Positions 1 through 64,000 of a DNA stretch of 64,000 bases are shown in pieces. How positions within the stretch are numbered: position 1 is the first letter of the stretch; each line of letters begins with the position of its first letter. Below the pieces are notes generated by a model. The model did not search any database. It was not told the DNA's origin and saw nothing but the letters and a program-made list of their open reading frames with translations. The translations under genes were made by a program, and so were the position numbers. Source of the DNA: Metapseudomonas boanensis (GTDB lineage: Bacteria > Pseudomonadota > Gammaproteobacteria > Pseudomonadales > Pseudomonadaceae); contig NZ_JAGTIS010000012.1 of the NCBI RefSeq assembly GCF_018704125.1, positions 1 through 64,000 on the forward strand, written 5' to 3'.

Positions 1-156
1 ATCCTGGGCAAACTGCCGACCGTCGAGGAGTACATGGCCTACGCGAAGAACATCGACAGCATGGCGGCCGATATCTACCGCTACCTGTCCTTCGACCAGA
101 TCGCCGAGTACAAGGAAGCCGCTGCGAACGCCAAGATCCCGGTCGTTCAAGCCTAA
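1..156 (+). CDS. acnB: Aconitate hydratase B, C-terminal end (partial)
   Basis: The window opens inside this gene; 51 codons in frame 1 run to a TAA at 154-156. The visible tail (GKLPTVEEYMAYAKN, then YRYLSFDQIAEY) is what I recognise as the extreme C-terminus of the bifunctional aconitase B / 2-methylisocitrate dehydratase of the TCA cycle. Catalytic cysteines and the start lie upstream of the window. A strong intrinsic terminator follows 15 bases after the stop, so the gene ends its transcript here. The call rests on a short tail and on the known neighbourhood (acnB next to nasST in Pseudomonas). Confidence 0.82.
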   Translation: MLGKLPTVEEYMAYAKNIDSMAADIYRYLSFDQIAEYKEAAANAKIPVVQA

Positions 157-171
157 GCCCTAACCGGCCAT

Positions 172-205
172 GAAGAAGCCCCGCCCCGTGCGGGGCTTCT
201 TCTTT
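172..205 (+). terminator. Intrinsic terminator of acnB
   Basis: Perfect 13-bp stem (172-184 with 190-202, GC-rich, loop CCCGT) followed by a T-rich run. It sits 15 bases after the acnB stop. Confidence 0.9.
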
Positions 206-372
206 GTCGTTGTCGCAACGCCGCGTAGCCCAACAAGACCCCGAGCCACTGAACATTGGGCTTCGCTAGCCCAGTGGCAACCGGCCGCAAGCAATCACGC
301 GCCCCGCCTTGCAGACGTACCTGCAGCAGCTATGTTCCATGTAAGGGCGGACAATCGTGACGGAGCTAAGTG

Positions 373-582
373 ATGAAACAGACGGTGTTGATTGTGATCT
401 TCGCGCTGGGCCTTGCTGCGTGCTCCAGCGAATACCTGATTGCCACGGCCGACGGCCAGATCATCACCACCCATGAGAAGCCCGAACTGGACCGGGACAC
501 CGGCATGATTGAGTTCGAAGACGACGAGGGCCGCACCCAACAGATTCCCCAATCCCAGGTGAAGCAGATCATCGAACGTTGA
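373..582 (+). CDS. YgdI/YgdR-type small lipoprotein
   Basis: A 69-residue protein with an N-terminal signal peptide ending in a lipobox (ALGLAAC), so the mature protein would be a membrane-anchored lipoprotein starting at Cys. The mature part (YLIATADGQIITTHEKPEL) matches the YgdI/YgdR (DUF903) family, small periplasmic lipoproteins of unknown function with an SH3-like fold. I chose ATG 373 over the adjacent in-frame GTG at 370 because GGAG at 362-365 sits 7 bases before it. The gene is monocistronic, between two intrinsic terminators. The function is not known. Confidence 0.85.
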   Translation: MKQTVLIVIFALGLAACSSEYLIATADGQIITTHEKPELDRDTGMIEFEDDEGRTQQIPQSQVKQIIER

Positions 583-606
583 GGTAGCTCCAGCCTCAAA
601 TCCTTG

Positions 607-630
607 ACCCCGCCCTGGCGGGGTTTCTTT
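607..630 (+). terminator. Intrinsic terminator of the small lipoprotein gene
   Basis: Stem ACCCCGC (607-613) with GCGGGGT (618-624), followed by TTCTTTTTTT. Confidence 0.88.
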
Positions 631-641
631 TTTTGAGCCAC

Positions 642-657
642 TGGCACATCGCTTGCT
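642..657 (+). promoter_or_regulatory. Sigma-54 (-24/-12) promoter of nasST
   Basis: TGGCAC at 642-647, 5-base spacer, TTGCT at 653-657: an exact match to the RpoN consensus TGGCAC-N5-TTGCW with the correct GG to GC spacing. It is the first recognisable signal after the upstream terminator, and the predicted start near 668 lies about 110 bases before nasS. NtrC-dependent nitrogen control is the natural inference; I could not find a convincing NtrC enhancer. Confidence 0.75.
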
Positions 658-779
658 TTAGCCAGTTCACCAATACTCACTCCAATGGCGGAGCGGGTTG
701 ATGACGATGGCGTCGATTCCAGTGGCAGCTCCGGCAGCACTGGGGCGGCGCCATTTTGCTGATTAGGTGGCAAGAAACC

Positions 780-1994
780 ATGACCGATAAGCAGACCCCT
801 ACACGATCGGACAGCCTGGACTGGGTGGCCGGCAGCGATGCCCCGGAAAAGTGCATGCTCAACCTGGGCTTCATGCCCCTGACCGATTCAGCCTCCCTGA
901 TCGTCGCCGCCACTCAGGGATTCGCGCAGCCATACGGGCTGACACTCAATCTGCAGCGCCAGGCATCCTGGGCAACCCTGCGCGACAAGCTGCTGGGCGG
1001 AGAGCTTGATGCCGCGCAGGCACTCTACGGTCAGGTCTATGGCATCCAGTTCGGGATCGGTGGCCCTGCTGCCGACATGGCGATCCTGATGACCCTGTGC
1101 CAAAACGGTCAGGCCATCAACCTCTCGGAACCCCTCAAGCGCACCGGCGTGACCAGTTCAGAGGCACTGACCCGCCACGTGCTCCATGGCGGTGCACGCC
1201 TGACCTTCGCCCAGACCTTTCCTACTGGCACCCATGCGATGTGGCTCAACTACTGGCTGGCGGCCCAAGGCATTCATCCGCTGCATGACGTCGACACAGT
1301 GGTGGTGCCGCCCTCGCAGATGGTCACTCACCTCAAGGCTGCCCGCATCGATGGCTTCTGTGCTGGCGGCCCCTGGGGCGCGCTGGCCGTGGAGCAAGGC
1401 CAAGGCTTTACCCTCGCCACAAGCCAGATGATCTGGTCCGATCATCCGGAGAAAGTCCTCGCCGTTACCCAGGCATTTACCGAGCAATACCCCAACACAG
1501 CCCGTGCCCTGACCATGGCCCTGCTGGAGGCCAGCCGTTTTATTGAAGACAACCTGGAGAATCGCCGCAGCACGGCCCAGCTGATCAGTGGCAGCGACTA
1601 TGTCGACGTCCCCGTTTCGGCTATCGAACCACGCTTTCTGGGGCACTACGAGGACGGTCTCGGCAACGCCTGGGAGGACGCTCATCCCTTACGGTTCTTC
1701 GATCAGGGAAGGGTCAACATGCCTTACCTCTCGGATGGCATGTGGTTCATGACTCAATTCCGTCGCTGGGGCCTGTTGCGTGACGATCCAGACTATCTCG
1801 GCATCGCACGCCAGGTTCAGCGGATCGATCTTTACAAACAGGCCGCTGGAGCACTGGGCATCGAGGTGCCCGAACCCATGCGCAGCGCCACACTGCTCGA
1901 CGGCAAGCGCTGGGACGGTAGCGATCCAGCAGGCTATGCCCGCAGCTTCCCGATCCATGCACTGGCTGGCAGCACCCAGGCCATGGCCCTGTAG
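780..1994 (+). CDS. nasS: NasS, cytoplasmic nitrate/nitrite sensor (NrtA/CmpA-like)
   Basis: A 404-residue protein resembling the periplasmic nitrate-binding proteins NrtA/CmpA (LNLGFMPLTDSASLIVAATQ near the start; DAAQALYGQVYG in the middle) but with no signal peptide, as expected of the soluble sensor NasS. In Pseudomonas, Azotobacter and Paracoccus, NasS holds the antiterminator NasT inactive and releases it when nitrate or nitrite binds. nasT follows 21 bases downstream, the diagnostic pairing. Start: ATG 780 (MTDKQTP) preceded by AGGTGG at 765-770; an in-frame start at 756 would add 8 residues. A sigma-54 promoter lies upstream. Confidence 0.92.
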   Translation: MTDKQTPTRSDSLDWVAGSDAPEKCMLNLGFMPLTDSASLIVAATQGFAQPYGLTLNLQRQASWATLRDKLLGGELDAAQALYGQVYGIQFGIGGPAADMAILMTLCQNGQAINLSEPLKRTGVTSSEALTRHVLHGGARLTFAQTFPTGTHAMWLNYWLAAQGIHPLHDVDTVVVPPSQMVTHLKAARIDGFCAGGPWGALAVEQGQGFTLATSQMIWSDHPEKVLAVTQAFTEQYPNTARALTMALLEASRFIEDNLENRRSTAQLISGSDYVDVPVSAIEPRFLGHYEDGLGNAWEDAHPLRFFDQGRVNMPYLSDGMWFMTQFRRWGLLRDDPDYLGIARQVQRIDLYKQAAGALGIEVPEPMRSATLLDGKRWDGSDPAGYARSFPIHALAGSTQAMAL

Positions 1995-2015
1995 CCGCGA
2001 GGGAAGACCGACATC

Positions 2016-2594
2016 ATGTTGCGCATTCTCCTGATCAACGATACGGCCAAGAAAGTCGGCCGCCTGAGAGCCGCTCTGGTCGAAGCCGGCTTCGAGGTCA
2101 TCGACGAGTCCGGCCTTACCATCGATCTGCCGGCGCGGGTCGAGGCAATTCGCCCGGACGTGATCCTCATCGACACTGAGTCCCCTGGGCGGGACGTCAT
2201 GGAACAGGTCGTACTGGTAAGCCGTGACCAGCCTCGCCCCATCGTCATGTTCACCGACGAACACGACCCCAATGTAATGCGCCAGGCTATCCAGTCCGGC
2301 GTCAGCGCTTACATCGTCGAAGGCATTCAGGCCGATCGCCTCCAGCCTATTCTCGACGTCGCCATGGCCCGCTTCGAAAGCGACCAGGCGTTACGCGCCC
2401 AGCTCACAGCCCGCGACCAGCAACTGGCCGAACGCAAGCGCATCGAACTGGCGAAAGGGCTGTTGATGAAGATGAAAAGCTGCAACGAAGAGGAGGCCTA
2501 TACCCTAATGCGGCGCCAGGCCATGAGTCGACAGCAGAAGCTGATCCAGGTAGCCGAACAGATCATCGCCATGCACGAGATGCTGGGGCACTGA
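2016..2594 (+). CDS. nasT: NasT, ANTAR-domain RNA-binding antiterminator
   Basis: A 192-residue two-domain protein. Residues 1-120 form a receiver-like domain (MLRILLINDTAKK..., with the candidate Asp in VILIDTESPG). Residues about 130-190 are an ANTAR RNA-binding domain (LAERKRIELAKGLLMKMK, NEEEAYTLMRRQAM). ANTAR proteins bind tandem hairpins with six-base loops in leader RNA and stop an overlapping or following terminator from forming. Matching hairpins are found before the nitrate reductase operon (11744-11784) and before nasA (8343-8362). Activity is expected to be set by sequestration by NasS rather than by phosphorylation. Co-transcribed with nasS. Confidence 0.93.
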   Translation: MLRILLINDTAKKVGRLRAALVEAGFEVIDESGLTIDLPARVEAIRPDVILIDTESPGRDVMEQVVLVSRDQPRPIVMFTDEHDPNVMRQAIQSGVSAYIVEGIQADRLQPILDVAMARFESDQALRAQLTARDQQLAERKRIELAKGLLMKMKSCNEEEAYTLMRRQAMSRQQKLIQVAEQIIAMHEMLGH

Positions 2595-2756
2595 CCGCAG
2601 ACTCTGGCAACTGTATCGCTGACCGGCACCGCTGTACTGCTCCAGTCGCGTCATACAGGAAAACTGTACGGCTTGCGTTGTACGGCCGTGTATCTGCAAG
2701 CCGTCAACGGTAGTCGCTAGGGTTGTAGGCACCACACACTGCCTGCGAGCTCCCCG

Positions 2757-4130
2757 ATGACCACTCAGCCGCTCGAACGCCAGTTGCTCGAAGACGCCGA
2801 CCAGCGCGCCCTGCGCTATCTCGATGGTACTGACTGCCGCAGGGTCTTCCCCTCCCAGGCAGCCATCGAGGCATTGCGGGGATTCGACGAGCCCATGCCA
2901 CAAGAGGGACGCCCAGCCAATGAGGTGCTGCGCCAGCTTGACGAACTGGGTTCGCCGGCCACCACCGCCTCCAACGGACCACGCTATTTCGGCTTCGTCA
3001 TCGGCGCGACGCTGCCGGCCGCCGCCGCGGCAGAGCGGCTGCTACTGGCCTGGGATCAATGCGCCTCGTCCTTCGACAACTCACCGGCTGCCCACCGCAT
3101 CGAGCAAGTCGCAGCCCGCTGGGTCCTGGAAACCCTTGGCTTGCCCAGACAATGCGCCGTGGGCTTCGGCACCAGCGCCACCGCCTGTACTCTCGCCGCA
3201 CTGTCGGCTGCACGCCGTAGCCTGCTCGCCCGCCAAGGCTGGGATTTCGACGCCGACGGCTTGATCGGCGCACCGGAGATTCGAGTAGTGGTCTCGGAAA
3301 CCACTCACATCACGGTGAAGAAGGCCCTGCGCATTCTCGGTTTCGGAATGCGGCGCCTCATAGTCGCACCCACCGACGCCCAAGGGCGCGTAGATGCCTC
3401 CCGGCTCCCGGAGCTGGACGCCCGCACTATCCTCTGCCTACAGGCCGGCGAGGTGAATACCGGCGAATTCGACCCCTTCGCGGAACTCATGCCCCGAGCC
3501 AAAGCAGCGGGCGCCTGGGTTCATGTCGATGGCGCCTTCGGACTCTGGGTGCGCGCTTCGTCGAGTTCGGCGCTGGCGGCAGACGTGGAGCAGGCCGACA
3601 GCTGGACCACCGACGGCCATAAGTGGCTGAACACCCCCTATGACGGCGCCATGGCCATCTGCCGCCACGCTGACGCCATGGCCAGCGCGATGAACAGCGA
3701 TGCGGCCTACGCCACCGCCTCTCGCGACGCGCAGAAGAACCTGACCCTGGAATTCTCCCGCCGTGCCCGTGGCATCCCGATCTGGGCAGCACTGGCAGCC
3801 CTTGGCCGCGACGGCCTGCGGTCGATGATCGACCGGCACCTGCGACAGGCCGCTGAGTTGGCGGCCGGGCTGCGCGCAGCAGGTTTCGAGGTACTCAACC
3901 GTCCTGTGCTCAATCAGGTGCTAGTGCGTGCCACCAGCGACGCACACACGGTGGCCATCCGCGAAGCCGCGCAGCGCTCAGGCGAGGTCTGGTTCGGGCC
4001 CACGCTCTGGCAAGGGCGTCCGGCGTTCCGCCTCAGCTTATCCTCATGGCGCACCACCGATGCCGACGTCCAACAACTGGTTAGCCTGCTGGCTGCGCTG
4101 CGCCAAGCGAGCGCCTCACCCGCGAGCTGA
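2757..4130 (+). CDS. PLP-dependent group II amino acid decarboxylase family protein
   Basis: A 457-residue fold-type I PLP enzyme of the aromatic-amino-acid/glutamate/diaminobutyrate decarboxylase family. Visible motifs: NGPRYFGFVIGATLPA (substrate-side loop), SETTHITVKKA (PLP-ring stacking His), HVDGAFGLWVRAS (PLP-nitrogen Asp), and TDGHKWLNTPYD with the Schiff-base Lys. Substrate cannot be told from sequence; a decarboxylase role is inferred from the family, and some relatives are aldolases or aminotransferases. It stands alone between nasT and alaC. Start: ATG 2757 after a GCGAG stretch; no strong ribosome site. The 160-base gap upstream has two copies of TGTACGGC (2665 and 2680). Confidence 0.8.
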   Translation: MTTQPLERQLLEDADQRALRYLDGTDCRRVFPSQAAIEALRGFDEPMPQEGRPANEVLRQLDELGSPATTASNGPRYFGFVIGATLPAAAAAERLLLAWDQCASSFDNSPAAHRIEQVAARWVLETLGLPRQCAVGFGTSATACTLAALSAARRSLLARQGWDFDADGLIGAPEIRVVVSETTHITVKKALRILGFGMRRLIVAPTDAQGRVDASRLPELDARTILCLQAGEVNTGEFDPFAELMPRAKAAGAWVHVDGAFGLWVRASSSSALAADVEQADSWTTDGHKWLNTPYDGAMAICRHADAMASAMNSDAAYATASRDAQKNLTLEFSRRARGIPIWAALAALGRDGLRSMIDRHLRQAAELAAGLRAAGFEVLNRPVLNQVLVRATSDAHTVAIREAAQRSGEVWFGPTLWQGRPAFRLSLSSWRTTDADVQQLVSLLAALRQASASPAS

Positions 4131-4265
4131 AGCGCCAGGGCCTGCCATGAAAAGGTGCCGCAAGCACTCGACAGGCCCCTGCATTGCGCTTATCTTCCCC
4201 GCCAGGCCACCACAGTGGCTGACGTCGCTCGGACGGTTCCGGGCGCTTACGTATCCGAGGAAAGC

Positions 4266-5504
4266 ATGGCTGACCAGCGTTCTCCGCGCCGTTTTGCGCG
4301 CATCGATCGTCTCCCCCCCTACGTCTTCAACATCACCGCCGAACTCAAGATGGCTGCCCGTCGTCGTGGCGAGGACATCATCGACCTGTCCATGGGCAAC
4401 CCCGACGGCGCTACCCCGCCGCACATTGTCGAGAAGCTCGTGCAAGTCGCCCAGCGTGAAGACACCCACGGATACTCCACTTCCCGCGGTATTCCCCGCC
4501 TGCGCCGAGCCATCTCGCGTTGGTACAAGGACCGTTACGACGTGGAGATCGATCCGGAAACCGAAGCCATCGTCACAATCGGCTCCAAGGAAGGCCTGGC
4601 ACACCTGATGCTCGCCACCCTTGACCACGGCGACACGGTGCTGGTGCCCAACCCCAGCTACCCGATCCACATCTATGGCGCCGTGATCGCCGGTGCCCAG
4701 GTGCGCTCCGTGCCCCTGGTACCGGGTGTGGACTTCTTTGCCGAACTTGAGCGGGCCATTCGCGAAAGCATCCCGAAACCGAAGATGATGATCATCGGTT
4801 TCCCCTCCAACCCTACGGCGCAGTGCGTGGAGCTGGATTTCTTCGAGCGTGTGGTGGCCCTGGCCAAGCAGTACGACATCCTGGTAGTCCACGACCTGGC
4901 CTACGCCGACATCGTCTACGACGGCTGGAAGGCGCCCTCGATCATGCAAGTACCGGGCGCCAAGGACATCGCGGTGGAGTTCTTCACCCTGTCCAAGAGC
5001 TACAACATGGCTGGTTGGCGCATTGGCTTCATGGTCGGCAACCCAGAACTGGTCAGCGCCCTGGCGCGGATCAAGAGTTACCACGACTACGGCACCTTCA
5101 CCCCGCTGCAGGTGGCGGCCATCGCCGCACTCGAGGGGGACCAGCAATGCGTACGGGATATCGCCGAGCAATACCGGCAGCGGCGCAACGTTCTGGTGAA
5201 AGGCCTGCACGAGATCGGCTGGATGGTTGAGAACCCCAAGGCCTCGATGTACGTCTGGGCCAAAATCCCCGACGCCTATGCCGAACTTGGCTCGCTGGAG
5301 TTCGCCAAGAAACTGTTGGCGGAGGCCAAGGTCTGCGTCTCACCGGGCCTCGGTTTCGGTGATTACGGTGACGACCATGTGCGCTTCGCCCTGATCGAAA
5401 ACCAGGACCGTATTCGCCAGGCAGTACGTGGTATCAAGAGCATGTTCCGGGCAGACGGCCTGCTTACGCCCCCCGCCAGGGCACGGAAAAACGAGCAGCC
5501 GTGA
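4266..5504 (+). CDS. alaC: Alanine-synthesizing aminotransferase (AlaC-like)
   Basis: A 412-residue class I/II aminotransferase. Motifs in order: [64 protein letters not shown], and [17 protein letters not shown] with the PLP lysine. This set matches AlaC, which makes alanine from pyruvate and glutamate. Start: ATG 4266 ([10 protein letters not shown]) behind GAGGAAAGC; a longer reading frame upstream lacks family similarity. A strong terminator follows the stop. Alternative: another member of the same clade, such as a methionine or LL-DAP aminotransferase. Confidence 0.85.
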
Positions 5505-5513
5505 CGCTGACCC

Positions 5514-5542
5514 GCGCCCCCGAGTCACAGGGGGCGCATTTT
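5514..5542 (+). terminator. Intrinsic terminator of alaC
   Basis: Perfect 8-bp stem GCGCCCCC (5514-5521) with GGGGGCGC (5530-5537), 8-base loop, then ATTTTC. Confidence 0.8.
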
Positions 5543-5806
5543 CCCTTCATTTCGCCTGAACCCCCCGCCTGGCAAGGGTTCCCGCCCTCGCGGACAGCTC
5601 TTCGAGTAGAACAAAAAATAACCACTCGTCGGCTTTTAGATCATTTTTTGAACAAAACAGGGCTTAATAGGTTCTGATGTAAGCCTTAGTACATCGCGCT
5701 GTTCTCATCCATGGTCGGCTTACGGCGCGCATACCTTATTTCCCCTTGAGTCCGGAGAGATTCCCAAAGCACCCAATCCGGTGCAGGCGACTTCTTTGTC
5801 TCAAAA

Positions 5807-5951
5807 AAGGAGGAACGGCGTATGAAGACATGAAAGCAACTGTGCGACGTGACAACAAAGAACCATGACTCAAAGCCCAAAGAGGCTCACGAGTAAGCAA
5901 CTAGATCTAATCGGTGCCCTTACTGCATCAGCACACCAACTTACTTTGTAG
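5807..5951 (+). other. Chain of three coupled mini-ORFs in the leader of a membrane-protein gene
   Basis: AAGGAGG (5807-5813) is a perfect ribosome site 8 bases before ATG 5822, which opens MKT-stop. Its TGA (5831-5833) overlaps ATG 5830 of a 12-residue frame (MKATVRRDNKEP). That frame's TGA (5866-5868) overlaps ATG 5865 of a 28-residue frame (MTQSPKRLTSKQLDLIGALT..., stop TAG 5949-5951). It ends 15 bases before the ATG of the membrane protein at 5967. Two ATGA overlaps in a row suggest translational coupling. The peptides match nothing I know, and chance or decay of an old gene is possible. The rest of the gap (5543-5806) is AT-richer than its surroundings, with A-rich motifs but no gene I can support. 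Confidence 0.4.
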
Positions 5952-5966
5952 AACAAGAGGTAAACC

Positions 5967-6620
5967 ATGGAGCTGTACCATCTGATGACTTCCCTGTTCC
6001 AACAGGAAGCAACCATGGAACTAATGCGCATGGGTATTGTTTATGCCCACCTTATTGCTTGCTGCGTAGCGATCGGTCTTGTCCTCACAAGCGACGTCGC
6101 CATGATCAAGCAACTGGTACAAGGCAACGACGCCGCTCATAGTGACAAAACCCATCTTGATACGCTGAAGAAAACTGTACTGTTTGCACTTGCGGCACTC
6201 TGGGTAACTGGGATAGGTATCGTCCTACTGGACTACTCTGTCAAAGGCGCGGTGTATTTCCTCAACCCCAAACTCCAGGCCAAGATCCTGATCGTAATGC
6301 TCCTGACCATCAACGGCTTCCTGCTCCACAGCGTTGTAATGCCTGCCCTGGTCAAGGCTGGCACGCTGCTCAAGCTGGAAGCGAATGCCCGTACCCTCGC
6401 GGTATTCTCGGGCGTCGTCTCCGGAGTTTCCTGGTTCTATGCGGCCATGCTGGGCATCGCCCGCCCGCTCAGCTGGAAATACTCCCTTGGCGAAATCATG
6501 TTTGCTTACCCGCTGTTCATTTGCGCAGGCTTCATCATGATGACACTGCTGGTCAGTTGGGCAAGCAAGCGAGCTGAACGTGTCACTCGCGCTCGAGTGG
6601 CCCCCGCACTCGCCTCCTGA
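5967..6620 (+). CDS. Integral membrane protein of unknown function, about 5 TM segments
   Basis: A 217-residue hydrophobic protein with about five predicted membrane helices: near residues 22-45 (IVYAHLIACCVAIGLVL), 65-88 (VLFALAALWVTGIGIVLL), 105-130 (KILIVMLLTINGFLLHS), 143-168 (VFSGVVSGVSWFYAAMLGIA) and 178-202 (FAYPLFICAGFIMMTLLVSW). Several helices carry His, Asp or Trp residues. I do not recognise a named family with certainty. Start: ATG 5967 behind GAACAAGAGG; a second in-frame ATG at 6015 (MELMRMGIVYAH) starts just before the first helix and cannot be excluded. The ribosome site overlaps a Crc/Hfq-like A-rich motif. Confidence 0.75.
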   Translation: MELYHLMTSLFQQEATMELMRMGIVYAHLIACCVAIGLVLTSDVAMIKQLVQGNDAAHSDKTHLDTLKKTVLFALAALWVTGIGIVLLDYSVKGAVYFLNPKLQAKILIVMLLTINGFLLHSVVMPALVKAGTLLKLEANARTLAVFSGVVSGVSWFYAAMLGIARPLSWKYSLGEIMFAYPLFICAGFIMMTLLVSWASKRAERVTRARVAPALAS

Positions 6621-6629
6621 CAGGAGCTG

Positions 6630-6649
6630 ACTGGGCAGGGATGCCCAGT
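6630..6649 (+). terminator. Possible weak terminator hairpin after the membrane-protein gene
   Basis: Perfect 7-bp stem ACTGGGC/GCCCAGT with a 6-base loop, 9 bases after the stop. The nearest T-run (6661-6667) is 12 bases away, so termination efficiency is doubtful. Confidence 0.4.
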
Positions 6650-6906
6650 ATTAAGAAATACTATTTTTCGCGACATCCACTCAGTAATTCTCCGCAAGAC
6701 TTTCTTCTTTCATATCCCCTGCAATAAACTCTTTTTAATGTTTCGGGTACATGCAAGTACTCTTCATAGATAAGACCACAATCCCGCCTACGAATACTCG
6801 TACTTCCGTACCAAACTCCGCGACCATCCGTCGGTCGACCCGGTAGAACTTTTTGTCTGTCTCGCACACGAACTGCTGCAACTCCAAACAACGCTAAGGA
6901 AATGCA

Positions 6907-7593
6907 GTGATCGACCTGACAACCTGGAACCTGACCGTTCCCGCTTATGACTCGGCAACCCTGATCAGCACCGAGCGTCTCAATAACGGCTATGAAAGCC
7001 AGTACTTTCGCCGTAATGACGACGGCAGTATCACTTTCTGGGTTCCGGTAACCGGCTCCGTCACCGAGGATGCCCGATATCCCCGTACAGAACTTCGCGA
7101 AACCCAGGCTGACGGAACGCTGAGTTACTGGTACCACAGCAGTTCGGATAGCTACCTGAGTGCCGTCCTCTCCGTAGAGCAGGTGCCCAGCGAAGGCAAG
7201 ATCATCATTGGCCAGATCCACAGCAAGGACGAGCCCGGCAGCCAGAACGACCCGCTGCTTAAATTGCAGTACCACTACCTGCGCGGCAAAGGTCGAATCG
7301 AGGCACTGCTGCGCAAACGTCCCGGTGACACCGAAGTGGAGAACATCCTGCTGGTTGATGATGTGCCGCTTGGCCAACGCTTCGGCTACGACTTCCGCCT
7401 GACGCCTACCGGTAAACTGGGTATCGTGATCACCAGTCCTGACGATGACGGCAATCACTACCGCGAACTCAGTGGCTACTGGAGTCTGCAGCAGCTCTAC
7501 TTCAAGGCTGGCGCCTATATCCAGGACAACTATGGCCCCAGCAACGAGGGTGGGCGGGTGACCTTCTACTGGCTCAACGGCCTGCATCGCTGA
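6907..7593 (+). CDS. Polysaccharide lyase family 7 (alginate lyase), no signal peptide
   Basis: A 228-residue protein with the three PL7 signature strands: YPRTELRET (catalytic Arg/Glu), IIGQIHSKD (Gln and His of the QIH motif) and LYFKAGAYIQDNYG (YFKAG-Y-Q motif with the catalytic Tyr). PL7 enzymes cleave alginate by beta-elimination. The protein starts directly in the domain (MIDLTTWNLTVP) with no signal peptide, so it would be cytoplasmic or exported without Sec. P. aeruginosa carries similar leaderless PL7 proteins, one of them next to nasST/nasA as here. Start is GTG 6907 behind AAGGAAA; no in-frame ATG fits the family start. Confidence 0.88.
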   Translation: MIDLTTWNLTVPAYDSATLISTERLNNGYESQYFRRNDDGSITFWVPVTGSVTEDARYPRTELRETQADGTLSYWYHSSSDSYLSAVLSVEQVPSEGKIIIGQIHSKDEPGSQNDPLLKLQYHYLRGKGRIEALLRKRPGDTEVENILLVDDVPLGQRFGYDFRLTPTGKLGIVITSPDDDGNHYRELSGYWSLQQLYFKAGAYIQDNYGPSNEGGRVTFYWLNGLHR

Positions 7594-7646
7594 CTTCCTG
7601 CACCTCGCACCCTTCGGCACGGAGCCCGGGCCCTCCATCCGATAAA

Positions 7647-7670
7647 GTCCCGGACTGAAGCCCGGGCTAC
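7647..7670. repeat. Short dispersed inverted repeat (GTAGCCCGGGC type)
   Basis: GTCCCGG-ACTGAAG-CCCGGGCTAC: a small imperfect palindrome of the kind scattered between Pseudomonas genes. Only one copy is visible in the window, so repeat status rests on general knowledge. Confidence 0.4.
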
Positions 7671-7756
7671 CATTGAGCGGCGGAATGAGTCATCAATCGG
7701 GCCGTGCCGGCGTAGAATCAACTTTCCGCCGCATCCCCCTGGAGAGTTCCTGCGCA

Positions 7757-8200
7757 ATGGCCCGACTGTCGCTTGAATTTCCTGAAGACCAGTATTGCTA
7801 CTCGACCCACCTCACCGTCCGGGTTACCGACATCAACGCCGCCAACCACCTCGGCAATGACTCGATGATCTCGATGATCTCCGAAGCCCGTGCGCGCTTC
7901 CTGTTCGAATACGGCATCAACGAAGCGACGGAAGACGGCACGGGCATCATCGTCACAGACCTGGCCACGACCTATCGGGCGGAAGCCCATGCCCGCGACC
8001 AGCTGCTGTTCGAGGTCGGCGTCATGGACTTCAACAGATACGGTGGGGACATCACCTTCCGCATCAGCCGACCCGCCGATGGCAAACTCATCGCTATGGC
8101 CAAGTCCGGTTTCGTCTTCTTCAACTATCAAACCTCCCGCGTCGTGCCGATGCCCGACGGCTTCCGCGGCACCTTTCCCAGGGTGAACTGGCTGGATTGA
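7757..8200 (+). CDS. Acyl-CoA thioesterase, hotdog fold (4HBT-like)
   Basis: A 147-residue single-domain hotdog protein. It contains VRVTDINAANHLGNDSMI, with the N-H-x-x-N/D pattern of the 4-hydroxybenzoyl-CoA thioesterase-like active-site loop, followed by the central helix ISEARARFLFEYG and the strands IIVTDLATTYRAEA and KSGFVFFNY. Such proteins hydrolyse acyl-CoA thioesters; the acyl substrate cannot be read from sequence. Start: ATG 7757 (MARLSLEFPEDQ) behind GGAGAG at 7741-7746. An upstream in-frame ATG at 7673 would add 28 residues unlike the family and span the intergenic region. Followed by the nasA control region. Confidence 0.82.
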   Translation: MARLSLEFPEDQYCYSTHLTVRVTDINAANHLGNDSMISMISEARARFLFEYGINEATEDGTGIIVTDLATTYRAEAHARDQLLFEVGVMDFNRYGGDITFRISRPADGKLIAMAKSGFVFFNYQTSRVVPMPDGFRGTFPRVNWLD

Positions 8201-8312
8201 ATCCCGCACCGTCCCAACTCGGTGCACACGCGACCACTTCGCCCCCTTTTGAGCCAGCCGACTCAAGCCGTGTTTTCCCGAAAACCGCTCTGAAACAGGC
8301 CTTTCCAGAATA

Positions 8313-8328
8313 TGGCCCAGCTCTTGCT
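8313..8328 (+). promoter_or_regulatory. Sigma-54 (-24/-12) promoter of nasA
   Basis: TGGCCC (8313-8318), 5-base spacer, TTGCT (8324-8328): one mismatch to the RpoN consensus, with the required GG and GC dinucleotides at correct spacing. The predicted start near 8340 falls just before the NasT-type hairpin at 8343. Confidence 0.65.
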
Positions 8329-8342
8329 CAGCAATTGCCAAA

Positions 8343-8426
8343 GGTAGCCAACGGCGGCTGCCCGACCAAACGACAAAGGCGTCGCGTCACTCCGCATCAA
8401 TGCGGGCAGTGATGCGGCGCTTTTTT
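8343..8426 (+). promoter_or_regulatory. NasT-responsive leader of nasA: six-base-loop hairpin plus intrinsic terminator
   Basis: Hairpin 8343-8362: stem GGTAGCC/GGCTGCC (7 bp, one T-G wobble) with loop AACGGC, A at position 1 and G at position 4, the ANTAR-target loop pattern. At 8379-8420 follows a long terminator stem closed by the tetraloop TCAA, then TTTTTT (8421-8426). The first hairpin begins at the predicted transcript start. A second six-base loop is not clear: AACGAC occurs at 8369-8374 but its flanks pair poorly. Inferred: NasT binding prevents termination so that nasA, 200 bases downstream, is transcribed when nitrate is present. Confidence 0.65.
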
Positions 8427-8499
8427 CGTTTCAGCCCCAGCGATGGGGCCGGTGGACGGGCCGGGATCCGGACGTTCGCATGCAGCTCACTCAATCCCG

Positions 8500-8595
8500 C
8501 TGCGGCTCCAGCCGCAGAACGGAGCGCCACAAGCGCGACGTTTTACCGGGAGGCACGACCGCCGTGCCCACGATCACGGCGGACGCGCCTCCCGG
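8500..8595 (+). other. Two strong hairpins in the nasA 5' untranslated region
   Basis: 8500-8517 is a perfect 7-bp stem CTGCGGC/GCCGCAG with loop TCCA. 8546-8595 is a two-tier stem: CCGGGAGGC (8546-8554) with GCCTCCCGG (8587-8595), inside it CCGCCGTG (8559-8566) with CACGGCGG (8575-8582). Both lie between the leader terminator and the nasA ribosome site (8611). Neither has a T-run, so they are more likely RNA-stability or translation elements than terminators. Role unknown. Confidence 0.55.
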
Positions 8596-8620
8596 CCCCT
8601 AACTGCAGATGAGGTGTTCG

Positions 8621-9832
8621 ATGACTACGAGTTTCTGGAAGGCCGGCCACACGCCCACCCTGTTCTCCGCATTTCTCTACTTCGACCTGAGCTTCATGGT
8701 CTGGTACGTACTTGGCCCCCTGGGTGTTCAGATCGCCGCCGACCTGCAACTGACCACGCAGCAGCGTGCCCTGATGGTCGCCACCCCGATCCTCGCTGGC
8801 GCGGTACTGCGCTTCCTGATGGGCCTGCTGGCCGATCGCACCTCGCCGAAGACCGCAGGCCTGCTTGGCCAAGTGGTAGTGATCTGCGCATTGTTCGGTG
8901 CTTGGCAGATGGGGGTCCACAGCTATGAGCAAGCCCTGCTGCTCGGCCTGTTCCTCGGCTTTGCCGGCGCCTCCTTCGCGGTAGCGCTGCCGCTGGCTTC
9001 CCAGTGGTACCCGGCAGAACATCAGGGCAAGGCCATGGGTATTGCCGGCGCAGGCAACTCCGGCACAGTGCTGGCCGCCCTGTTCGCTCCCGGCCTGGCA
9101 ACCATGTTCGGCTGGAACAACGTCTTCGGACTTGCCCTCATCCCACTGGTGCTGACCCTGGCGATCTTTGCCCTGGCCGCCCGTAACGCGCCCAACCGCC
9201 CGGCGCCCAAGGCCCTCGGTGACTACCTGAAAGCGCTGGGCGACCGCGACAGCTGGTGGTTCATGTTCTTCTACAGCGTGACCTTTGGCGGCTTCCTCGG
9301 CCTGGCCAGCACCCTGCCCGGCTACTTCCACGACCAATACGGCCTGGCACCTGTCACAGCTGGCTATTACACCGCCGCCTGCGTCTTCGCCGGCAGCCTG
9401 ATGCGCCCGCTGGGGGGGGCCTTTGCCGACCGTGTTGGCGGTATCCGTACCCTGCTTGCGGTCTATACCGTCGCCGCACTGTGCATCGCCGCCGTGGGCT
9501 TCCACATCTCCAGCCCCACTGCAGCGCTGGCCCTGTTCGTGGTCGCCATGCTCAGCCTTGGCGCAGGCAATGGCGCCGTGTTCCAACTGGTACCGCAGCG
9601 GTTCCACAAGGAAATCGGCGTCATGACCGGCCTGATCGGAATGGCAGGCGGCATTGGCGGTTTCTGTCTGACGGCTGGCCTCGGCGCCATCAAGCAACAC
9701 ACTGGGGACTACCAGCTCGGTCTGTGGCTGTTCGCCAGCCTTGGCGTGCTCGCCTGGTTCGGTCTGCACGGCGTGAAAATGCGCTGGCGCACCACCTGGG
9801 GCTCGGCTGCCGTGACCGCTGCCCGCGTCTAA
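8621..9832 (+). CDS. nasA: NasA, nitrate transporter of the major facilitator superfamily (NNP family)
   Basis: A 403-residue protein with about 12 membrane helices. It has the nitrate/nitrite porter signature: GFAGASFAVALPLASQWYP in the first half and LSLGAGNGAVFQLVPQ in the second, plus the AAA..RFLMGLLADR loop. It imports nitrate for assimilation. Start: ATG 8621 (MTTSFWKAGHTPTLF, the usual family N-terminus) with GAGGTG at 8611-8616; an in-frame ATG at 8609 has no ribosome site. It is preceded by a sigma-54 promoter and a NasT-type leader. The PP2C-kinase gene follows in the same direction after a 94-base gap holding a hairpin. Confidence 0.93.
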   Translation: MTTSFWKAGHTPTLFSAFLYFDLSFMVWYVLGPLGVQIAADLQLTTQQRALMVATPILAGAVLRFLMGLLADRTSPKTAGLLGQVVVICALFGAWQMGVHSYEQALLLGLFLGFAGASFAVALPLASQWYPAEHQGKAMGIAGAGNSGTVLAALFAPGLATMFGWNNVFGLALIPLVLTLAIFALAARNAPNRPAPKALGDYLKALGDRDSWWFMFFYSVTFGGFLGLASTLPGYFHDQYGLAPVTAGYYTAACVFAGSLMRPLGGAFADRVGGIRTLLAVYTVAALCIAAVGFHISSPTAALALFVVAMLSLGAGNGAVFQLVPQRFHKEIGVMTGLIGMAGGIGGFCLTAGLGAIKQHTGDYQLGLWLFASLGVLAWFGLHGVKMRWRTTWGSAAVTAARV

Positions 9833-9842
9833 CCTCTGCCCT

Positions 9843-9867
9843 GCGGCCCGGAAACGATCCGGGCCGC
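9843..9867 (+). terminator. Intercistronic hairpin between nasA and the kinase gene
   Basis: Perfect 9-bp stem GCGGCCCGG/CCGGGCCGC with a 7-base loop, 10 bases after the nasA stop, followed by only two T. It probably attenuates or protects the nasA 3' end; full termination is unlikely. Confidence 0.45.
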
Positions 9868-9926
9868 TTGCACGTGGTAGGTTGGCACGCCAGCCCAACA
9901 GCTCCTTCAATCCCCAGGACGCGCGC

Positions 9927-11597
9927 ATGCCCCTGCAACTCAGCTTCGGCGAAGCCAGCGCCACCGGTCCCCGGGCCGAAAACCAAGATGCCCTGCGCGT
10001 GGTCACCCCGGCCCCGGCACTTGCAGCGAGCAAGGGCTACCTCTTCGCTCTCGCCGACGGTGTCAGCCAGTGTGCGGACGGTGGCCTGGCCGCCCGCGCC
10101 ACGTTGCAGGCCCTGGCTCTGGACTACTACTCCACGCCGGAAACCTGGCCCGTCGCGCAATCGCTGGATCGCCTCCTGGTCGCCCACAACCGCTGGCTTC
10201 AGGCAAGCGGCGCCGGCCAATCGCTGCTGACAACCCTCTCCGCCCTGGTATTGCGCGGCCGTCGCTTCACCCTCGCGCATGTCGGAGACTGCCGGGCCTA
10301 TCGCTGGCATGCCGGCCAACTCGAACGCCTCAGCGAGGACCATGTCTGGGAACAACCAGGCATGCAGCATGTGCTCAAGCGTGCGCTGGGGCTAGACCAG
10401 CATCTGGTGGTGGATTACCTGGATGGCGAACTACAGGAGCAGCAGCGCTTTCTGTTGGTCAGCGACGGTGTCTGGGCGGTGCTGGGGGACCGCGGTATCC
10501 AGAGCATCCTGCAGGACGAGTCAGACTTGAGTGGCGCTGCCAAGGCGCTGGTCAGCGCGGCGCACCTGGCCGGCAGTCAGGACAATGCCAGCGCCTTGCT
10601 GATTCAGGTCGACCACTTGCCTGAGGCTGGACTGGCGGACACCCTTGCCCAACTGGATCACTGGCCGCTGCCCCCTCTGCTGCAGCCCGGGCAGGATTTC
10701 GAAGGCTGGGAGGTGGACCGCCTTCTGGCCGAGTCCCGCCAGTCGATGGTCTACCGCGTGCGCGATGCGCAGGCCCGCCGCTGGTTACTGAAAACCTTGC
10801 CGCCCAGCCGTCGCGACGAGCTTCAAGCCGGACCAGCGCTGATGCAGGAGGAATGGTTCCTGCGTCGCGTCGCCGGCCGGAACTTTCCGGAAGTCCACCC
10901 GCTGCCGCACCGCCAACACCTTTACTACGTCCAGCGCGAGTATCCTGGCCGGACCCTGGCCGAACACCTGCACATCAGTGGGCCAGTGGCGCTGCCGGAA
11001 TGGCTGGACATCGCACCCCGGCTGATCAAGGCCCTGGGCATGCTGCACCGGCGCAATATCCTGCACCGCGACATCAAACCAGAGAACCTGCTCTGGGGCG
11101 ATGATGGCGAGCTTCGCCTGCTGGACTTTGGCCTGGCCTACTGCCCCGGCATCTCCCAGGACGACCCCAACAGCCTCCCTGGAACCCCCAGTTTCATTGC
11201 CCCCGAGGCCTTCAGCGGCGCAGCCCCGACAAGCCGCCAGGATCTCTTTGCTGCGGGCGTTACCCTCTACTACCTGCTAACCGGTCACTATCCCTACGGC
11301 GAAATCGAGCCATTTCAGCACCCAAAGTTCGGCACCCCCGCCCCAGCCAGCCGCTACCGTCCGGATCTCCCGAACTGGATTGATGAATGGCTGCTCCGGT
11401 CACTCAGTGCCGATCCGGAAAAACGCTACGAAACAGCCGAAGAATGGTTGCTGGCGCTCGAACAGGATGAACGCAAGTCGCTCAACACGCGACCACGTCC
11501 CTTGCTGGAACGAGAACCACTGAAGGTCTGGCGTGGCATCGCCCTGATGTCGCTGTTGGTGAACCTCGCGCTGGCCTTCCTGCTCGCCAACACCTGA
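9927..11597 (+). CDS. Fused PP2C phosphatase and Ser/Thr protein kinase with C-terminal membrane anchor
   Basis: A 556-residue fusion. Residues 1 to about 235 are a PP2C-type phosphatase with GPRAENQDAL, FALADGVSQ, AHVGDCRAY, LLVSDGVW and GSQDNAS, giving the metal-binding aspartates. Residues about 265-510 are a Hanks-type kinase with HRDIKPENLLW (catalytic Asp near 381), LLDFGLAY (DFG near 400) and PGTPSFIAPEAF (activation loop/APE). One membrane helix ends the chain (about 535-554). Kinase and phosphatase in one chain suggests reversible phosphorylation of an unknown target. P. aeruginosa has the same gene between nasA and the nitrite/nitrate reductase genes, implying a link to nitrate use. 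Start: ATG 9927 (MPLQLSFGEAS), chosen by domain start. Confidence 0.88.
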   Translation: MPLQLSFGEASATGPRAENQDALRVVTPAPALAASKGYLFALADGVSQCADGGLAARATLQALALDYYSTPETWPVAQSLDRLLVAHNRWLQASGAGQSLLTTLSALVLRGRRFTLAHVGDCRAYRWHAGQLERLSEDHVWEQPGMQHVLKRALGLDQHLVVDYLDGELQEQQRFLLVSDGVWAVLGDRGIQSILQDESDLSGAAKALVSAAHLAGSQDNASALLIQVDHLPEAGLADTLAQLDHWPLPPLLQPGQDFEGWEVDRLLAESRQSMVYRVRDAQARRWLLKTLPPSRRDELQAGPALMQEEWFLRRVAGRNFPEVHPLPHRQHLYYVQREYPGRTLAEHLHISGPVALPEWLDIAPRLIKALGMLHRRNILHRDIKPENLLWGDDGELRLLDFGLAYCPGISQDDPNSLPGTPSFIAPEAFSGAAPTSRQDLFAAGVTLYYLLTGHYPYGEIEPFQHPKFGTPAPASRYRPDLPNWIDEWLLRSLSADPEKRYETAEEWLLALEQDERKSLNTRPRPLLEREPLKVWRGIALMSLLVNLALAFLLANT

Positions 11598-11698
11598 CGC
11601 ACCAACCCAGGGCAAGCAGGCTGCAATAAGGTGCGCCAGCGGCCCCAGCAAACACTGAACCTCTGGTGAAACCCAATAACCATGCGGCCTTGCAGAGT

Positions 11699-11714
11699 TG
11701 GCACAGCACCTGCA
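11699..11714 (+). promoter_or_regulatory. Sigma-54 (-24/-12) promoter of the nitrate reductase operon
   Basis: TGGCAC (11699-11704), 5-base spacer, CTGCA (11710-11714): a perfect -24 element and a -12 element with the invariant GC. Predicted start near 11725, about 20 bases before the first leader hairpin. Confidence 0.72.
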
Positions 11715-11743
11715 AAGACAGATTCGACAATCTACAAAAGCGC

Positions 11744-11784
11744 CCACCTCAACGACGAAGTGGCACTTTCCCGATCGAACGGGA
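11744..11784 (+). promoter_or_regulatory. NasT (ANTAR) target: tandem hairpins with six-base loops
   Basis: P1 at 11744-11763: CCAC-C-TC / GA-A-GTGG with one C-A mismatch and loop AACGAC. P2 at 11769-11784: perfect TCCCG/CGGGA with loop ATCGAA. Both loops have A at position 1 and G at position 4, the defining feature of ANTAR-binding RNA, and the hairpins are 5 bases apart. An intrinsic terminator follows 8-11 bases after P2. This is the architecture described for nitrate-responsive leaders, and NasT is encoded at 2016-2594. Confidence 0.82.
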
Positions 11785-11794
11785 CTTGGACAAA

Positions 11795-11827
11795 GGCGTC
11801 CTGCTGGCAACAGCAGGCGCCTTTTTT
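11795..11827 (+). terminator. Leader terminator of the nitrate reductase operon (antitermination site)
   Basis: Stem GGCG-CCTGCTG / CAGCAGG-CGCC with a single bulged T and loop GCAA, followed by TTTTTTGTTT; an A-rich segment precedes it. Position 33 bases before the first structural gene and just after the NasT hairpins marks it as a regulated terminator. Confidence 0.85.
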
Positions 11828-11859
11828 GTTTGCGCGATTGAAATGCAGGAGCCTCCCGC

Positions 11860-13197
11860 ATGAAGAAACTCAAGCTGGTGATGATCGGAAATGGCATGGC
11901 CGGGGTCCGTGCGCTGGAGGAACTGCTCACGCTTGCCCCAGAGCGCTACGACATCACCGTGTTCGGCGCGGAGCCGCACCCGAACTACAACCGCATCCTG
12001 CTCTCCCCCGTACTGGCCGGCGAGCAAGCGTTCGAGGACATCGTTCTCAACGATCTCGACTGGTATTCGCGGCACGACATCAAGCTGCTGCTAGGCCGCG
12101 AAGTGGTGAAGATCGATCGGATCAAGCGCCAGGTGATCGCCCAGGACGGTACAGTCGCTGACTACGATCGCCTGGTCATCGCCACGGGCTCCACTCCATT
12201 CGTTCCTCCGGTACCGGGTAACCGCCTGCAGGGCGTGATCGGCTACCGCGACATCGCCGATACCCGCGCGATGATCGAGGCCGCCCGTACCCACAGCCAC
12301 GCCGTCGTCATCGGTGGCGGCCTGCTCGGCCTGGAAGCTGCCAACGGCCTGCGCCAGCGCGGCATGGACGTCACTGTGGTGCATCTCGGTGACTGGCTGT
12401 TGGATCGGCAGCTCGACGCAACCGCCGCCGGCCTACTGAAGGAGGCCCTTCAGGCCCGTGGGATCCACTTCCGCCTGGGAACCAACACAGAGGAACTGGT
12501 CGACAACGGCGAAGGCCTGGTCTGTGCCGTCCAGTTCAACGACGGCGACATCATACCCGCCGACCTTGTCGTGCTGGCCGCCGGCATCCGCCCCAATTTC
12601 CGGCTCGCGGAAGCAGCAGGCCTGCCCTGCAACCGCGGCATCCTGGTCAACGACACGCTGCAAACCTATGATCCGCGCATCTATGCCATCGGCGAGTGCG
12701 CCAACCATCGCGGTGTCGCTTACGGCCTGGTGGCGCCCCTTTTCGACCAGGCCAAGGTCTGCGCCAACCACCTCGCAGGCCTCGGCTTCGCCCGCTACCA
12801 GGGTTCGGTGACGTCCACCAAGCTCAAGGTCACCGGCATCGACCTATTCTCCGCCGGCGACTTCATGGGCAGCGAGGGTTGCGAAACCATCACCTTCTCC
12901 GACCCGGTTGGCGGCATCTACAAGAAGCTCGTGATCAAGGACAACCTGCTGGTGGGTGCCTGCCTGTATGGCGACATCGCCGACGGCGCCTGGTACTTCC
13001 GGCAGATCCGCGAGCAGCAGGATATCGGCGCCATTCGCGACCACCTGATGTTTGGCGAACCGTCACTGGAATCGGCCTACGCGCAGGAAACCCGCAAGGC
13101 CAGTATCAGCCCCATGGTTCCGGCGGCCCCGGCCAGTTTGCTCCTGACAGCCACCTTGGCCCGGCTGCATGCCAAGCAAACCGCTCTGAGCGCGTGA
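11860..13197 (+). CDS. FAD/NAD(P)H-dependent electron-transfer subunit of assimilatory nitrate reductase (NirB N-terminal-like)
   Basis: A 445-residue pyridine-nucleotide disulfide oxidoreductase-type flavoprotein. FAD-binding start KLVMIGNGMAGVRALEEL; HPNYNRILLSPVLAG as in the NirB N-terminal domain; NAD(P)-binding AVVIGGGLLGLEAANGL; second FAD motif IYAIGECANHRGV. It stops near where NirB would continue into its [2Fe-2S] and siroheme domains, and the last 40 residues carry no cysteine cluster. This is the size and layout of the Klebsiella NasC / Bacillus NasB electron-transfer subunit that passes NAD(P)H electrons to nitrate reductase, encoded 48 bases downstream. Not a broken nirB as far as I can see: no siroheme-domain remnant follows. 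Confidence 0.85.
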   Translation: MKKLKLVMIGNGMAGVRALEELLTLAPERYDITVFGAEPHPNYNRILLSPVLAGEQAFEDIVLNDLDWYSRHDIKLLLGREVVKIDRIKRQVIAQDGTVADYDRLVIATGSTPFVPPVPGNRLQGVIGYRDIADTRAMIEAARTHSHAVVIGGGLLGLEAANGLRQRGMDVTVVHLGDWLLDRQLDATAAGLLKEALQARGIHFRLGTNTEELVDNGEGLVCAVQFNDGDIIPADLVVLAAGIRPNFRLAEAAGLPCNRGILVNDTLQTYDPRIYAIGECANHRGVAYGLVAPLFDQAKVCANHLAGLGFARYQGSVTSTKLKVTGIDLFSAGDFMGSEGCETITFSDPVGGIYKKLVIKDNLLVGACLYGDIADGAWYFRQIREQQDIGAIRDHLMFGEPSLESAYAQETRKASISPMVPAAPASLLLTATLARLHAKQTALSA

Positions 13198-13245
13198 TTG
13201 GACGCTTCGATACCTCTTCAAGCCCAGACTTACGGAAGCTTCAAC

Positions 13246-15978
13246 ATGTCCCTGAACAGTGAAACCCAAACCACCGCCTCCACCTGCTGCTACTGCGGCG
13301 TTGGCTGCGGCGTGCTGATCGAGCACGACGGCGAGCGGATCCTGGGTGTGCAGGGCGACCCCGCGCATCCGGCCAACTTCGGCCGGCTCTGCAGCAAGGG
13401 CTCCACCCTGCACTTGACCGGCGATATCGACGCGCGTGCGCTGTACCCGGAACTGCGCCTCGCCAAGGGCCTGGCAAGAGCACGAACCGACTGGAGCACT
13501 GCCCTGGACCACGCGGCCAGCCGCTTCGCCGAAACCATCCGCGAGTACGGTCCGGACAGCGTGGCCTTCTATATCTCCGGGCAACTACTGACCGAGGACT
13601 ACTACGCCTTCAACAAGCTGGCCCGGGCACTGGTCGGCACCCACAACATCGACAGCAACTCCCGGCTGTGCATGTCCTCGGCTGTGGTCGGCTACAAGCG
13701 CAGCCTGGGCGTGGACGCGCCGCCCTGCAGCTACGAAGACCTCGAACAGAGCGATTGCGTGCTGATTGCTGGTAGCAACATGGCCTTCGCCCACCCGATC
13801 CTGTTTCGTCGCCTGGAAGCGGCCAAGGCGCAGCGCCCCGACATGCGCGTCATCGTCATCGACCCGCGCCGCACTGACACCTGCGACCTGGCGGACCTGC
13901 ACCTGGCCATTCGTCCCGGCACCGACGTGGCGTTGTTCCACGGCATCCTGCACATCCTGATCCAGGAAGGCTGGGTCGCCCGGCGCTTCATCGCCGAACA
14001 CACCGAAGGCTTCGAGGCGCTCGAAACGCAGGCTGCCGACAGCACCCCGGAGGCGGTTGCAGAACTCTGCGGTATCACCGAGAGCGACCTGCGCTGCTGC
14101 GCCGAATGGATCGGCAAGTCGCCAACCTTCCTCTCGCTCTGGTGCATGGGCTTGAACCAGTCCACTGCCGGCAGCGCCAAAAACAGCGCACTGATCAACC
14201 TCCACCTGGCCACCGGCATGATCGGTCGCCCCGGTTGCGGCCCCTTCTCCCTCACCGGCCAGCCTAACGCCATGGGCGGCCGCGAAACCGGTAGCCTGGC
14301 CAACTTGCTGCCCGGGCATCGGGAGGCTGGCAACGCCGAGCACCGCGCCGAGGTCGCTCAATACTGGGGGGTCGACTCGCTTCCCGTGCGCCCGGGCCTC
14401 ACGGCCATCGAACTGTTCGAAGCGGTCCGTGACGGACGCATCAAGGCACTCTGGATCGCCTGCACCAATCCGGCCCAATCGCTGCCCGATCAGCTGAAAA
14501 TCCACGAAGCGCTGGCAGCCTGTCCCTTTGTCGTGGTCCAGGAAGCTTTTTTCACCACCGAGACCTGCCGCTATGCCGACCTGCTTCTGCCCGCTGCCAG
14601 CTGGGGCGAGAAGGAAGGTACCGTGACCAACTCCGAGCGCCGCGTCAGCCATGTGCGGCGCGCGGTCCCAGCGCCCGCAGAGGCGCGACCGGACTGGGCA
14701 ATCGTCTGTGACTTCGCCCAGCGCCTGGAATCCCAACTCCGCCCCGGCCTGCCAAGCCTGTTCGACTTCGACAACGCAGAAGCCCTGTTCGAGGAATACA
14801 AGCAGCTGACCTCCGGTCGCGACCTCGATCTCACCGGCATCGACTATGCCCTGCTGGACAACCAAGGCCCCCAGCAATGGCCTCTACCCGTGGGGGCCAC
14901 CCAGGGCACCCCACGGCTCTACGTCGATGGCCGCTTCCCCACTGCGAGCTCACGTGCGCGATTCGTGGCCGACGCTTATTGCGCACCACAGGAGCCACGT
15001 GATGATCGCTATCCGCTGACGCTGAACACCGGCCGCCTGCGCGACCAGTGGCATGGCATGAGCCGCACCGGCACCGCTGCCCGGCTGTTCGGCCATGTGG
15101 AACAAGCCATGCTGAGCCTGCACCCGGACGAACTGCACCAGCGGGGCCTGCAGGACGGCCAGTTGGTGCGCGTCACCAGCCGGCGCGCGAGCCTGATCCT
15201 GCCGGTGCAGAGCGATGACGCGATCCAGCCCGGTGAGGCCTTCCTTCCCATGCATTGGGGCGACCGTTTTCTCAAGGGCCTCGGCTGCAACGTGCTGACA
15301 CTCCCCGCCTTCGACCCGCTGTCAAAGCAGCCGGAACTGAAGCACGCGGCCGTTGCGATAGAAGAAGCCGAACTGCCCTGGCAGTTGTTCGCGCTGATCG
15401 AAGGCGACGTTCAGCAACGCTTCGAAGCACTGCGCCCTCTGTGCGAGGACTTCGACTATGCCAGCTTGAGTCTGGCAGGCAGGGAGCGTCCCGCCCTGGT
15501 ACTGCGCGCCGCACACCATGGCGCAATCGCCAAGGAGCTGCTCGACCGGATCGACGCGCATCTGAACCTGTGCGATGGCCCTGTCATCGCCTACGACGAC
15601 CCCAGCCAAGCCGTCGGCAAGCGCGTGCGCGTCGACCAGGGTCGCATCACAGCCGTACGCCTGGCAGGCGAAACGGCAGCACGGCACTGGCTCAAGGATC
15701 TCTGGCAGAGCGGGCAGATGGACGAGCAGATGCGGCGCTGGCTGCTCGCTCCGCTCAGCACCCCGCCCTCGGCCGCAGGCGCTTCAAGCGTCCCGAGCAA
15801 AACCCTGTGCAACTGCATGAACGTGAGCCAACAGGCCGTCTGCGCGGGAATCGAGCGCGGGCTGGACCTGGCCAGCCTGAAGCAGGAACTGGGCTGCGGC
15901 ACCAGCTGCGGCTCCTGCGTTCCGGAAATCAAGAGACTGCTGGTGGCGCACGCGGCGCCCTCCGCAGCGTTTGCCTGA
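13246..15978 (+). CDS. nasC: Assimilatory nitrate reductase, molybdenum catalytic subunit with C-terminal [2Fe-2S] domain
   Basis: A 910-residue cytoplasmic Mo-bis-MGD enzyme reducing nitrate to nitrite. The N-terminal [4Fe-4S] motif is CCYCGVGCGV ... GRLCSKG. Molybdopterin-domain hallmarks include NSRLCMSSAV, GSNMAFAHPI, VIDPRRTDTCDLA, and GQPNAMGGRETGSLANLL; the C-terminal dinucleotide-binding domain has LNTGRLRDQWHGMSRTG. Residues about 853-895 form a BFD-like [2Fe-2S] domain (CNCMNVSQQAV ... CGTSCGSC), fitting electron intake from the upstream FAD protein. Start: ATG 13246 (MSLNSETQ) behind GGAAG; an in-frame upstream start at 13198 lacks a good ribosome site. Symbol follows P. aeruginosa usage; Klebsiella calls it nasA. 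Confidence 0.92.
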   Translation: MSLNSETQTTASTCCYCGVGCGVLIEHDGERILGVQGDPAHPANFGRLCSKGSTLHLTGDIDARALYPELRLAKGLARARTDWSTALDHAASRFAETIREYGPDSVAFYISGQLLTEDYYAFNKLARALVGTHNIDSNSRLCMSSAVVGYKRSLGVDAPPCSYEDLEQSDCVLIAGSNMAFAHPILFRRLEAAKAQRPDMRVIVIDPRRTDTCDLADLHLAIRPGTDVALFHGILHILIQEGWVARRFIAEHTEGFEALETQAADSTPEAVAELCGITESDLRCCAEWIGKSPTFLSLWCMGLNQSTAGSAKNSALINLHLATGMIGRPGCGPFSLTGQPNAMGGRETGSLANLLPGHREAGNAEHRAEVAQYWGVDSLPVRPGLTAIELFEAVRDGRIKALWIACTNPAQSLPDQLKIHEALAACPFVVVQEAFFTTETCRYADLLLPAASWGEKEGTVTNSERRVSHVRRAVPAPAEARPDWAIVCDFAQRLESQLRPGLPSLFDFDNAEALFEEYKQLTSGRDLDLTGIDYALLDNQGPQQWPLPVGATQGTPRLYVDGRFPTASSRARFVADAYCAPQEPRDDRYPLTLNTGRLRDQWHGMSRTGTAARLFGHVEQAMLSLHPDELHQRGLQDGQLVRVTSRRASLILPVQSDDAIQPGEAFLPMHWGDRFLKGLGCNVLTLPAFDPLSKQPELKHAAVAIEEAELPWQLFALIEGDVQQRFEALRPLCEDFDYASLSLAGRERPALVLRAAHHGAIAKELLDRIDAHLNLCDGPVIAYDDPSQAVGKRVRVDQGRITAVRLAGETAARHWLKDLWQSGQMDEQMRRWLLAPLSTPPSAAGASSVPSKTLCNCMNVSQQAVCAGIERGLDLASLKQELGCGTSCGSCVPEIKRLLVAHAAPSAAFA

Positions 15979-15988
15979 GGAGACCGTT

Positions 15989-16726
15989 ATGAATGGCAAG
16001 GTATGGTTGGTAGGCGCAGGCCCAGGCGACCCGGAACTGCTGACGCTCAAGGCGGTACGGGCACTGAATCGGGCGGAAATCGTGATGATCGACGACCTGG
16101 TCAACCCCGCGGTTCTTGAGCACAGCCCTAACGCACGCGTCATCCGCGTCGGCAAACGCGGCGGTTGCCGTTCGACGCCCCAGGCGTTCATCCATCGGTT
16201 GATGTTGCGCTATGCCCGTCAAGGCAAGGCCGTCGTACGCCTGAAAGGCGGCGACCCATGCATCTTCGGCCGCGGCGGTGAAGAGGCCGAATGGCTCGCG
16301 GCCCATGGCGTGGAAAGCGAGCTGATCAACGGCATCACCGCAGGTCTAGCCGGCGCCACCAACTGTGGCATTTCGCTGACCCTGCGCGGCATCAGTCGCG
16401 GCGTGACCCTGGTCACCGCGCATACCCAGGACGACAGCGAACTCAACTGGCATGCCCTCGCCCAGAGTGGAACCACTCTGGTGGTGTACATGGGGGTGGC
16501 CAAACTGGCGGACATCCGCAACGGTCTGCTCGCGGGCGGCATGTCCGACGGAATGCCAGTCGCCATGATCGAGAACGCCTCCCTGCCCTTTCAGCGCGAA
16601 TGTCGAAGCACGCTTGGCCGGATGCAGGCTGATGCTTTGGCCTTCCAGCTCAAGAGCCCTGCGATCCTGGTGATCGGTGAAGTGGCAGCCGATACCTCGG
16701 CCCTGCCCCAGGCCCTGAGCGCCTAG
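15989..16726 (+). CDS. cobA: Uroporphyrinogen-III C-methyltransferase
   Basis: A 245-residue SUMT. SAM-binding VWLVGAGPGDPELLTLKA at the start, RLKGGDPCIFGRGGEEAEWL in the middle, and GITAGLAGATNCGISLT, the family signatures. It methylates uroporphyrinogen III twice to precorrin-2, the shared precursor of siroheme and cobalamin. Its place in the nitrate operon, 10 bases after the nitrate reductase stop, suggests it supplies siroheme for nitrite reductase, although no nitrite reductase lies here. Start: ATG 15989 behind GAGGAGA. A strong terminator follows. Confidence 0.92.
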   Translation: MNGKVWLVGAGPGDPELLTLKAVRALNRAEIVMIDDLVNPAVLEHSPNARVIRVGKRGGCRSTPQAFIHRLMLRYARQGKAVVRLKGGDPCIFGRGGEEAEWLAAHGVESELINGITAGLAGATNCGISLTLRGISRGVTLVTAHTQDDSELNWHALAQSGTTLVVYMGVAKLADIRNGLLAGGMSDGMPVAMIENASLPFQRECRSTLGRMQADALAFQLKSPAILVIGEVAADTSALPQALSA

Positions 16727-16757
16727 TCCCCATCTTCGCTCCTGCGAAGTAGTGCTT

Positions 16758-16782
16758 GCCCGGCCTTGGCCGGGCTTTTTTA
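16758..16782 (+). terminator. Intrinsic terminator of the nitrate reductase-cobA operon
   Basis: GCCCGGC (16758-16764) with GCCGGGC (16769-16775), 4-base loop, then TTTTTTAT. Confidence 0.9.
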
Positions 16783-16842
16783 TGGTTCATCGCGGAATCT
16801 GGGGGAGATGCGAGTTGACAGCCGGATAGCCGGTACTCTCTC

Positions 16843-16899
16843 TGTAGGAGCCAGCTTGCTGGCGAACATGCGCCATTCGCCAGCACGCTGGCTCCTACA
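16843..16899. repeat. REP pair (BIME) of the Pseudomonas TGTAGGAGCCAGC family
   Basis: TGTAGGAGCCAGCTTGCTGG (from 16843) is followed 9 bases after its end at 16866 by its near-perfect inverse, TTCGCCAGCACGCTGG (from 16876) through CTCCTACA to 16899. This head-to-head pair of repetitive extragenic palindromes is characteristic of Pseudomonas genomes. It lies close to the broken end of the transposase remnant. Confidence 0.85.
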
Positions 16900-16956
16900 A
16901 GGTTTCGCGCGCCTTCGATTCACTCCGCCCGACAAGTCCGCCAAGGAGGTGTTGCA

Positions 16957-17268
16957 GGCTGCTTTCCGGGGAAGGCGGGAAGCCGGCGCCAGCCAGTCGA
17001 TCCGCTCGGATACGCGTCCGCAGTACAGGCAGTCGACGCGACGCACCGGCAGTTGTAGCAAGACGCGCTGATCCTGCAGGTCACGATCCCGCACCTGGCG
17101 GATGTGCTGCTGCTCGTGGATCAACAGGTTGGGTTTGGCACAGCGGCTGCAAATCGGTAAGCGCTCGGCTTGGGGCTCAAGACTGATCAGCAGGGTGTCG
17201 TGAGTGGATTGGCGACAGGCGACGACCTCGTAGCCTGGCCAGAAAGGGGCAAGATCAATAGGATGCAC
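16957..17268 (-). pseudogene. ISL3-family transposase, N-terminal remnant
   Basis: Reading leftward from ATG 17268, about 104 residues look like the N-terminus of an ISL3 transposase: LAPFWPGYEV, then a zinc ribbon with ICSRCAKP and DCLYCGRVSERIDWLAP, and the arginine-rich IRQVRDRDLQDQRVLLQLPV between. Similarity stops after SRLPRKAA; the frame then runs into the REP region. The helix-turn-helix and the DDE catalytic domain are missing, so it cannot transpose. No terminal inverted repeats are recognisable. It marks an old insertion between cobA and oprF. Confidence 0.75.
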
Positions 17269-17269
17269 G

Positions 17270-17660
17270 GCGACAGCAGGGGGTGGGGGTTGGGATGTTT
17301 GGCGATTGCCAATTTACCCACTTCCCCGACTGTCAACTCGCTCTTCCCCCCCGATTCTGCGAAGAACCTTTTTTATGGCACGATCAGCCTTTTCGCCCAC
17401 CAGGAAAGGACCGAGGTGAGGAATTTACTTCATCACCGGCGGTGAATTGGCTTTTTCTGGGCTAGCAATTGCTCGCCAGCGCCCGTCAGGACGAAGAGCC
17501 ATCCAGAAAAACAGACATGTAGGTTGGGCGGTGCTCCGCTGAGCCCGAAAAGCCCAACGGCCCTGAGCACTGCCAATATCCCCCGCCGGACAGGGTAGCC
17601 TCCACCGGACAGGTCGCCCCCCTGCAAGCCGACCGGCCGACCTGGCTCAATCTTTTTCCA
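17270..17660. other. Gene-free stretch between the transposase remnant and oprF
   Basis: No frame here resembles a gene. It holds homopurine/homopyrimidine tracts (17277-17292 and 17344-17352) and at 17519-17558 a partial GTAGGTTGGGC...GCCCAAC inverted repeat, related to short copies at 9878-9899 and 41595-41606. Probably debris of the same rearrangement that left the transposase fragment. Confidence 0.5.
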
Positions 17661-17670
17661 GGCAAAGAAA

Positions 17671-17690
17671 AACCCGGCCGAAGCCGGGTT
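17671..17690 (-). terminator. Intrinsic terminator of oprF
   Basis: AACCCGGC/GCCGGGTT with tetraloop CGAA, followed on the minus strand by TTTTCTTTG. It can also act in the plus direction (TTTTCC). Confidence 0.88.
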
Positions 17691-17709
17691 TTCCTCAAGC
17701 GCAACCCAA

Positions 17710-18762
17710 TTACTTGGCTTGGGCTTCTACTTCAGCCTCTACGCGACGGTTGATCGCGCGGCCATCAGCAGTGGCGTTGTCGGCAACCGGGCGGGACTCG
17801 CCGTAGCCAACAGCTTCGACGCGCTCACCACCTACACCGTACTGGTTGACCAGAACTTCACGAACGGCGTTGGCACGACGCTCGGACAGCTTCTGGTTGT
17901 AGGCGTCGGTACCAACGGAGTCGGTATGGCCTTCAACGGTGGTGGAGGTCGCCGGGTACTGGTTCATGAAGTCAGCCAGGTTCTTGATATCACCGTAGCT
18001 TTCTTCCTTGACCTTGGACTTGTCGAAGTCGAACTTCACGTCCAGCTCGACGCGAACGACTTCAGCAACAGCCGGGCAGCCATCGGCGTCAACGGTGACG
18101 TTGGCCGGGGTGTCCGGGCACTTGTCGACGTTGTCGCAAACGCCGTCGTTGTCGCTGTCAGCACAGACTTCGGCTACCGGAGCCGGAGCCGGCTCAGGCT
18201 GCTTGGTGGAGCCACCGAAGTTGACGCCGACACCTACGCCAGCCATCCACTCGGATTCCTGGGCGTCCAGGTTGTACATACCGTCCAGGCTAGCCTTGGC
18301 GAAGAAGTTCTCGGTGAAGTAGTACTTCAGACCGGTGCCAACGTTTGCGAAGGTGCTGTGGTCGCGGCCGGTGCGCGGCGGGATGTTGCTGATGTTCTGA
18401 TGGGCGAAACCGGCAGAAACGTACGGACGCAGACCAACACCCGGGGTGCCGAAGTGGTAGACGGCATCGAGGGAAGCCAGGTTGCCCTTGATGTCCTTGT
18501 GGCCGTTCGGTGCGAAGGCGTCGTCGGAGGTCATGTCGTGGTATTCACCGTACGACAGGGCCAGGGCGACGTCGTCGGTCAGGTAGTAACCAACTGAACC
18601 GCCGTACAGGTTGCCGTCCTCGAGGTTGCGAGAACTGTCAGTGAAGTAACGCTTACCGAAAGCTTCCACCTCAACTGCGCCTTGGCCCTGAGCCAACGCG
18701 TTCAGCGAGATAGCGGCAACAAGAGAGCCAACGGCTACGCCCAAGGTGTTTTTCAGTTTCAT
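17710..18762 (-). CDS. oprF: Major outer-membrane porin and structural protein OprF
   Basis: A 350-residue OmpA-family protein. It has a signal peptide (MKLKNTLGVAVGSLVAAISL, cleavage after ALAQ), an N-terminal 8-strand barrel (residues about 25-185), a proline/alanine linker (KQPEPAPAPVAEV), a four-cysteine acidic segment (CADSDNDGVCDNVDKC ... DGC), and a C-terminal peptidoglycan-binding OmpA domain (VEGHTDSVGTDAYNQKLSER, NRRVEAEV). It anchors the outer membrane to peptidoglycan and forms a low-efficiency porin. Start: ATG 18762, at the signal peptide and preceded by GGGGATTT; the frame stays open about 60 codons upstream but without family similarity. sigX lies directly upstream. Confidence 0.96.
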   Translation of the reverse strand: MKLKNTLGVAVGSLVAAISLNALAQGQGAVEVEAFGKRYFTDSSRNLEDGNLYGGSVGYYLTDDVALALSYGEYHDMTSDDAFAPNGHKDIKGNLASLDAVYHFGTPGVGLRPYVSAGFAHQNISNIPPRTGRDHSTFANVGTGLKYYFTENFFAKASLDGMYNLDAQESEWMAGVGVGVNFGGSTKQPEPAPAPVAEVCADSDNDGVCDNVDKCPDTPANVTVDADGCPAVAEVVRVELDVKFDFDKSKVKEESYGDIKNLADFMNQYPATSTTVEGHTDSVGTDAYNQKLSERRANAVREVLVNQYGVGGERVEAVGYGESRPVADNATADGRAINRRVEAEVEAQAK

Positions 18763-18871
18763 CCGTAAATCCCCATCATTGGTGGTAAATAAGTTGTCGA
18801 TCAATCGCTGGGACAACTTCGGGCCGAAGTCTAGCAGAACTTGCCGTCCCTTAAGAGATAATTTTCCCAAA

Positions 18872-19462
18872 CTAAGTTTCGGAGAGGCCCGAGAATTTCT
18901 CACGCAGGCGATCCAGCGCACGCTTGTATCGCATCTTAGTCGCACTCAGGCCCATGTGCATGATGTCGGCGATTTCCTGGAACTCCAACTCTGCGACAAA
19001 ACGTAGCACCAGGATTTCTCTGTCAATGGGATTGACATGTACAAGCCAACGTTCTAGGCCGCCACGCTCCTCGACCTTGGGAGACTTTTCTTCAGAGGCT
19101 TCCTCAAGCGGATCAAGACTCAGAGCATCTAGCAGACGACGCTTTCGCCGCTCTTTCCGATACTGGGTAATGCACTCGTTGTACGTGATGCTATACAACC
19201 ATGTCTTGAACTTGGACTTGCCCTCGAAGTTCTTCAGGCCGTACAGAACCTTCAGCATGACCTCCTGACAGACATCATCCGCATCACGATCGTTCCCTAA
19301 ATAACGAGCGCAAACGTTGAAAAGAGTGCGCTGATAACGTCGCATCAACTCTTCATAAGCGCGCGTGACGTGAAACAGCTCGACGTGCGCACGCTCCACC
19401 AGCTCCTCGTCAGAAAGCTCGCGTGGGTCATAGCGCAAGGACAGCGATTGGGGCTTGTTCAA
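18872..19462 (-). CDS. sigX: ECF RNA polymerase sigma factor SigX
   Basis: A 196-residue ECF sigma factor. Region 2 spans about residues 35-105 (EELMRRYQRTLFNVCARYLG, DADDVCQEVMLKVLYGL, FKTWLYSITYNECI) and region 4 about 135-190 (IDREILVLRFVAELEFQEIADIMHM, ATKMRYKRALDRLREKF). No anti-sigma gene adjoins it. In P. aeruginosa, SigX responds to cell-envelope stress and drives oprF and fatty-acid genes. The gene is 109 bases upstream of oprF on the same strand, and cmpX precedes it. Start ATG 19462 (MNKPQSLSLRYDPREL). Confidence 0.95.
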   Translation of the reverse strand: MNKPQSLSLRYDPRELSDEELVERAHVELFHVTRAYEELMRRYQRTLFNVCARYLGNDRDADDVCQEVMLKVLYGLKNFEGKSKFKTWLYSITYNECITQYRKERRKRRLLDALSLDPLEEASEEKSPKVEERGGLERWLVHVNPIDREILVLRFVAELEFQEIADIMHMGLSATKMRYKRALDRLREKFSGLSET

Positions 19463-19497
19463 AGCGGGTCGGGCCGACAGTCAGGTCAAAAGCCGCC

Positions 19498-19519
19498 GGA
19501 GCACGAACGTTCGCGCTCC
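19498..19519 (-). other. Near-perfect palindrome between cmpX and sigX
   Basis: GGAGC-A-CGAACGTTCG-C-GCTCC: 22 bases with a 10-base perfect core. On the minus strand it is followed by CGGCGGCTTTTG, so it may be a weak terminator separating cmpX from sigX, or a protein site upstream of the sigX start. Confidence 0.45.
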
Positions 19520-19558
19520 AATTCTGGCGGCATACATTAGCAGGGAAATGCCGTCGTG

Positions 19559-20383
19559 TTAGCGGCTGGTTACCCGTTGATCAAGTAATGCGCGGTTCGA
19601 CAGCGAAACCAGCTCACCATCCTCGGTAAGCAGGAGCGTTTTCACCGTGCCGATCTCTTCGATCTGCCCTTCGACATCGCCGATCTTGACTTGTTGCCCG
19701 ACCTGATAAAGTTCTCGCACGTAGATGCCGGCCAGGATCTGGCCTGCGATCTCGCGACTTCCCAATCCCAACGCCAGGGCAGCCGCCAATCCGATGGAAA
19801 TCAGCACGATAGCGATGACGTTGTTCAGCAGGTCGGTCTTGACCTCGAGCTGACCGATGGCCACTGAAATGCTGATGATGATGACCAGGCCCTGGGCGAG
19901 GCGCCCAAGGCCGTGTGCGTACTCAAGGCCAACACCCTCTGCCGCACCGCGCACCACGCCGCTGAGCAACTGGGCCAGCAATACGCCAGCCAGCAATACC
20001 AGGGCAGCGCCAAGAACCTTGGGCAGATATAGGGCCAGCACATCCAGAGTCGCCGACACTCGATCCAGGCCCAGGGATTCGGCAGCGGACACCAGGAAGA
20101 TCAGCAAGACGAACCAGTAGACGATCTTGCCGATCAAGGTGGAAACCGGGACCTGGATACCGGCACGGGCAATCATCTTGGTCAGGCCGGTGCCGCCCAT
20201 CAGGCGATCAAGCCCGACCTTGGCGAGCAGCTTCGACAGCAGCGTATCGAGCAGCTTGGCCACCACGAAACCGAGCAGGACTACGACCAGCGCGCCGAAA
20301 AGACGCGGAATGAAGCCAGCCACCGGTGCCCACACCGAGGTCATGGCGTTAACGAGTCCTTGGGTCCAGGGGTCGAATTCCAT
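19559..20383 (-). CDS. cmpX: CmpX, small mechanosensitive-channel-like membrane protein
   Basis: A 274-residue inner-membrane protein with four to five hydrophobic helices (IPRLFGALVVVLLGFVVAKLL, VYWFVLLIFLVSAAESLG, VLGAALVLLAGVLLAQLLSG, NVIAIVLISIGLAAALALGLG) and a cytoplasmic tail resembling the MscS middle domain (EIAGQILAGIYVREL, QVKIGDVEGQIEEIGTVKT). In P. aeruginosa, CmpX is the membrane-tension-linked neighbour of SigX. Start: ATG 20383 (MEFDPWTQG) rather than the in-frame TTG at 20389. crfX ends 2 bases upstream, so the two are translationally close. Confidence 0.88.
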   Translation of the reverse strand: MEFDPWTQGLVNAMTSVWAPVAGFIPRLFGALVVVLLGFVVAKLLDTLLSKLLAKVGLDRLMGGTGLTKMIARAGIQVPVSTLIGKIVYWFVLLIFLVSAAESLGLDRVSATLDVLALYLPKVLGAALVLLAGVLLAQLLSGVVRGAAEGVGLEYAHGLGRLAQGLVIIISISVAIGQLEVKTDLLNNVIAIVLISIGLAAALALGLGSREIAGQILAGIYVRELYQVGQQVKIGDVEGQIEEIGTVKTLLLTEDGELVSLSNRALLDQRVTSR

Positions 20384-20385
20384 GT

Positions 20386-20631
20386 TCAATCAGCCTTATC
20401 TGCAGAGCGGTCAGGAGCATTACGGCGCGAAACAGGCGCCAGGTGAGGTGAACCATTGTTCAGGGCAATCATCATGGCCTCTAGCCAGTGCCCCATCAGG
20501 CCGAACAAGTCCCCCGCGCCGACCTGGCGGTTGGCGGTCTTGAGTACCCGCCCCAGGGTCGCATCGTCATCATGATCAGACGACGGCGCCTTGAGCAGGT
20601 CTCTCAGGGATTCTTCAAACGGATCGTGCAT
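20386..20631 (-). CDS. crfX: CrfX, small conserved protein of the sigX locus
   Basis: An 81-residue soluble protein (MHDPFEESLRDLLK ... DDDATLGRVLKTANRQVGAGDLFGLMGHWLEAM) matching CrfX by sequence memory and position between cmpX and cmaX. No enzymatic motif; acidic N-terminus and basic C-terminus. Function unknown apart from its association with envelope stress in Pseudomonas. Start: ATG 20631 with GAGG 6 bases upstream; an in-frame GTG at 20637 is less likely. Confidence 0.82.
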   Translation of the reverse strand: MHDPFEESLRDLLKAPSSDHDDDATLGRVLKTANRQVGAGDLFGLMGHWLEAMMIALNNGSPHLAPVSRRNAPDRSADKAD

Positions 20632-20685
20632 GCGCACCTCACGTGGATATGTCGGCTAGACGCAGCCGGCCTTGGGCAGGTCACA

Positions 20686-21681
20686 TCAAAGCCAGCTCAG
20701 GCGACGGAACAACCACCACTGAAACAGAACCATTCCACCAATCAGGACGCAAACGACGTAGAACCCATAGCTCGTCCCTGCACCGGGAATTCCGGCCACG
20801 TTCATACCCAGCAACCCAGTGATGAAGCTCATCGGCAGGAAAAAGCCGGTCGTGATACCCAGCAAATACATGGTCTTGCCCATTCGCTCGCTCTGGCGGC
20901 GGCTTTCCGACTCCAGCACCAGTCCAACCCGCTCACGCGTCAGCTCTAGCTCTTCCAGATAGCGAGTAAGGCGGTTGTTCAGCTCGTTCCAGTACCCGCT
21001 ATCGTCCTCGACGAACCAGGGAAGGCGATTGCGCCCCAATTGAGCGTAAAGGTCGCGTTGCGGCGCCAGGAATCGTCGCAGGGCTGCTGCACGGCGGCGC
21101 ACCTGGAGCATGAGGTCATGGTCCGGGCGGAAACGCTCGTCCTCATCCAGGTGCTCCTCCTGCTCGTCCACCCGCTCGGCAAAATCACTGACCAGGGTGT
21201 CGACCTTGTCCGTCAGGTGCTCCGCGAGATAAAGCAGTACCTCCGAGCCGGTTTTCGGGCCGGAGCCACGGCCCCATTGCTCGATGAGCGCATCAGTGGC
21301 GTGCAAGGGCCTCAGTCGCAACGAGATGACTCGCTGCGCATCGGCGAAGATGCGGACTGCAACCATGTCCTCGGGTTCAGACCCAGGATTCAGATTGATA
21401 CCGCGCAGGAATAGCAGGAGTTCGTCGCCAGGCAGGGACAGCAAACGTGGCCGCGTAGATTCCTCAAGCAGCAGGTCACAAGTGAACTCGGCCAATCCGC
21501 TACGCTCCCTCAGCCAACGCTGCGCTTGAGGATGGCTTCTGTCCCAGTGCAACCAGAGGCTCTGCCCCGGCTGCAGGTCCAGACTCTCCAGCGCCAGCCG
21601 GGAGATGGGAGCAGCCCCGCCCAGGCCATCGAGTACAAAGGCATGGACCAGCCCCCATTGGGCGTTCTGCTCCTCGAACAT
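20686..21681 (-). CDS. cmaX: CmaX, CorA/ZntB-family divalent-cation transporter
   Basis: A 331-residue protein of the CorA superfamily. It has a long soluble N-terminal domain with a coiled stretch (SDFAERVDEQEEHLDEDERF, LELTRERVGLVLESESRR) and two C-terminal membrane helices flanking the GMN signature (MSFITGLLGMNVAGIPG). ZntB-like proteins move Zn2+ or Mg2+; direction and ion are unproven here. It is the first gene of the cmaX-crfX-cmpX run leading to sigX-oprF. Start: ATG 21681 (MFEEQNAQWG) with GGCAGGAG upstream; an alternative start nine codons earlier is possible. Confidence 0.88.
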   Translation of the reverse strand: MFEEQNAQWGLVHAFVLDGLGGAAPISRLALESLDLQPGQSLWLHWDRSHPQAQRWLRERSGLAEFTCDLLLEESTRPRLLSLPGDELLLFLRGINLNPGSEPEDMVAVRIFADAQRVISLRLRPLHATDALIEQWGRGSGPKTGSEVLLYLAEHLTDKVDTLVSDFAERVDEQEEHLDEDERFRPDHDLMLQVRRRAAALRRFLAPQRDLYAQLGRNRLPWFVEDDSGYWNELNNRLTRYLEELELTRERVGLVLESESRRQSERMGKTMYLLGITTGFFLPMSFITGLLGMNVAGIPGAGTSYGFYVVCVLIGGMVLFQWWLFRRLSWL

Positions 21682-21728
21682 GACGACTCCTGCCCCCAAA
21701 AACTCCAAGTGATGCTGATGGACTTGCC

Positions 21729-22217
21729 TTACTGAGGCATCTCGAGGGCCTTGGGCGAGACAATTACGCCATTGTTGTCGGCGTAGATGAATTCACCCGG
21801 GCGGAAGGTAATCCCGCCAAAGGTAACCGGCACATTGAGGTCGCCAATGCCGCGCTTGTCGGTTTTCATCGGGTGAGTGGCCAGCGCCTGCACACCCAGG
21901 TCGGTCTGAGCGATGACATCGACATCACGGATGCAACCATAGACCACGATGCCCTCCCAGCCGTTCTTTGCCGCTTTCTCGGCCAGCATGTCGCCCAGCA
22001 GCGCGCGACGAAGGGAGCCGCCACCATCCACGACCAGGACCTTGCCTTTGCCCGGCAGGTCGACTTGCTCTTTCACCAGGGAGTTGTCTTCGAAGCACTT
22101 CACGGTGACGATTTCGCCACCGAAGGAGTCGCGGCCGCCGAAGTTGCTGAACATCGGCTCGACAACCTGCACGAGGTCCGGATAGGCGTCACACAAGTCA
22201 GGGGTAACGTATTGCAT
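21729..22217 (-). CDS. RraA-family protein (4-hydroxy-4-methyl-2-oxoglutarate aldolase-like)
   Basis: A 162-residue protein of the RraA fold: [10 protein letters not shown] at the start, [22 protein letters not shown] and [14 protein letters not shown] in the centre. The RraA-like family includes regulators that bind RNase E and class II aldolases for HMG/oxaloacetate; the residues G-D-x-x-A and R-D needed for the aldolase fold are present. Sequence alone does not decide between the two roles. Start: ATG 22217 (MQYVTPDLC), behind an AAGGAGATG stretch; two further codons upstream could add MT. A Rieske gene lies 20 bases upstream in the same direction. Confidence 0.85.
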
Positions 22218-22237
22218 GGTCATCTCCTTGATAGCAG

Positions 22238-22537
22238 TTACAGATCGAGCCCGACGCGATCACCATCGTACGCCAGTGACAGTCGCTGAAGAGGCGCACA
22301 GGGTGCATTGATGGCGCAACCAGTGGACAGGTCGAAGGTTATCCCATGCCGGGAACAGCGCAGCATCGTTCCTTCGAGGGTTCCGTTGTGCAGGGGCGCG
22401 CCTTGGTGTGGGCAGCGATTTTCCATGAGGATCGGCTGCCTATCAACGACGATCAACAGCAAATGACGACCCTGCACCTGAAAAGTGCCGCGATAGCCTT
22501 CGTCCAGATTGATCAATCGTTCCAACGCTACGAACAT
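22238..22537 (-). CDS. Rieske [2Fe-2S] ferredoxin-like protein
   Basis: A 99-residue single Rieske domain with both cluster motifs: [13 protein letters not shown] (Cys-x-His) and [12 protein letters not shown] (Cys-x-x-His). No signal peptide or membrane segment, so it is a soluble small ferredoxin of the NirD/biphenyl-dioxygenase ferredoxin type. It is followed after 20 bases by the rraA-like gene and preceded by an alpha/beta hydrolase gene on the same strand; these could form one unit. Its redox partner is unknown. Start: ATG 22537; the much longer open frame upstream overlaps the hydrolase gene and is a shadow. Confidence 0.85.
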
Positions 22538-22616
22538 GGAGCCTCCGACGCCCTGGGGTTCTGTGCATATTTGCATATGCCCCAGTGAGCCGAAATCGAA
22601 AACTCGCCGTATTCGG

Positions 22617-23600
22617 CTAGCCCGCAGCGATTTCCGTCCCGATCTGCGCTGGCAGCTGCCGATCCTCAAGCCAACGCGCAACGAGCGGCCAGACTTCGCG
22701 CTGGGCATCCTTGCCGATGAGCATTTCGACATGCCCGTAATCGCCGGCAAAACCTTCCTCCCGAGACAGGCATAGAAAATGCCGACTTTCCTCAGGAAAT
22801 TGCTCCAACAGCTTGCGGCAGGCCCAGACGGGATCTTGCACGTCACCCGCAGCAGCAACTGCCAGCACGGGCATGGGCACTTCGGACAAGCCCGCCCACC
22901 AGTCGCTCTCGGCGTCACCAAAGCGGCCGAACAGCCCGTGCCAACGCAAACTCTCGAGGGCAAGCCCGATTGGTTCGTCCTCTGGACCGCGCTTCAGCAA
23001 AGAGCCGGACAGCACCTCAAAGCGCTTGAGCAGAAGACGACCGCCCCACTCCACCGGCGGCATTTTCAACGGCCAGTAGGTACGACTGACCTGACTTCCG
23101 AACAGCGCCACCGATGCGACCTGCCCTTCGCCAAGATAGTGCCCACCGAGCGCCGCAGCCAGGGTCGTTCCCCCAAGGGAATGGCCGATCCAGTGCGGAA
23201 CCTCGCCCGTCTGCTCGCACACGAAATCGGCGATGGCGGGCAAGTCATAGCGCGCGTAATCAGCCACGCGATTGCGTCGATAGTGCTGGTTGCGCGGCGA
23301 AAGGCCATGCCCACGCATTTCCGCTATCCAGATATCGAAGCCCGCCCTGGCCAGGAAAGGCCCCAGGCCGATCCCCTTGGGCGAATACCAGAATCGCCGG
23401 TTTGAAAAACTGCCATGCAACAGGATGACTGGCGCGCCACGTGCACTCTCACGGCCGAATATCCCAAGTCGGGTCAAAACCAGTTCAACACTGGGGTCCG
23501 GGCTATTGCCTGGCTTCAGACGATAGACATCCTCGGTCAGGTCGCCACGAAGTTCCGCGCTCATCAGCGCAACGGGAAATAGATCACTACTGCTCTGCAT
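22617..23600 (-). CDS. Alpha/beta-hydrolase family protein
   Basis: A 327-residue alpha/beta hydrolase. The oxyanion-hole motif APVILLHGSFSNRRFWYSPKG, the nucleophile elbow WIGHSLGGTTLAA (Ser in GHSLG), a candidate acid in VAAAGDVQDPVW, and a C-terminal His in YGHVEML complete a catalytic triad. The phrase IWIAEMRGHGLSPRN is typical of lipase-like or esterase-like members. Substrate unknown. The P. aeruginosa gene in the same place, between rraA and ppsA, is also a predicted esterase. Start: ATG 23600 (MQSSSDLFP). A terminator lies directly upstream, separating it from ppsA. Confidence 0.85.
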   Translation of the reverse strand: MQSSSDLFPVALMSAELRGDLTEDVYRLKPGNSPDPSVELVLTRLGIFGRESARGAPVILLHGSFSNRRFWYSPKGIGLGPFLARAGFDIWIAEMRGHGLSPRNQHYRRNRVADYARYDLPAIADFVCEQTGEVPHWIGHSLGGTTLAAALGGHYLGEGQVASVALFGSQVSRTYWPLKMPPVEWGGRLLLKRFEVLSGSLLKRGPEDEPIGLALESLRWHGLFGRFGDAESDWWAGLSEVPMPVLAVAAAGDVQDPVWACRKLLEQFPEESRHFLCLSREEGFAGDYGHVEMLIGKDAQREVWPLVARWLEDRQLPAQIGTEIAAG

Positions 23601-23616
23601 GATTCTGCTTGCACAA

Positions 23617-23645
23617 AAAAGGGCGGGACTTACGCCCGCCCTTTT
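23617..23645 (-). terminator. Bidirectional terminator hairpin between ppsA and the hydrolase gene
   Basis: GGGCGGG (23621-23627) with CCCGCCC (23635-23641) flanked by A and T runs. Read on the minus strand it ends in TTTTTTG, terminating ppsA. Confidence 0.85.
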
Positions 23646-23727
23646 CGAGATGACTTCTGGAGCCTGCTTTCAGGGCCGTCGAGCGCGCCTAAGCTGCGCT
23701 CGCAAAGCCTTTAAGCCAAGCCAGGTA

Positions 23728-26097
<2,370 letters not shown>

Positions 26098-26263
26098 GGT
26101 GATCTCTCCACTAATGTGTTGGAAAAGCTCAAACGGAGCAGGTCCGCTGCGTTCTGGCCTTGAGCCAGAAAAATAAGTCACAATGCCGACCGGCTGGGGC
26201 CCAGCGAAAAAACGCGGCCTATCATAGCCAAGAATTGATCCTGACTTAAGGCCCTTGGCGCAA

Positions 26264-27082
26264 ATGAAACGTACCGCTTTCTTTATTTCAGATGGCACTG
26301 GCATCACTGCAGAAGCCTTGGGCCAGAGCCTCCTTGCGCAGTTCGAAACCACCACCTTCAGCAAGATCACGCGCCCCTACATCGACAACGTCGAAAAGGC
26401 GCGCGCCATCGTACAGCAAATCAACAAGGCTGCCGAGGCAGACGGGGCGCGCCCCATCATCTTCGACACCATCGTCAACCAGGACATCCGCGACGTCCTG
26501 GCGACCTCCAACGGGTTCATGGTCGACATCTTCTCGACCTTCCTTTCCCCGCTGGAACAAGAGCTTACGACGCACTCATCCTACTCGGTCGGCAAATCCC
26601 ACTCCATCGGCCAGCACAGCAATTACATGGAGCGCATCGAAGCTGTCAACTTCGCCCTGGACAATGATGACGGCGCCCGAACTCATTTTTACGAGAAGGC
26701 CGACCTGATCCTGGTTGGAGTGTCACGCTGTGGCAAGACCCCGACCTGCCTGTACATGGCCATGCAGTACGGGATTCGCGCCGCCAACTATCCGCTGACC
26801 GAGGAAGACATGGAGCGCCTGCAGCTGCCATCTGCCCTCAAGCAGTACAAGAGCAAGTTGTTCGGCTTGACCATCGACCCCGACCGCCTGACCGCCATCC
26901 GTCACGAACGCAAACCCAATAGCCGCTATGCCAGCTTCGCCCAGTGCGAGTTCGAAGTGCGCGAAGTGGAGAGCCTGTTCCGCCGGGAGAACATCAATTT
27001 CATCAATTCCACGCATTTCTCGGTGGAGGAAATCTCCGCCAAGATCCTGGTGGAAAAAGGTATCGAGCGCCGCCTCAAGTAA
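26264..27082 (+). CDS. ppsR: PEP synthase regulatory protein (bifunctional kinase/pyrophosphorylase)
   Basis: A 272-residue DUF299/PSRP protein. [18 protein letters not shown] at the start, [18 protein letters not shown], and the P-loop [15 protein letters not shown] near residue 150. It inactivates PEP synthase by ADP-dependent threonine phosphorylation and reactivates it by phosphate-dependent dephosphorylation. It is divergent from ppsA across 166 bases, the usual enzyme-regulator pairing. Start: ATG 26264 ([11 protein letters not shown]); three extra in-frame codons upstream are unlikely. Strong terminator downstream. Confidence 0.94.
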
Positions 27083-27100
27083 ACCGCTCGAAGATCCTGT

Positions 27101-27128
27101 GAAAAAGCCCGCCTCGGCGGGCTTTTTC
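27101..27128 (+). terminator. Bidirectional intrinsic terminator between ppsR and prpF
   Basis: GAAAAAGCCCGCC (27101-27113) with GGCGGGCTTTTTC (27116-27128): 13-bp stem with flanking A and T runs, between convergent genes. Confidence 0.92.
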
Positions 27129-27175
27129 ATCAGCGCATGCTGTCTCCGCACTCGCGGATCCAGCAGTCGCGCACC

Positions 27176-28369
27176 TTAGAACGCATCACCAGGCACGCGA
27201 ACCCACCCTTCCATCAACACACGGGCGCTGCGGCTCATGATCGCCTTGGTCACTGTCCATTCGCCGTCGATCTGACTCGCTTCCGCGCCCACGCGCAGGG
27301 TGCCCGAGGGATGGCCGAAGCGCACGGCGCTACGCGCGCTGCCACCAGCGGCGAGATTCACCAGCGTGCCCGGAATCGCAGCTGCGGTCCCAATAGCCAC
27401 AGCGGCGGTGCCCATCATGGCGTGATGCAATTTACCCATGGACAATGCGCGCACCAGCAGGTCGACGTCAGAAGCCGCTACCGGCTTGCCACTGGAAGCA
27501 ATGTAATCGACCGGCTTGGCGACGAAGGCCACCTTGGGCGTGTGCTGACGCTTGGCGGCTTCATCCACGTCATCGATGAGGCCCATGCGCACCGCCCCAT
27601 AGGCGCGGATCGTCTCGAACATGGCCAGCGCCTTGGTATCGCCGTTGATCGCGTCCTGTAACTCGGTGCCCGTGTAGCCGATGTCTTCCGCGTTGACGAA
27701 GATCGTCGGGATGCCGGCGTTGATAAGGGTCGCCTTGAAAGTACCGACACCCGGCACTTCCAGGTCATCCACCAGGTTTCCAGTGGGGAACATTGAGCCG
27801 CTGCCCTCGCCGTCACCCTCGTCGGCGGGGTCAAGGAACTCCAGCTGCACCTCGGCCGCGGGGAACGTCACACCATCAAGCTCGAAGTCGCCGGTTTCCT
27901 GGACTTCACCGTTGGTGATGGGGACGTGGGCAACGATGGTCTTGCCGATATTGGCCTGCCAGATTCGCACAGTGCAGACGCCGTTCTGCGGGATGCGTGC
28001 GGCATCCACCAGGCCGGAGCTGATGGCAAAGGAGCCTACCGCAGCGGACAGGTTGCCGCAGTTGCCGCTCCAGTCGACAAAGGCCTTCTCGATCGACACC
28101 TGACCGAAGAGGTAATCCACGTCATGGTCCGGCTTCGAGCTCTTGGACAGGACGACCGTCTTGCTGGTGCTCGAGGTCGCCCCACCCATGCCGTCGATCT
28201 GCTTGCCATAGGGGTCTGGACTGCCGATAACCCGTAACAACAGGGCATCGCGCGCCCCGCCTGGCACTTGCGCGCGCTCGGGCAGGTCCTGCAGGCGGAA
28301 GAATACGCCCTTGCTGGTGCCGCCACGGATGTAGGTGGCGGGTACTTTGATCTGAGGTACATGAGCCAT
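27176..28369 (-). CDS. prpF: 2-methylaconitate cis-trans isomerase PrpF
   Basis: A 397-residue protein of the PrpF/DapF-like fold (VPATYIRGGTSKGVFF at the start, IDGMGGATSSTSKTVVLS, VDWSGNCGNLSAAVG with a conserved Cys, GKLHHAMMGTAAVAIGTAA). It isomerises the trans-2-methylaconitate made by AcnD to the cis form used by aconitase in the methylcitrate cycle. Last gene of the prp operon; a 158-base gap with a strong hairpin separates it from acnD. In P. aeruginosa a prpD gene follows prpF; here the operon ends and ppsR lies convergent. Start ATG 28369. Confidence 0.94.
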   Translation of the reverse strand: MAHVPQIKVPATYIRGGTSKGVFFRLQDLPERAQVPGGARDALLLRVIGSPDPYGKQIDGMGGATSSTSKTVVLSKSSKPDHDVDYLFGQVSIEKAFVDWSGNCGNLSAAVGSFAISSGLVDAARIPQNGVCTVRIWQANIGKTIVAHVPITNGEVQETGDFELDGVTFPAAEVQLEFLDPADEGDGEGSGSMFPTGNLVDDLEVPGVGTFKATLINAGIPTIFVNAEDIGYTGTELQDAINGDTKALAMFETIRAYGAVRMGLIDDVDEAAKRQHTPKVAFVAKPVDYIASSGKPVAASDVDLLVRALSMGKLHHAMMGTAAVAIGTAAAIPGTLVNLAAGGSARSAVRFGHPSGTLRVGAEASQIDGEWTVTKAIMSRSARVLMEGWVRVPGDAF

Positions 28370-28387
28370 AAAGCGTCGTTCCTGTTG

Positions 28388-28420
28388 GGCTGGGGCGGGG
28401 CATTGCAGCCCCGCTCAGCC
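28388..28420 (-). other. Intercistronic hairpin between acnD and prpF
   Basis: Nested inverted repeat: GGCTG ... CAGCC outside, GCGGGGC (28395-28401) with GCCCCGC (28408-28414) inside. It has no T-run, so it more likely protects the acnD message end or reduces prpF expression than terminates transcription. Confidence 0.5.
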
Positions 28421-28527
28421 AGGTCTAACCCGCAGGATGGATTGAGCAAAGCGATATCCATGGAGCCTGGGCTCGCTGGGTCTCACTGCACTCAACGCCA
28501 ACCTGCGTCCTCATTGCGCTGGGCAGC

Positions 28528-31116
28528 TCAGACCGCCGCCGCCTCCAGGAAGTCCTGGGCAAAGCGCTGCAACACGCCGCCGGCCTCGTAGATAGAGACT
28601 TCCTCGTCGCTATCCAGTCGGCAGGTCACCGGCACCTCGACGCATTCGCCGTTCTTGCGACGAATGACGAGCGTGAGGTCAGCGCGCGGCTTGCGCTCGC
28701 CTACCACATCGAAGGTTTCGGTGCCGTCGATACCGAGCGTCTTGCGGGTCACGCCCGGCTTGAACTCCAGCGGCAACACGCCCATCCCAATCAGGTTGGT
28801 GCGATGGATACGCTCGAAGCCTTCGGCAACGATGGCCTCGACACCCGCCAGGCGCACGCCCTTGGCTGCCCAGTCACGCGAGGAGCCCTGACCATAGTCG
28901 GCACCCGCGATGATGATCAGCGGCTGCTTGCGGTCCATGTAGGTCTCGATCGCTTCCCACATGCGCATGACCTTGCCTTCCGGCTCGACGCGGGCCAGGG
29001 AGCCCTTCTTGACCTGGCCATCGACCACGGCCATCTCGTTGACCAGCTGCGGGTTGGCGAAGGTGGCGCGCTGCGCAGTCAGGTGGTCGCCGCGGTGGGT
29101 CGCGTAGGAGTTGAAGTCCTCTTCTGGCAGACCCATTTTCGCCAGGTACTCACCCGCTGCACTGTTGGCCATGATGGCGTTCGACGGCGACAGATGGTCG
29201 GTAGTGATGTTATCCGGCAGCACCGCTAGCGGACGCATGCCCTTGAGCGTGCGCTCACCCGCCAGTGCACCCTCCCAATAGGGCGGACGGCGAATATAGG
29301 TGCTCATCGGGCGCCAGTCGTACAGTGGCTCGACCTTGGGACCGTTGTCTTCCTGAATCGCGAACATCGGGATGTAGACCTGGCGGAACTGCTCCGGCTT
29401 CACCGAGGCCTTGACCACGGCATCGATCTCTTCGTCACTTGGCCAGATGTCCTTCAGGCGGATTTCCTTGCCATCCACTACGCCCAGCACATCCTTCTCG
29501 ATGTCGAAGCGAACGGTACCGGCAATCGCGTAGGCCACCACCAGCGGCGGCGAGGCGAGAAAAGCCTGCTTGGCATAGGGGTGGATACGGCCGTCGAAGT
29601 TGCGGTTACCGGAGAGTACGGCGGTCGCGTAGAGGTCGCGATCGATTATCTCCTGCTGGATTTTCGGATCCAGCGCACCAGACATGCCGTTGCAGGTCGT
29701 GCAGGCAAAGGCGACCACGCCGAAGCCGAGCTTCTCCAGTTCCGGCAGCAGACCGCCCTCTTCCAGGTACAGCTTCACGGTCTTGGAGCCCGGCGCCAGG
29801 GAGGACTTCACCCAGGGCTTGCGGGTCAGCCCAAGCTTGTTGGCGTTACGTGCCAGCAGGCCGGCAGCGATCACGTTGCGCGGGTTGCTGGTGTTGGTGC
29901 AGCTGGTGATGGCGGCAATGATCACCGCGCCATCGGGCATCTGGCCCGGGACTTCTTCCCACTCGCCAGCAATGCCTTTCGCGGCGAGATCGGCGGTTGC
30001 GAGGCGGGCATGCGGGTTGGACGGGCCGGCCATGTTGCGTACCACGGTGGACAGGTCGAACTTGAGCACACGCTCGTACTCGGCATTCACCAGGCTGTCG
30101 GACCAGAGGCCGGCCGCTTTCGCATAGGTTTCCACCAGCTTGACCTGCTCATCATCACGACCGGTGAGCTTCAGGTAGTCAATGGTCTGCTGGTCGATGG
30201 AGAACATCGCGGCAGTGGCGCCGTACTCCGGCGCCATGTTGGAGATGGTCGCGCGGTCGCCCAGGGTCAGCGCAGAAGCGCCCTCGCCGTAGAACTCCAG
30301 GTAGGCACCCACCACTTTGGCCTTGCGCAGGAACTCGGTCAGCGCAAGTACGACGTCGGTAGCGGTGATGCCCGGCTGCGGCTTGCCGGACAGCTCTACG
30401 CCGATGATGTCAGGCAGGCGCATCCAGGAAGCGCGGCCCAGCATCACGTTCTCGGCTTCCAGGCCGCCGACGCCGATGGCGATCACACCCAGCGCGTCAA
30501 CATGCGGAGTGTGGCTGTCGGTACCCACGCAGGTGTCCGGAAAGGCTACGCCCTCGCGCACCTGGATGACCGGCGACATCTTCTCCAGGTTGATCTGGTG
30601 CATGATGCCGTTGCCCGGCGGGATCACATCGACGTTCTTGAATGCCTTCTTGGTCCAGTTGATGAAGTGGAAGCGATCTTCGTTGCGGCGATCCTCGATA
30701 GCACGGTTCTTCTCGAACGCCTGCGGGTCGAAGCCGCCGCACTCTACCGCCAGCGAATGGTCGACGATCAGCTGCACCGGTACCACCGGGTTGACCTGGG
30801 CAGGGTCTCCGCCCTGGTCGGCAATGGCATCGCGCAGGCCGGCAAGGTCCACCAGCGCCGTCTGACCGAGGATGTCATGACACACCACGCGGGCCGGGAA
30901 CCACGGGAAGTCCAGGTCACGCTTGCGCTCGATGAGTTGATTCAGGGAATCGTTCAGCGTGGCAGGGTCGCAACGGCGCACCAGGTTTTCCGCCAGCACA
31001 CGCGAGGTGTAGGGCAACGTGTCATAGGCACCAGGCTTGATCGCCTCGACCGCAGCGCGTGCGTCGAAGTAATCCAGCGCAGCACCCGGCAGATTCTTGC
31101 GGAATTGAGTGTTCAT
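28528..31116 (-). CDS. acnD: Fe/S-dependent 2-methylisocitrate dehydratase AcnD
   Basis: An 862-residue aconitase-family enzyme. Cluster cysteines lie in ITSCTNTSNPRNVIAAGLLA and VAFACTTCNGMSG; substrate loops include CVGTDSHTPHVDALGV and GADYGQGSSRDWAAKGVRLAG. It dehydrates 2-methylcitrate to trans-2-methylaconitate and works with PrpF, replacing PrpD. The shorter C-terminus and the neighbours prpC and prpF distinguish it from AcnA. Start: ATG 31116, one base after the prpC stop (TAA-G-ATG), with AAGGA inside the end of prpC, so translation is probably coupled. Confidence 0.95.
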   Translation of the reverse strand: MNTQFRKNLPGAALDYFDARAAVEAIKPGAYDTLPYTSRVLAENLVRRCDPATLNDSLNQLIERKRDLDFPWFPARVVCHDILGQTALVDLAGLRDAIADQGGDPAQVNPVVPVQLIVDHSLAVECGGFDPQAFEKNRAIEDRRNEDRFHFINWTKKAFKNVDVIPPGNGIMHQINLEKMSPVIQVREGVAFPDTCVGTDSHTPHVDALGVIAIGVGGLEAENVMLGRASWMRLPDIIGVELSGKPQPGITATDVVLALTEFLRKAKVVGAYLEFYGEGASALTLGDRATISNMAPEYGATAAMFSIDQQTIDYLKLTGRDDEQVKLVETYAKAAGLWSDSLVNAEYERVLKFDLSTVVRNMAGPSNPHARLATADLAAKGIAGEWEEVPGQMPDGAVIIAAITSCTNTSNPRNVIAAGLLARNANKLGLTRKPWVKSSLAPGSKTVKLYLEEGGLLPELEKLGFGVVAFACTTCNGMSGALDPKIQQEIIDRDLYATAVLSGNRNFDGRIHPYAKQAFLASPPLVVAYAIAGTVRFDIEKDVLGVVDGKEIRLKDIWPSDEEIDAVVKASVKPEQFRQVYIPMFAIQEDNGPKVEPLYDWRPMSTYIRRPPYWEGALAGERTLKGMRPLAVLPDNITTDHLSPSNAIMANSAAGEYLAKMGLPEEDFNSYATHRGDHLTAQRATFANPQLVNEMAVVDGQVKKGSLARVEPEGKVMRMWEAIETYMDRKQPLIIIAGADYGQGSSRDWAAKGVRLAGVEAIVAEGFERIHRTNLIGMGVLPLEFKPGVTRKTLGIDGTETFDVVGERKPRADLTLVIRRKNGECVEVPVTCRLDSDEEVSIYEAGGVLQRFAQDFLEAAAV

Positions 31117-31117
31117 C

Positions 31118-32281
31118 TTATTTGCGATCCTTGAGCGGCACGAACTTCAGGTCCTCGGGACCGACGTAGTTGGCGCTCGGGCGGATGATCTTGCCGTCGA
31201 TGCGCTGCTCGATGACATGGGACGACCAGCCGGAGGTGCGGGCGATCACGAACAGCGGGGTGAACATGGCAGTAGGCACGCCCATCATGTGGTAGCTGAC
31301 TGCGCTGAACCAATCCAGGTTGGGGAACATCTTCTTGATTTCCCACATCACACTTTCCAGGCGCTCGGCGATGTCGAACATCTTGGTATTGCCCTGCTCG
31401 GCGGAAAGCTCGCGAGCCACTTCCTTGATCACCTTGTTGCGCGGATCGGAGACGGTGTAGACCGGATGGCCGAACCCGATGACTACTTCCTTCTTCTCTA
31501 CGCGGGCGCGGATGTCAGCCTCGGCTTCGTCCGGATTGTCGTAGCGCTTCTGGATCTCGAAGGCCACTTCGTTGGCGCCGCCGTGCTTGGGCCCACGCAG
31601 CGCGCCGATGGCGCCGGCAATGCACGAGAACATGTCGGAGCCGGTACCCGCGATCACCCGCGAAGTAAAGGTGGACGCGTTGAATTCGTGCTCGGCATAG
31701 AGGATCAGCGAGGTGTGCATGGCGCGCACCCACGAGTCACGTGGCTTCTCGCCGTGCAGCAGATGCAGGAAGTGGCCGCCGATGGAGTCGTCGTCGGTTT
31801 CCACTTCGATGCGTTTGCCGTTGTGGCTGTAGTGATACCAGTACAGCAGCACGGAACCCAGGGAGGCCATCAGCTTATCGGCGATGTCGCGAGCGCCCGG
31901 ATGATTGTGGTCGTCCTTCTCCGGCGACAGGCAACCCAGCACGGAGACGGCAGTACGCATCACGTCCATCGGGTGAGCGGAAGGCGGTAGCTGCTCGAGA
32001 GCAGCCTTGACGCCGGCCGGGAGGCCACGCAGGGCCTTGAGCTTGGCCTTGTAACCAGCCAGCTCGGCAACGTTGGGCAGCTTGCCGTGGACCAGCAAGT
32101 GGGCGATTTCCTCGAACTCGCAGGTGGTGGCGAAGTCGAGAATGTCATAGCCGCGGTAGTGCAGGTCATTGCCAGTGCGGCCAACGGTGCACAGGGCGGT
32201 ATTGCCAGCGGCAGTGCCACTGAGAGCCACCGATTTCTTCGGCTTGAAGGCTGTGGTGGTGGTTTCGGCGGTAGCGCTCAT
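31118..32281 (-). CDS. prpC: 2-methylcitrate synthase
   Basis: A 387-residue citrate-synthase-fold enzyme condensing propionyl-CoA with oxaloacetate. Visible family motifs: [54 protein letters not shown] (catalytic His region), [13 protein letters not shown] and [14 protein letters not shown] (catalytic residues), SWSSHVIEQ-like [11 protein letters not shown] near the end. The short length and operon place separate it from GltA. Start: ATG 32281 ([16 protein letters not shown]) with GAGGAGAT upstream; the longer frame upstream overlaps the end of prpB. Confidence 0.95.
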
Positions 32282-32354
32282 CGCTAGGATCTCCTCATCT
32301 CTTCCGGTTGTTTCTCTTGCTTTCCACCGGCAGCCGGAGCCACCGGCGGACCGG

Positions 32355-33239
32355 TCATTTCTTGGCGGCGAACAGGGCGTCGAGTTTCTGTTCGAAAGCG
32401 TGGTAGCCGATGCGGTCGTACAGTTCGGCACGAGTCTGCATCAGGTCGATGACTTCTTTTTGGTGACCGTCGCGGCGAATGGCTGTGTAGACAGCCTCGG
32501 CCGCCTTGTTGGCGGCGCGGAACGCCGACAGCGGGTAGAGTTGGATGGCCACGCCGACCGAGGCCAGCTCGTCGCGCGAGAACAGCGGGGTCGCGCCGAA
32601 CTCGGTGATGTTGGCCAGGACCGGCACGCCCAGCGCATCGACGAAGCGCTTGTAGGTTGGCAGATCGTAGGCGGCTTCAGCAAAGATAGCGTCGGCACCA
32701 GCCTCCACGTATTGCAGGCAACGTTCGATGGCGGCATCGACACCTTCGGCCTGGATGGCGTCGGTACGCGCGATCAGGAAGAAGTTCGGGTCGGTCTTGG
32801 CATCGGCAGCGGCCTTGACGCGATCGACCATCTCCTCGACGGAGACGATTTCCTTGCCTGGACGATGGCCGCAGCGCTTGGCGCCGACCTGGTCCTCGAT
32901 GTGGGCGGCAGCAGCACCTGCCTTGATCAGGCTCTTCACTGTGCGTTCGATGTTGAAGGCGCTGGGGCCGAAGCCGGTGTCGATGTCCACCAGCAGCGGC
33001 AGGTCGCAGACGTCGGTGATGCGACGCACGTCGGTGAGCACGTCGTCCAGGGTGTTGATTCCCAGGTCCGGCAGACCCAGCGAGCCAGCGGCGACACCAC
33101 CACCGGACAGGTAGATGGCCTTGAAGCCGGCACGCTTGGCCAGCAGCGCATGGTTGGCGTTGATTGCGCCGATGACCTGCAGCGGACGTTCCTCGGCGAT
33201 GGCGTCGCGGAAGCGCTGGCCGGCGGTTTTCTGACTCAT
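32355..33239 (-). CDS. prpB: 2-methylisocitrate lyase
   Basis: A 294-residue member of the isocitrate lyase/PEP mutase family. The catalytic Cys is in [18 protein letters not shown] (KRCGH motif), with the Mg2+-binding [18 protein letters not shown] and the ring IEDQVG. It splits 2-methylisocitrate to pyruvate and succinate, the last step of the methylcitrate cycle. Start: ATG 33239, overlapping the TGA of the upstream regulator as ATGA, so the regulator and prpB are translationally coupled. Confidence 0.95.
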
Positions 33240-33958
33240 GACTCACCTCGTGTTTTGGACGGGTTGGCGAGCGCTTCCTGGTAGTGGCGCTCGATATTGC
33301 GCTTGGAGGCGCCGATGTGACGGCGCATCAGCAACTCGGCCAGTTCGCCGTCTCGGTCGGCGATGGCATCGAGAATCCGGTGGTGTTCATTGAAGGCCTG
33401 GCGCGGCCGGTTCGGTACGCCAGAGAACTGGATGCGATACATGCGAACAAGTTGATAAAGCTCGCCACAGAGCATCTGGGTCAGGGTGCGGTTGCCGCTG
33501 CCCTGGATGATCCGGTAGTGGAAGTCGAAATCGCCTTCCTGCTGGTAGTAACCACGACCCGCCTGGAAGGCCTCGTCGCGCTCGTGGGTATCCAGTACGC
33601 GGCGCAGCTCATCGATCTCGGATTGAGTCATGCGCTCGGCAGCCAAGCGGCAGGCCATGCCCTCCAGGGATTCCCGAATTTCGTAGAGCTCGATCAGCTC
33701 GGCATGACTCAGGGAAACCACCCGAGCACCGACATGAGGCACCCGAACCAGCAGCTTCTGTCCTTCCAATCGATGGATCGCCTCGCGCAGCGGGCCCCGG
33801 CTGATGCCGTAGGTACGCGCCAACTCCGGTTCGGAGATCTTGCTGCCCGGGGCGATCTCACCTCGAACGATGGCTGCCTGGATGCGTCGGAAGACGTGCT
33901 CGGCTAGGGTTTCCGAATCCAGAGATTCCGCTATAGGGCCTTCAGATACTTCAAGCAT
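33236..33958 (-). CDS. prpR: GntR-family (FCD) transcriptional regulator of the prp operon
   Basis: A 240-residue FadR-type GntR regulator. The N-terminal winged helix ([37 protein letters not shown], residues about 25-75) is followed by an all-helical FCD ligand-binding domain ([35 protein letters not shown] with metal/ligand-binding Asp and His, [14 protein letters not shown]). It probably represses the operon and is relieved by 2-methylcitrate; it is first in the operon and overlaps prpB by ATGA. This is unrelated to the sigma-54 activator also named PrpR in enterics. Start: ATG 33958 (MLEVSEGPI); GTG 33970 is an alternative. Two palindromes lie upstream. Confidence 0.85.
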
Positions 33959-33961
33959 GAT

Positions 33962-33969
33962 TGTCGACA
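33962..33969. promoter_or_regulatory. Possible GntR operator, TGTCGACA
   Basis: Perfect 8-base palindrome within TTGTCGACAC, 4 bases before the prpR start codon. It resembles FCD-GntR half sites and would allow autorepression. Short, so only suggestive. Confidence 0.35.
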
Positions 33970-34027
33970 CATTGTTTGTCAGTTGCGCAAAACTAGCGCC
34001 ACAGCCCCAACCTTGTCAAACGCCGTC

Positions 34028-34051
34028 GGGCAGATTGTCAACAATCTGCCC
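34028..34051. promoter_or_regulatory. Perfect 11+11 palindrome upstream of the prp operon, likely regulator operator
   Basis: GGGCAGATTGT-CA-ACAATCTGCCC, arms identical over 11 bases, centred on TTGT-CA-ACAA, which fits the FadR-family operator pattern (TTGT-N2-ACAA). It lies 70 bases before the prpR start, in the 303-base gap between the divergent prpR and retropepsin genes. No T-run, so not a terminator. Confidence 0.65.
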
Positions 34052-34261
34052 GCCTAACAAAATGATTGAAGCGCCACACACTCCCGGCAGCCGAGCCAAA
34101 AGCGTCTGTCGCAGCGGAAAATCCCCGTGTTAGAATGCGCGCCGCCAGCGCCAGTCTGGGCGACACTGACTTGCCTGCTAGACTCCCAGACCAGGCGCCG
34201 CAGCCACGAAGGCCGTGGGCCGGGCTCCTGGACCGATGACCGCGTTACGCTCAAAGGACTT

Positions 34262-34798
34262 ATGACACTCAAGCCCTTCGCCCTCTTTGCCTGTCTGATT
34301 GCCCTCCCCGGCCTCGGCTTAGCCACCGAAAAGACCGTTTACGGCCTGAACGAATACGCCAGGCTGAAAGACCTCGATCTGATAGTAGCCGCCAAGCTGG
34401 ACACAGGCGCCAAGACCGCCTCCCTCAGCGCCCGCGACATCAAGCGATTCAAGCGCGACGGCGAACCCTGGGTACGCTTCTACCTGGCCATCGACGATGC
34501 CCACGAACACCCGATCGAACGCCCCTTGGCGCGCATCAGCAAGATCAAGCGACGCGCCGGCGACTTCAACCCCGAAGAAGGCAAGACCTACACTGCACGC
34601 CCCGTGATCGAGCTTGAGGTGTGCATGGGCGATGCCCTGCGGCAAATTGAAGTGAACCTCACTGACCGCAGTGCTTTCCAATACCCGCTTCTGATCGGTT
34701 CCGAAGCGCTCAAGCGCTTCGACGCACTGGTCGACCCGAGCCTTAAATACGCTGCCGGCAAGCCCGGCTGTGCCACTGACGCAAACTCTGACGAGTAA
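34262..34798 (+). CDS. Retropepsin-like aspartic peptidase, RimK-like-associated (RloA type)
   Basis: A 178-residue exported protein with a signal peptide (MTLKPFALFACLIALPG, cleavage near LATE) and the aspartyl-peptidase motif AAKLDTGAKTASLSA, the single D-T-G of retropepsin-like families. Often annotated as ATP-dependent zinc protease, though the visible motif is aspartic. It begins a three-gene operon with a 7TM inactive-transglutaminase protein (5 bases downstream) and an ATP-grasp ligase. The trio is conserved in gamma-proteobacteria; a role in osmotic stress or peptide modification has been proposed. Start: ATG 34262 behind AAAGGA. The longer upstream frame lacks similarity. Confidence 0.82.
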   Translation: MTLKPFALFACLIALPGLGLATEKTVYGLNEYARLKDLDLIVAAKLDTGAKTASLSARDIKRFKRDGEPWVRFYLAIDDAHEHPIERPLARISKIKRRAGDFNPEEGKTYTARPVIELEVCMGDALRQIEVNLTDRSAFQYPLLIGSEALKRFDALVDPSLKYAAGKPGCATDANSDE

Positions 34799-34803
34799 CC
34801 CAC

Positions 34804-36330
34804 ATGCGCTCTCTTACCCTGCATCTGAAAGTCCTGATCACCCTCCTGGTGAGCCTGGGCATTCTGATAACGGCCTACCAGATATTCATCCAGGGCATTC
34901 CGATTACCGAGGATGCGACCGACGACCTGTGGAACATCGATGCCAAGGTCGAGTTCCAGGCCAACCCGCGCGACCCGATCAAGGTGCAAATGTTCGTGCC
35001 GCCCTTGAACCGGGACTACGTCAGCCTCAACGAGAGCTTCATCTCCAACAATTACGGGGTGAGCATTAATCGCGTGGACGGCAACCGCAAGGTGACCTGG
35101 TCCGCGCGTCGCGCCAGCGGCAACCAGACGCTCTACTACCGCCTGGTGCTGACCAAGCGCTACAGCGGCGAGAAGCCCAAGGACAAGGGGCCTATCTTCC
35201 GCGACAGCATCCCCGTGGAAGGCGCCGAGAAAATCGCGGCCGAAGCCCTGCTCGCCCCCATCCGTCAGCACTCGGCGGATGTCGAGACCTTCATCACCGA
35301 GACCATCAAGCGCGTCAACAACGTCAATGATGACAACGTCAAGCTCCTCCTGGCCGGCGATCCCTCGACTTCCAGGAAGGCCCAGGTCATCGAGCTGCTG
35401 CTGTCCATTGCCCACGTCCCCATGGAGCGCGTGCACACCATCCGCCTGATCAGCGAGCAAGCGCAGAGCCCAGAACTCTGGCTGCGCAGCTTCAACGGTG
35501 AAAACTGGCTGTACTTCAACCCCGAGACGGGTGAGCAGGGCTTGCCCACAGACCGCTTGATCTGGTGGACCGGTGACGACAACCTGGTCAACGTGGACGG
35601 TGGCAAGAAGGCCCAGGTGACCTTCAGCATGAACAACAGCGAGATGAACGCCATCCGCCTGGCCAAGCTGACCGACGAGAACACTGACGCCGACTTCCTC
35701 GAGTACTCGCTCTACGGCCTGCCGCTGCAGACCCAGCAGACCTACCAGATCATGATCATGATCCCGATCGGCGTGCTGGTGATCCTGATCCTGCGCAACC
35801 TGATTGGCATCCAGACCCTCGGCACCTTCACGCCGGTCCTTATCGCCCTTGCCTTCCGCGAGACCCAGCTCGGCTTCGGCATCGTGCTGTTCACCATCAT
35901 CACCGCGCTCGGCCTGTCGCTGCGATCCTACCTGGAGCACCTGAAGCTGCAGATGCTGCCACGCCTATCGGTGGTGTTGACCTTCGTGGTGGTGCTGATC
36001 GCGGTCATCAGCCTGTTCAGCCACAAACTCGGCCTGGAACGCGGCCTGTCCGTTGCCCTGTTCCCGATGGTGATCCTGACCATGACCATCGAGCGCCTGT
36101 CCATCACCTGGGAGGAACGCGGCGGCGGCCATGCCTTCAAGGTCGGCGTGGGCACCATCATCGCGGCATCCCTGGCGCACGTGCTGATGAGCATTCCGGA
36201 GCTGATCTACTTCATCTTCACCTTCCCGGCCGTGCTGATGATCCTGGTGGGCTTCATGCTGGCGATGGGTCGCTACCGCGGCTACCGCCTGACCGAACTC
36301 TTCCGCTTCAAAGCCTTCCTGAAGGACTGA
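34804..36330 (+). CDS. Inactive transglutaminase-like protein with 7-TM C-terminal domain (RloB type)
   Basis: A 508-residue inner-membrane protein. An N-terminal helix (VLITLLVSLGILITAYQIFI) is followed by a large periplasmic region (residues about 35-310), which contains an inactive transglutaminase-like fold (RKAQVIELLLSIAHVPMERVHTIRL). Seven C-terminal helices follow (IMIMIPIGVLVILILRNLIG, GFGIVLFTIITALGLSL, VVLTFVVVLIAVISLF, ALFPMVILTMTIERLSI, VGTIIAASLAHVLMS, ELIYFIFTFPAVLMILVGFML). Family name in databases: UUP1/7TM transglutaminase. Middle gene of the operon, 5 bases after the peptidase and 3 bases before the ligase. Function unproven. Confidence 0.84.
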   Translation: MRSLTLHLKVLITLLVSLGILITAYQIFIQGIPITEDATDDLWNIDAKVEFQANPRDPIKVQMFVPPLNRDYVSLNESFISNNYGVSINRVDGNRKVTWSARRASGNQTLYYRLVLTKRYSGEKPKDKGPIFRDSIPVEGAEKIAAEALLAPIRQHSADVETFITETIKRVNNVNDDNVKLLLAGDPSTSRKAQVIELLLSIAHVPMERVHTIRLISEQAQSPELWLRSFNGENWLYFNPETGEQGLPTDRLIWWTGDDNLVNVDGGKKAQVTFSMNNSEMNAIRLAKLTDENTDADFLEYSLYGLPLQTQQTYQIMIMIPIGVLVILILRNLIGIQTLGTFTPVLIALAFRETQLGFGIVLFTIITALGLSLRSYLEHLKLQMLPRLSVVLTFVVVLIAVISLFSHKLGLERGLSVALFPMVILTMTIERLSITWEERGGGHAFKVGVGTIIAASLAHVLMSIPELIYFIFTFPAVLMILVGFMLAMGRYRGYRLTELFRFKAFLKD

Positions 36331-36333
36331 GCC

Positions 36334-37320
36334 ATGTTCGGCCTGATCAAAACATGGAAAGCCCTGAGTGCCCGCGGCATCATGGGCATCAACCGACGCA
36401 ACGCGGACTACGTGCTGAAGTACAATAAACGGCACCTGTACCCGATCGTCGACGACAAGATCATCACCAAGCAGCGAGCCATCGAGGCGGGGATCCACGT
36501 ACCCGAAATGTACGGGATCATTTCCACCGAGAAGGAAATCGACAAGCTCGACGAGATCATCGGCGAGCGTAACGACTTCGTGATCAAGCCGGCGCAAGGC
36601 GCCGGCGGGGACGGCATTCTCGTGATTGCCGACCGATTCGAAGGCCGCTACAAGACCGTATCCGGGAAGATCATCAGCCACGAGGAGATCGAGCACCAGA
36701 TCTCCAGCATCCTGACCGGGCTCTACTCGCTCGGCGGGCACCGCGACCGTGCACTGATCGAGTACCGCGTAACCCCTGACCAGATCTTCAAGAGCATCAG
36801 CTACGAGGGAGTACCGGACATCCGCATCATTGTGCTGATGGGCTACCCGGTCATGGCCATGCTGCGCCTGCCGACCCGCCAGTCCAACGGCAAGGCCAAC
36901 CTGCACCAGGGCGCCATCGGCGTCGGCGTCGACCTGGCAACCGGCGTCACTCTGCGTGGCACCTGGCTGAACAACAAGATCGCCAAGCACCCGGACACCA
37001 CAAACGCGGTGGATGGCGTGCAATTGCCGAACTGGGATGGCTTCATGAAGCTCGCGGCCGGCTGCTACGAGCTGTGCGGTCTTGGATACATTGGTGTCGA
37101 TATGGTGCTGGACCAGGAAAAGGGCCCACTGATCCTTGAGCTCAACGCCCGTCCCGGCCTGAATATCCAGATAGCCAACGACTGCGGCCTGACCCATCGC
37201 GCCCACGCCATCGAGGCTCGCATCGAAGAGCTGAAGGCCAAGGGTATCCAGGAAACCCCGGAAGAGCGTGTCCGGGTTTCCCAGGGACTGTTCGGCCACG
37301 TTCACCCGGCTGAGATCTGA
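36334..37320 (+). CDS. Alpha-L-glutamate ligase-like ATP-grasp protein (RloC type)
   Basis: A 328-residue cytoplasmic ATP-grasp enzyme related to RimK. Visible: NADYVLKYNKRHLYPIVDDK (substrate domain), FVIKPAQGAGGDGILVI (ATP-grasp Lys and glycine-rich loop), YRVTPDQIFKSIS, and GYIGVDMVLDQEKGPLILEL followed by NARPGLNIQIAN (Mg2+-binding Glu/Asn). RimK-type ligases add glutamate or other amino acids to peptide or protein carboxyl ends; the acceptor here is unknown. Start: ATG 36334, 3 bases after the upstream stop. A strong terminator closes the operon. Confidence 0.85.
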   Translation: MFGLIKTWKALSARGIMGINRRNADYVLKYNKRHLYPIVDDKIITKQRAIEAGIHVPEMYGIISTEKEIDKLDEIIGERNDFVIKPAQGAGGDGILVIADRFEGRYKTVSGKIISHEEIEHQISSILTGLYSLGGHRDRALIEYRVTPDQIFKSISYEGVPDIRIIVLMGYPVMAMLRLPTRQSNGKANLHQGAIGVGVDLATGVTLRGTWLNNKIAKHPDTTNAVDGVQLPNWDGFMKLAAGCYELCGLGYIGVDMVLDQEKGPLILELNARPGLNIQIANDCGLTHRAHAIEARIEELKAKGIQETPEERVRVSQGLFGHVHPAEI

Positions 37321-37339
37321 TCGCCTGCTCCTTGAAAAT

Positions 37340-37362
37340 GCCCGGCCAAGTGCCGGGCTTTT
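37340..37362 (+). terminator. Intrinsic terminator of the RimK-like-associated operon
   Basis: GCCCGGC (37340-37346) with GCCGGGC (37352-37358), loop CAAGT, then TTTTCTTT. Confidence 0.9.
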
Positions 37363-37491
37363 CTTTGCCGGGCAGACTACTGGCGTGCGGAACCCCTGCA
37401 GGGCCCACATTTCCTTAAGCTATCCGCCTCCCGGTTTCGTAGGGGGATCACCCTTCACCGAGCCACCATCGGCACCACGCCTGGCTACACA

Positions 37492-37517
37492 GGTGGATGT
37501 GAAAAGCAACATCCACC
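37492..37517. repeat. Dispersed palindrome of the GGTGGATGT type
   Basis: GGTGGATGT-GAAAAGCA-ACATCCACC then CTAC: a perfect 9-bp stem typical of small repeats scattered in Pseudomonas intergenic DNA. The rest of the gap 37363-37573 holds nothing I can name. Confidence 0.5.
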
Positions 37518-37573
37518 CTACACCCCATAAACCACACTCCTCCCCGGCAGCCCACGCACTCCCCAAACCAATA

Positions 37574-37595
37574 AAAAAGGGCCTTTCGGCCCCTT
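37574..37595 (-). terminator. Intrinsic terminator of speE
   Basis: Minus-strand GGGCC-GAAA-GGCCC followed by TTTTTTATT, 19 bases after the speE stop. Confidence 0.88.
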
Positions 37596-37613
37596 CTTAA
37601 TGCATCACATCCC

Positions 37614-38474
37614 TCAATCGTTACTCGGCTTGCCCACGGCCTGCAGCACATACTGCGGGAGGGCGAAGGCACCTAGGTGGATTTCCGGGTTGTAGTAACG
37701 GGTCACGATACCGCTACCAGCAAAACGCTGACGCAAGGTCTCCAGCGGTAGCTTGCGTAGTTCCGGGTCGGTAGCGCCCCAGGCAAAAGTCATGGCACCG
37801 CCGATGTATGTCGGCACAGCCGCCTGATAGAAGTGCCAATCCGCGAATAGGTCGTTCATCCGACCGGCGGTAGTCTGCACTTCGGCAAGCTGCATGAACG
37901 GCGTGCCGTTTTGCGTGACCAGGATGCCGCCATCATTCAGGCAACGGCGGCAGGCCTGGTAGAAGTTCTCGGAGAACAGCACTTCGCCCGGACCGATCGG
38001 ATCGGTGGAGTCGGAAATGATGACGTCGAACTTCTCCTCGGTCGTGGCGACGAAGCGCATGCCGTCATCGATCACCAGGTTCAGGCGCGGATCGTCATAT
38101 GCACCCTTGGAGTGGTTGGGCAGGAACTCCTTGCACATATCGACCACAGTGCCGTCGATCTCGACCATGGTGATGCTCTCGACATCACGGTGCTTGCTCA
38201 CTTCGCGCAGCATGCCCCCGTCACCGCCACCGATGATCAGCACGCGGCGCGCTGCGCCATGGGCCAGGATCGGCACATGGGTGAGCATCTCGTGGTAAAT
38301 GAACTCGTCGGCTTCGGTGGTCTGGATCACGCCATCCAGCGCCATGACGCGGCCCATGCGCGCGTTCTCGAAGATCACCAGATGTTGATGCTCGGTGCGC
38401 ACCTCATGCAGCAGGCGATCCATGCGAAAACGCTGGCCGTAACCGTCATAGAGGGTTTCCTGATAATCGCTCAT
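37614..38474 (-). CDS. speE: Spermidine synthase
   Basis: A 286-residue polyamine aminopropyltransferase. Motifs: [20 protein letters not shown] (substrate tunnel), [18 protein letters not shown] (decarboxylated-SAM binding), and [17 protein letters not shown] with the catalytic Asp. It transfers the aminopropyl group of decarboxylated SAM to putrescine, releasing methylthioadenosine, which the mtn genes at 40842-42874 help to recycle. Start: ATG 38474 ([12 protein letters not shown]), preceded by AGGAGAGATG. Terminator downstream. Confidence 0.94.
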
Positions 38475-38700
38475 GGGTCATCTCTCCTGGTAGCTGCATT
38501 GACGGACGGCGCCTTGGTGAGGCGCCCGCCCCCATGAAAGGCGCGCATTCTACGATGGCTTCGATGTCAGGTCGAACCGCACGCCGGGTAGAAATTGAAA
38601 GTCAGTTTTGCAGAGACAGTTCAGACACCTACAGCTATCGTCGCACCACAACCAAGCGGAGACGCCTCTTTCGCAACCGCTGACCGACTGGATCGAGCCG

Positions 38701-39561
38701 ATGCGCCTTGACTATTTCGAGCCCTGGAACTGGCAGCAGTTCCAACGTCATTTTGCCCTGCGCCGACTACCGGGCGTCGAGCACCTGACGGCAGACAGCT
38801 ACAGCCGTAGCTTTCGCCTGGATGGATGCACCGGCTGGTTTCGGCTGACGGCCGCATCCAGCTCCCTTACCCTGGATGTCAGCCCTTCTGCCAAAGACCT
38901 GGAATCACAACTCGCAGCGCGAGTGCGACGCATGTTCGACCTGGACAGCGACCCAGCCGCCATCGCCCACCATCTGGCGCAGGACCCACTCCTGCACACT
39001 CTGCTGCGACGTTATCCCGGACTGCGACTGCCGGTCGCATTCGACCCCTTCGAGCAAGCGGTGCGCACCATCATCGGCCAACAAGTGACCGTGAAGGCCG
39101 CCGTGACCATTGCCGGACGTCTGGTGGAGCGCCTTGGCGAGTTGCTGAGCGACGCTCCTGTGGACGGTCCACTCAGGCTTTTCCCAACCCCACAGGCCAT
39201 TGCTGACGATCCTCTGCCCGGTATCGGCATGCCTGGCAAACGTGTCGACACCTTGCGCCGGCTGGCCAGCGCAGTAGCTGACGGCACGCTTGAACTGACT
39301 ACCGCTGACGGTATCGAAACACTGATCGACAGGCTCTGCGCATTACCCGGCATCGGCCGCTGGACCGCCGAGTATATTGCCTTGCGCGCCTTTGGGGAGC
39401 CCGACGCCTTCCCAACCGCTGACTTGGGCCTCCTGAAGTCTCCCTTGTGGGGCGCCGAGGGAATCAGTGCACGTGAGCTGCAGAAGCGCGCGGAACTCTG
39501 GCGTCCCTGGCGCGCCTATGCTGCCGTCTATCTCTGGCAAAGTTACGCCGACGAGGACTGA
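38701..39561 (+). CDS. alkA: DNA-3-methyladenine glycosylase II (AlkA type)
   Basis: A 286-residue helix-hairpin-helix glycosylase. AlkA N-terminal domain (YFEPWNWQQFQRHFALRRLPG), the helical FDPFEQAVRTIIGQQVTVKAA, and the HhH plus catalytic segment ALPGIGRWTAEYIALRAFG...FPTADLGL, in which the Asp of TADLG is the expected catalytic residue. It removes alkylated purines in base-excision repair. Start: ATG 38701 (MRLDYFEPW) because the AlkA domain begins there; an upstream frame from 38608 lies in the speE promoter region. ogt follows after 3 bases, making an alkylation-repair pair. Confidence 0.9.
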   Translation: MRLDYFEPWNWQQFQRHFALRRLPGVEHLTADSYSRSFRLDGCTGWFRLTAASSSLTLDVSPSAKDLESQLAARVRRMFDLDSDPAAIAHHLAQDPLLHTLLRRYPGLRLPVAFDPFEQAVRTIIGQQVTVKAAVTIAGRLVERLGELLSDAPVDGPLRLFPTPQAIADDPLPGIGMPGKRVDTLRRLASAVADGTLELTTADGIETLIDRLCALPGIGRWTAEYIALRAFGEPDAFPTADLGLLKSPLWGAEGISARELQKRAELWRPWRAYAAVYLWQSYADED

Positions 39562-39564
39562 ACC

Positions 39565-40065
39565 ATGCTCTACCGCTATTACGACAGCCCCCTGGGCCCG
39601 CTGCTGCTGGCCGGGGACGACGTCGGCCTTCGCCTGCTGCACATGGACGCCGCTCAACCCTGGCAACTGGATGCCGGCTGGCACGCAGGGACGAATGAAT
39701 TCGACGAAGTCTGTCGCCAACTGGACCACTACTTCAGTGGCCGGCTGCGCCGCTTCGATCTTCGCCTGGCACCTCGCGGCACCAGCTTCCAGCAACGGGT
39801 CTGGCAAGCCTTGCAGTCGATCCCTTATGGCACCACCACCAGCTACGGCGAACTGGCCCAACGCATTGGCAATCCCAAGTCCGTGCGGGCCGTCGGCACC
39901 GCCAACGGCGCCAACCCTATAGCCATCATCATTCCCTGCCATCGGGTGATCGGCCGTGACGGCAGCCTGACCGGCTACGCCGGTGGCCTGGCGCGCAAGG
40001 CACTGCTGCTGAAACTCGAAGGGGTGAACCTGCTGCCCGAGCAAGACCAACTGATGCTGGTCTGA
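39565..40065 (+). CDS. ogt: Methylated-DNA-protein-cysteine methyltransferase
   Basis: A 166-residue suicidal DNA repair protein. The acceptor cysteine lies in AIIIPCHRVIGRDG (PCHRV), preceded by FQQRVWQALQSIPYGTTTSYGELAQRIG and VGTANGANP, and followed by GYAGGLARKALLLKLEG. It takes O6-methylguanine alkyl groups onto its own Cys. It could equally be named ada C-terminal or ogt; no Ada regulatory domain is present. Three bases after alkA and probably co-transcribed. Start ATG 39565. Confidence 0.92.
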   Translation: MLYRYYDSPLGPLLLAGDDVGLRLLHMDAAQPWQLDAGWHAGTNEFDEVCRQLDHYFSGRLRRFDLRLAPRGTSFQQRVWQALQSIPYGTTTSYGELAQRIGNPKSVRAVGTANGANPIAIIIPCHRVIGRDGSLTGYAGGLARKALLLKLEGVNLLPEQDQLMLV

Positions 40066-40071
40066 TGGCAT

Positions 40072-40629
40072 TCACGGCTGGCGAATACGTGCCAGCACCT
40101 TGGCCGGTTCCGACAGCGGCAAGGCGATGATCACCCCTTCCCCGTTTCGGGGTGAAACGCCCGTGAGGGCCTGGATGTTCACCTGATGGCTGACCATGAT
40201 CACTGGCCGGTCGGCCGGTAACTGCTGGATCGCCTTGCGCATCTCGGCGGTCTGGGCGGCCTGACTGGAGGGGTCGCTGAAGAAGGAATCCAGCGCCGGA
40301 AGGGTCTCAACCGCGCCGAATCCCATCTCCAGAGCGGTGTCCTGGGCGCGACACCAACTGCTGGCATAGAGACGGGGCTGCTCGACCTTGCGCTTGCGCA
40401 GTAACTGCCCCCACCTCCGCGCCTCACGGCGCCCACGGTCATTGAGATTGCGTTGGGTGCTGCAGTCCCCTAGTCGAAAACCCTCCGGGTCACCCGTTCC
40501 GGGGGCCGTGGTATGACGCATCAACAGCAGTGCCTGGCCTTCCCGCAAGGCCGCCCACGCTGCTTTCTGGTCAGCCTGGACAGGCAAAACCAGCACCCCC
40601 AACAGCAGGAGCGCAATTACGCGGAGCAT
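40072..40629 (-). CDS. Exported histidine phosphatase family protein
   Basis: A 185-residue protein with a signal peptide (MLRVIALLLLGVLVLPVQA) and the histidine-acid-phosphatase/phosphoglycerate-mutase pattern: LLLMRHTTAPGTGDP (phosphorylated His in RHT, a variant of RHG), LNDRGRREARRWGQLL, YASSWCRAQDTALEM, and the second His in IMVSHQVNIQALTG. Probably a periplasmic phosphatase or an Ais-like protein; substrate unknown. It is convergent with ogt, whose stop is 6 bases away. Start ATG 40629. Confidence 0.82.
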   Translation of the reverse strand: MLRVIALLLLGVLVLPVQADQKAAWAALREGQALLLMRHTTAPGTGDPEGFRLGDCSTQRNLNDRGRREARRWGQLLRKRKVEQPRLYASSWCRAQDTALEMGFGAVETLPALDSFFSDPSSQAAQTAEMRKAIQQLPADRPVIMVSHQVNIQALTGVSPRNGEGVIIALPLSEPAKVLARIRQP

Positions 40630-40841
40630 GCTGTGACCACATGCTCGAAATGCTGCCTGTAAAACGCCCGACTACGCCGAACTGCAACGACACAAGGGCG
40701 AAACCCCATGGCGTAACGCTCCCAAGGAAGACGCTGTACCAACAGGATAGATCGCACCAGGCGAGCCTTCCTGGCGACCCATCAGATAAGGTCGCCCACG
40801 AAAGACGCGTGTGCCCGGTGCCTTTCGCGTAGGCCGCGAAT

Positions 40842-41525
40842 TTACAAGCGCGACAGATCGATGACCGCGAAGCTCGCCACCGTTTCATGACCGGGCAACT
40901 CGCCGCCATCGCGCGCCAGCCCGATAGTCTGCATGCCCGCCGCCTGGGCCGCATCCAGCTCCTCCACGACATCGGAGAGGAACAGGATCGCGTCAGCCGG
41001 CACTGAAATCACCTTAGCGATGCGCTCGTAGGAAGCCGCCTCGCGCTTTGGTCCCGATGTGGTATCGAAATAACCGGAAAACAGCGGCGTCATATCACCC
41101 GTTTCCGAGCAACCGAAGATCAGCTTCTGCGCTTGGATCGAGCCCGAGGAATAGACATACAGCTCATAGCCTTCCTGCTTCCAGCGACGCAGCGCCTCGA
41201 CAGCATCGGGGTAGACATGCCCCTTTAGCTGGCCAGTCTTGTAGCCCTGCTCCCAGACCATTCCCTGCAGCGCCTTCAACGGCGTCGCCTTGCGATCCTC
41301 GGCGATCCAGCCGAGAAGAATCTCCACGACTCGCTGGATGCTTGCATCGGCCTCCCCGCTTTCGACCCGGACCGCCTCGATCTGCACCGCGACTTCCGGA
41401 ACAGCAGCATGCTCCACGACGAACGCGGGCAAATGACGAGCGGCGAAGGGAAAGAGTACGTCGAAGACAAAGCTCACCGCGCTGGTGGTGCCTTCGATAT
41501 CAGTGAGGACGGCCTTGATTGGCAT
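40842..41525 (-). CDS. mtnC: Enolase-phosphatase E1 (acireductone synthase)
   Basis: A 227-residue HAD-family enzyme. Nucleophile motif [16 protein letters not shown] (Asp and Glu of D-x-E-G-T-T, diagnostic for E1), [16 protein letters not shown] (motif II Ser), [15 protein letters not shown] (motif III Lys) and [19 protein letters not shown] (motif IV). It enolises and dephosphorylates diketo-methylthiopentyl phosphate in methionine salvage. Start: ATG 41525 ([12 protein letters not shown]); the long upstream frame overlaps mtnD and is not family-like. Last gene of MFS-mtnB-mtnD-mtnC. Confidence 0.93.
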
Positions 41526-41626
41526 GGGGAACTCCAGGTAAATCGATAATTGCCAAGCGCCGCAAACAGGCGGGTCTGGGCGGGAAACCGCTGCAGCCCA
41601 ACCTACCGTGGCTCGTGGCTCGTGGC

Positions 41627-42172
41627 TCAGTCTTCTAGCTGCGGAAAGCGGCCGGCGATGTCGTCGCCGGTGAACTGCGCTACCCAGCCCTCGGGATTGT
41701 TGAACAGCCGAATGGCCACGAAGTGCGGGTGCTCGCCCATGTCGAACCAATGGCGCGTACCGGCGGGCACGGAAATCAGGTCGTTCTTCTCGCACAGCAC
41801 GGCGTAAACATAATCATCGATGTGCAGGGTGAACAGGCCGCGGCCCGCTACGAAGAAGCGCACTTCGTCTTCGCCATGGCGGTGCTCGTCGAGGAACTTG
41901 GCCCGCAACTCGGCTTTCTGCGGATGGTCGCTGGTGAGGCTGACCACGTCGACGGTGACGTAACCCTGCTCCTGCATCAGCCGGTCGATCTGCGGGCGGT
42001 AGGCAGTGATCACCTCGTCCTGGCTAGCACCCGGCGCAATGGGCGCGGAGGCCTCCCAACGCTCGAAGCGCACCCCCACCGTGGCAAGGGTGGAGGCGAT
42101 GTCCTCCAGGTGGGTCAAGACCTTGTTTGGCTGGTCCGGACTGGATTCGTGGTAAACGGTCAGGCTGCTCAT
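41627..42172 (-). CDS. mtnD: Acireductone dioxygenase
   Basis: A 181-residue cupin. Metal ligands are visible in [15 protein letters not shown] (His-x-His-x4-Glu) and [11 protein letters not shown] (fourth His). It oxidises acireductone either to the ketoacid precursor of methionine (Fe form) or to methylthiopropionate and CO (Ni form). Start: ATG 42172 ([12 protein letters not shown]) with AAGGAG upstream. Three tandem copies of GTGGCTC (41608-41628) abut its stop codon. It lies between mtnB and mtnC. Confidence 0.94.
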
Positions 42173-42259
42173 CTTTGGAACTCCTTGCAGGCGGCCTCCC
42201 AGCTCTCGGGCGGGTCGGCACGCCATCAATCGGTCAGGCATCCTTGTGCAAAGGAAGCA

Positions 42260-42874
42260 TCAGCGGTTGGCGATCGAGAGGGTCTTCAGCTCGCACTCGA
42301 ACAGGAACTCGAAGGCTTCTACCTGGCGCAGGGCGTCGCTCATGCACGGCCCCCAAGTATAGAGGCCGTGCCCGCGGATCAGATATCCCACGCAATCGGG
42401 GTGCTGATCGAGCCAGGGCTGTACCTTGCTGGCCAGGCGCGCAATGTCCTGGTCGTTATCGAAAATCGGCACCAGCACTTGAGACTCGTGGGTCGAAATG
42501 CCACTGAAAGCCTTCTGCAACTCGTAGTCGGCAAACACCAGCGAATCGGCCAGGGTCAGGCGCGACAGCACGGTGGCGTTTACCGAGTGGGTATGCAGCA
42601 CCGCGCCGATCTCCGGTTTCCAGCGGTACAGCTGCGTATGCAGCAGGGTTTCCGCCGACGGCTTCTTGCCCGGTTCCAGGCTCTTGCCATCGAAGTCCGT
42701 GGCCAGCACGTCATCGAGACCAAGCTGCCCCTTGTGCTTGCCGGATACGGTTAGCAGCGCCTGGCTTTCTGACAGACGCACCGAGTAGTTGCTGCTGGTG
42801 GCCGGCGACCACCCACGTCCATAAAGGAAGCGGCCGGCATCGATGATTTCCTGGGCGAGTTGTTGGCGATTCAT
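42260..42874 (-). CDS. mtnB: Methylthioribulose-1-phosphate dehydratase
   Basis: A 204-residue class II aldolase-fold enzyme. Zinc ligands in GAVLHTHSVNATVLSRL and LIRGHGLYTWGPCM; N-terminal GWSPATSSNYSVRL and the phosphate-binding VSGKHKGQL. It dehydrates methylthioribulose-1-phosphate in methionine salvage. Start: ATG 42874 (MNRQQLAQEIID), overlapping the stop of the upstream transporter gene as ATGA, so the two are translationally coupled. Confidence 0.93.
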   Translation of the reverse strand: MNRQQLAQEIIDAGRFLYGRGWSPATSSNYSVRLSESQALLTVSGKHKGQLGLDDVLATDFDGKSLEPGKKPSAETLLHTQLYRWKPEIGAVLHTHSVNATVLSRLTLADSLVFADYELQKAFSGISTHESQVLVPIFDNDQDIARLASKVQPWLDQHPDCVGYLIRGHGLYTWGPCMSDALRQVEAFEFLFECELKTLSIANR

Positions 42875-44022
42875 GCCCGCTCCTCTTGCAAATGGGTGGC
42901 AATGATAACGGTTGCAGCCAGCGCCGCCAGACTGGCGATGGCGAAGGTGCAGAACGGCCCGAGCGAGCTCCAGCTGTACCCCGAGTACAGAGCCCCGAGC
43001 GCCCCGCCAGTGCCGGCCATCGCCGCATAGAGCGCTTGCCCCTGGCCTTGCTGGCCGGGCCCGAAGCGACGCTGCACGAAATGGATGGCCGCCGCATGAA
43101 AGCTGCCGAAGGTAGCGGCATGCAGCAACTGGGCGAACAGCAGCACCAACAGGTGATCGGCGAAAGCGCCCAACAGCAGCCACCGCAGCGCCGCGATGAG
43201 GAAGCTGGCCATCAGCACCCGGCGCACAGAGTAGCGGCTGAGTATCCGCGACATCACCAGAAACAGCAGGACCTCGGCCACCACCCCCAACGCCCAGAGT
43301 TGGCCAATCAGGCCACGGGAGTAACCGAGGGACTCCAGATAGATGGTCTGGAAGCTGTAGTAGGGGCCGTGGGAAAGCTGCATCAGCCCAACACTGAGGT
43401 AGAACGCTAGCATGACCGGATTGAGCAACTGGCGAAAGAATCCTTCATCACTGCTCATGTCGTCGCGGGCCAAAGGCAAAGCGTTTGGTACCCACAGGCT
43501 GGCCAGGACGATGCCGCCCATGATCAGCACCAGCGCCCAGGGATACAGGTCCAGGCTGTAAAGCTCGAACAACTGGCCCAGCGCGATCACGGCGAGGATG
43601 AAGCCTATCGAGCCCCAGAGACGAATCTGGCTATAGCGCGCTGCCTGGTCGCCCAGGTGCGCCAGGGTGATGACCTCGAACTGCGGCAGCACCGCGTGCC
43701 AGAAAAACGCATGCAAGGCCATGATCAATGCTAGCCAGGCATAGCTCTGGTCAACGAAGATCAGGGCAAAGGTCGCCAATGTGCAGACAGCCCCCAACCG
43801 GACGATCTGCAGGCGCCGGCCACTTCGATCCCCGAGCCACCCCCAAATGTTCGGCGCCACGCAGCGCATGAGCATGGGGATGGCCAGCAACTCGCCGATT
43901 CGCGCGCTGGAAAACCCCAGGTGTGCAAAGTACAAACCAAGAAAGGGCGCTGTGGCGCCCAACAGGGAGAAGTAGAACAGGTAAAAGCCGGACAGCCGCC
44001 AATAGGGTAACGCAGCGGTCAT
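42871..44022 (-). CDS. Major facilitator superfamily transporter (HcaT/PPP-like), coupled to mtnB
   Basis: A 383-residue protein with about 12 membrane helices (SGFYLFYFSLLGATAPFLGLY at the start; LLAIPMLMRCVAPNIWGWLGDRSGRR is the MFS loop 2-3 motif; LWGSIGFILAVIALGQ; ALGVVAEVLLFLVMSRIL). It resembles the phenylpropionate/nucleoside-permease-like group. Its stop overlaps the mtnB start (ATGA), linking it to methionine salvage, so methylthioadenosine, methylthioribose or a related thio compound is a reasonable but unproven cargo. Start ATG 44022 (MTAALPYWRLSG). Confidence 0.8.
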   Translation of the reverse strand: MTAALPYWRLSGFYLFYFSLLGATAPFLGLYFAHLGFSSARIGELLAIPMLMRCVAPNIWGWLGDRSGRRLQIVRLGAVCTLATFALIFVDQSYAWLALIMALHAFFWHAVLPQFEVITLAHLGDQAARYSQIRLWGSIGFILAVIALGQLFELYSLDLYPWALVLIMGGIVLASLWVPNALPLARDDMSSDEGFFRQLLNPVMLAFYLSVGLMQLSHGPYYSFQTIYLESLGYSRGLIGQLWALGVVAEVLLFLVMSRILSRYSVRRVLMASFLIAALRWLLLGAFADHLLVLLFAQLLHAATFGSFHAAAIHFVQRRFGPGQQGQGQALYAAMAGTGGALGALYSGYSWSSLGPFCTFAIASLAALAATVIIATHLQEERA

Positions 44023-44116
44023 GCGGTGCCCTGGGACGAGCGCAGCAGTAGCCTGGAGGCTGATTGTCGAGTATCGCTGGACTCAGCGGAGCGCCGCCCA
44101 CCCCAGCCCATGGTTC

Positions 44117-45208
44117 TCACAGCTGGCCCAGCACCGGCGTGGTGACGCTGACCCCTGCGTTCTGCGCGCGGTGACGTAGCAGGTGGTCCATCAGAACGAT
44201 GGCCATCATGGCTTCCGCGATCGGCGTCGCACGGATGCCCACGCAGGGATCGTGGCGGCCCTTGGTGACCACCTCCACCGGATTGCCGTGAACATCGATG
44301 GAGCGGCCGGGTGTAGTGATGCTGGAAGTCGGCTTCAACGCAAGGTTGGCGATGATCGGCTGGCCGGACGAGATGCCGCCGAGGATGCCGCCGGCATTGT
44401 TCGACAGGAAGCCTTCCGGGGTCAGCTCATCGCGATGCTCGGTGCCGCGCTGCGCAATACTGGCGAAACCGGCGCCGATCTCGACGCCCTTGACCGCGTT
44501 GATACTCATCAGCGCATGGGCCAGCTCAGCATCCAGACGATCGAAGATCGGCTCGCCCAGGCCCGGGGGTACGCCGTCGGCAACCACCGTGATCTTCGCA
44601 CCTACCGAATCCTGGTCGCGGCGCAGCTGGTCCATGTAGGTTTCCAGCTCCGGCACTTTGTCCGGATCGGGGCAGAAGAACGGGTTCTGCTCCACGGAGT
44701 CCCAGGTCTTGAAAGGGATTTCGACCGGGCCGAGTTGGCTCATGTAGCCACGCACCTGGATGCCCTGGGTCGCCAGGAACTTCTTGGCGATGGCACCAGC
44801 TGCCACGCGCATCGCGGTCTCCCGCGCCGACGAGCGACCGCCGCCACGGTAGTCGCGGATACCATACTTGTGGTGGTAGGTGTAGTCAGCGTGGGCCGGG
44901 CGGAACAGATCCTTGATCGCCGAGTAGTCCTTGGACTTCTGGTCGGTATTGCGGATCAGCAGGCCGATGGAGCAACCGGTGGTACGTCCCTCGAACACCC
45001 CGGAAAGGATCTCCACTTCATCGGCTTCCTGGCGCTGAGTGGTGTGGCGACTGGTGCCTGGCTTGCGGCGATCCAGGTCACGTTGCAGATCTTCCTGTGA
45101 CAGCTCGAGCCCCGGCGGGCAGCCGTCAACGATGGCGACCAGCGCCGGACCATGGCTTTCGCCAGCGGTGGTGACGGTAAATAGCTTGCCGTAGGTGTTG
45201 CCGGACAT
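44117..45208 (-). CDS. aroC: Chorismate synthase
   Basis: A 363-residue enzyme of the shikimate pathway that makes chorismate from EPSP with reduced FMN. Signatures: [40 protein letters not shown] (catalytic His), [19 protein letters not shown], and [18 protein letters not shown]. Start: ATG 45208 ([10 protein letters not shown]), the family start; the frame upstream overlaps the divergent hydrolase promoter. Divergent from the exported hydrolase at 45338. Confidence 0.96.
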
Positions 45209-45337
45209 GCACAGTGCTCCGCAGAAATGGGCCTCGATCGAAGGCCGAGCAGTATACCTGCGGCGTTCGGCCAGTTCACCCTCGAACCTTGGCCCGGCAA
45301 TCGCGTCCAACGAACACTCCAGCCACCACCTCAGCCC

Positions 45338-46318
45338 ATGCTACGCATTCTCCTGCTTCTCTTGCCCCTGCTCGCCGGCCAAGCGCTGGCGGCACCCGAT
45401 AGTTTTCTGCAACGCCCCATCGAGCTGGATACCCACAGTGGGACGCTGTACGGCTCGCTGCTGGTCCCCAGGCGCGACAAGGCAGTGCCCGTCGCACTGA
45501 TCATCGCCGGTTCCGGCCCCACGGACCGCGACGGCAACAACCCTATTGGCGGACGCAATGACAGCCTGAAGAAGCTGGCCCGCCTGCTCGCGAACCAGGG
45601 CATTGCCAGTGTTCGCTATGACAAGCGCGGCGTTGCCGCCAGCCAGGCAGCAGGCGCGGACGAGCGGACCCTGAGCATCGAACGCTACACCGCCGATGTC
45701 GCAGCCTGGGGCCAGAAACTGAAGCAGGACCCGCGCTTCTCCCGCCTGATCCTCATCGGCCACAGCGAGGGAGCCCTGCTCGCCAGCTTGGCGGCAGACG
45801 CCGCGGGTGCCAATGCGCTAGTCAGCCTCGCAGGCAGCGCACGCCCCATCGACCAATTGCTTTACGCCCAGTTGCGCGTCAGGCTCCCGCCACCACTGCT
45901 GGCCCAGAGCGAGCGCCTGCTGGCCAGCCTCCGCAATGGCCAGACAGTCGCAGACGTGCCGCCGCAACTGGAGCTACTGTTCCGCCCCAGCGTGCAGCCT
46001 TACCTGATTTCCCTGTTCCGTCAGGACCCGGCTGACGCCTTTGCGCGCCTGCGGATACCCGCACTGATCATCCAGGGCAGCCATGACATCCAGGTCAGCG
46101 TCGCCGACGCAGAGCGCCTCAAGGCCGTCAAGCCGGATGCTCGCCTGATCATCATCGACGGCATGAACCACATGCTGCGCATCGTTCCAATGGATATGGC
46201 CCAGCAACTGGCGTCCTACCGTGAGCCACGCCTCCCCCTGGCGCAGCAGCTCGGAAAAAGCATCGTCAGCTTCATCGAGACGGAATCGACCTCCAGTAAT
46301 GCAGGAAACGGTCGATAA
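45338..46318 (+). CDS. Exported alpha/beta-hydrolase
   Basis: A 326-residue protein with a signal peptide ([18 protein letters not shown]) and an alpha/beta-hydrolase domain: [17 protein letters not shown] (oxyanion region), [14 protein letters not shown], the nucleophile elbow [29 protein letters not shown] (acid) and [10 protein letters not shown] (His). Likely a periplasmic esterase or peptidase; substrate unknown. Start: ATG 45338 at the signal peptide; the longer frame from 45227 runs across the aroC promoter. The next gene starts 55 bases downstream. Confidence 0.83.
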
Positions 46319-46373
46319 CCTGCTTGCCAGAGTTCCTATAGACAACGGATCGTGCGCTCGACAGGAAATCCTC

Positions 46374-47147
46374 ATGACTGACAGCCCACCCGAAAAGCCG
46401 AATGCTGAGCAAGTCCCGCTTCATCCGTGGTCAGGGCTGGCCCCCGAGCACTTCGACCTGCTCCGCCTGTCCCCCCTGCCGGTGGATCGCCACACCGGGG
46501 CGCGGCCGTTGCGTTTCGTCGAGCTGGGGCGGATCGAGCGCCACTCACCTGAGCTGAGCATGCTACGCCTGGTCGTCAACCTGCCGGACCAGCACCTGCG
46601 CAAAGCACGGAACATGCTCGAGGTCTGGGTCGATCACCGGAGCAAGGAAGTTCGTTTCGGCCCTGACAGCGGTCTGCAAGTCGAGCCCGCGAACCGTGGA
46701 CTCGGTCGATTCCTCCTGGCACAAGGCATTGCCTGGGTACGGCAGAAATGGACGCACTATCGGGTGGAGGGCGGCGCTCTACCCGCGAAGGATGCGCTGA
46801 ACGACGAAATGCGCCTGCGTCGCGACCATGCGCTCAAGGCGCAGGGTTTCACCGTCACTTACCTCGACAGCCTGCAGATGAAGGCGACCTATGGCGCCGG
46901 CCGGGTCAGTGAGTTACATGCAGACTGGCACGATCAGAAGGTCCAGTTCATCGGCCTGGCAGAAGCGGCCATGATGCTCCAGCAGGCCGAGCAGAACCTG
47001 CAGCACCAGGCTCTGGAGCTTCGCAAGCTGGAAGAGCGGGTCGATATCTACAAGCGTGATGATAGCGGACTACGCTTCACCATCGCCTGCCTGGTGGCCT
47101 TCGCGGTATTCCAGGCAGGCCTGCTGATCTGGATCGCGACCCGCTGA
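46374..47147 (+). CDS. Conserved protein of unknown function with C-terminal membrane helix
   Basis: A 257-residue protein: soluble part to about residue 195 (LRFVELGRIERHSPELSMLRLVV, WVRQKWTHYRVEGGALP), a predicted coiled coil at about 195-225 (MMLQQAEQNLQHQALELRKLEERV), and a single C-terminal helix (FTIACLVAFAVFQAGLLIWIA). The layout suggests a tail-anchored inner-membrane protein with a cytoplasmic domain. I recognise it only as a conserved Pseudomonas protein next to prmB. Start: ATG 46374 (MTDSPPEKP) with AGGAAA upstream. Confidence 0.75.
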   Translation: MTDSPPEKPNAEQVPLHPWSGLAPEHFDLLRLSPLPVDRHTGARPLRFVELGRIERHSPELSMLRLVVNLPDQHLRKARNMLEVWVDHRSKEVRFGPDSGLQVEPANRGLGRFLLAQGIAWVRQKWTHYRVEGGALPAKDALNDEMRLRRDHALKAQGFTVTYLDSLQMKATYGAGRVSELHADWHDQKVQFIGLAEAAMMLQQAEQNLQHQALELRKLEERVDIYKRDDSGLRFTIACLVAFAVFQAGLLIWIATR

Positions 47148-47156
47148 TGCCCGGCG

Positions 47157-48071
47157 TCAGCCATTCACGCGCAAGCGGAACAACGCCTGGTGCTCGCGGC
47201 ACTGCTTGGCACTGAGCAGAAACACGCCGTGGCCACCGTGCTCGAAATCTAGCCAGAGGAAATCCACCTCCGGGTAGAGCTCCTCGACGTGGACCTGGCT
47301 GTTGCCCACCTCGACAATCAGCAAGCCCTTTTCCGTCAGATGGTCTGCCGCTTCAGCGAGCATACGCCGCACCAAGTCCAGACCATCGTTGCCACAGGCC
47401 AGGCCCAGCTCAGGTTCGTGCTGGTATTCCGCTGGCATATCAGCGAAGTCCTCAGCGTCCACATAGGGCGGGTTCGAAACGATCAAGTCGAAGCGCTGCC
47501 CCGGAAGCCCTTCGAAGCCATCACCCTGAACCGTAAATACACGCTCCTCGAGGCCGTGCCGCTCGATGTTCAGGTTGGCCACCTCGAGCGCCTCGAACGA
47601 CAGGTCGGCGAGGACGACCTCCGCGTCCGGGAAGGCATGGGCGCAGGCAATGCCGATGCAGCCCGAGCCGGTGCAGAGATCGAGGATTCGCGCAGGCTCC
47701 TGCGGCAGCCAGGGCGAGAACTGCTGCTGGATAAGCTCAGCGATCGGTGACCGTGGCACCAACACCCGCTCATCCACCACGAACGGCATGCCGCAGAACC
47801 ACGCCTCCCCGAGCAGGTACGCTACGGGCACACGCTCTTCGATGCGGCGGCGCAGCAGTTCACGCAGGAGAGCGCTTTCATCCTCTTCCAGACGGCAGTC
47901 GAGGTAGCTGTCGGCAATTTCATACGGCAGGTGCAAGGCGCCCAGCACCAATTGACGAGCCTCATCCCAGGCATTGTCGGTGCCATGACCGAAGAACAGG
48001 CTTTCAGCATGGAAACGGCTCACAGCCCAGCGGATGTGATCACGCAGGGTGCGCAGGCGGGATTCGGACAC
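47157..48071 (-). CDS. prmB: Ribosomal protein uL3 N5-glutamine methyltransferase
   Basis: A 304-residue SAM-dependent methyltransferase of the HemK/PrmB group. SAM motif [20 protein letters not shown], catalytic [16 protein letters not shown] (NPPY), and the PrmB-type N-terminus [19 protein letters not shown]. It methylates the glutamine of ribosomal protein L3. Start: GTG 48071 chosen because family members begin just before SRLRTLRD and AGAGG lies upstream; a GTG at 48110 would add 13 residues. Convergent with the tail-anchored protein gene, 9 bases apart. Confidence 0.9.
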
Positions 48072-48285
48072 GTCGGACGACCTCTGGAAACGGGCCAGCG
48101 ATTCTAGCACTCCTGCCGCATGGCATCAGCCTCGGGCGGCCGACGAACGGAAGCCCCGCCACGGCCCTGCACACCACGGAAACCGGCTCGCCCGGTGGCA
48201 CGGCAAGCAACTGGACCTTGGTCCATGGTTCACTTATTGCTCCGCACGGCGGACAATGGTGCCAATGTCGTACCCGGAGATTCGC

Positions 48286-48882
48286 ATGTCCGCCCCGAAA
48301 TCCATGTTCCAGTTGAGTGGCCGCGGTTACCCGCCGGCCAGTCTCAACAACGCCACACTTGTGATCATCGATGCTCAGGAAGAGTACCGCAGCGGCGTCC
48401 TTGCCCTGCCAGGCCTGGACGCTGCCCTCGCCGAGATTGCGAGTCTGCTCGCCGCTGCCCGCGCCATGGGTAGCACCATCGTTCACGTCAAGCACCTCGG
48501 CGTTCCCGGCGGCCTGCTCGACCCTCAGGGTATCCGCGGCCAGCATCTGCCGGAAGCTGCCCCCCTGCCGGGCGAAATCGTTGTGGAGAAGCGCCTGCCG
48601 AATGCATTCGCCGGTACAGAACTCCACGACCGCCTTCAGCAGATCGGCCATCTCGACCTGATCGTCTGCGGCTTCATGACTCATTCCAGCATCAGCACCA
48701 CCGTTCGTGCCGCCAAGGACTATGGTTATCGCTGCACGCTGGTGAGTGCTGCTTGCGCGACTCGCGACCTACCGACTCTCGACGGCGGCGTCATCAGCGC
48801 GGATGAAATGCATCGCGTCGAGGTCATCGCCCTCGCCGACAATTTCGCTAGCGTGGTGCCGCAGGCCAAGGCGCTGATCTGA
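48286..48882 (+). CDS. Isochorismatase-family cysteine hydrolase
   Basis: A 198-residue cysteine hydrolase: NATLVIIDAQEEYRSG (catalytic Asp), IVVEKRLPNAFAGTEL (catalytic Lys) and TLVSAACATRDLPTLDG (nucleophile Cys). The family includes nicotinamidases, isochorismatases and other amide hydrolases; the substrate is not evident. Start: ATG 48286 (MSAPKSMFQLSG) behind GGAGA; ATG 48265 would add 7 residues. Divergent from prmB across 214 bases with no other recognisable gene. Confidence 0.82.
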   Translation: MSAPKSMFQLSGRGYPPASLNNATLVIIDAQEEYRSGVLALPGLDAALAEIASLLAAARAMGSTIVHVKHLGVPGGLLDPQGIRGQHLPEAAPLPGEIVVEKRLPNAFAGTELHDRLQQIGHLDLIVCGFMTHSSISTTVRAAKDYGYRCTLVSAACATRDLPTLDGGVISADEMHRVEVIALADNFASVVPQAKALI

Positions 48883-48981
48883 CCGACGCGTCGACACATC
48901 CCGCGACATCCGCCCCGAGGTTGACCGGAACCACGCCCGCCAGCGCCGGTCATACCCCCGATAAAGCAAGAGGACGTCCGG

Positions 48982-49302
48982 ATGAAGTTATCCGATGGAT
49001 TTGATGCCCGCCGCCTGCGCCCACGAGGCCCGGGTAGCTGGCGCTGGCGTTTCGCAGCAGCGCTGTCGGCCCTGTTTGCCGGCTTCGGCATACTTCTGGC
49101 CATGGCCGGCACTGCTACGCTGCTCGGCCGCCCCCCAGCGCTCGGACCACTCAACGAAAGCACCGGCGCGGCCATCGTGCTGCTGGTCGTGGGCCTGCTT
49201 TTCCTGTGGCTGGGCGTAATCGCCTGGCGAGTCTGCAGGCGCCGATCCCGTCGCCGGAGTGACCTGAGCCTATCGCCGCAGCTGATGAAGAAACGCGACT
49301 GA
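48982..49302 (+). CDS. Small membrane protein of unknown function, two helices
   Basis: A 106-residue protein with basic ends and two predicted membrane helices (FAAALSALFAGFGILLAMAGTA and AAIVLLVVGLLFLWLGVIAW). C-terminal arginine-rich tail (CRRRSRRRSD). No family recognised. A ribosome site (GAGGACG) precedes ATG 48982. It sits between the cysteine hydrolase and the Smr gene on the same strand. Confidence 0.65.
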   Translation: MKLSDGFDARRLRPRGPGSWRWRFAAALSALFAGFGILLAMAGTATLLGRPPALGPLNESTGAAIVLLVVGLLFLWLGVIAWRVCRRRSRRRSDLSLSPQLMKKRD

Positions 49303-49351
49303 CCGCAGCACCAGGCATTGGGTAAACTAGCCGCCCTTCGCGGAGGCCTGT

Positions 49352-49924
49352 ATGCAAGATAATGCCCACAAAGACGACGAAACTTCCCTGTTCGCCCAGG
49401 AAATGCGCGGCGTAAAGCGCATCCAGGACGACCGTGCCGACACCGGCAAGCCCAGGACCGACCTCAAGCAACTGGCCACCCGGCGGCAGAATGCCACCGT
49501 CCGCGCTGCCAACGTCAAGGTCGATGGGCTCTCGGACCAGTTCATCATCGATGTTGGCGCCGAAGATGAGCTGCATTGGGCCCGGGATGGCGTCCAGGAA
49601 GGCCAGATGCGTAAGCTCAAACAAGGCCAGATCGGCTTCGAGGGCAGCCTGGACCTGCATGGCATGACCGTCGAGAAGGCCCGTGAGACCCTGTGGGACT
49701 TCATCGCCGAAGCCACCCGCTTTGAGGTGCGCTGCGTGCGCGTAACCCACGGCAAGGCCGCGCGCCTGGACGGCAAGCGTCCGTTGATCAAAAGCCACGT
49801 CAACACTTGGCTCCGCCAGCACCCGCAGGTACTAGGCTTCACTTCCTGCCTGCCAAAACATGGCGGCACGGGCGCGGTTTACGTGATGCTGCGCCGCACC
49901 ATGCTTGAGGGCCGTGACGAGTGA
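49352..49924 (+). CDS. Smr-domain protein (MutS2-like nuclease domain)
   Basis: A 190-residue protein with an N-terminal helical region and a C-terminal Smr domain: GSLDLHGMTVEKARETLWDFI (LDLHG), VRCVRVTHGKAAR (THGK), and GGTGAVYVMLRR. Smr domains cut nucleic acid in some proteins (DNA nicking, or RNA cleavage at stalled ribosomes). E. coli SmrA/SmrB (YdaL/YfcN) are comparable. Start ATG 49352 behind CGGAGG. folE follows after 101 bases. Confidence 0.85.
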   Translation: MQDNAHKDDETSLFAQEMRGVKRIQDDRADTGKPRTDLKQLATRRQNATVRAANVKVDGLSDQFIIDVGAEDELHWARDGVQEGQMRKLKQGQIGFEGSLDLHGMTVEKARETLWDFIAEATRFEVRCVRVTHGKAARLDGKRPLIKSHVNTWLRQHPQVLGFTSCLPKHGGTGAVYVMLRRTMLEGRDE

Positions 49925-50025
49925 GCCAAACATCCACCAATCGCTCGACGGGTGCCGCATACCCTTGCCAGCATCGCAAAGGCGCCCTACCCTGCGCCTT
50001 TGCGTAAATCCCCACAGGAATTTCC

Positions 50026-50574
50026 ATGTCCCTGGAACAGCATTACACCGCCATCCTCGACCAGATCGGCGAGGACGTCTCCCGCGAAGGCCTGCTCGAT
50101 ACCCCGAAGCGCGCCGCCAAAGCCATGCAGTACCTTTGCCGTGGTTATGAGCAAACGCTGGAGGAAGTCACCAATGGCGCCCTGTTCAGCTCCGATAACA
50201 GCGAAATGGTGCTGGTGAAGCACATCGAGTTGTATTCGCTCTGCGAACACCATCTGCTGCCGTTCATCGGCAAGGCGCACGTCGCCTACATTCCCAACGG
50301 CAAAGTATTGGGCCTGTCCAAGGTGGCGCGCATCGTCGACATGTACGCCCGGCGTCTGCAGATTCAGGAAAACCTCAGCCGCCAGATTGCCGAGGCCGTT
50401 CAGCAGGTCACGGGCGCGCTTGGCGTGGCCGTGGTTATCGAAGCCCAGCACATGTGCATGATGATGCGCGGTGTCGAAAAGCAGAACTCGTCCATGGTCA
50501 CTTCGGTGATGCTCGGAGAGTTCCGCGAAAACGCAGCGACTCGCAGTGAATTCCTCAGCCTGATCAACAACTGA
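50026..50574 (+). CDS. folE: GTP cyclohydrolase I
   Basis: A 182-residue FolE1 enzyme. Zinc ligands and active site: [22 protein letters not shown] (Cys and His), [19 protein letters not shown], and [17 protein letters not shown] (second Cys). It converts GTP to dihydroneopterin triphosphate for folate. Start: ATG 50026 ([11 protein letters not shown]), preceded by CAGGAA. A strong bidirectional terminator follows. Confidence 0.94.
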
Positions 50575-50590
50575 AGCGGAACACATGCAT

Positions 50591-50617
50591 AAAAAAGCCG
50601 GCTGATGCCGGCTTTTT
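50591..50617 (+). terminator. Bidirectional terminator between folE and the GFA-family gene
   Basis: AAAAAAGCCGGC-TGAT-GCCGGCTTTTT, a 12-bp stem with A and T runs between convergent genes. Confidence 0.92.
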
Positions 50618-50631
50618 CCTTTCTGGTGTTC

Positions 50632-50979
50632 CTAAAAACTGCGTCCATCCACCTTCACGACCTTCAGGCCATCCAGCGGCACATCCTCAAGACAGCGCAC
50701 ATTAACCGCCGCCATGGCATTGCCCTTCGGATCAAGGGCCTCGCCAAACGGCCCACAGCCGCAGGTCGCGCAGAAATAGTGGGCGATGTGCATGCGATTG
50801 AAGCGGTAGGTAGACAGGTCCGATTCGGGTGTCTCGAGGTGCAACTGGTCGCGAGGGACAAACCACAACAGGTAGCCGCGCCGGCTGCACAGGGAGCAAT
50901 TGCAGTCCATGACCTGCTCCAGGTTTCCCTCAACCTCGAACGCGATTTTTCCGCAGTGGCAACTGCCTCGGTACTTCAT
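50632..50979 (-). CDS. GFA (glutathione-dependent formaldehyde-activating) family protein
   Basis: A 115-residue zinc protein of the GFA/CENP-V fold: GSCHCGKIAFEVEG, DCNCSLCSRRGYLLW and HYFCATCGCGPFG supply the seven conserved cysteines. The founding member was reported to help formaldehyde react with glutathione, but most family members have no proven role. Start ATG 50979 (MKYRGSCHC). Alone, between terminators. Confidence 0.85.
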   Translation of the reverse strand: MKYRGSCHCGKIAFEVEGNLEQVMDCNCSLCSRRGYLLWFVPRDQLHLETPESDLSTYRFNRMHIAHYFCATCGCGPFGEALDPKGNAMAAVNVRCLEDVPLDGLKVVKVDGRSF

Positions 50980-51106
50980 GGTGCGCGCTCCTTCGGAAGC
51001 CTATGGACAGGCTGGAGCCTCCAAGTTAGCCCAGCAGCACTGAACCCGCCATGCCGAGTGCAGGGGCGCATAGCCCACCCTGCGACAGTTAGGCCAGCCC
51101 CAGATG

Positions 51107-51129
51107 AAAAAGCCGGCATAACGCCGGCT
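51107..51129 (-). terminator. Intrinsic terminator of the glutathione S-transferase gene
   Basis: AGCCGGC (51111-51117) with GCCGGCT (51123-51129); minus-strand T-run after it. It lies just before the stop of the gene on the minus strand. Confidence 0.78.
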
Positions 51130-51133
51130 TCAG

Positions 51134-51736
51134 TCAATCGAGCATACCCACATGCCGTGGATGGCTGGCCACACGTTGCAGCCAGGCCAGGATCGCCGGG
51201 TATCCCGAGAGGTCAAATCCCCCCTCGTGAGCCACATGCGTATAGGCGTAAAGGGCGATGTCAGCGATCGAGTAATGCTCACCCACCAGGTACGTCGTGC
51301 GCTGCAACTGCTTTTCCATCACCTTGAGCGCCTTGTGGCCGCGCACGTGGCAGACCTTGTATTCCTCCAGCCGCTCGGCGGGCATGCCTTGGTAGAGCTG
51401 GATGAACCGCGCGACCGCAATGTAGGGTTCATGGCTGTATTGTTCGAAGAACTGCCACTGCAGCACCTGAGTCCGCAAGCGTGGCTCGCTGGGCAGCAGG
51501 TCGCTGCCCTCGGCCAGGAAATTGAGGATGGCGTTGGATTCCCAGAGGGTGGTGCCATCTTCCAACTCCAACACCGGGATCTTGCCGTTCGGGTTCTTTT
51601 CCAGGAACTCGGGGCTTTGCGTCTCACCCTTTAGGATATCGATCGGCACCCATTGGTAAGGCAGCCCAAGCAGATTGAGGATCAGCTTGACCTTGTAGCA
51701 GTTGCCCGAGATGTAATCACCGTAGACCTTGTACAT
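51134..51736 (-). CDS. Glutathione S-transferase family protein
   Basis: A 200-residue GST. N-terminal thioredoxin-like domain (MYKVYGDYISGNCYKVKLILNL; GKIPVLELEDGTTLWESNAIL with the cis-Pro and Glu-Ser pair that bind glutathione) and C-terminal helical domain (VGEHYSIADIALYAYTHVAHEGGFD). Probably cytosolic; substrate unknown. Start: ATG 51736 with GGGAGGGGTGAGG upstream. It follows an aminotransferase gene on the same strand by 19 bases and is likely co-transcribed with it. Confidence 0.88.
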   Translation of the reverse strand: MYKVYGDYISGNCYKVKLILNLLGLPYQWVPIDILKGETQSPEFLEKNPNGKIPVLELEDGTTLWESNAILNFLAEGSDLLPSEPRLRTQVLQWQFFEQYSHEPYIAVARFIQLYQGMPAERLEEYKVCHVRGHKALKVMEKQLQRTTYLVGEHYSIADIALYAYTHVAHEGGFDLSGYPAILAWLQRVASHPRHVGMLD

Positions 51737-51755
51737 CCTCACCCCTCCCTTGTGA

Positions 51756-52922
51756 TCAGGCGGCCTCGGCCGCATGGGCCTGGCGAATGACGCTGGCGAG
51801 CCGCTTCAGCCCCTCGCCCAGGCGCTCCGGCGCCACGTGGCTGAAGTTCAGGCGCAGGTGACCCGGATGCTGATCCGGATCGATGAAGAAAGGCTCGCCC
51901 GGCATGAATGCCACATTCTGCTCCAGCGCTGGCTTGAGCAGTGTACGGGTATCGAGTGGCTGCTTCAGGGTCAGCCAGAAGAACAGCCCACCCTGGGGGA
52001 TTTCCCAGGTCGCCAGCTCACCGAAGTGCTCTTCCAGCGCTGCTTGCATCGAATTGCGGCGAATCCGGTAGAAGTCGCGCAGCTCGGCCAGATGCTGGCG
52101 GTACTGCTCGGTACCGAACCATTGCAGCGCTTGCCACTGGCCGATGCGATTGGTGTGCAGGTCGGCGGACTGCTTCAGGCGCAGCAGGTGCGGGAAGAGG
52201 TCCGGCGTTGCTATCAGGAATCCCACGCGCAGGCCAGGCAGCAGCGTCTTGGAGACAGTGCCGGTGTAGATCCAGCTGGCCTTTTTCAGGCGGCTGACGA
52301 TAGGCGTTGCGCAGCCTTCATCGAACACCAGCTCGCGGTAAGGTTCGTCTTCGATCAGGGTAACGCCGAACTCGTCGAGCAATGCCGCCACGGCATCGCG
52401 CTTAGCCTCGCTGTAGCGGGTGCCGGACGGATTCTGGAACGTCGGGATCAGGTAGGCAAAGGCCGGCTTGTGCTGCTCCAGGCGCTGACGTAGTGCAGCC
52501 AGTTCGGGGCCATCGGCCTCCTGGGGTACAGCGATGCAGTCGGCACCGAACAACTGGAAGGCCTGGAGCGCCGCGAGGTAGGTCGGAGCCTCCAGCAGCA
52601 CCTCGGTGCCCGGATCGATGAACAGCTTGGATGCCAGGTCCAGGGTTTGCTGGGAACCGCTGACGATCAGCACCTGGCTGGCCTCACAGGGTACGCCCAG
52701 CGCTCGCGCCTCGGTGGCAATGGCCTCGCGCAGCGCCGGCTCGCCCTCGCTCATGCCGTACTGGCCCATGCTCGCCGGCATCTCGGCCCACTCCACTTTC
52801 GGCAGCATCGGCTCGGCCGGCAGCCCTCCGGCGAAAGACATCACTTCCGGACGTTGGGCGGCGGCAAGGATTTCACGGATCAGGGAGCTTTTCAGGCGGG
52901 CAATGCGTTCGGAGAAGGCCAT
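51756..52922 (-). CDS. PLP-dependent aminotransferase (2-aminoadipate/MocR-like class I)
   Basis: A 388-residue class I/II aminotransferase: VMSFAGGLPAEPMLP at the start, YGMSEGEPALREAIA, VSGSQQTLDLASKLF, IPTFQNPSGTRYS, LIEDEPYREL, and YTGTVSKTLLPGLRVGFL with the PLP Lys. Relatives include LysN 2-aminoadipate aminotransferase and valine-pyruvate-type enzymes; the donor is not evident. Start: ATG 52922. It is divergent from a MarR regulator across an 82-base gap containing the twin operator, so it is the probable target. Confidence 0.85.
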   Translation of the reverse strand: MAFSERIARLKSSLIREILAAAQRPEVMSFAGGLPAEPMLPKVEWAEMPASMGQYGMSEGEPALREAIATEARALGVPCEASQVLIVSGSQQTLDLASKLFIDPGTEVLLEAPTYLAALQAFQLFGADCIAVPQEADGPELAALRQRLEQHKPAFAYLIPTFQNPSGTRYSEAKRDAVAALLDEFGVTLIEDEPYRELVFDEGCATPIVSRLKKASWIYTGTVSKTLLPGLRVGFLIATPDLFPHLLRLKQSADLHTNRIGQWQALQWFGTEQYRQHLAELRDFYRIRRNSMQAALEEHFGELATWEIPQGGLFFWLTLKQPLDTRTLLKPALEQNVAFMPGEPFFIDPDQHPGHLRLNFSHVAPERLGEGLKRLASVIRQAHAAEAA

Positions 52923-52956
52923 GGAATGTCACCGGGTGCGGAAGCAATAAAATTAA

Positions 52957-52971
52957 GTCAAACTGCTTGAC
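52957..52971. promoter_or_regulatory. Operator copy 1, GTCAA-N5-TTGAC
   Basis: GTCAA-ACTGC-TTGAC, a perfect 5+5 inverted repeat in the gap between the divergent aminotransferase and MarR genes. It matches copy 2 at 52999 in both arms and in the final GC of the spacer. Confidence 0.7.
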
Positions 52972-52998
52972 CGAAACTACGACGCCAATGACAGATAC

Positions 52999-53013
52999 GT
53001 CAATATGCTTGAC
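52999..53013. promoter_or_regulatory. Operator copy 2, GTCAA-N5-TTGAC, over the MarR start codon
   Basis: GTCAA-TATGC-TTGAC, the same inverted repeat 42 bases (four helical turns) from copy 1. It covers the MarR start ATG (53005), so the regulator would repress its own gene. Confidence 0.7.
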
Positions 53014-53460
53014 CTGAAAAATCCAGCCATTCAGCAAGCCGCCATGGAAGCGTTCTTCTTCGGCTACCAGGCCTTCACCAGCAAGCCGGACGAAATTCTC
53101 GCCCGGCGTGGTCTGTCGCGGGTGCACCACCGGATCCTGTTCTTCATCGCCAAGTACCCCGGCCTGAGCGTCAAGGAACTGCTCGGCTATCTGGGCGTCA
53201 GCAAGCAGGCACTGAACATACCACTGCGGCAGCTGATCGAGATGCATCTGGTCGAAAGCGTCGCCGCCGACGATGACAAACGTAAACGCTTGCTCGGTTT
53301 CACCGCGGAAGGCGCGAAGCTCGAGCAGGCCCTGCGTCGAGAGCAGGCACGCCTGCTGCAGCGAGCGTTCAGTGAAGCAGGCGAAGAGGCCGTACGCGGC
53401 TGGCTACAGGTCAACCAGGCCTTGTGCAGCGCCCGGCAAAGCGAAGTAACCGAGCCCTAG
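53005..53460 (+). CDS. MarR-family transcriptional regulator
   Basis: A 151-residue winged-helix regulator: LSRVHHRILFFIAKYPGLSVKELLGYLGVSKQALNIPLRQLI (recognition helix in VSKQALNIPL) and the wing VAADDDKRKRLLGFTAEG. Flanking helices form the dimer. Expected to repress the divergent aminotransferase-gst pair and itself through the two GTCAA-N5-TTGAC sites; ligand unknown. Start: ATG 53005 (MLDLKNPAIQQ). Its last 4 bases overlap the convergent membrane-protein gene. Confidence 0.88.
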   Translation: MLDLKNPAIQQAAMEAFFFGYQAFTSKPDEILARRGLSRVHHRILFFIAKYPGLSVKELLGYLGVSKQALNIPLRQLIEMHLVESVAADDDKRKRLLGFTAEGAKLEQALRREQARLLQRAFSEAGEEAVRGWLQVNQALCSARQSEVTEP

Positions 53461-54089
53461 ACCTTGCGCCCCGCGAGCTCGCCAGCGGCCTTGAAGAACA
53501 CCAGCATCATTGCAGCGCCAGCGGCGATCAGCGGAAACAAGGCCAATAGCATCAGAATCACTGTGGCGAGAAGGATGCCCCCCGCCAGATCCAGCCAGGC
53601 CATGACCCGAAAAACCGGGTAGGCGTTCTGCACCTTGAGCAGGCAGACGGCCATCCAGGTGGTCAGCGCTCCGGAAAGCGCCAGAACGCCAAAATACAGC
53701 AGCATCGACCACCCGGGCTCAAGGCTTGCATCTCCCAGCACAAAGTCCAGTAACTCCACTAGCAGGCTCGCCACCACTACCGCCCAGACCGGCCATCCCA
53801 GGCCGACTGCGGAGAAGCGCGCCTCAGCAAAGCGCTTGAGCTGGATCAGCAGGTAGCAGCCAAGCAACGTCAGGGCTGCACTCAGCCAATCGGCGCTGGT
53901 CGCCATGGTGTCACTCTGCATGGCTCCGCTGGCGGCGGCCAGTCCGGTCAGGACCAGGGTGCCAACGACACTCACCAGGCTCAGCCAACCCAGCAGCCTG
54001 AGCTGTTCCGGGCTCCAGCCAAGCATCTGGCGCGGACCAGCGTCGTCGACCAGCTCGACCTGAGGTGCAGCATAGGGATTTTCGTCCAT
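53457..54089 (-). CDS. Four-to-six-TM membrane protein with NPYAAP N-terminus, unknown function
   Basis: A 210-residue protein starting MDENPYAAPQVELVDD, the N-P-Y-A-x-P motif found at the start of many Pseudomonas membrane proteins, followed by hydrophobic helices (LLGWLSLVSVVGTLVLTGLA, WLSAALTLLGCYLLIQL, WPVWAVVVASLLVELLDFVL, MLLYFGVLALSGALTTWMAV, LAGGILLATVILMLLALFPLIAAG). No catalytic motif. Convergent with and overlapping the MarR gene by 4 bases. Start ATG 54089. Confidence 0.72.
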   Translation of the reverse strand: MDENPYAAPQVELVDDAGPRQMLGWSPEQLRLLGWLSLVSVVGTLVLTGLAAASGAMQSDTMATSADWLSAALTLLGCYLLIQLKRFAEARFSAVGLGWPVWAVVVASLLVELLDFVLGDASLEPGWSMLLYFGVLALSGALTTWMAVCLLKVQNAYPVFRVMAWLDLAGGILLATVILMLLALFPLIAAGAAMMLVFFKAAGELAGRKV

Positions 54090-54241
54090 GGGTATCGCTC
54101 TACCTGGGGAGGAATGTCACGACACTAGTCCCTGAGCGGCCGCCTGCCAACCGACTGTATTGCCCAACCTGCGTGTTGCTGTATCGGGACTCGGCGAACA
54201 GGCAAGGCTTAGGCTGCGAGCACAACGACAAGGTGACCGCC

Positions 54242-54859
54242 ATGAGCCTGGAACTATTACTCGCATTTACCCTTTTCGCCTTCGTCACTTCGGTGACGCC
54301 TGGCCCTAACAACATGATGTTGCTGGCTTCCGGCGTGAACTTCGGTGTTCGTCGCAGCGTGCCGCACATGCTCGGTATCAGCCTGGGCTTCATGGTGTTG
54401 GTGATGGCGGTGGGACTCGGCTTCGCCCAGGTCTTCGAGCAGATTCCAGCCCTGTACACAACATTGCGTTATGCCGGTGCCGCCTACCTGCTCTACCTGG
54501 CCTGGAAGATCGCCGGCTCCGGGGCACCGGACAGCAACAGCTCAGAGCGCCAGCTACGCCCCTTCACCTTCCTGCAGGCTGCTGCATTCCAGTGGGTCAA
54601 CCCCAAGGCCTGGGTCATGGCAATCGGCGCCATCACCACCTATACGCCTCAGGAGGACTTCGCCACCAACGTGCTGTTGATCGCCGGCCTCTTCGCCCTG
54701 ATCAACTGCCCCAGCGTCGGCCTCTGGACGGTGGCTGGGAGCCTGCTGCGCCGCTGGCTTGATGAACCGCGCATACTGCGCCTGTTCAATATCGGCATGG
54801 CTCTACTGCTGGTGGCCTCGCTCTACCCCATCCTGGTCGACGTCAACGGAAGCCTGTGA
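54242..54859 (+). CDS. LysE/RhtB-family amino acid exporter
   Basis: A 205-residue inner-membrane protein with six predicted helices and the family signature FVTSVTPGPNNMMLLASGVNFGVRRS near the start, FLQAAAFQWVNPKAWVMAIGA in the middle. It exports an amino acid or related small molecule. Start: ATG 54242 (MSLELLLAF), the start of the first helix; an upstream open frame adds 59 residues without similarity. Its stop TGA overlaps the ATG of benE by one base (TGATG), so the two are translationally coupled. Confidence 0.87.
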   Translation: MSLELLLAFTLFAFVTSVTPGPNNMMLLASGVNFGVRRSVPHMLGISLGFMVLVMAVGLGFAQVFEQIPALYTTLRYAGAAYLLYLAWKIAGSGAPDSNSSERQLRPFTFLQAAAFQWVNPKAWVMAIGAITTYTPQEDFATNVLLIAGLFALINCPSVGLWTVAGSLLRRWLDEPRILRLFNIGMALLLVASLYPILVDVNGSL

Positions 54860-56073
54860 TGCATCCACGCACCGAAAATCCTGCAGCCCCAGCACGCTTG
54901 CGCCCGCTGGCGGACTCCTCCCCCTCCGCAGTGGTGGCAGGCTTCATCGCCATGCTCACGGGTTACACCAGCTCGCTGGTGCTGATGTTCCAGGCGGGAC
55001 AGGCTGCAGGCCTCAGCAATGCACAGATTTCTTCGTGGATCTGGGCGCTCTCCATTGGAATGGCCACCACCACCGTCGGCCTGTCGCTGCGTTACCGCAC
55101 CCCGATCGTCGTCGCTTGGTCGACGCCCGGTGCCGCGCTTCTGATCACCAGCCTGCCCGGTGTCAGTTATGGCGAAGCCATCGGCGCCTTCATCGTCTGT
55201 GCCCTGCTGCTCAGCCTGGTCGGCCTGACAGGTGGCTTCGAACGATTGATGCGTCGTCTGCCCGGCTCGCTGGCCTCCGCCCTGCTGGCCGGGATCCTGT
55301 TCAAGATCGGTAGCGAGATCTTCATTGCCGCCCAGCACAGGACCTCACTGGTGCTGGCAATGTTCTTCAGTTACCTGCTGTTCAAACGCCTGCAGCCGCG
55401 CTATGCGGTACTTGCGGCATTGGTGGTGGGCTGTGTTGTTGCAGCAGCACTTGGCCTGCTGGATTTCCGGGGCTTCGAGTTTGCCCTCGCCAAACCGGTT
55501 TGGACCTCCCCTGAGTTTTCGCTGACGGCGATGATCAGCATCGGCATCCCACTGTTCGTGGTGGCCATGGCTTCGCAGAACATCCCTGGGATCGCCGTGC
55601 TCCGCGCCGACGGCTACCAGGTGCCCGCTTCCCCCCTGATTTCGGTAACCGGCATCGCATCGGTACTACTCGCACCCTTCGGCTCCCATGGCATCAACCT
55701 GGCTGCGATCAGCGCCGCCATCTGCACCGGCTCCCATGCCCATGAGGATCGCGACAAACGCTACACGGCAGCGGTCTGGTGTGGCCTTTTCTATGGCGCC
55801 GCAGGCACCTTCGGTGCCACCCTGGCAGCCCTCTTCGCCGCGCTGCCCAAGGAACTGGTGCTGTCCATCGCCGCCCTGGCGCTATTCGGCTCGATCGGCA
55901 GCGGCCTGACAGCCGCCATGCATGAAGCGAAGGAACGCGAGGCGGCGCTCATCACCTTCATGGTCACCGCCTCCGGCATGACCCTGCTCTCCATCGGTTC
56001 AGCCTTCTGGGGCCTGATCGCCGGGGTGCTGACCTTACTGATCCTCAACTGGGGTGGTGAGAAGCAGAAATGA
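54859..56073 (+). CDS. benE: BenE-family benzoate transporter
   Basis: A 404-residue transporter with about 12 helices: VVAGFIAMLTGYTSSLVLMF, GLSNAQISSWIWALSIGM, TPIVVAWSTPGAALLITSLPG, VVAMASQNIPGIAVLRADGY, FGSHGINLAAISAAICTG. This is the BenE (benzoate:H+ symporter) family. No benzoate catabolic genes adjoin it, and coupling to a LysE exporter is unusual, so the substrate may differ. Start: ATG 54859 overlapping the previous stop; GTG at 54856 is also in frame. A palindrome without T-run (56079-56094, GGCGCC-GGAA-GGCGCC) follows. Confidence 0.85.
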   Translation: MHPRTENPAAPARLRPLADSSPSAVVAGFIAMLTGYTSSLVLMFQAGQAAGLSNAQISSWIWALSIGMATTTVGLSLRYRTPIVVAWSTPGAALLITSLPGVSYGEAIGAFIVCALLLSLVGLTGGFERLMRRLPGSLASALLAGILFKIGSEIFIAAQHRTSLVLAMFFSYLLFKRLQPRYAVLAALVVGCVVAAALGLLDFRGFEFALAKPVWTSPEFSLTAMISIGIPLFVVAMASQNIPGIAVLRADGYQVPASPLISVTGIASVLLAPFGSHGINLAAISAAICTGSHAHEDRDKRYTAAVWCGLFYGAAGTFGATLAALFAALPKELVLSIAALALFGSIGSGLTAAMHEAKEREAALITFMVTASGMTLLSIGSAFWGLIAGVLTLLILNWGGEKQK

Positions 56074-56168
56074 AGAAAGGCGCCGGAAGGCGCCATTCAC
56101 GCTATGGGGGAACCTGTGGGGGCGAATTCGTTCGCAATTCAAACCGGCATTCTGGCCAGTACCCCTCA

Positions 56169-56195
56169 CCTCTCCCCCTGTCCCAGAGGGAGAGG
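56169..56195. repeat. Dispersed palindrome CCTCTCCC...GGGAGAGG
   Basis: CCTCTCCC (56169-56176) with GGGAGAGG (56188-56195), 11-base loop. This short repeat is common between genes in gamma- and beta-proteobacteria. It sits between the convergent benE and SDR genes. Confidence 0.55.
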
Positions 56196-56215
56196 GGCGT
56201 GGTCCGTGTGAGACT

Positions 56216-56977
<762 letters not shown>

Positions 56978-57201
56978 CTGTTCATCCTCGATGGATTAAA
57001 ACCTGCGCCGAGTCTAGTCAGTCACCCGCCAGCCGCGTCAGCATCATCAGGACTCTGGTGGGCCAGGCATCCATTTCAATGATGCTCAACCGGAAACCAA
57101 ATCACCAAGATCCATGGCACTACATTCGGTCGGCCAACCACCCTTGCCGCTTCGGTGCAGGCGGACTATCACCATCGTTTCCTGATCCCGGAGCCCCAAC
57201 C

Positions 57202-58206
57202 ATGACCTTGCACAACCGCCAGTTCCTCCTTGCCCAGCGCCCAATCGGCCCGGCCACCCGCGAGACATTCAACTTCGTTGAAACGCCAGTCGCCGAGCCT
57301 GGCCCCGGCCAGATTCTCGTGGAGAACCTCTACCTGTCGCTGGATCCGGCCATGCGCGGCTGGATGAATGAAGGCAAGTCCTACATCCCGCCAGTTGCGT
57401 TGGGTGAAGTGATGCGCGCCCTGGGTGTTGGCAAGGTCATCGCCTCGCAGCACCCAGACTTCGCCACGGGGGATCACGTCAACGGCGCACTGGGTGTGCA
57501 GGACTACTTCCTCGGCGAACCCCGAGGCTTCCACAAGGTGGACCCAAGCCGTGCACCGCTACCGCTCTACCTCTCGGCGCTGGGCATGACGGGAATGACC
57601 GCCTACTTCGCCCTGCTGGATGTGGGCCAACCCAAGGCGGGCGAGACCGTGGTCATCTCCGGCGCCGCCGGTGCAGTCGGCAGCATTGCGGGCCAGATCG
57701 CCAAGCTCAAAGGCTGTCGTGTCGTTGGCATCGCCGGCGGGGCCGAGAAATGCCGATTCCTGGTGGACCAACTGGGCTTCGACGGCGCCATCGACTACAA
57801 GGCGGAAGACCTGCACTCGGCGCTCAAGCGCGAATGCCCGCAAGGCGTCGACGTGTATTTCGACAACGTCGGCGGGGACACCCTCGATGCCGTGCTCACT
57901 CGAATCAACCTCAAGGCCCGTGTAGTGATCTGTGGCGCAATCAGCCAGTACAACGCCAAGCAGGCAGTGAAGGGGCCGGCCAACTACCTGTCGCTGCTGG
58001 TCAATCGCGCACGCATGGAAGGCATGGTGGTGATGGACTACGCCCCACGCTTCGGCGAGGCCGCAGCGGAGATCGGCCGCTGGCTGGCCAGCGGCAAGCT
58101 GAAGAGCAAGGAAGACATCGTCGAGGGGCTGGAAAGCTTCCCGGAGACCCTGGGTAAGCTGTTCAGCGGGGAGAACTTCGGAAAGCTGGTGCTGAAGGTC
58201 CGTTGA
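57202..58206 (+). CDS. Zinc-independent NADP-dependent MDR oxidoreductase (prostaglandin reductase-like)
   Basis: A 334-residue medium-chain dehydrogenase/reductase without zinc ligands: FNFVETPVAEPGPGQILVE, NLYLSLDPAMRGWMNEG, MTGMTAYFALLDVGQPKAGE, ISGAAGAVGSIAGQIAKLKG (nucleotide loop) and CGAISQYN. This leukotriene/curcumin reductase-like group reduces alpha,beta-unsaturated carbonyls using NADPH. Start: ATG 57202 (MTLHNRQFLLA), the family start; the long upstream frame crosses the SDR promoter. A 9-bp hairpin follows before the convergent pyrF. Confidence 0.88.
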   Translation: MTLHNRQFLLAQRPIGPATRETFNFVETPVAEPGPGQILVENLYLSLDPAMRGWMNEGKSYIPPVALGEVMRALGVGKVIASQHPDFATGDHVNGALGVQDYFLGEPRGFHKVDPSRAPLPLYLSALGMTGMTAYFALLDVGQPKAGETVVISGAAGAVGSIAGQIAKLKGCRVVGIAGGAEKCRFLVDQLGFDGAIDYKAEDLHSALKRECPQGVDVYFDNVGGDTLDAVLTRINLKARVVICGAISQYNAKQAVKGPANYLSLLVNRARMEGMVVMDYAPRFGEAAAEIGRWLASGKLKSKEDIVEGLESFPETLGKLFSGENFGKLVLKVR

Positions 58207-58221
58207 GCCGGACTGAGCCGC

Positions 58222-58243
58222 GGGTGGGCCGGGCGGCCCACCC
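58222..58243. terminator. Hairpin between convergent MDR and pyrF genes
   Basis: Perfect 9-bp stem GGGTGGGCC/GGCCCACCC with loop GGGC. No T-run on either side, so a weak or Rho-aided bidirectional end is likely. Confidence 0.5.
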
Positions 58244-58260
58244 AAGGAGACGGGTGAGCT

Positions 58261-58959
58261 TCAGGCCAGTTCAGCGACCACCGCCGCTAACGCCTTGGCC
58301 GGGTCGGCGGCCTGGCTGATCGGCCGGCCGATCACCAGATAGTCGGAACCGGCATCCAGGGCCTGGCGCGGCGTGAGGATACGGCGCTGGTCATCCTGGG
58401 CGCTACCGGCCGGGCGGATGCCCGGAGTCACCAGTTGCAGCCCCGGGTGGGCGGCCTTCAGGGCCGAGGCTTCCTGGGCCGAACACACCAGCCCGTCCAT
58501 ACCGGCCTTTTCGGCGAGGGCAGCCAGGCGCAGCACCTGCACCTGGGGTTCGACATCCAGGCCAATTCCCGCCAGGTCCTCACGCTCCATGCTGGTCAGC
58601 ACGGTCACGCCGATCAACAACGGCTTGGGCCCATTGAACTTGTCGAGGGTTTCGCGGCAGGCCGCCATCATGCGCAGGCCACCCGAGCAGTGCACATTGA
58701 CCATCCACACGCCCATCTCGGCAGCGGCCTTCACCGCCATTGCCGTGGTGTTGGGGATGTCGTGGAATTTCAGGTCGAGGAACACCTCGAAGCCTCTGTC
58801 ACGCAGAGTCGAGACGATCTCCGAAGCGCAGCTGGTGAACAGCTCCTTGCCCACCTTGACCCGGCACAGCTTCGGGTCGAGCTGGTCGGCCAGCCGCAGG
58901 GCTGCTTCACGAGTGGGAAAGTCGAGGGCGACGATGATCGGCGTCTGACAGGCGGACAT
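58261..58959 (-). CDS. pyrF: Orotidine 5'-phosphate decarboxylase
   Basis: A 232-residue TIM-barrel enzyme: [54 protein letters not shown] (catalytic Asp-Lys-x-x-Asp), [32 protein letters not shown] and [12 protein letters not shown] (phosphate loop). Last step of UMP synthesis. Start: ATG 58959 ([12 protein letters not shown]), preceded by GAGCTTTCCCC. No partner gene in an operon. Confidence 0.95.
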
Positions 58960-59025
58960 GGGGAAAGCTCTCTGGCAAATCGGAAACGGCGCGCATTGTA
59001 GCGGAAGCAGGCGCGCGCCGCTGCC

Positions 59026-59760
59026 TCAAACCAGATGGTCGATCATGAAGGCCGTCATGAAACCGGCCAGGGTAATCAGGCCGGTCCAGGCATGCGTGGT
59101 TTCGAATGCATCCGGGATCAGTGTATCCACCAGCATGCAGAGCACGGCGCCTGCCGAAAAACCGAGGGCGAATGCCAACCAATTGGGCTGAACATCGGCG
59201 AACAGTCCAGGGCCGGCCATGGCCGCCAGCCCGGAAAGCAGCACTATCGCACCCCAGAGGCCGAACACCAGCCAACCACGACGCTTCTCGGCACGCAGGC
59301 CGGCCGCGCTGGCCAGCCCCTCGGGCAAGTTCGCGAGAAAGATCGCCACCAGCATCATTACGCTGACTTGGCCGCTATCCAGTAACCCGAGGCCAAGCCC
59401 CAGAGACTCGGGAATGCCATCCAGGAACGCCCCAACGGCGATCAACAGCGCCACCATCGCCCCACCGTCCTTGGACCGGTGGTGCATCTCCAGCCTTTCA
59501 ATGAACTGGCTGGCCACGACGAAAACCACGCCCCCCGCCAGCAGGCCCCCCAGGGTCGGCCACAACCCGCCAATGCGCTCGGCATCAGGAATCTGCCCAA
59601 AACACAGTGCAGCGATCAGGACGCCGCTGCCGTAGGCCATGACCGAAGCCACCACCTTCTGCGGCAAAGTCACCAGAAAACCGATCGCCGCGCCCAGTAG
59701 CAGGCTGCTTGCCGCCAGCCACCCCCAGAGGCCAGCCTGGATAGTCATGGGTATCTGCAT
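59026..59760 (-). CDS. ZIP-family metal transporter
   Basis: A 244-residue protein with about eight helices. The metal-path motif in helices 4-5: ALLIAVGAFLDGIPESLGLGLG and VAIFLANLPEGLASAAGLR (D-x-x-P-E-S and N-x-P-E-G), plus a His-rich loop (ERLEMHHRSKDGGAM). Expected cargo zinc or another divalent metal. Start: ATG 59760 with AAGGAGGATGT directly upstream; the 47-residue longer frame has no such site. About 65 bases upstream of pyrF on the same strand. Confidence 0.86.
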   Translation of the reverse strand: MQIPMTIQAGLWGWLAASSLLLGAAIGFLVTLPQKVVASVMAYGSGVLIAALCFGQIPDAERIGGLWPTLGGLLAGGVVFVVASQFIERLEMHHRSKDGGAMVALLIAVGAFLDGIPESLGLGLGLLDSGQVSVMMLVAIFLANLPEGLASAAGLRAEKRRGWLVFGLWGAIVLLSGLAAMAGPGLFADVQPNWLAFALGFSAGAVLCMLVDTLIPDAFETTHAWTGLITLAGFMTAFMIDHLV

Positions 59761-59967
59761 ACATCCTCCTTCGAATCCCTTCGGCCACCGTTCAGGCGGC
59801 ACCTCCAACCGCTTGTCCGAACAGGCATTCCCCGTCCGCTGCCAAGCCACGGGCATCATAGGCCAATGCATCGGTTGGAAGGACCGCTTCAGGCTCCCCA
59901 AGCCATGGAACGTGGAAAGGCGCGTGCAATCGAATACAGTGGAGTCCTTTGAATCGGGAGACTCGAC

Positions 59968-60135
59968 ATGCCTTGGTATGCGTGGCTGATATTGGTTCTG
60001 GCGATCGGCTCAATCGTTGGCAGCCTCATGCTGCTGCGCGACACGGCGAAAAAGCTGCCCTTGACCGAGGAACAACTCAAGCGCGTCCACGAGCGCAATG
60101 CAGAGGCGGACGCCAAGGACGCGAAGGACCGTTGA
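59968..60135 (+). CDS. Small single-TM membrane protein, DUF2897-like
   Basis: A 55-residue protein (MPWYAWLILVLAIGSIVGSL, then MLLRDTAKKLPLTEEQLKR and a charged tail ADAKDAKDR). One N-terminal helix and an acidic/basic cytoplasmic end, resembling the DUF2897 small proteins. Stop TGA 60133-60135. GGGAGACTCGAC gives a possible ribosome site before ATG 59968. Function unknown. Easy to miss because of its length. Confidence 0.72.
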   Translation: MPWYAWLILVLAIGSIVGSLMLLRDTAKKLPLTEEQLKRVHERNAEADAKDAKDR

Positions 60136-60221
60136 GATCACGTCCAAACAGGCCGTTGAAGAAGGTTGCTCACGGCCACAACGGTACCCGCTAGACTGCG
60201 GCATCGCCACAAGGAGGTGCC

Positions 60222-60977
60222 ATGCCGCTCCATCTGCAACTGCTGATTCCTTTCATCGTGCTTGCCCTGGGTCACGGCCTCGGCGGAGTCCAGGTCAGCG
60301 GCCTGCTCACGGGCATCCTATTTACCGCCTGGGTACTCGCCGGCGAGCGGCTGTCGGCGCGGTTCTGGCTGCCAATCACCCTGCTCGCCGCAACTGCCCT
60401 GGCCGCCCATTTGCTACCGGGCTTCAAGCCCCTGCTGCTGAGCGCCCCGCAAGCGCTCAGCCCAGACGCACCGCCCTACGCCTTGCGCCTGTCATGGGAC
60501 AAGCTGCTGGTGGGCATGACGCTGCTGGCTTGGTGGCTGGGCCGTCCACGTACAGCCTACGGCAACCTGAGGCTGACATGTCTGGTGATACTGACGACCC
60601 TGCTGCTGGTGCCGCTGCTAGCCCTGGCACTCGGCCTGGTAGCCTGGCAACCGAAGTGGCCAGGACTGATCTGGGAGTGGTTGGCGGTCAACCTGCTGGT
60701 GGCGGTCCTGGCGGAGGAACTGCTGTTTCGCGGGCTGTTGCAGCCAGCGCTGGTCTCAAGACTGGGCGTCTGGCCGGGTCTCCTGGCCACCGCAGCGCTA
60801 TTCGGAACAGTTCACCTGCCCTTCAGCCCCCTGTTCGCCCTGCTGGCCGGATGCGCGGGGCTCGGCTATGGCCTGGCGTTCCATTACAGCGGGCGGTTGA
60901 CTGCGGCCGTGGTCTTGCACCTGGCCGTCAATCTGAGTCATCTGCTGTTGCTGAGCTACCCGCTGCGGCTGGTCTGA
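60222..60977 (+). CDS. CPBP-family intramembrane metalloprotease
   Basis: A 251-residue membrane protein with about seven helices and the three motifs of the CAAX-processing/bacteriocin-protection (Abi) family: VLAEELLFRGLLQPAL (EExxxR), ALFGTVHLPFSPLFALLAG (FxxxH), and VVLHLAVNLSHLL (HxxxN). Likely a membrane-embedded protease of unknown target. Start: ATG 60222 with AAGGAGG. Its 3' end overlaps the convergent solute-binding gene by 50 bases. Confidence 0.85.
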   Translation: MPLHLQLLIPFIVLALGHGLGGVQVSGLLTGILFTAWVLAGERLSARFWLPITLLAATALAAHLLPGFKPLLLSAPQALSPDAPPYALRLSWDKLLVGMTLLAWWLGRPRTAYGNLRLTCLVILTTLLLVPLLALALGLVAWQPKWPGLIWEWLAVNLLVAVLAEELLFRGLLQPALVSRLGVWPGLLATAALFGTVHLPFSPLFALLAGCAGLGYGLAFHYSGRLTAAVVLHLAVNLSHLLLLSYPLRLV

Positions 60978-61749
60978 CTGTCACGCCATAAGGCGCGAAT
61001 ATCCTTTCGAGCTGGCCATTGGCACGCAACTGTTCCAACAGCGTGTGAAATGCACGACCGCTGATTGGCGCCTGGGGGCGGAGCAGCGCGAAATGGCGAT
61101 ATCGCTGGTCGACCTGATCGCTGACCAGGAACCGACCGGCCTCCTGTGGGTGGGCTTCAAGATAGGCGCCGAAGTACGAACGGGTCACCAAGGCAATATC
61201 CGCCCGTTCCCGCAGGAGCATGCGCAAGTTGCTGTCGTGGGAATAGCTGAGTTTGGCGTTGAATTCCAGTTTGAGAAACTGCGGATCGGCGTTGAAGCCG
61301 GCAAAGCCGTAGTGGTAGCCGCTGAACAAAGCAAGGCGCTTGCCGCTCAAGTCGTCGAAATAGCGCTGGTCACGCCCCGGTCGAGACGCAGCGACGAAGA
61401 CTTCAGTGTCTTCAAGCCCCATGTCGATGCGAACGCTGGGAATGCCCTGCCACCCCCAGTCCGGATTCTCGAATACCGCCAGGTCGATCCGGCCTTCCTG
61501 GAAATCCCGAAAACGACGCGGAATGGCCGTGGGGCGCATGACAAAACGGTAGTCGGACTGTATTGCATTGAGCGCAGCCAGAAACTCCAGCAGCAGGCCA
61601 CTGGCGTCGGCTGAATCAGGTTTGACGACATAGGGAGGAAACTGTGCGCCGGCAACCTGTACCGTTTCCGTCGCATGCGCGGTCGCTGAGACGAGCGAGG
61701 CGCATAAGCACAGCCACACGCCAATCCACAAGCGCAGACCACCCTCCAT
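60928..61749 (-). CDS. Periplasmic transporter substrate-binding-domain protein (SBP family 3)
   Basis: A 273-residue exported protein with signal peptide (LWIGVWLCLCASLVSATAHA) and a type II periplasmic binding fold: VQVAGAQFPPYVVKPDSADASG at the start of the mature part, RDFQEGRIDLAVFENPDW, LSGKRLALFSGYHYGF, and RADIALVTRSYFGAYL. No ABC transporter genes adjoin, so it may be an orphan sensor-like domain. Start: ATG 61749 (MEGGLRLW); a GTG at 61761 is less likely. Its last 50 bases overlap the convergent CPBP gene. Confidence 0.8.
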   Translation of the reverse strand: MEGGLRLWIGVWLCLCASLVSATAHATETVQVAGAQFPPYVVKPDSADASGLLLEFLAALNAIQSDYRFVMRPTAIPRRFRDFQEGRIDLAVFENPDWGWQGIPSVRIDMGLEDTEVFVAASRPGRDQRYFDDLSGKRLALFSGYHYGFAGFNADPQFLKLEFNAKLSYSHDSNLRMLLRERADIALVTRSYFGAYLEAHPQEAGRFLVSDQVDQRYRHFALLRPQAPISGRAFHTLLEQLRANGQLERIFAPYGVTVRPAAAGSSATADDSD

Positions 61750-61866
61750 AGTCCCCACCACTCTCTACAAATGCTGGCACATTGCCTCAGACTACGCGAA
61801 ACCTGTGACCGTCCTCACTCCCTGATCAAACCGATCGTGACGTGCATCACATTTGTTGCAATCGAT

Positions 61867-62496
61867 TCAGCCGTCCTTCAGCACCAGCGTAAGCGCCTGC
61901 TCTGCAAGCTCATCGAGCGTCATTGGCCCTTCCGGGCGAAACCAGGTCGTGGTCCAGCTCAGAGCGCCTGTCAGGAAGCGCCGCAGAATGAACGGGTCAG
62001 TCGTGCAATATCCTGCTGCGCGGGCCTCCGCCAGCACCTCCAGCCAAATCTGCTCATAACTTTCGCGCAATCCGAGGATGTAGCGCTGGCCCTCCTCGGA
62101 CAGCGACCGCCATTCGTAGACCAGCACCGCCATCGCTTCGCCGGTTCCGCCCATGATCGACTGCAGTTCGCAACGGATCAGCGCCAGCACCCGTTCCCGC
62201 AGGTCGCCTGCATCGCTCAGCGCGGCCTTCATCACCGCGGTGTTGTAGAGGACGGTCTCCTCCATCACCGACCGCAAGATTTCATCCTTGCTCTTGAAGT
62301 GGTGGAAGATGCTGCCGGACTGGATACCCACGGCGCTGGCCAGGTCGCGCACCGTGGTGCGCTCAAAGCCCTTGCTACGGAACAGGTGCGCGGCGGTCTG
62401 CAGCAGCTTTCCGCGCGCACTCTCCGGATCAGTGATCTGGCCGGTGGCGACCAGTTCGCGCATCACCGCCTGGGCTTTTTCATCGTCAAGGCTCAT
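61867..62496 (-). CDS. TetR-family transcriptional regulator, AtuR-like by context
   Basis: A 209-residue TetR protein: N-terminal helix-turn-helix [19 protein letters not shown] and [19 protein letters not shown] (residues about 30-75), then a ligand-binding helical domain. Divergent from the AtuA-family gene across 202 bases that contain two copies of the palindrome ACCAAGC-N4-GCTTGG. In P. aeruginosa, AtuR represses the acyclic terpene (citronellol) genes from such paired sites. Start: ATG 62496 (MSLDDEKAQ). Assignment to AtuR is by context only. Confidence 0.85.
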
Positions 62497-62594
62497 CGAA
62501 ATCACCGTCGTTAGGCTGCTCGCAGTCCCCACTCAACTGAGGAATGGTCTGCAAGTCTCTGTCTTGATTGGTGAAATCTATGCCTCCGCCGTAC

Positions 62595-62612
62595 ACCAAG
62601 CAAGCGCTTGGG
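62595..62612. promoter_or_regulatory. TetR operator copy 1, ACCAAGC-AAGC-GCTTGGG
   Basis: Inverted repeat with one mismatch at the outer base, including the perfect 10-base palindrome CAAGCGCTTG (62601-62610). Lies between the divergent TetR and AtuA-type genes. Confidence 0.72.
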
Positions 62613-62640
62613 TAAAAAATCCTGCGCGCTCCACTTTTCA

Positions 62641-62658
62641 ACCAAGCGCTTGCTTGGT
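62641..62658. promoter_or_regulatory. TetR operator copy 2, ACCAAGC-GCTT-GCTTGGT
   Basis: Perfect 7+7 inverted repeat, 41 bases upstream of the AtuA-type start. Its spacer GCTT is the reverse complement of copy 1's AAGC. Centres are 46 bases apart. Position suggests direct occlusion of the promoter. Confidence 0.75.
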
Positions 62659-62698
62659 AGTGTTTTCCCTATCTTCCCTACGCGCTGCGGATATACCA

Positions 62699-64000
62699 AT
62701 GACAAAGACCGTACGCATCGGCTGCGCCTCCGCTTTCTGGGGCGACACCTCTACCGCCGCCTCCCAGCTGGTGAAGGGCGCCGCGCTGGACTATCTGGTG
62801 TTCGACTACCTAGCCGAAATCACCATGTCGATCATGGCAGGGGCTCGGCTGAAGAATCCCGATGCGGGCTACGCCACCGATTTCGTCGAAGTGCTCGCCC
62901 CGCTGCTGCCAAGCATCGCCGAGAAGAACATCCGCGTGATCAGCAACGCCGGTGGCATCAACCCGACTGCCTGCGCCAATGCCCTCGCGACTGCCTGCGA
63001 AAAGGCCGGCGTCTCCCTGAAGATCGCTGTGCTGCACGGCGACAATCTGCAGTCCAGGCAAGGTGAACTGGCCAAGGCCGGCACGACGGAAATGTTCAGC
63101 GGCGCGCCCATGCCGTCGATGTGCGTGTCGGTCAATGCCTACCTCGGCGCCCCCGGCATTGTCGAAGCCCTGCGCCAGGGCGCGGACATCGTGATCACCG
63201 GACGCGTGGTGGACAGCGCAGTAGTCAGTGCCGCCCTGGTGCATGAGTTCGGCTGGTCCTGGACGGACTACGACAAGCTGGCCCAGGCTGCCTTGGCCGG
63301 GCACCTGATCGAATGCGGTGCCCAGTGCACCGGTGGCAACTTCACCGACTGGGAAGCGGTGCCGGACTACGAACACATCGGCTTCCCCATCATTGAGGTC
63401 GAAGCCAGCGGCAGTTTCTGCGTGACCAAGCCGGAAGGCTCTGGCGGACTGGTCACGCCCTTTACGGTCGGCGAGCAGATGCTCTACGAAATCGGCGACC
63501 CGCGCGCTTACCTGCTGCCGGACGTAGTCTGCGACTTCACCCATGCAACGCTGGTACAGGCAGGCCCTGAAAGGGTCCTCGTCCAGGGCGCCCGCGGCCT
63601 ACCGCCGACCGCGCAGTACAAGGTCAGCGCCACCTATCCGGACGGGTTTCGCTGCACCGCCAGCTGCCTCCTCGCCGGGATCGATGCGGTGAAGAAAGCC
63701 GAGCGCGTCAGCCGGGCCATCATTGCCAAGACCGAGGAACTCTTCGCCGAACGCGGCTGGGGCCCCTACCGCGAGGTGAACATTGAACTGCTCGGCAGCG
63801 AAGCCACCTACGGCCCCCACGGCAAGCGCTCGGACAGCCGCGAAGTGGTGATCAAGATCGGCGTCAGCCACAGCCGCAAGGAGGCCCTGGCGCTGTTCTC
63901 CCGAGAGATCGCCCAGGCCGCTACCGGCATGGCGCCTGGCCTCACCGGAATCGTCGGCGGTCGCCCAACGGTGTATCCAGTGATCCGCCTGTACTCTTTC
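62699..64000 (+). CDS. atuA: AtuA/DUF1446 acyclic terpene utilization family protein (partial, 3' end beyond the window)
   Basis: 434 codons are open from ATG 62699 to the last base of the window. The start [20 protein letters not shown] and the segments [54 protein letters not shown] and [14 protein letters not shown] match the AtuA (DUF1446) family of the citronellol/geraniol catabolic cluster; the biochemical role of AtuA is not settled. The DUF1446 domain also occurs in other clusters with TetR regulators, so atu is likely but not proven. Downstream atu genes would confirm it. Confidence 0.75.

Follow-up and report, generated by a model that had tools for sequence, protein, structure and literature searches.

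A P11-type leader RNA before a nitrate-use operon of Metapseudomonas boanensis as a probable NasT antitermination switch with a folded spacer between its two ANTAR hairpins

Positions 11699-11827 of a 64,000-nucleotide stretch of Metapseudomonas boanensis DNA (assembly GCF_018704125.1, contig NZ_JAGTIS010000012.1, positions 1 to 64,000 of the forward strand; hereafter the window) are the predicted RNA switch of a nitrate-use operon and belong to an established family with an established mode of action. In our preferred reading, to which we give a probability of about three in four, NasT brings about antitermination through two hairpins, P1 (loop AACGAC) and P2 (loop AAAGGC), and a middle hairpin between them is a folded spacer, not an essential NasT site. 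The parts of the leader are as follows.

11699..11714, forward strand: sigma-54 (-24/-12) promoter TGGCAC-AGCAC-CTGCA of the P11-type leader (sequence)
11744..11763, forward strand: P1 hairpin CCACCTC-AACGAC-GAAGTGG with one C.A mismatch, hexaloop 11751-11756 (sequence, conservation, covariation)
11769..11784, forward strand: middle hairpin TCCCG-ATCGAA-CGGGA, loop 11774-11779, previously labelled P2 (sequence)
11788..11801, forward strand: P2 or antiterminator hairpin GGAC-AAAGGC-GTCC, hexaloop 11792-11797 with A1 and G4 (sequence, fold, conservation)
11792..11827, forward strand: intrinsic terminator with U-run 11822-11827 (fold)

The promoter reported by the first-pass annotation, TGGCAC-N5-CTGCA, was read directly at 11699-11714, where it fits TGGCACN5YTGCW perfectly, and transcription would start near 11725. 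With up to one mismatch allowed, the window contains 10 such motifs (three of them perfect) against 7.5 expected. The motif in the window alone is weak evidence, and its support comes from conservation across leaders; the strict form TGGCA[CT]N5[CT]TGC was present in 108 of 117 parsed leaders. A scan for NtrC sites (TGCACCN5GGTGCA, at most 3 mismatches) gave 40 hits in the window against 51 expected, no excess. Positions 11687-11821 match Rfam family RF00625, 'Pseudomonas sRNA P11', over its full length (1-139) with 87.5 bits (gathering threshold 70; E 2.5e-17), and this is the sole match at E ≤0.001 in the 5.7-Mb genome. A search of a phage collection with the leader gave no match.

Three small hairpins succeed one another in the leader, with loops AACGAC, ATCGAA and AAAGGC, each with A as its first and G as its fourth base (A1/G4). 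The first two, with 5 nt between the hairpins, and the terminator ending in TTTTTT had been described accurately before; the third A1/G4 hexaloop hairpin, at 11788-11801, had been missed, and the first two were listed as the ANTAR pair. The loop and 3′ arm of the third hairpin are common to the 5′ arm of the terminator. In folding computations, an RNA ending at 11801 formed all three hairpins, and in an RNA ending at 11827 the terminator replaced the third (-40.1 against -32.5 kcal/mol with P2 forced); the terminator by itself folded at -24.2 kcal/mol. P2 (11788-11801) and the terminator (11792-11827) are thus mutually exclusive in the predicted structures. An ANTAR leader has two hairpins with six-nucleotide A1/G4 loops, a description that AACGAC and AAAGGC fit, and its second hairpin, the antiterminator, overlaps the terminator (PMC3369936), as does that at 11788-11801 and not that at 11769-11784. 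The AACGAC loop is, by analogy, the predicted first NasT site. The gap between the P1 and P2 stems is 24 nt (11764-11787), or 8 nt once the 16-nt middle hairpin is discounted.

We compared these elements across a sample of the family Pseudomonadaceae. RF00625 gave 120 matches, of which 116 were read as leaders, and the addition of L018 made 117. Three weak matches (in G067, G082 and G089) lie antisense to the P11 leader and extend over about 30 nt at its 3′ end; of these, L173 was read, and the other two stayed unread, as did a 31-bit match in G109. The tallies for nas operons omit L018 (before nasS), L122 (before a second nirB-like frame) and L123 (before an nrtA-like gene), leaving 114 leaders, 110 in genomes with NasT and 4 in genomes with NasR; the assignment to the nir/nas/cobA type draws on the neighbouring genes of 24 of these 114. 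Since the species share ancestry, the leaders do not count as independent events. A1/G4 was the prior expectation for the loops, and the P1 pattern C-AANGNN-G was set after inspection.

Conservation of its loops in relatives, which the first-pass annotation had named as decisive, holds for AACGAC and fails for ATCGAA. The AANG start of the P1 loop was kept in 110 of 110 nas-operon leaders of NasT-bearing genomes, and the P1 stem reached 4 or more pairs, a single mismatch being allowed, in 106 of 109 leaders and fell short in three. The middle hairpin had a six-nucleotide loop in 52 of the 110 and an A1/G4 loop of that length in 47; elsewhere, including within the same genus, it had tri-, tetra- or pentaloops, was larger or was absent, and in three species of the window's genus its loop was GTCGAA. 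Because its A1/G4 loop overlaps the 5′ arm of the terminator and is kept as AAAGGC/T in 109 of 110 leaders of NasT genomes, we take the AAAGGC hairpin as P2. It fits the ANTAR P2, and the ATCGAA hairpin, rejected for its unconserved loop, is probably not the antiterminator. The one nas leader without P2 is L104 (G157), where a G/C run stands in place of AAAGGCGTCC, either a defective P2 or an error in the sequence. L186, outside the tally, has the P2 loop ACAGGC, in which position 2 is not A.

The earlier proposal had NasT acting on AACGAC and ATCGAA, with the terminator blocked sterically or indirectly. Both loops are A1/G4 in the window leader, their loop starts lie 23 nt apart, much like the 23-25 nt between P1 and P2 that 31 of 40 parsed narK-type leaders show, and the pairing of the middle stem is conserved where the hairpin is present. 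Against this, its loop varies as described, and the middle hairpin lies off the terminator and would therefore provide no antiterminator; we consider the proposal quite unlikely.

ANTAR antitermination is generally held to tolerate little change in linker length. For EutV, a linker longer by 20 nt is reported to abolish antitermination (PMC8934654), and eut linkers measure 5-12 nt, with induction impaired at 3 or 14 nt (PMC3369931). We measured P1-P2 spacing from loop start to loop start in 109 leaders, L104 being omitted as it has no P2. Raw spacing ranged from 25 to 58 nt (centre 40.1, SD 6.05), and subtraction of the middle hairpin left a centre of 25.3 and an SD of 1.93, against a mean SD of 5.5 (range 4.46-6.7) in 100 shuffles of the linkers. 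Raw spacing was 25-26 nt in ten leaders, all of one genus, that lack the middle hairpin, 37-46 nt in 90 with a small hairpin and 51-58 nt in seven with a large one; the respective medians after subtraction were 25.5, 25 and 27. The subtracted spacing fell within 22-28 nt in 104 of 109, the exceptions being 17, 19, 19, 31 and 34 nt. The three leaders at 17-19 nt look over-folded, and those at 31 and 34 nt have no hairpin available to subtract. Because subtraction leaves the spacing nearly constant, the likeliest role of the middle hairpin, as judged from these sequences, is that of a folded spacer keeping P1 and P2 about 25 nt apart.

The narK-type leaders offer a comparison. Of 52 read, 40 were parsed for P2 by a parser that required P1 loops starting with AA, and their spacing was 20-26 nt in 38. 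In a further genus, the loops AATGGC and AAAGGC of leader L189 (G042) lie 47 nt apart, or about 24 nt once the middle hairpin that separates them (about 23 nt) is removed; the next frame after L189 starts MQKLK, like the first genes of nas operons.

Covariation was examined in an alignment of 68 of the 76 distinct spacer-type leaders. The pairs of P1, the middle hairpin and P2 were standard in 88.0% (81.0, 89.6 and 100.0% by helix), and the score for the three hairpins was 0.259, compared with 0.110 (SD 0.008) for shuffled and at most 0.085 for slid alignments. Two-sided changes occurred at 6 of 8 stem pairs of P1 and 4 of 5 of the middle hairpin, a total of 10 that was equalled by 17 of 500 shuffles. 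The P2 stem is nearly invariant inside P11, with its pairs intact in 68 of 68 rows, and covariation there is uninformative; its 5′ arm GGAC lies outside the terminator, and nothing else evident accounts for its constancy. Beyond P11, two-sided changes were found in the P2 stem of narK (CGAC/GTCG) and of G042 (AAGAC/GTCTT), and in a genome of another family of the same order the stem is GAGC/GCTC. The terminator covaries as well by score (0.186 against 0.114), although its numbers of pairs with two-sided changes and of pair types were not above shuffles.

A different role for the middle hairpin would be that of a third station, with NasT dimers using P1, the middle hairpin and P2 in turn in the lineages with an A1/G4 middle loop. 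The three A1/G4 hexaloops of the window leader would accommodate this, and so would the G4 found in 52 of 52 six-nucleotide middle loops; with pairable end bases allowed, an A1/G4 loop is readable in 66 of 109 leaders, the remainder having another hairpin (31) or none (12). EutV is reported to bind single hexaloops, and movement from P1 to P2 has been proposed for it (PMC8934654). Such a switch would exceed any ANTAR leader of two hairpins in length or stringency, or give a graded response. On the other side, position 2 is A in all tallied P1 and P2 loops and never in A1/G4 middle loops, A1 is missing in 5 of the 52, and the form N-NNGA-N would also suit a closed tetraloop cap instead of an ANTAR loop. 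We regard a third station as unlikely and retain the folded spacer.

The distribution of the leader follows that of NasT. RF00625 was found in 17 of 18 genomes of the window's genus, its own included, and in 111 of 158 genomes of the family sample, and NasT (E ≤1e-20) in 114 of the 158. Both were present in 107 genomes, P11 only in 4, NasT only in 7 and neither in 40 (Fisher p 1.4e-25, uncorrected for shared ancestry). Each of the four P11-only genomes has a NIT-ANTAR (NasR-type) protein. In seven genomes a NIT-ANTAR protein is present and NasT gave no match; one of them (G024) has a second ANTAR protein, and together they contributed 11 distinct leaders. Nine of these (L105, L118, L120, L121, L182, L184, L185, L187 and L191) have no A1/G4 hexaloop hairpin of at least 4 pairs before P2, and they keep a terminator-overlapping hairpin of the AAAGGC/AATGGC type, imperfect in L184 and L185. 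L118, one of the four nas-type leaders of NasR genomes, matched the P1 pattern through its closing pair only and was scored as absent.

We considered the NasR genomes as a clean natural knock-out of P1 and rejected the idea. L183 and L188, which precede a porin, carry a complete A1/G4 P1 hairpin, and L118 and L187 have weak three-pair candidates; the correlation between NasR presence and P1 absence is suggestive, not clean.

The genes around the leader, together with two sister leaders within the same 12 kb, are listed below.

642..758, forward strand: second sister leader, before nasS (found through its sigma-54 site at 642-657)
780..1994, forward strand: nasS, NMT1_2 nitrate-binding protein (Pfam; the longest ORF starts at 756, ATG at 780)
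2016..2594, forward strand: nasT, Response_reg (receiver-like) and ANTAR domains (domain search)
8313..8426, forward strand: narK sister leader, RF03032 (Rfam match 8314-8385, 76.4 bits)
8609..9832, forward strand: NarK-type nitrate/nitrite transporter behind the narK sister leader (TIGR00886, 310.8 bits, cut-off 311.7)
11860..13197, forward strand: first gene of the operon, FAD/NAD(P) oxidoreductase of 445 aa, homologue of the NirB N-terminal half (domain matches)
13198..15978, forward strand: assimilatory nitrate reductase-like molybdoprotein of 926 aa with C-terminal Fer2_BFD (Pfam; NCBIfam matches below curated cut-offs)
15971..16726, forward strand: cobA, uroporphyrinogen-III C-methyltransferase (domain matches)

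Two points about these genes had been made before. The presence of nasS and nasT in the window was correct, and the statement that the first gene differs from that of the P. aeruginosa operon stands in that the gene is free-standing and needs correction in that it is still a homologue of the NirB N-terminal half, matching TIGR02374 over model positions 1-400 of 794 with 468 bits (below the 578-bit cut-off). Between the transporter and the nas leader, 9882-11597 holds one frame of 571 aa with PP2C phosphatase and Ser/Thr kinase domains.

The narK sister leader has a sigma-54 site with one mismatch (8313-8328), P1 GGTAGCC-AACGGC-GGCTGCC at 8343-8362, and P2 CGAC-AAAGGC-GTCG at 8371-8384 inside the terminator at 8375-8426; as modelled, it is a plain two-hairpin ANTAR leader without the spacer hairpin. 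The leader before nasS has P1 CTCC-AATGGC-GGAG at 680-693 and a terminator-like hairpin. Its P2-like element GAC-GATGGC-GTC (703-714) has G at position 1 and was unformed in an RNA ending at 716; the terminator-overlapping loop has A1 in six leaders of other genomes before nasS-like frames (L018, L130, L132, L139, L140 and L143). The position of this leader suggests autoregulation.

A second nasS-nasT pair lies on another contig (L022, G000:C45:250000-264000) with nrtABC-like genes and an Alginate_exp porin, its NasT2 being 89% identical to NasT. Two more sigma-54/dual-hexaloop leaders were found there, L021 before nasS2 and L020 before the porin; L021, the second nasS leader of the genome, also reads GACGATGGCGTC. 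In the narK-type leaders L124-L129, L135-L137, L141 and L142, the P2 stem is mismatched (CGAC/GCCG), and the next frame has 811-826 codons, several such frames running past the end of the fetched stretch, and begins ..SVCPYCGVGCG...

From these elements and from studied relatives, we propose the following course of events. In Paracoccus, the NasS-NasT complex is reported to dissociate on nitrate or nitrite, and NasT to bind the nasA leader RNA (PMC3795266); by analogy, we infer that this release, this binding and the exclusion of P2 by the terminator would also apply to the leader at 11699-11827. When nitrogen is short, sigma-54 polymerase, with NtrC presumably as its activator, would start near 11725. 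Where nitrate and nitrite are absent, NasS would hold NasT, the terminator at 11792-11827 would fold, and transcription would stop after about 100 nt, yielding a short RNA of the P11/NalA type. With nitrate or nitrite present, NasT freed from NasS would use P1 and P2, and the stabilised P2 would deprive the terminator of its 5′ arm, so that the operon is transcribed. The middle hairpin would absorb surplus linker and hold P1 and P2 about 25 nt apart. The two-step control put forward in the first-pass annotation, by sigma-54 and NasST-dependent antitermination in parallel with P. aeruginosa nirBD, is supported by the shared Rfam family and the co-occurrence of NasT and P11.

The short RNA might instead be the primary product, P11 acting in trans as a small RNA and the terminator being merely its end. 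P11 is entered in Rfam as type 'Gene', and the P11 of P. aeruginosa PA14, which has been called a regulator of the nitrogen assimilation operon, is reported to make C. elegans avoid the bacterium heritably by way of a 17-nt match to the gene maco-1 (PMC10977744, PMC12080996). Whether the avoidance is inherited is in dispute: one group reports failed replication (PMC11942167), while a commentary speaks of growing support (PMC12604852). Weighing against a trans-acting role, the first downstream frame was NirB-type- or cobA-like in 24 of the 24 listed nas-type leaders (N-termini read, three domain-scanned), the structure fits ANTAR leaders, and P11 tracks nasT across genomes. We judge a primarily trans-acting P11 to be highly improbable. 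Our results rather suggest that P11, the small RNA reportedly read by C. elegans, is the terminated OFF product of a nitrate switch.

Taken together, the analysis corrects the antiterminator assignment from the ATCGAA to the AAAGGC hairpin and joins Rfam P11 and narK into one NasT regulon. A folded linker insert of 0 to about 30 nt within one family, with a hairpin-removed spacing near 25 nt, amounts to a natural experiment, and it suggests that an ANTAR switch reads the distance between its hairpins and not the count of nucleotides. On sequence evidence, the leader would be a structured-linker variant of the known ANTAR switch; a spacer hairpin separating ANTAR hairpins was not found described in the literature searched, which took in neither Romeo et al. 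(2012) nor Wang et al. (2012) and lacked key P. aeruginosa papers.

Among known systems, the closest is the leader of P. aeruginosa nirBD-PA1779-cobA, NalA/P11 (Romeo et al. 2012), which belongs to the same Rfam family RF00625. It shares with the window leader a sigma-54 promoter, a terminator, its place before nitrite/nitrate reductase-cobA genes and NasT as activator (PMC3973561, PMC8092218). That operon is reported to be under RpoN with the activators NtrC and NasT (PMC8092218), and its leader RNA was named NalA (PMC3973561); from their position we infer that NalA and P11 are one RNA. It differs in its first gene, which in the window stands alone as a homologue of the NirB N-terminal half and lacks the sirohaem half. 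The ANTAR antiterminators of eutP (EutV), nasF (NasR) and amiE (AmiR) are described as having, as here, two A1/G4 hexaloop hairpins, the second over the terminator (PMC3369931, PMC3369936), whereas the window leader has a third hairpin between P1 and P2. Its raw linker of 24 nt exceeds both the 5-12 nt of eut and the impairing 14 nt, and becomes 8 nt once the hairpin is discounted. In Paracoccus denitrificans, NasT is reported to bind the nasA leader, which has hairpins HI and HII, and HI is required (PMC3795266, PMC5424462). Finally, the narK RNA (RF03032), whose Rfam model pairs the first hairpin only, resembles the window leader in its sigma-54 promoter, P1 loop AACGGC and terminator-overlapping AAAGGC or AAAGAC. 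The middle hairpin was not seen in the window's narK copy, and leaders of this type serve transporters, nasS-like genes, molybdoenzyme-like frames and a porin, as read from N-termini.
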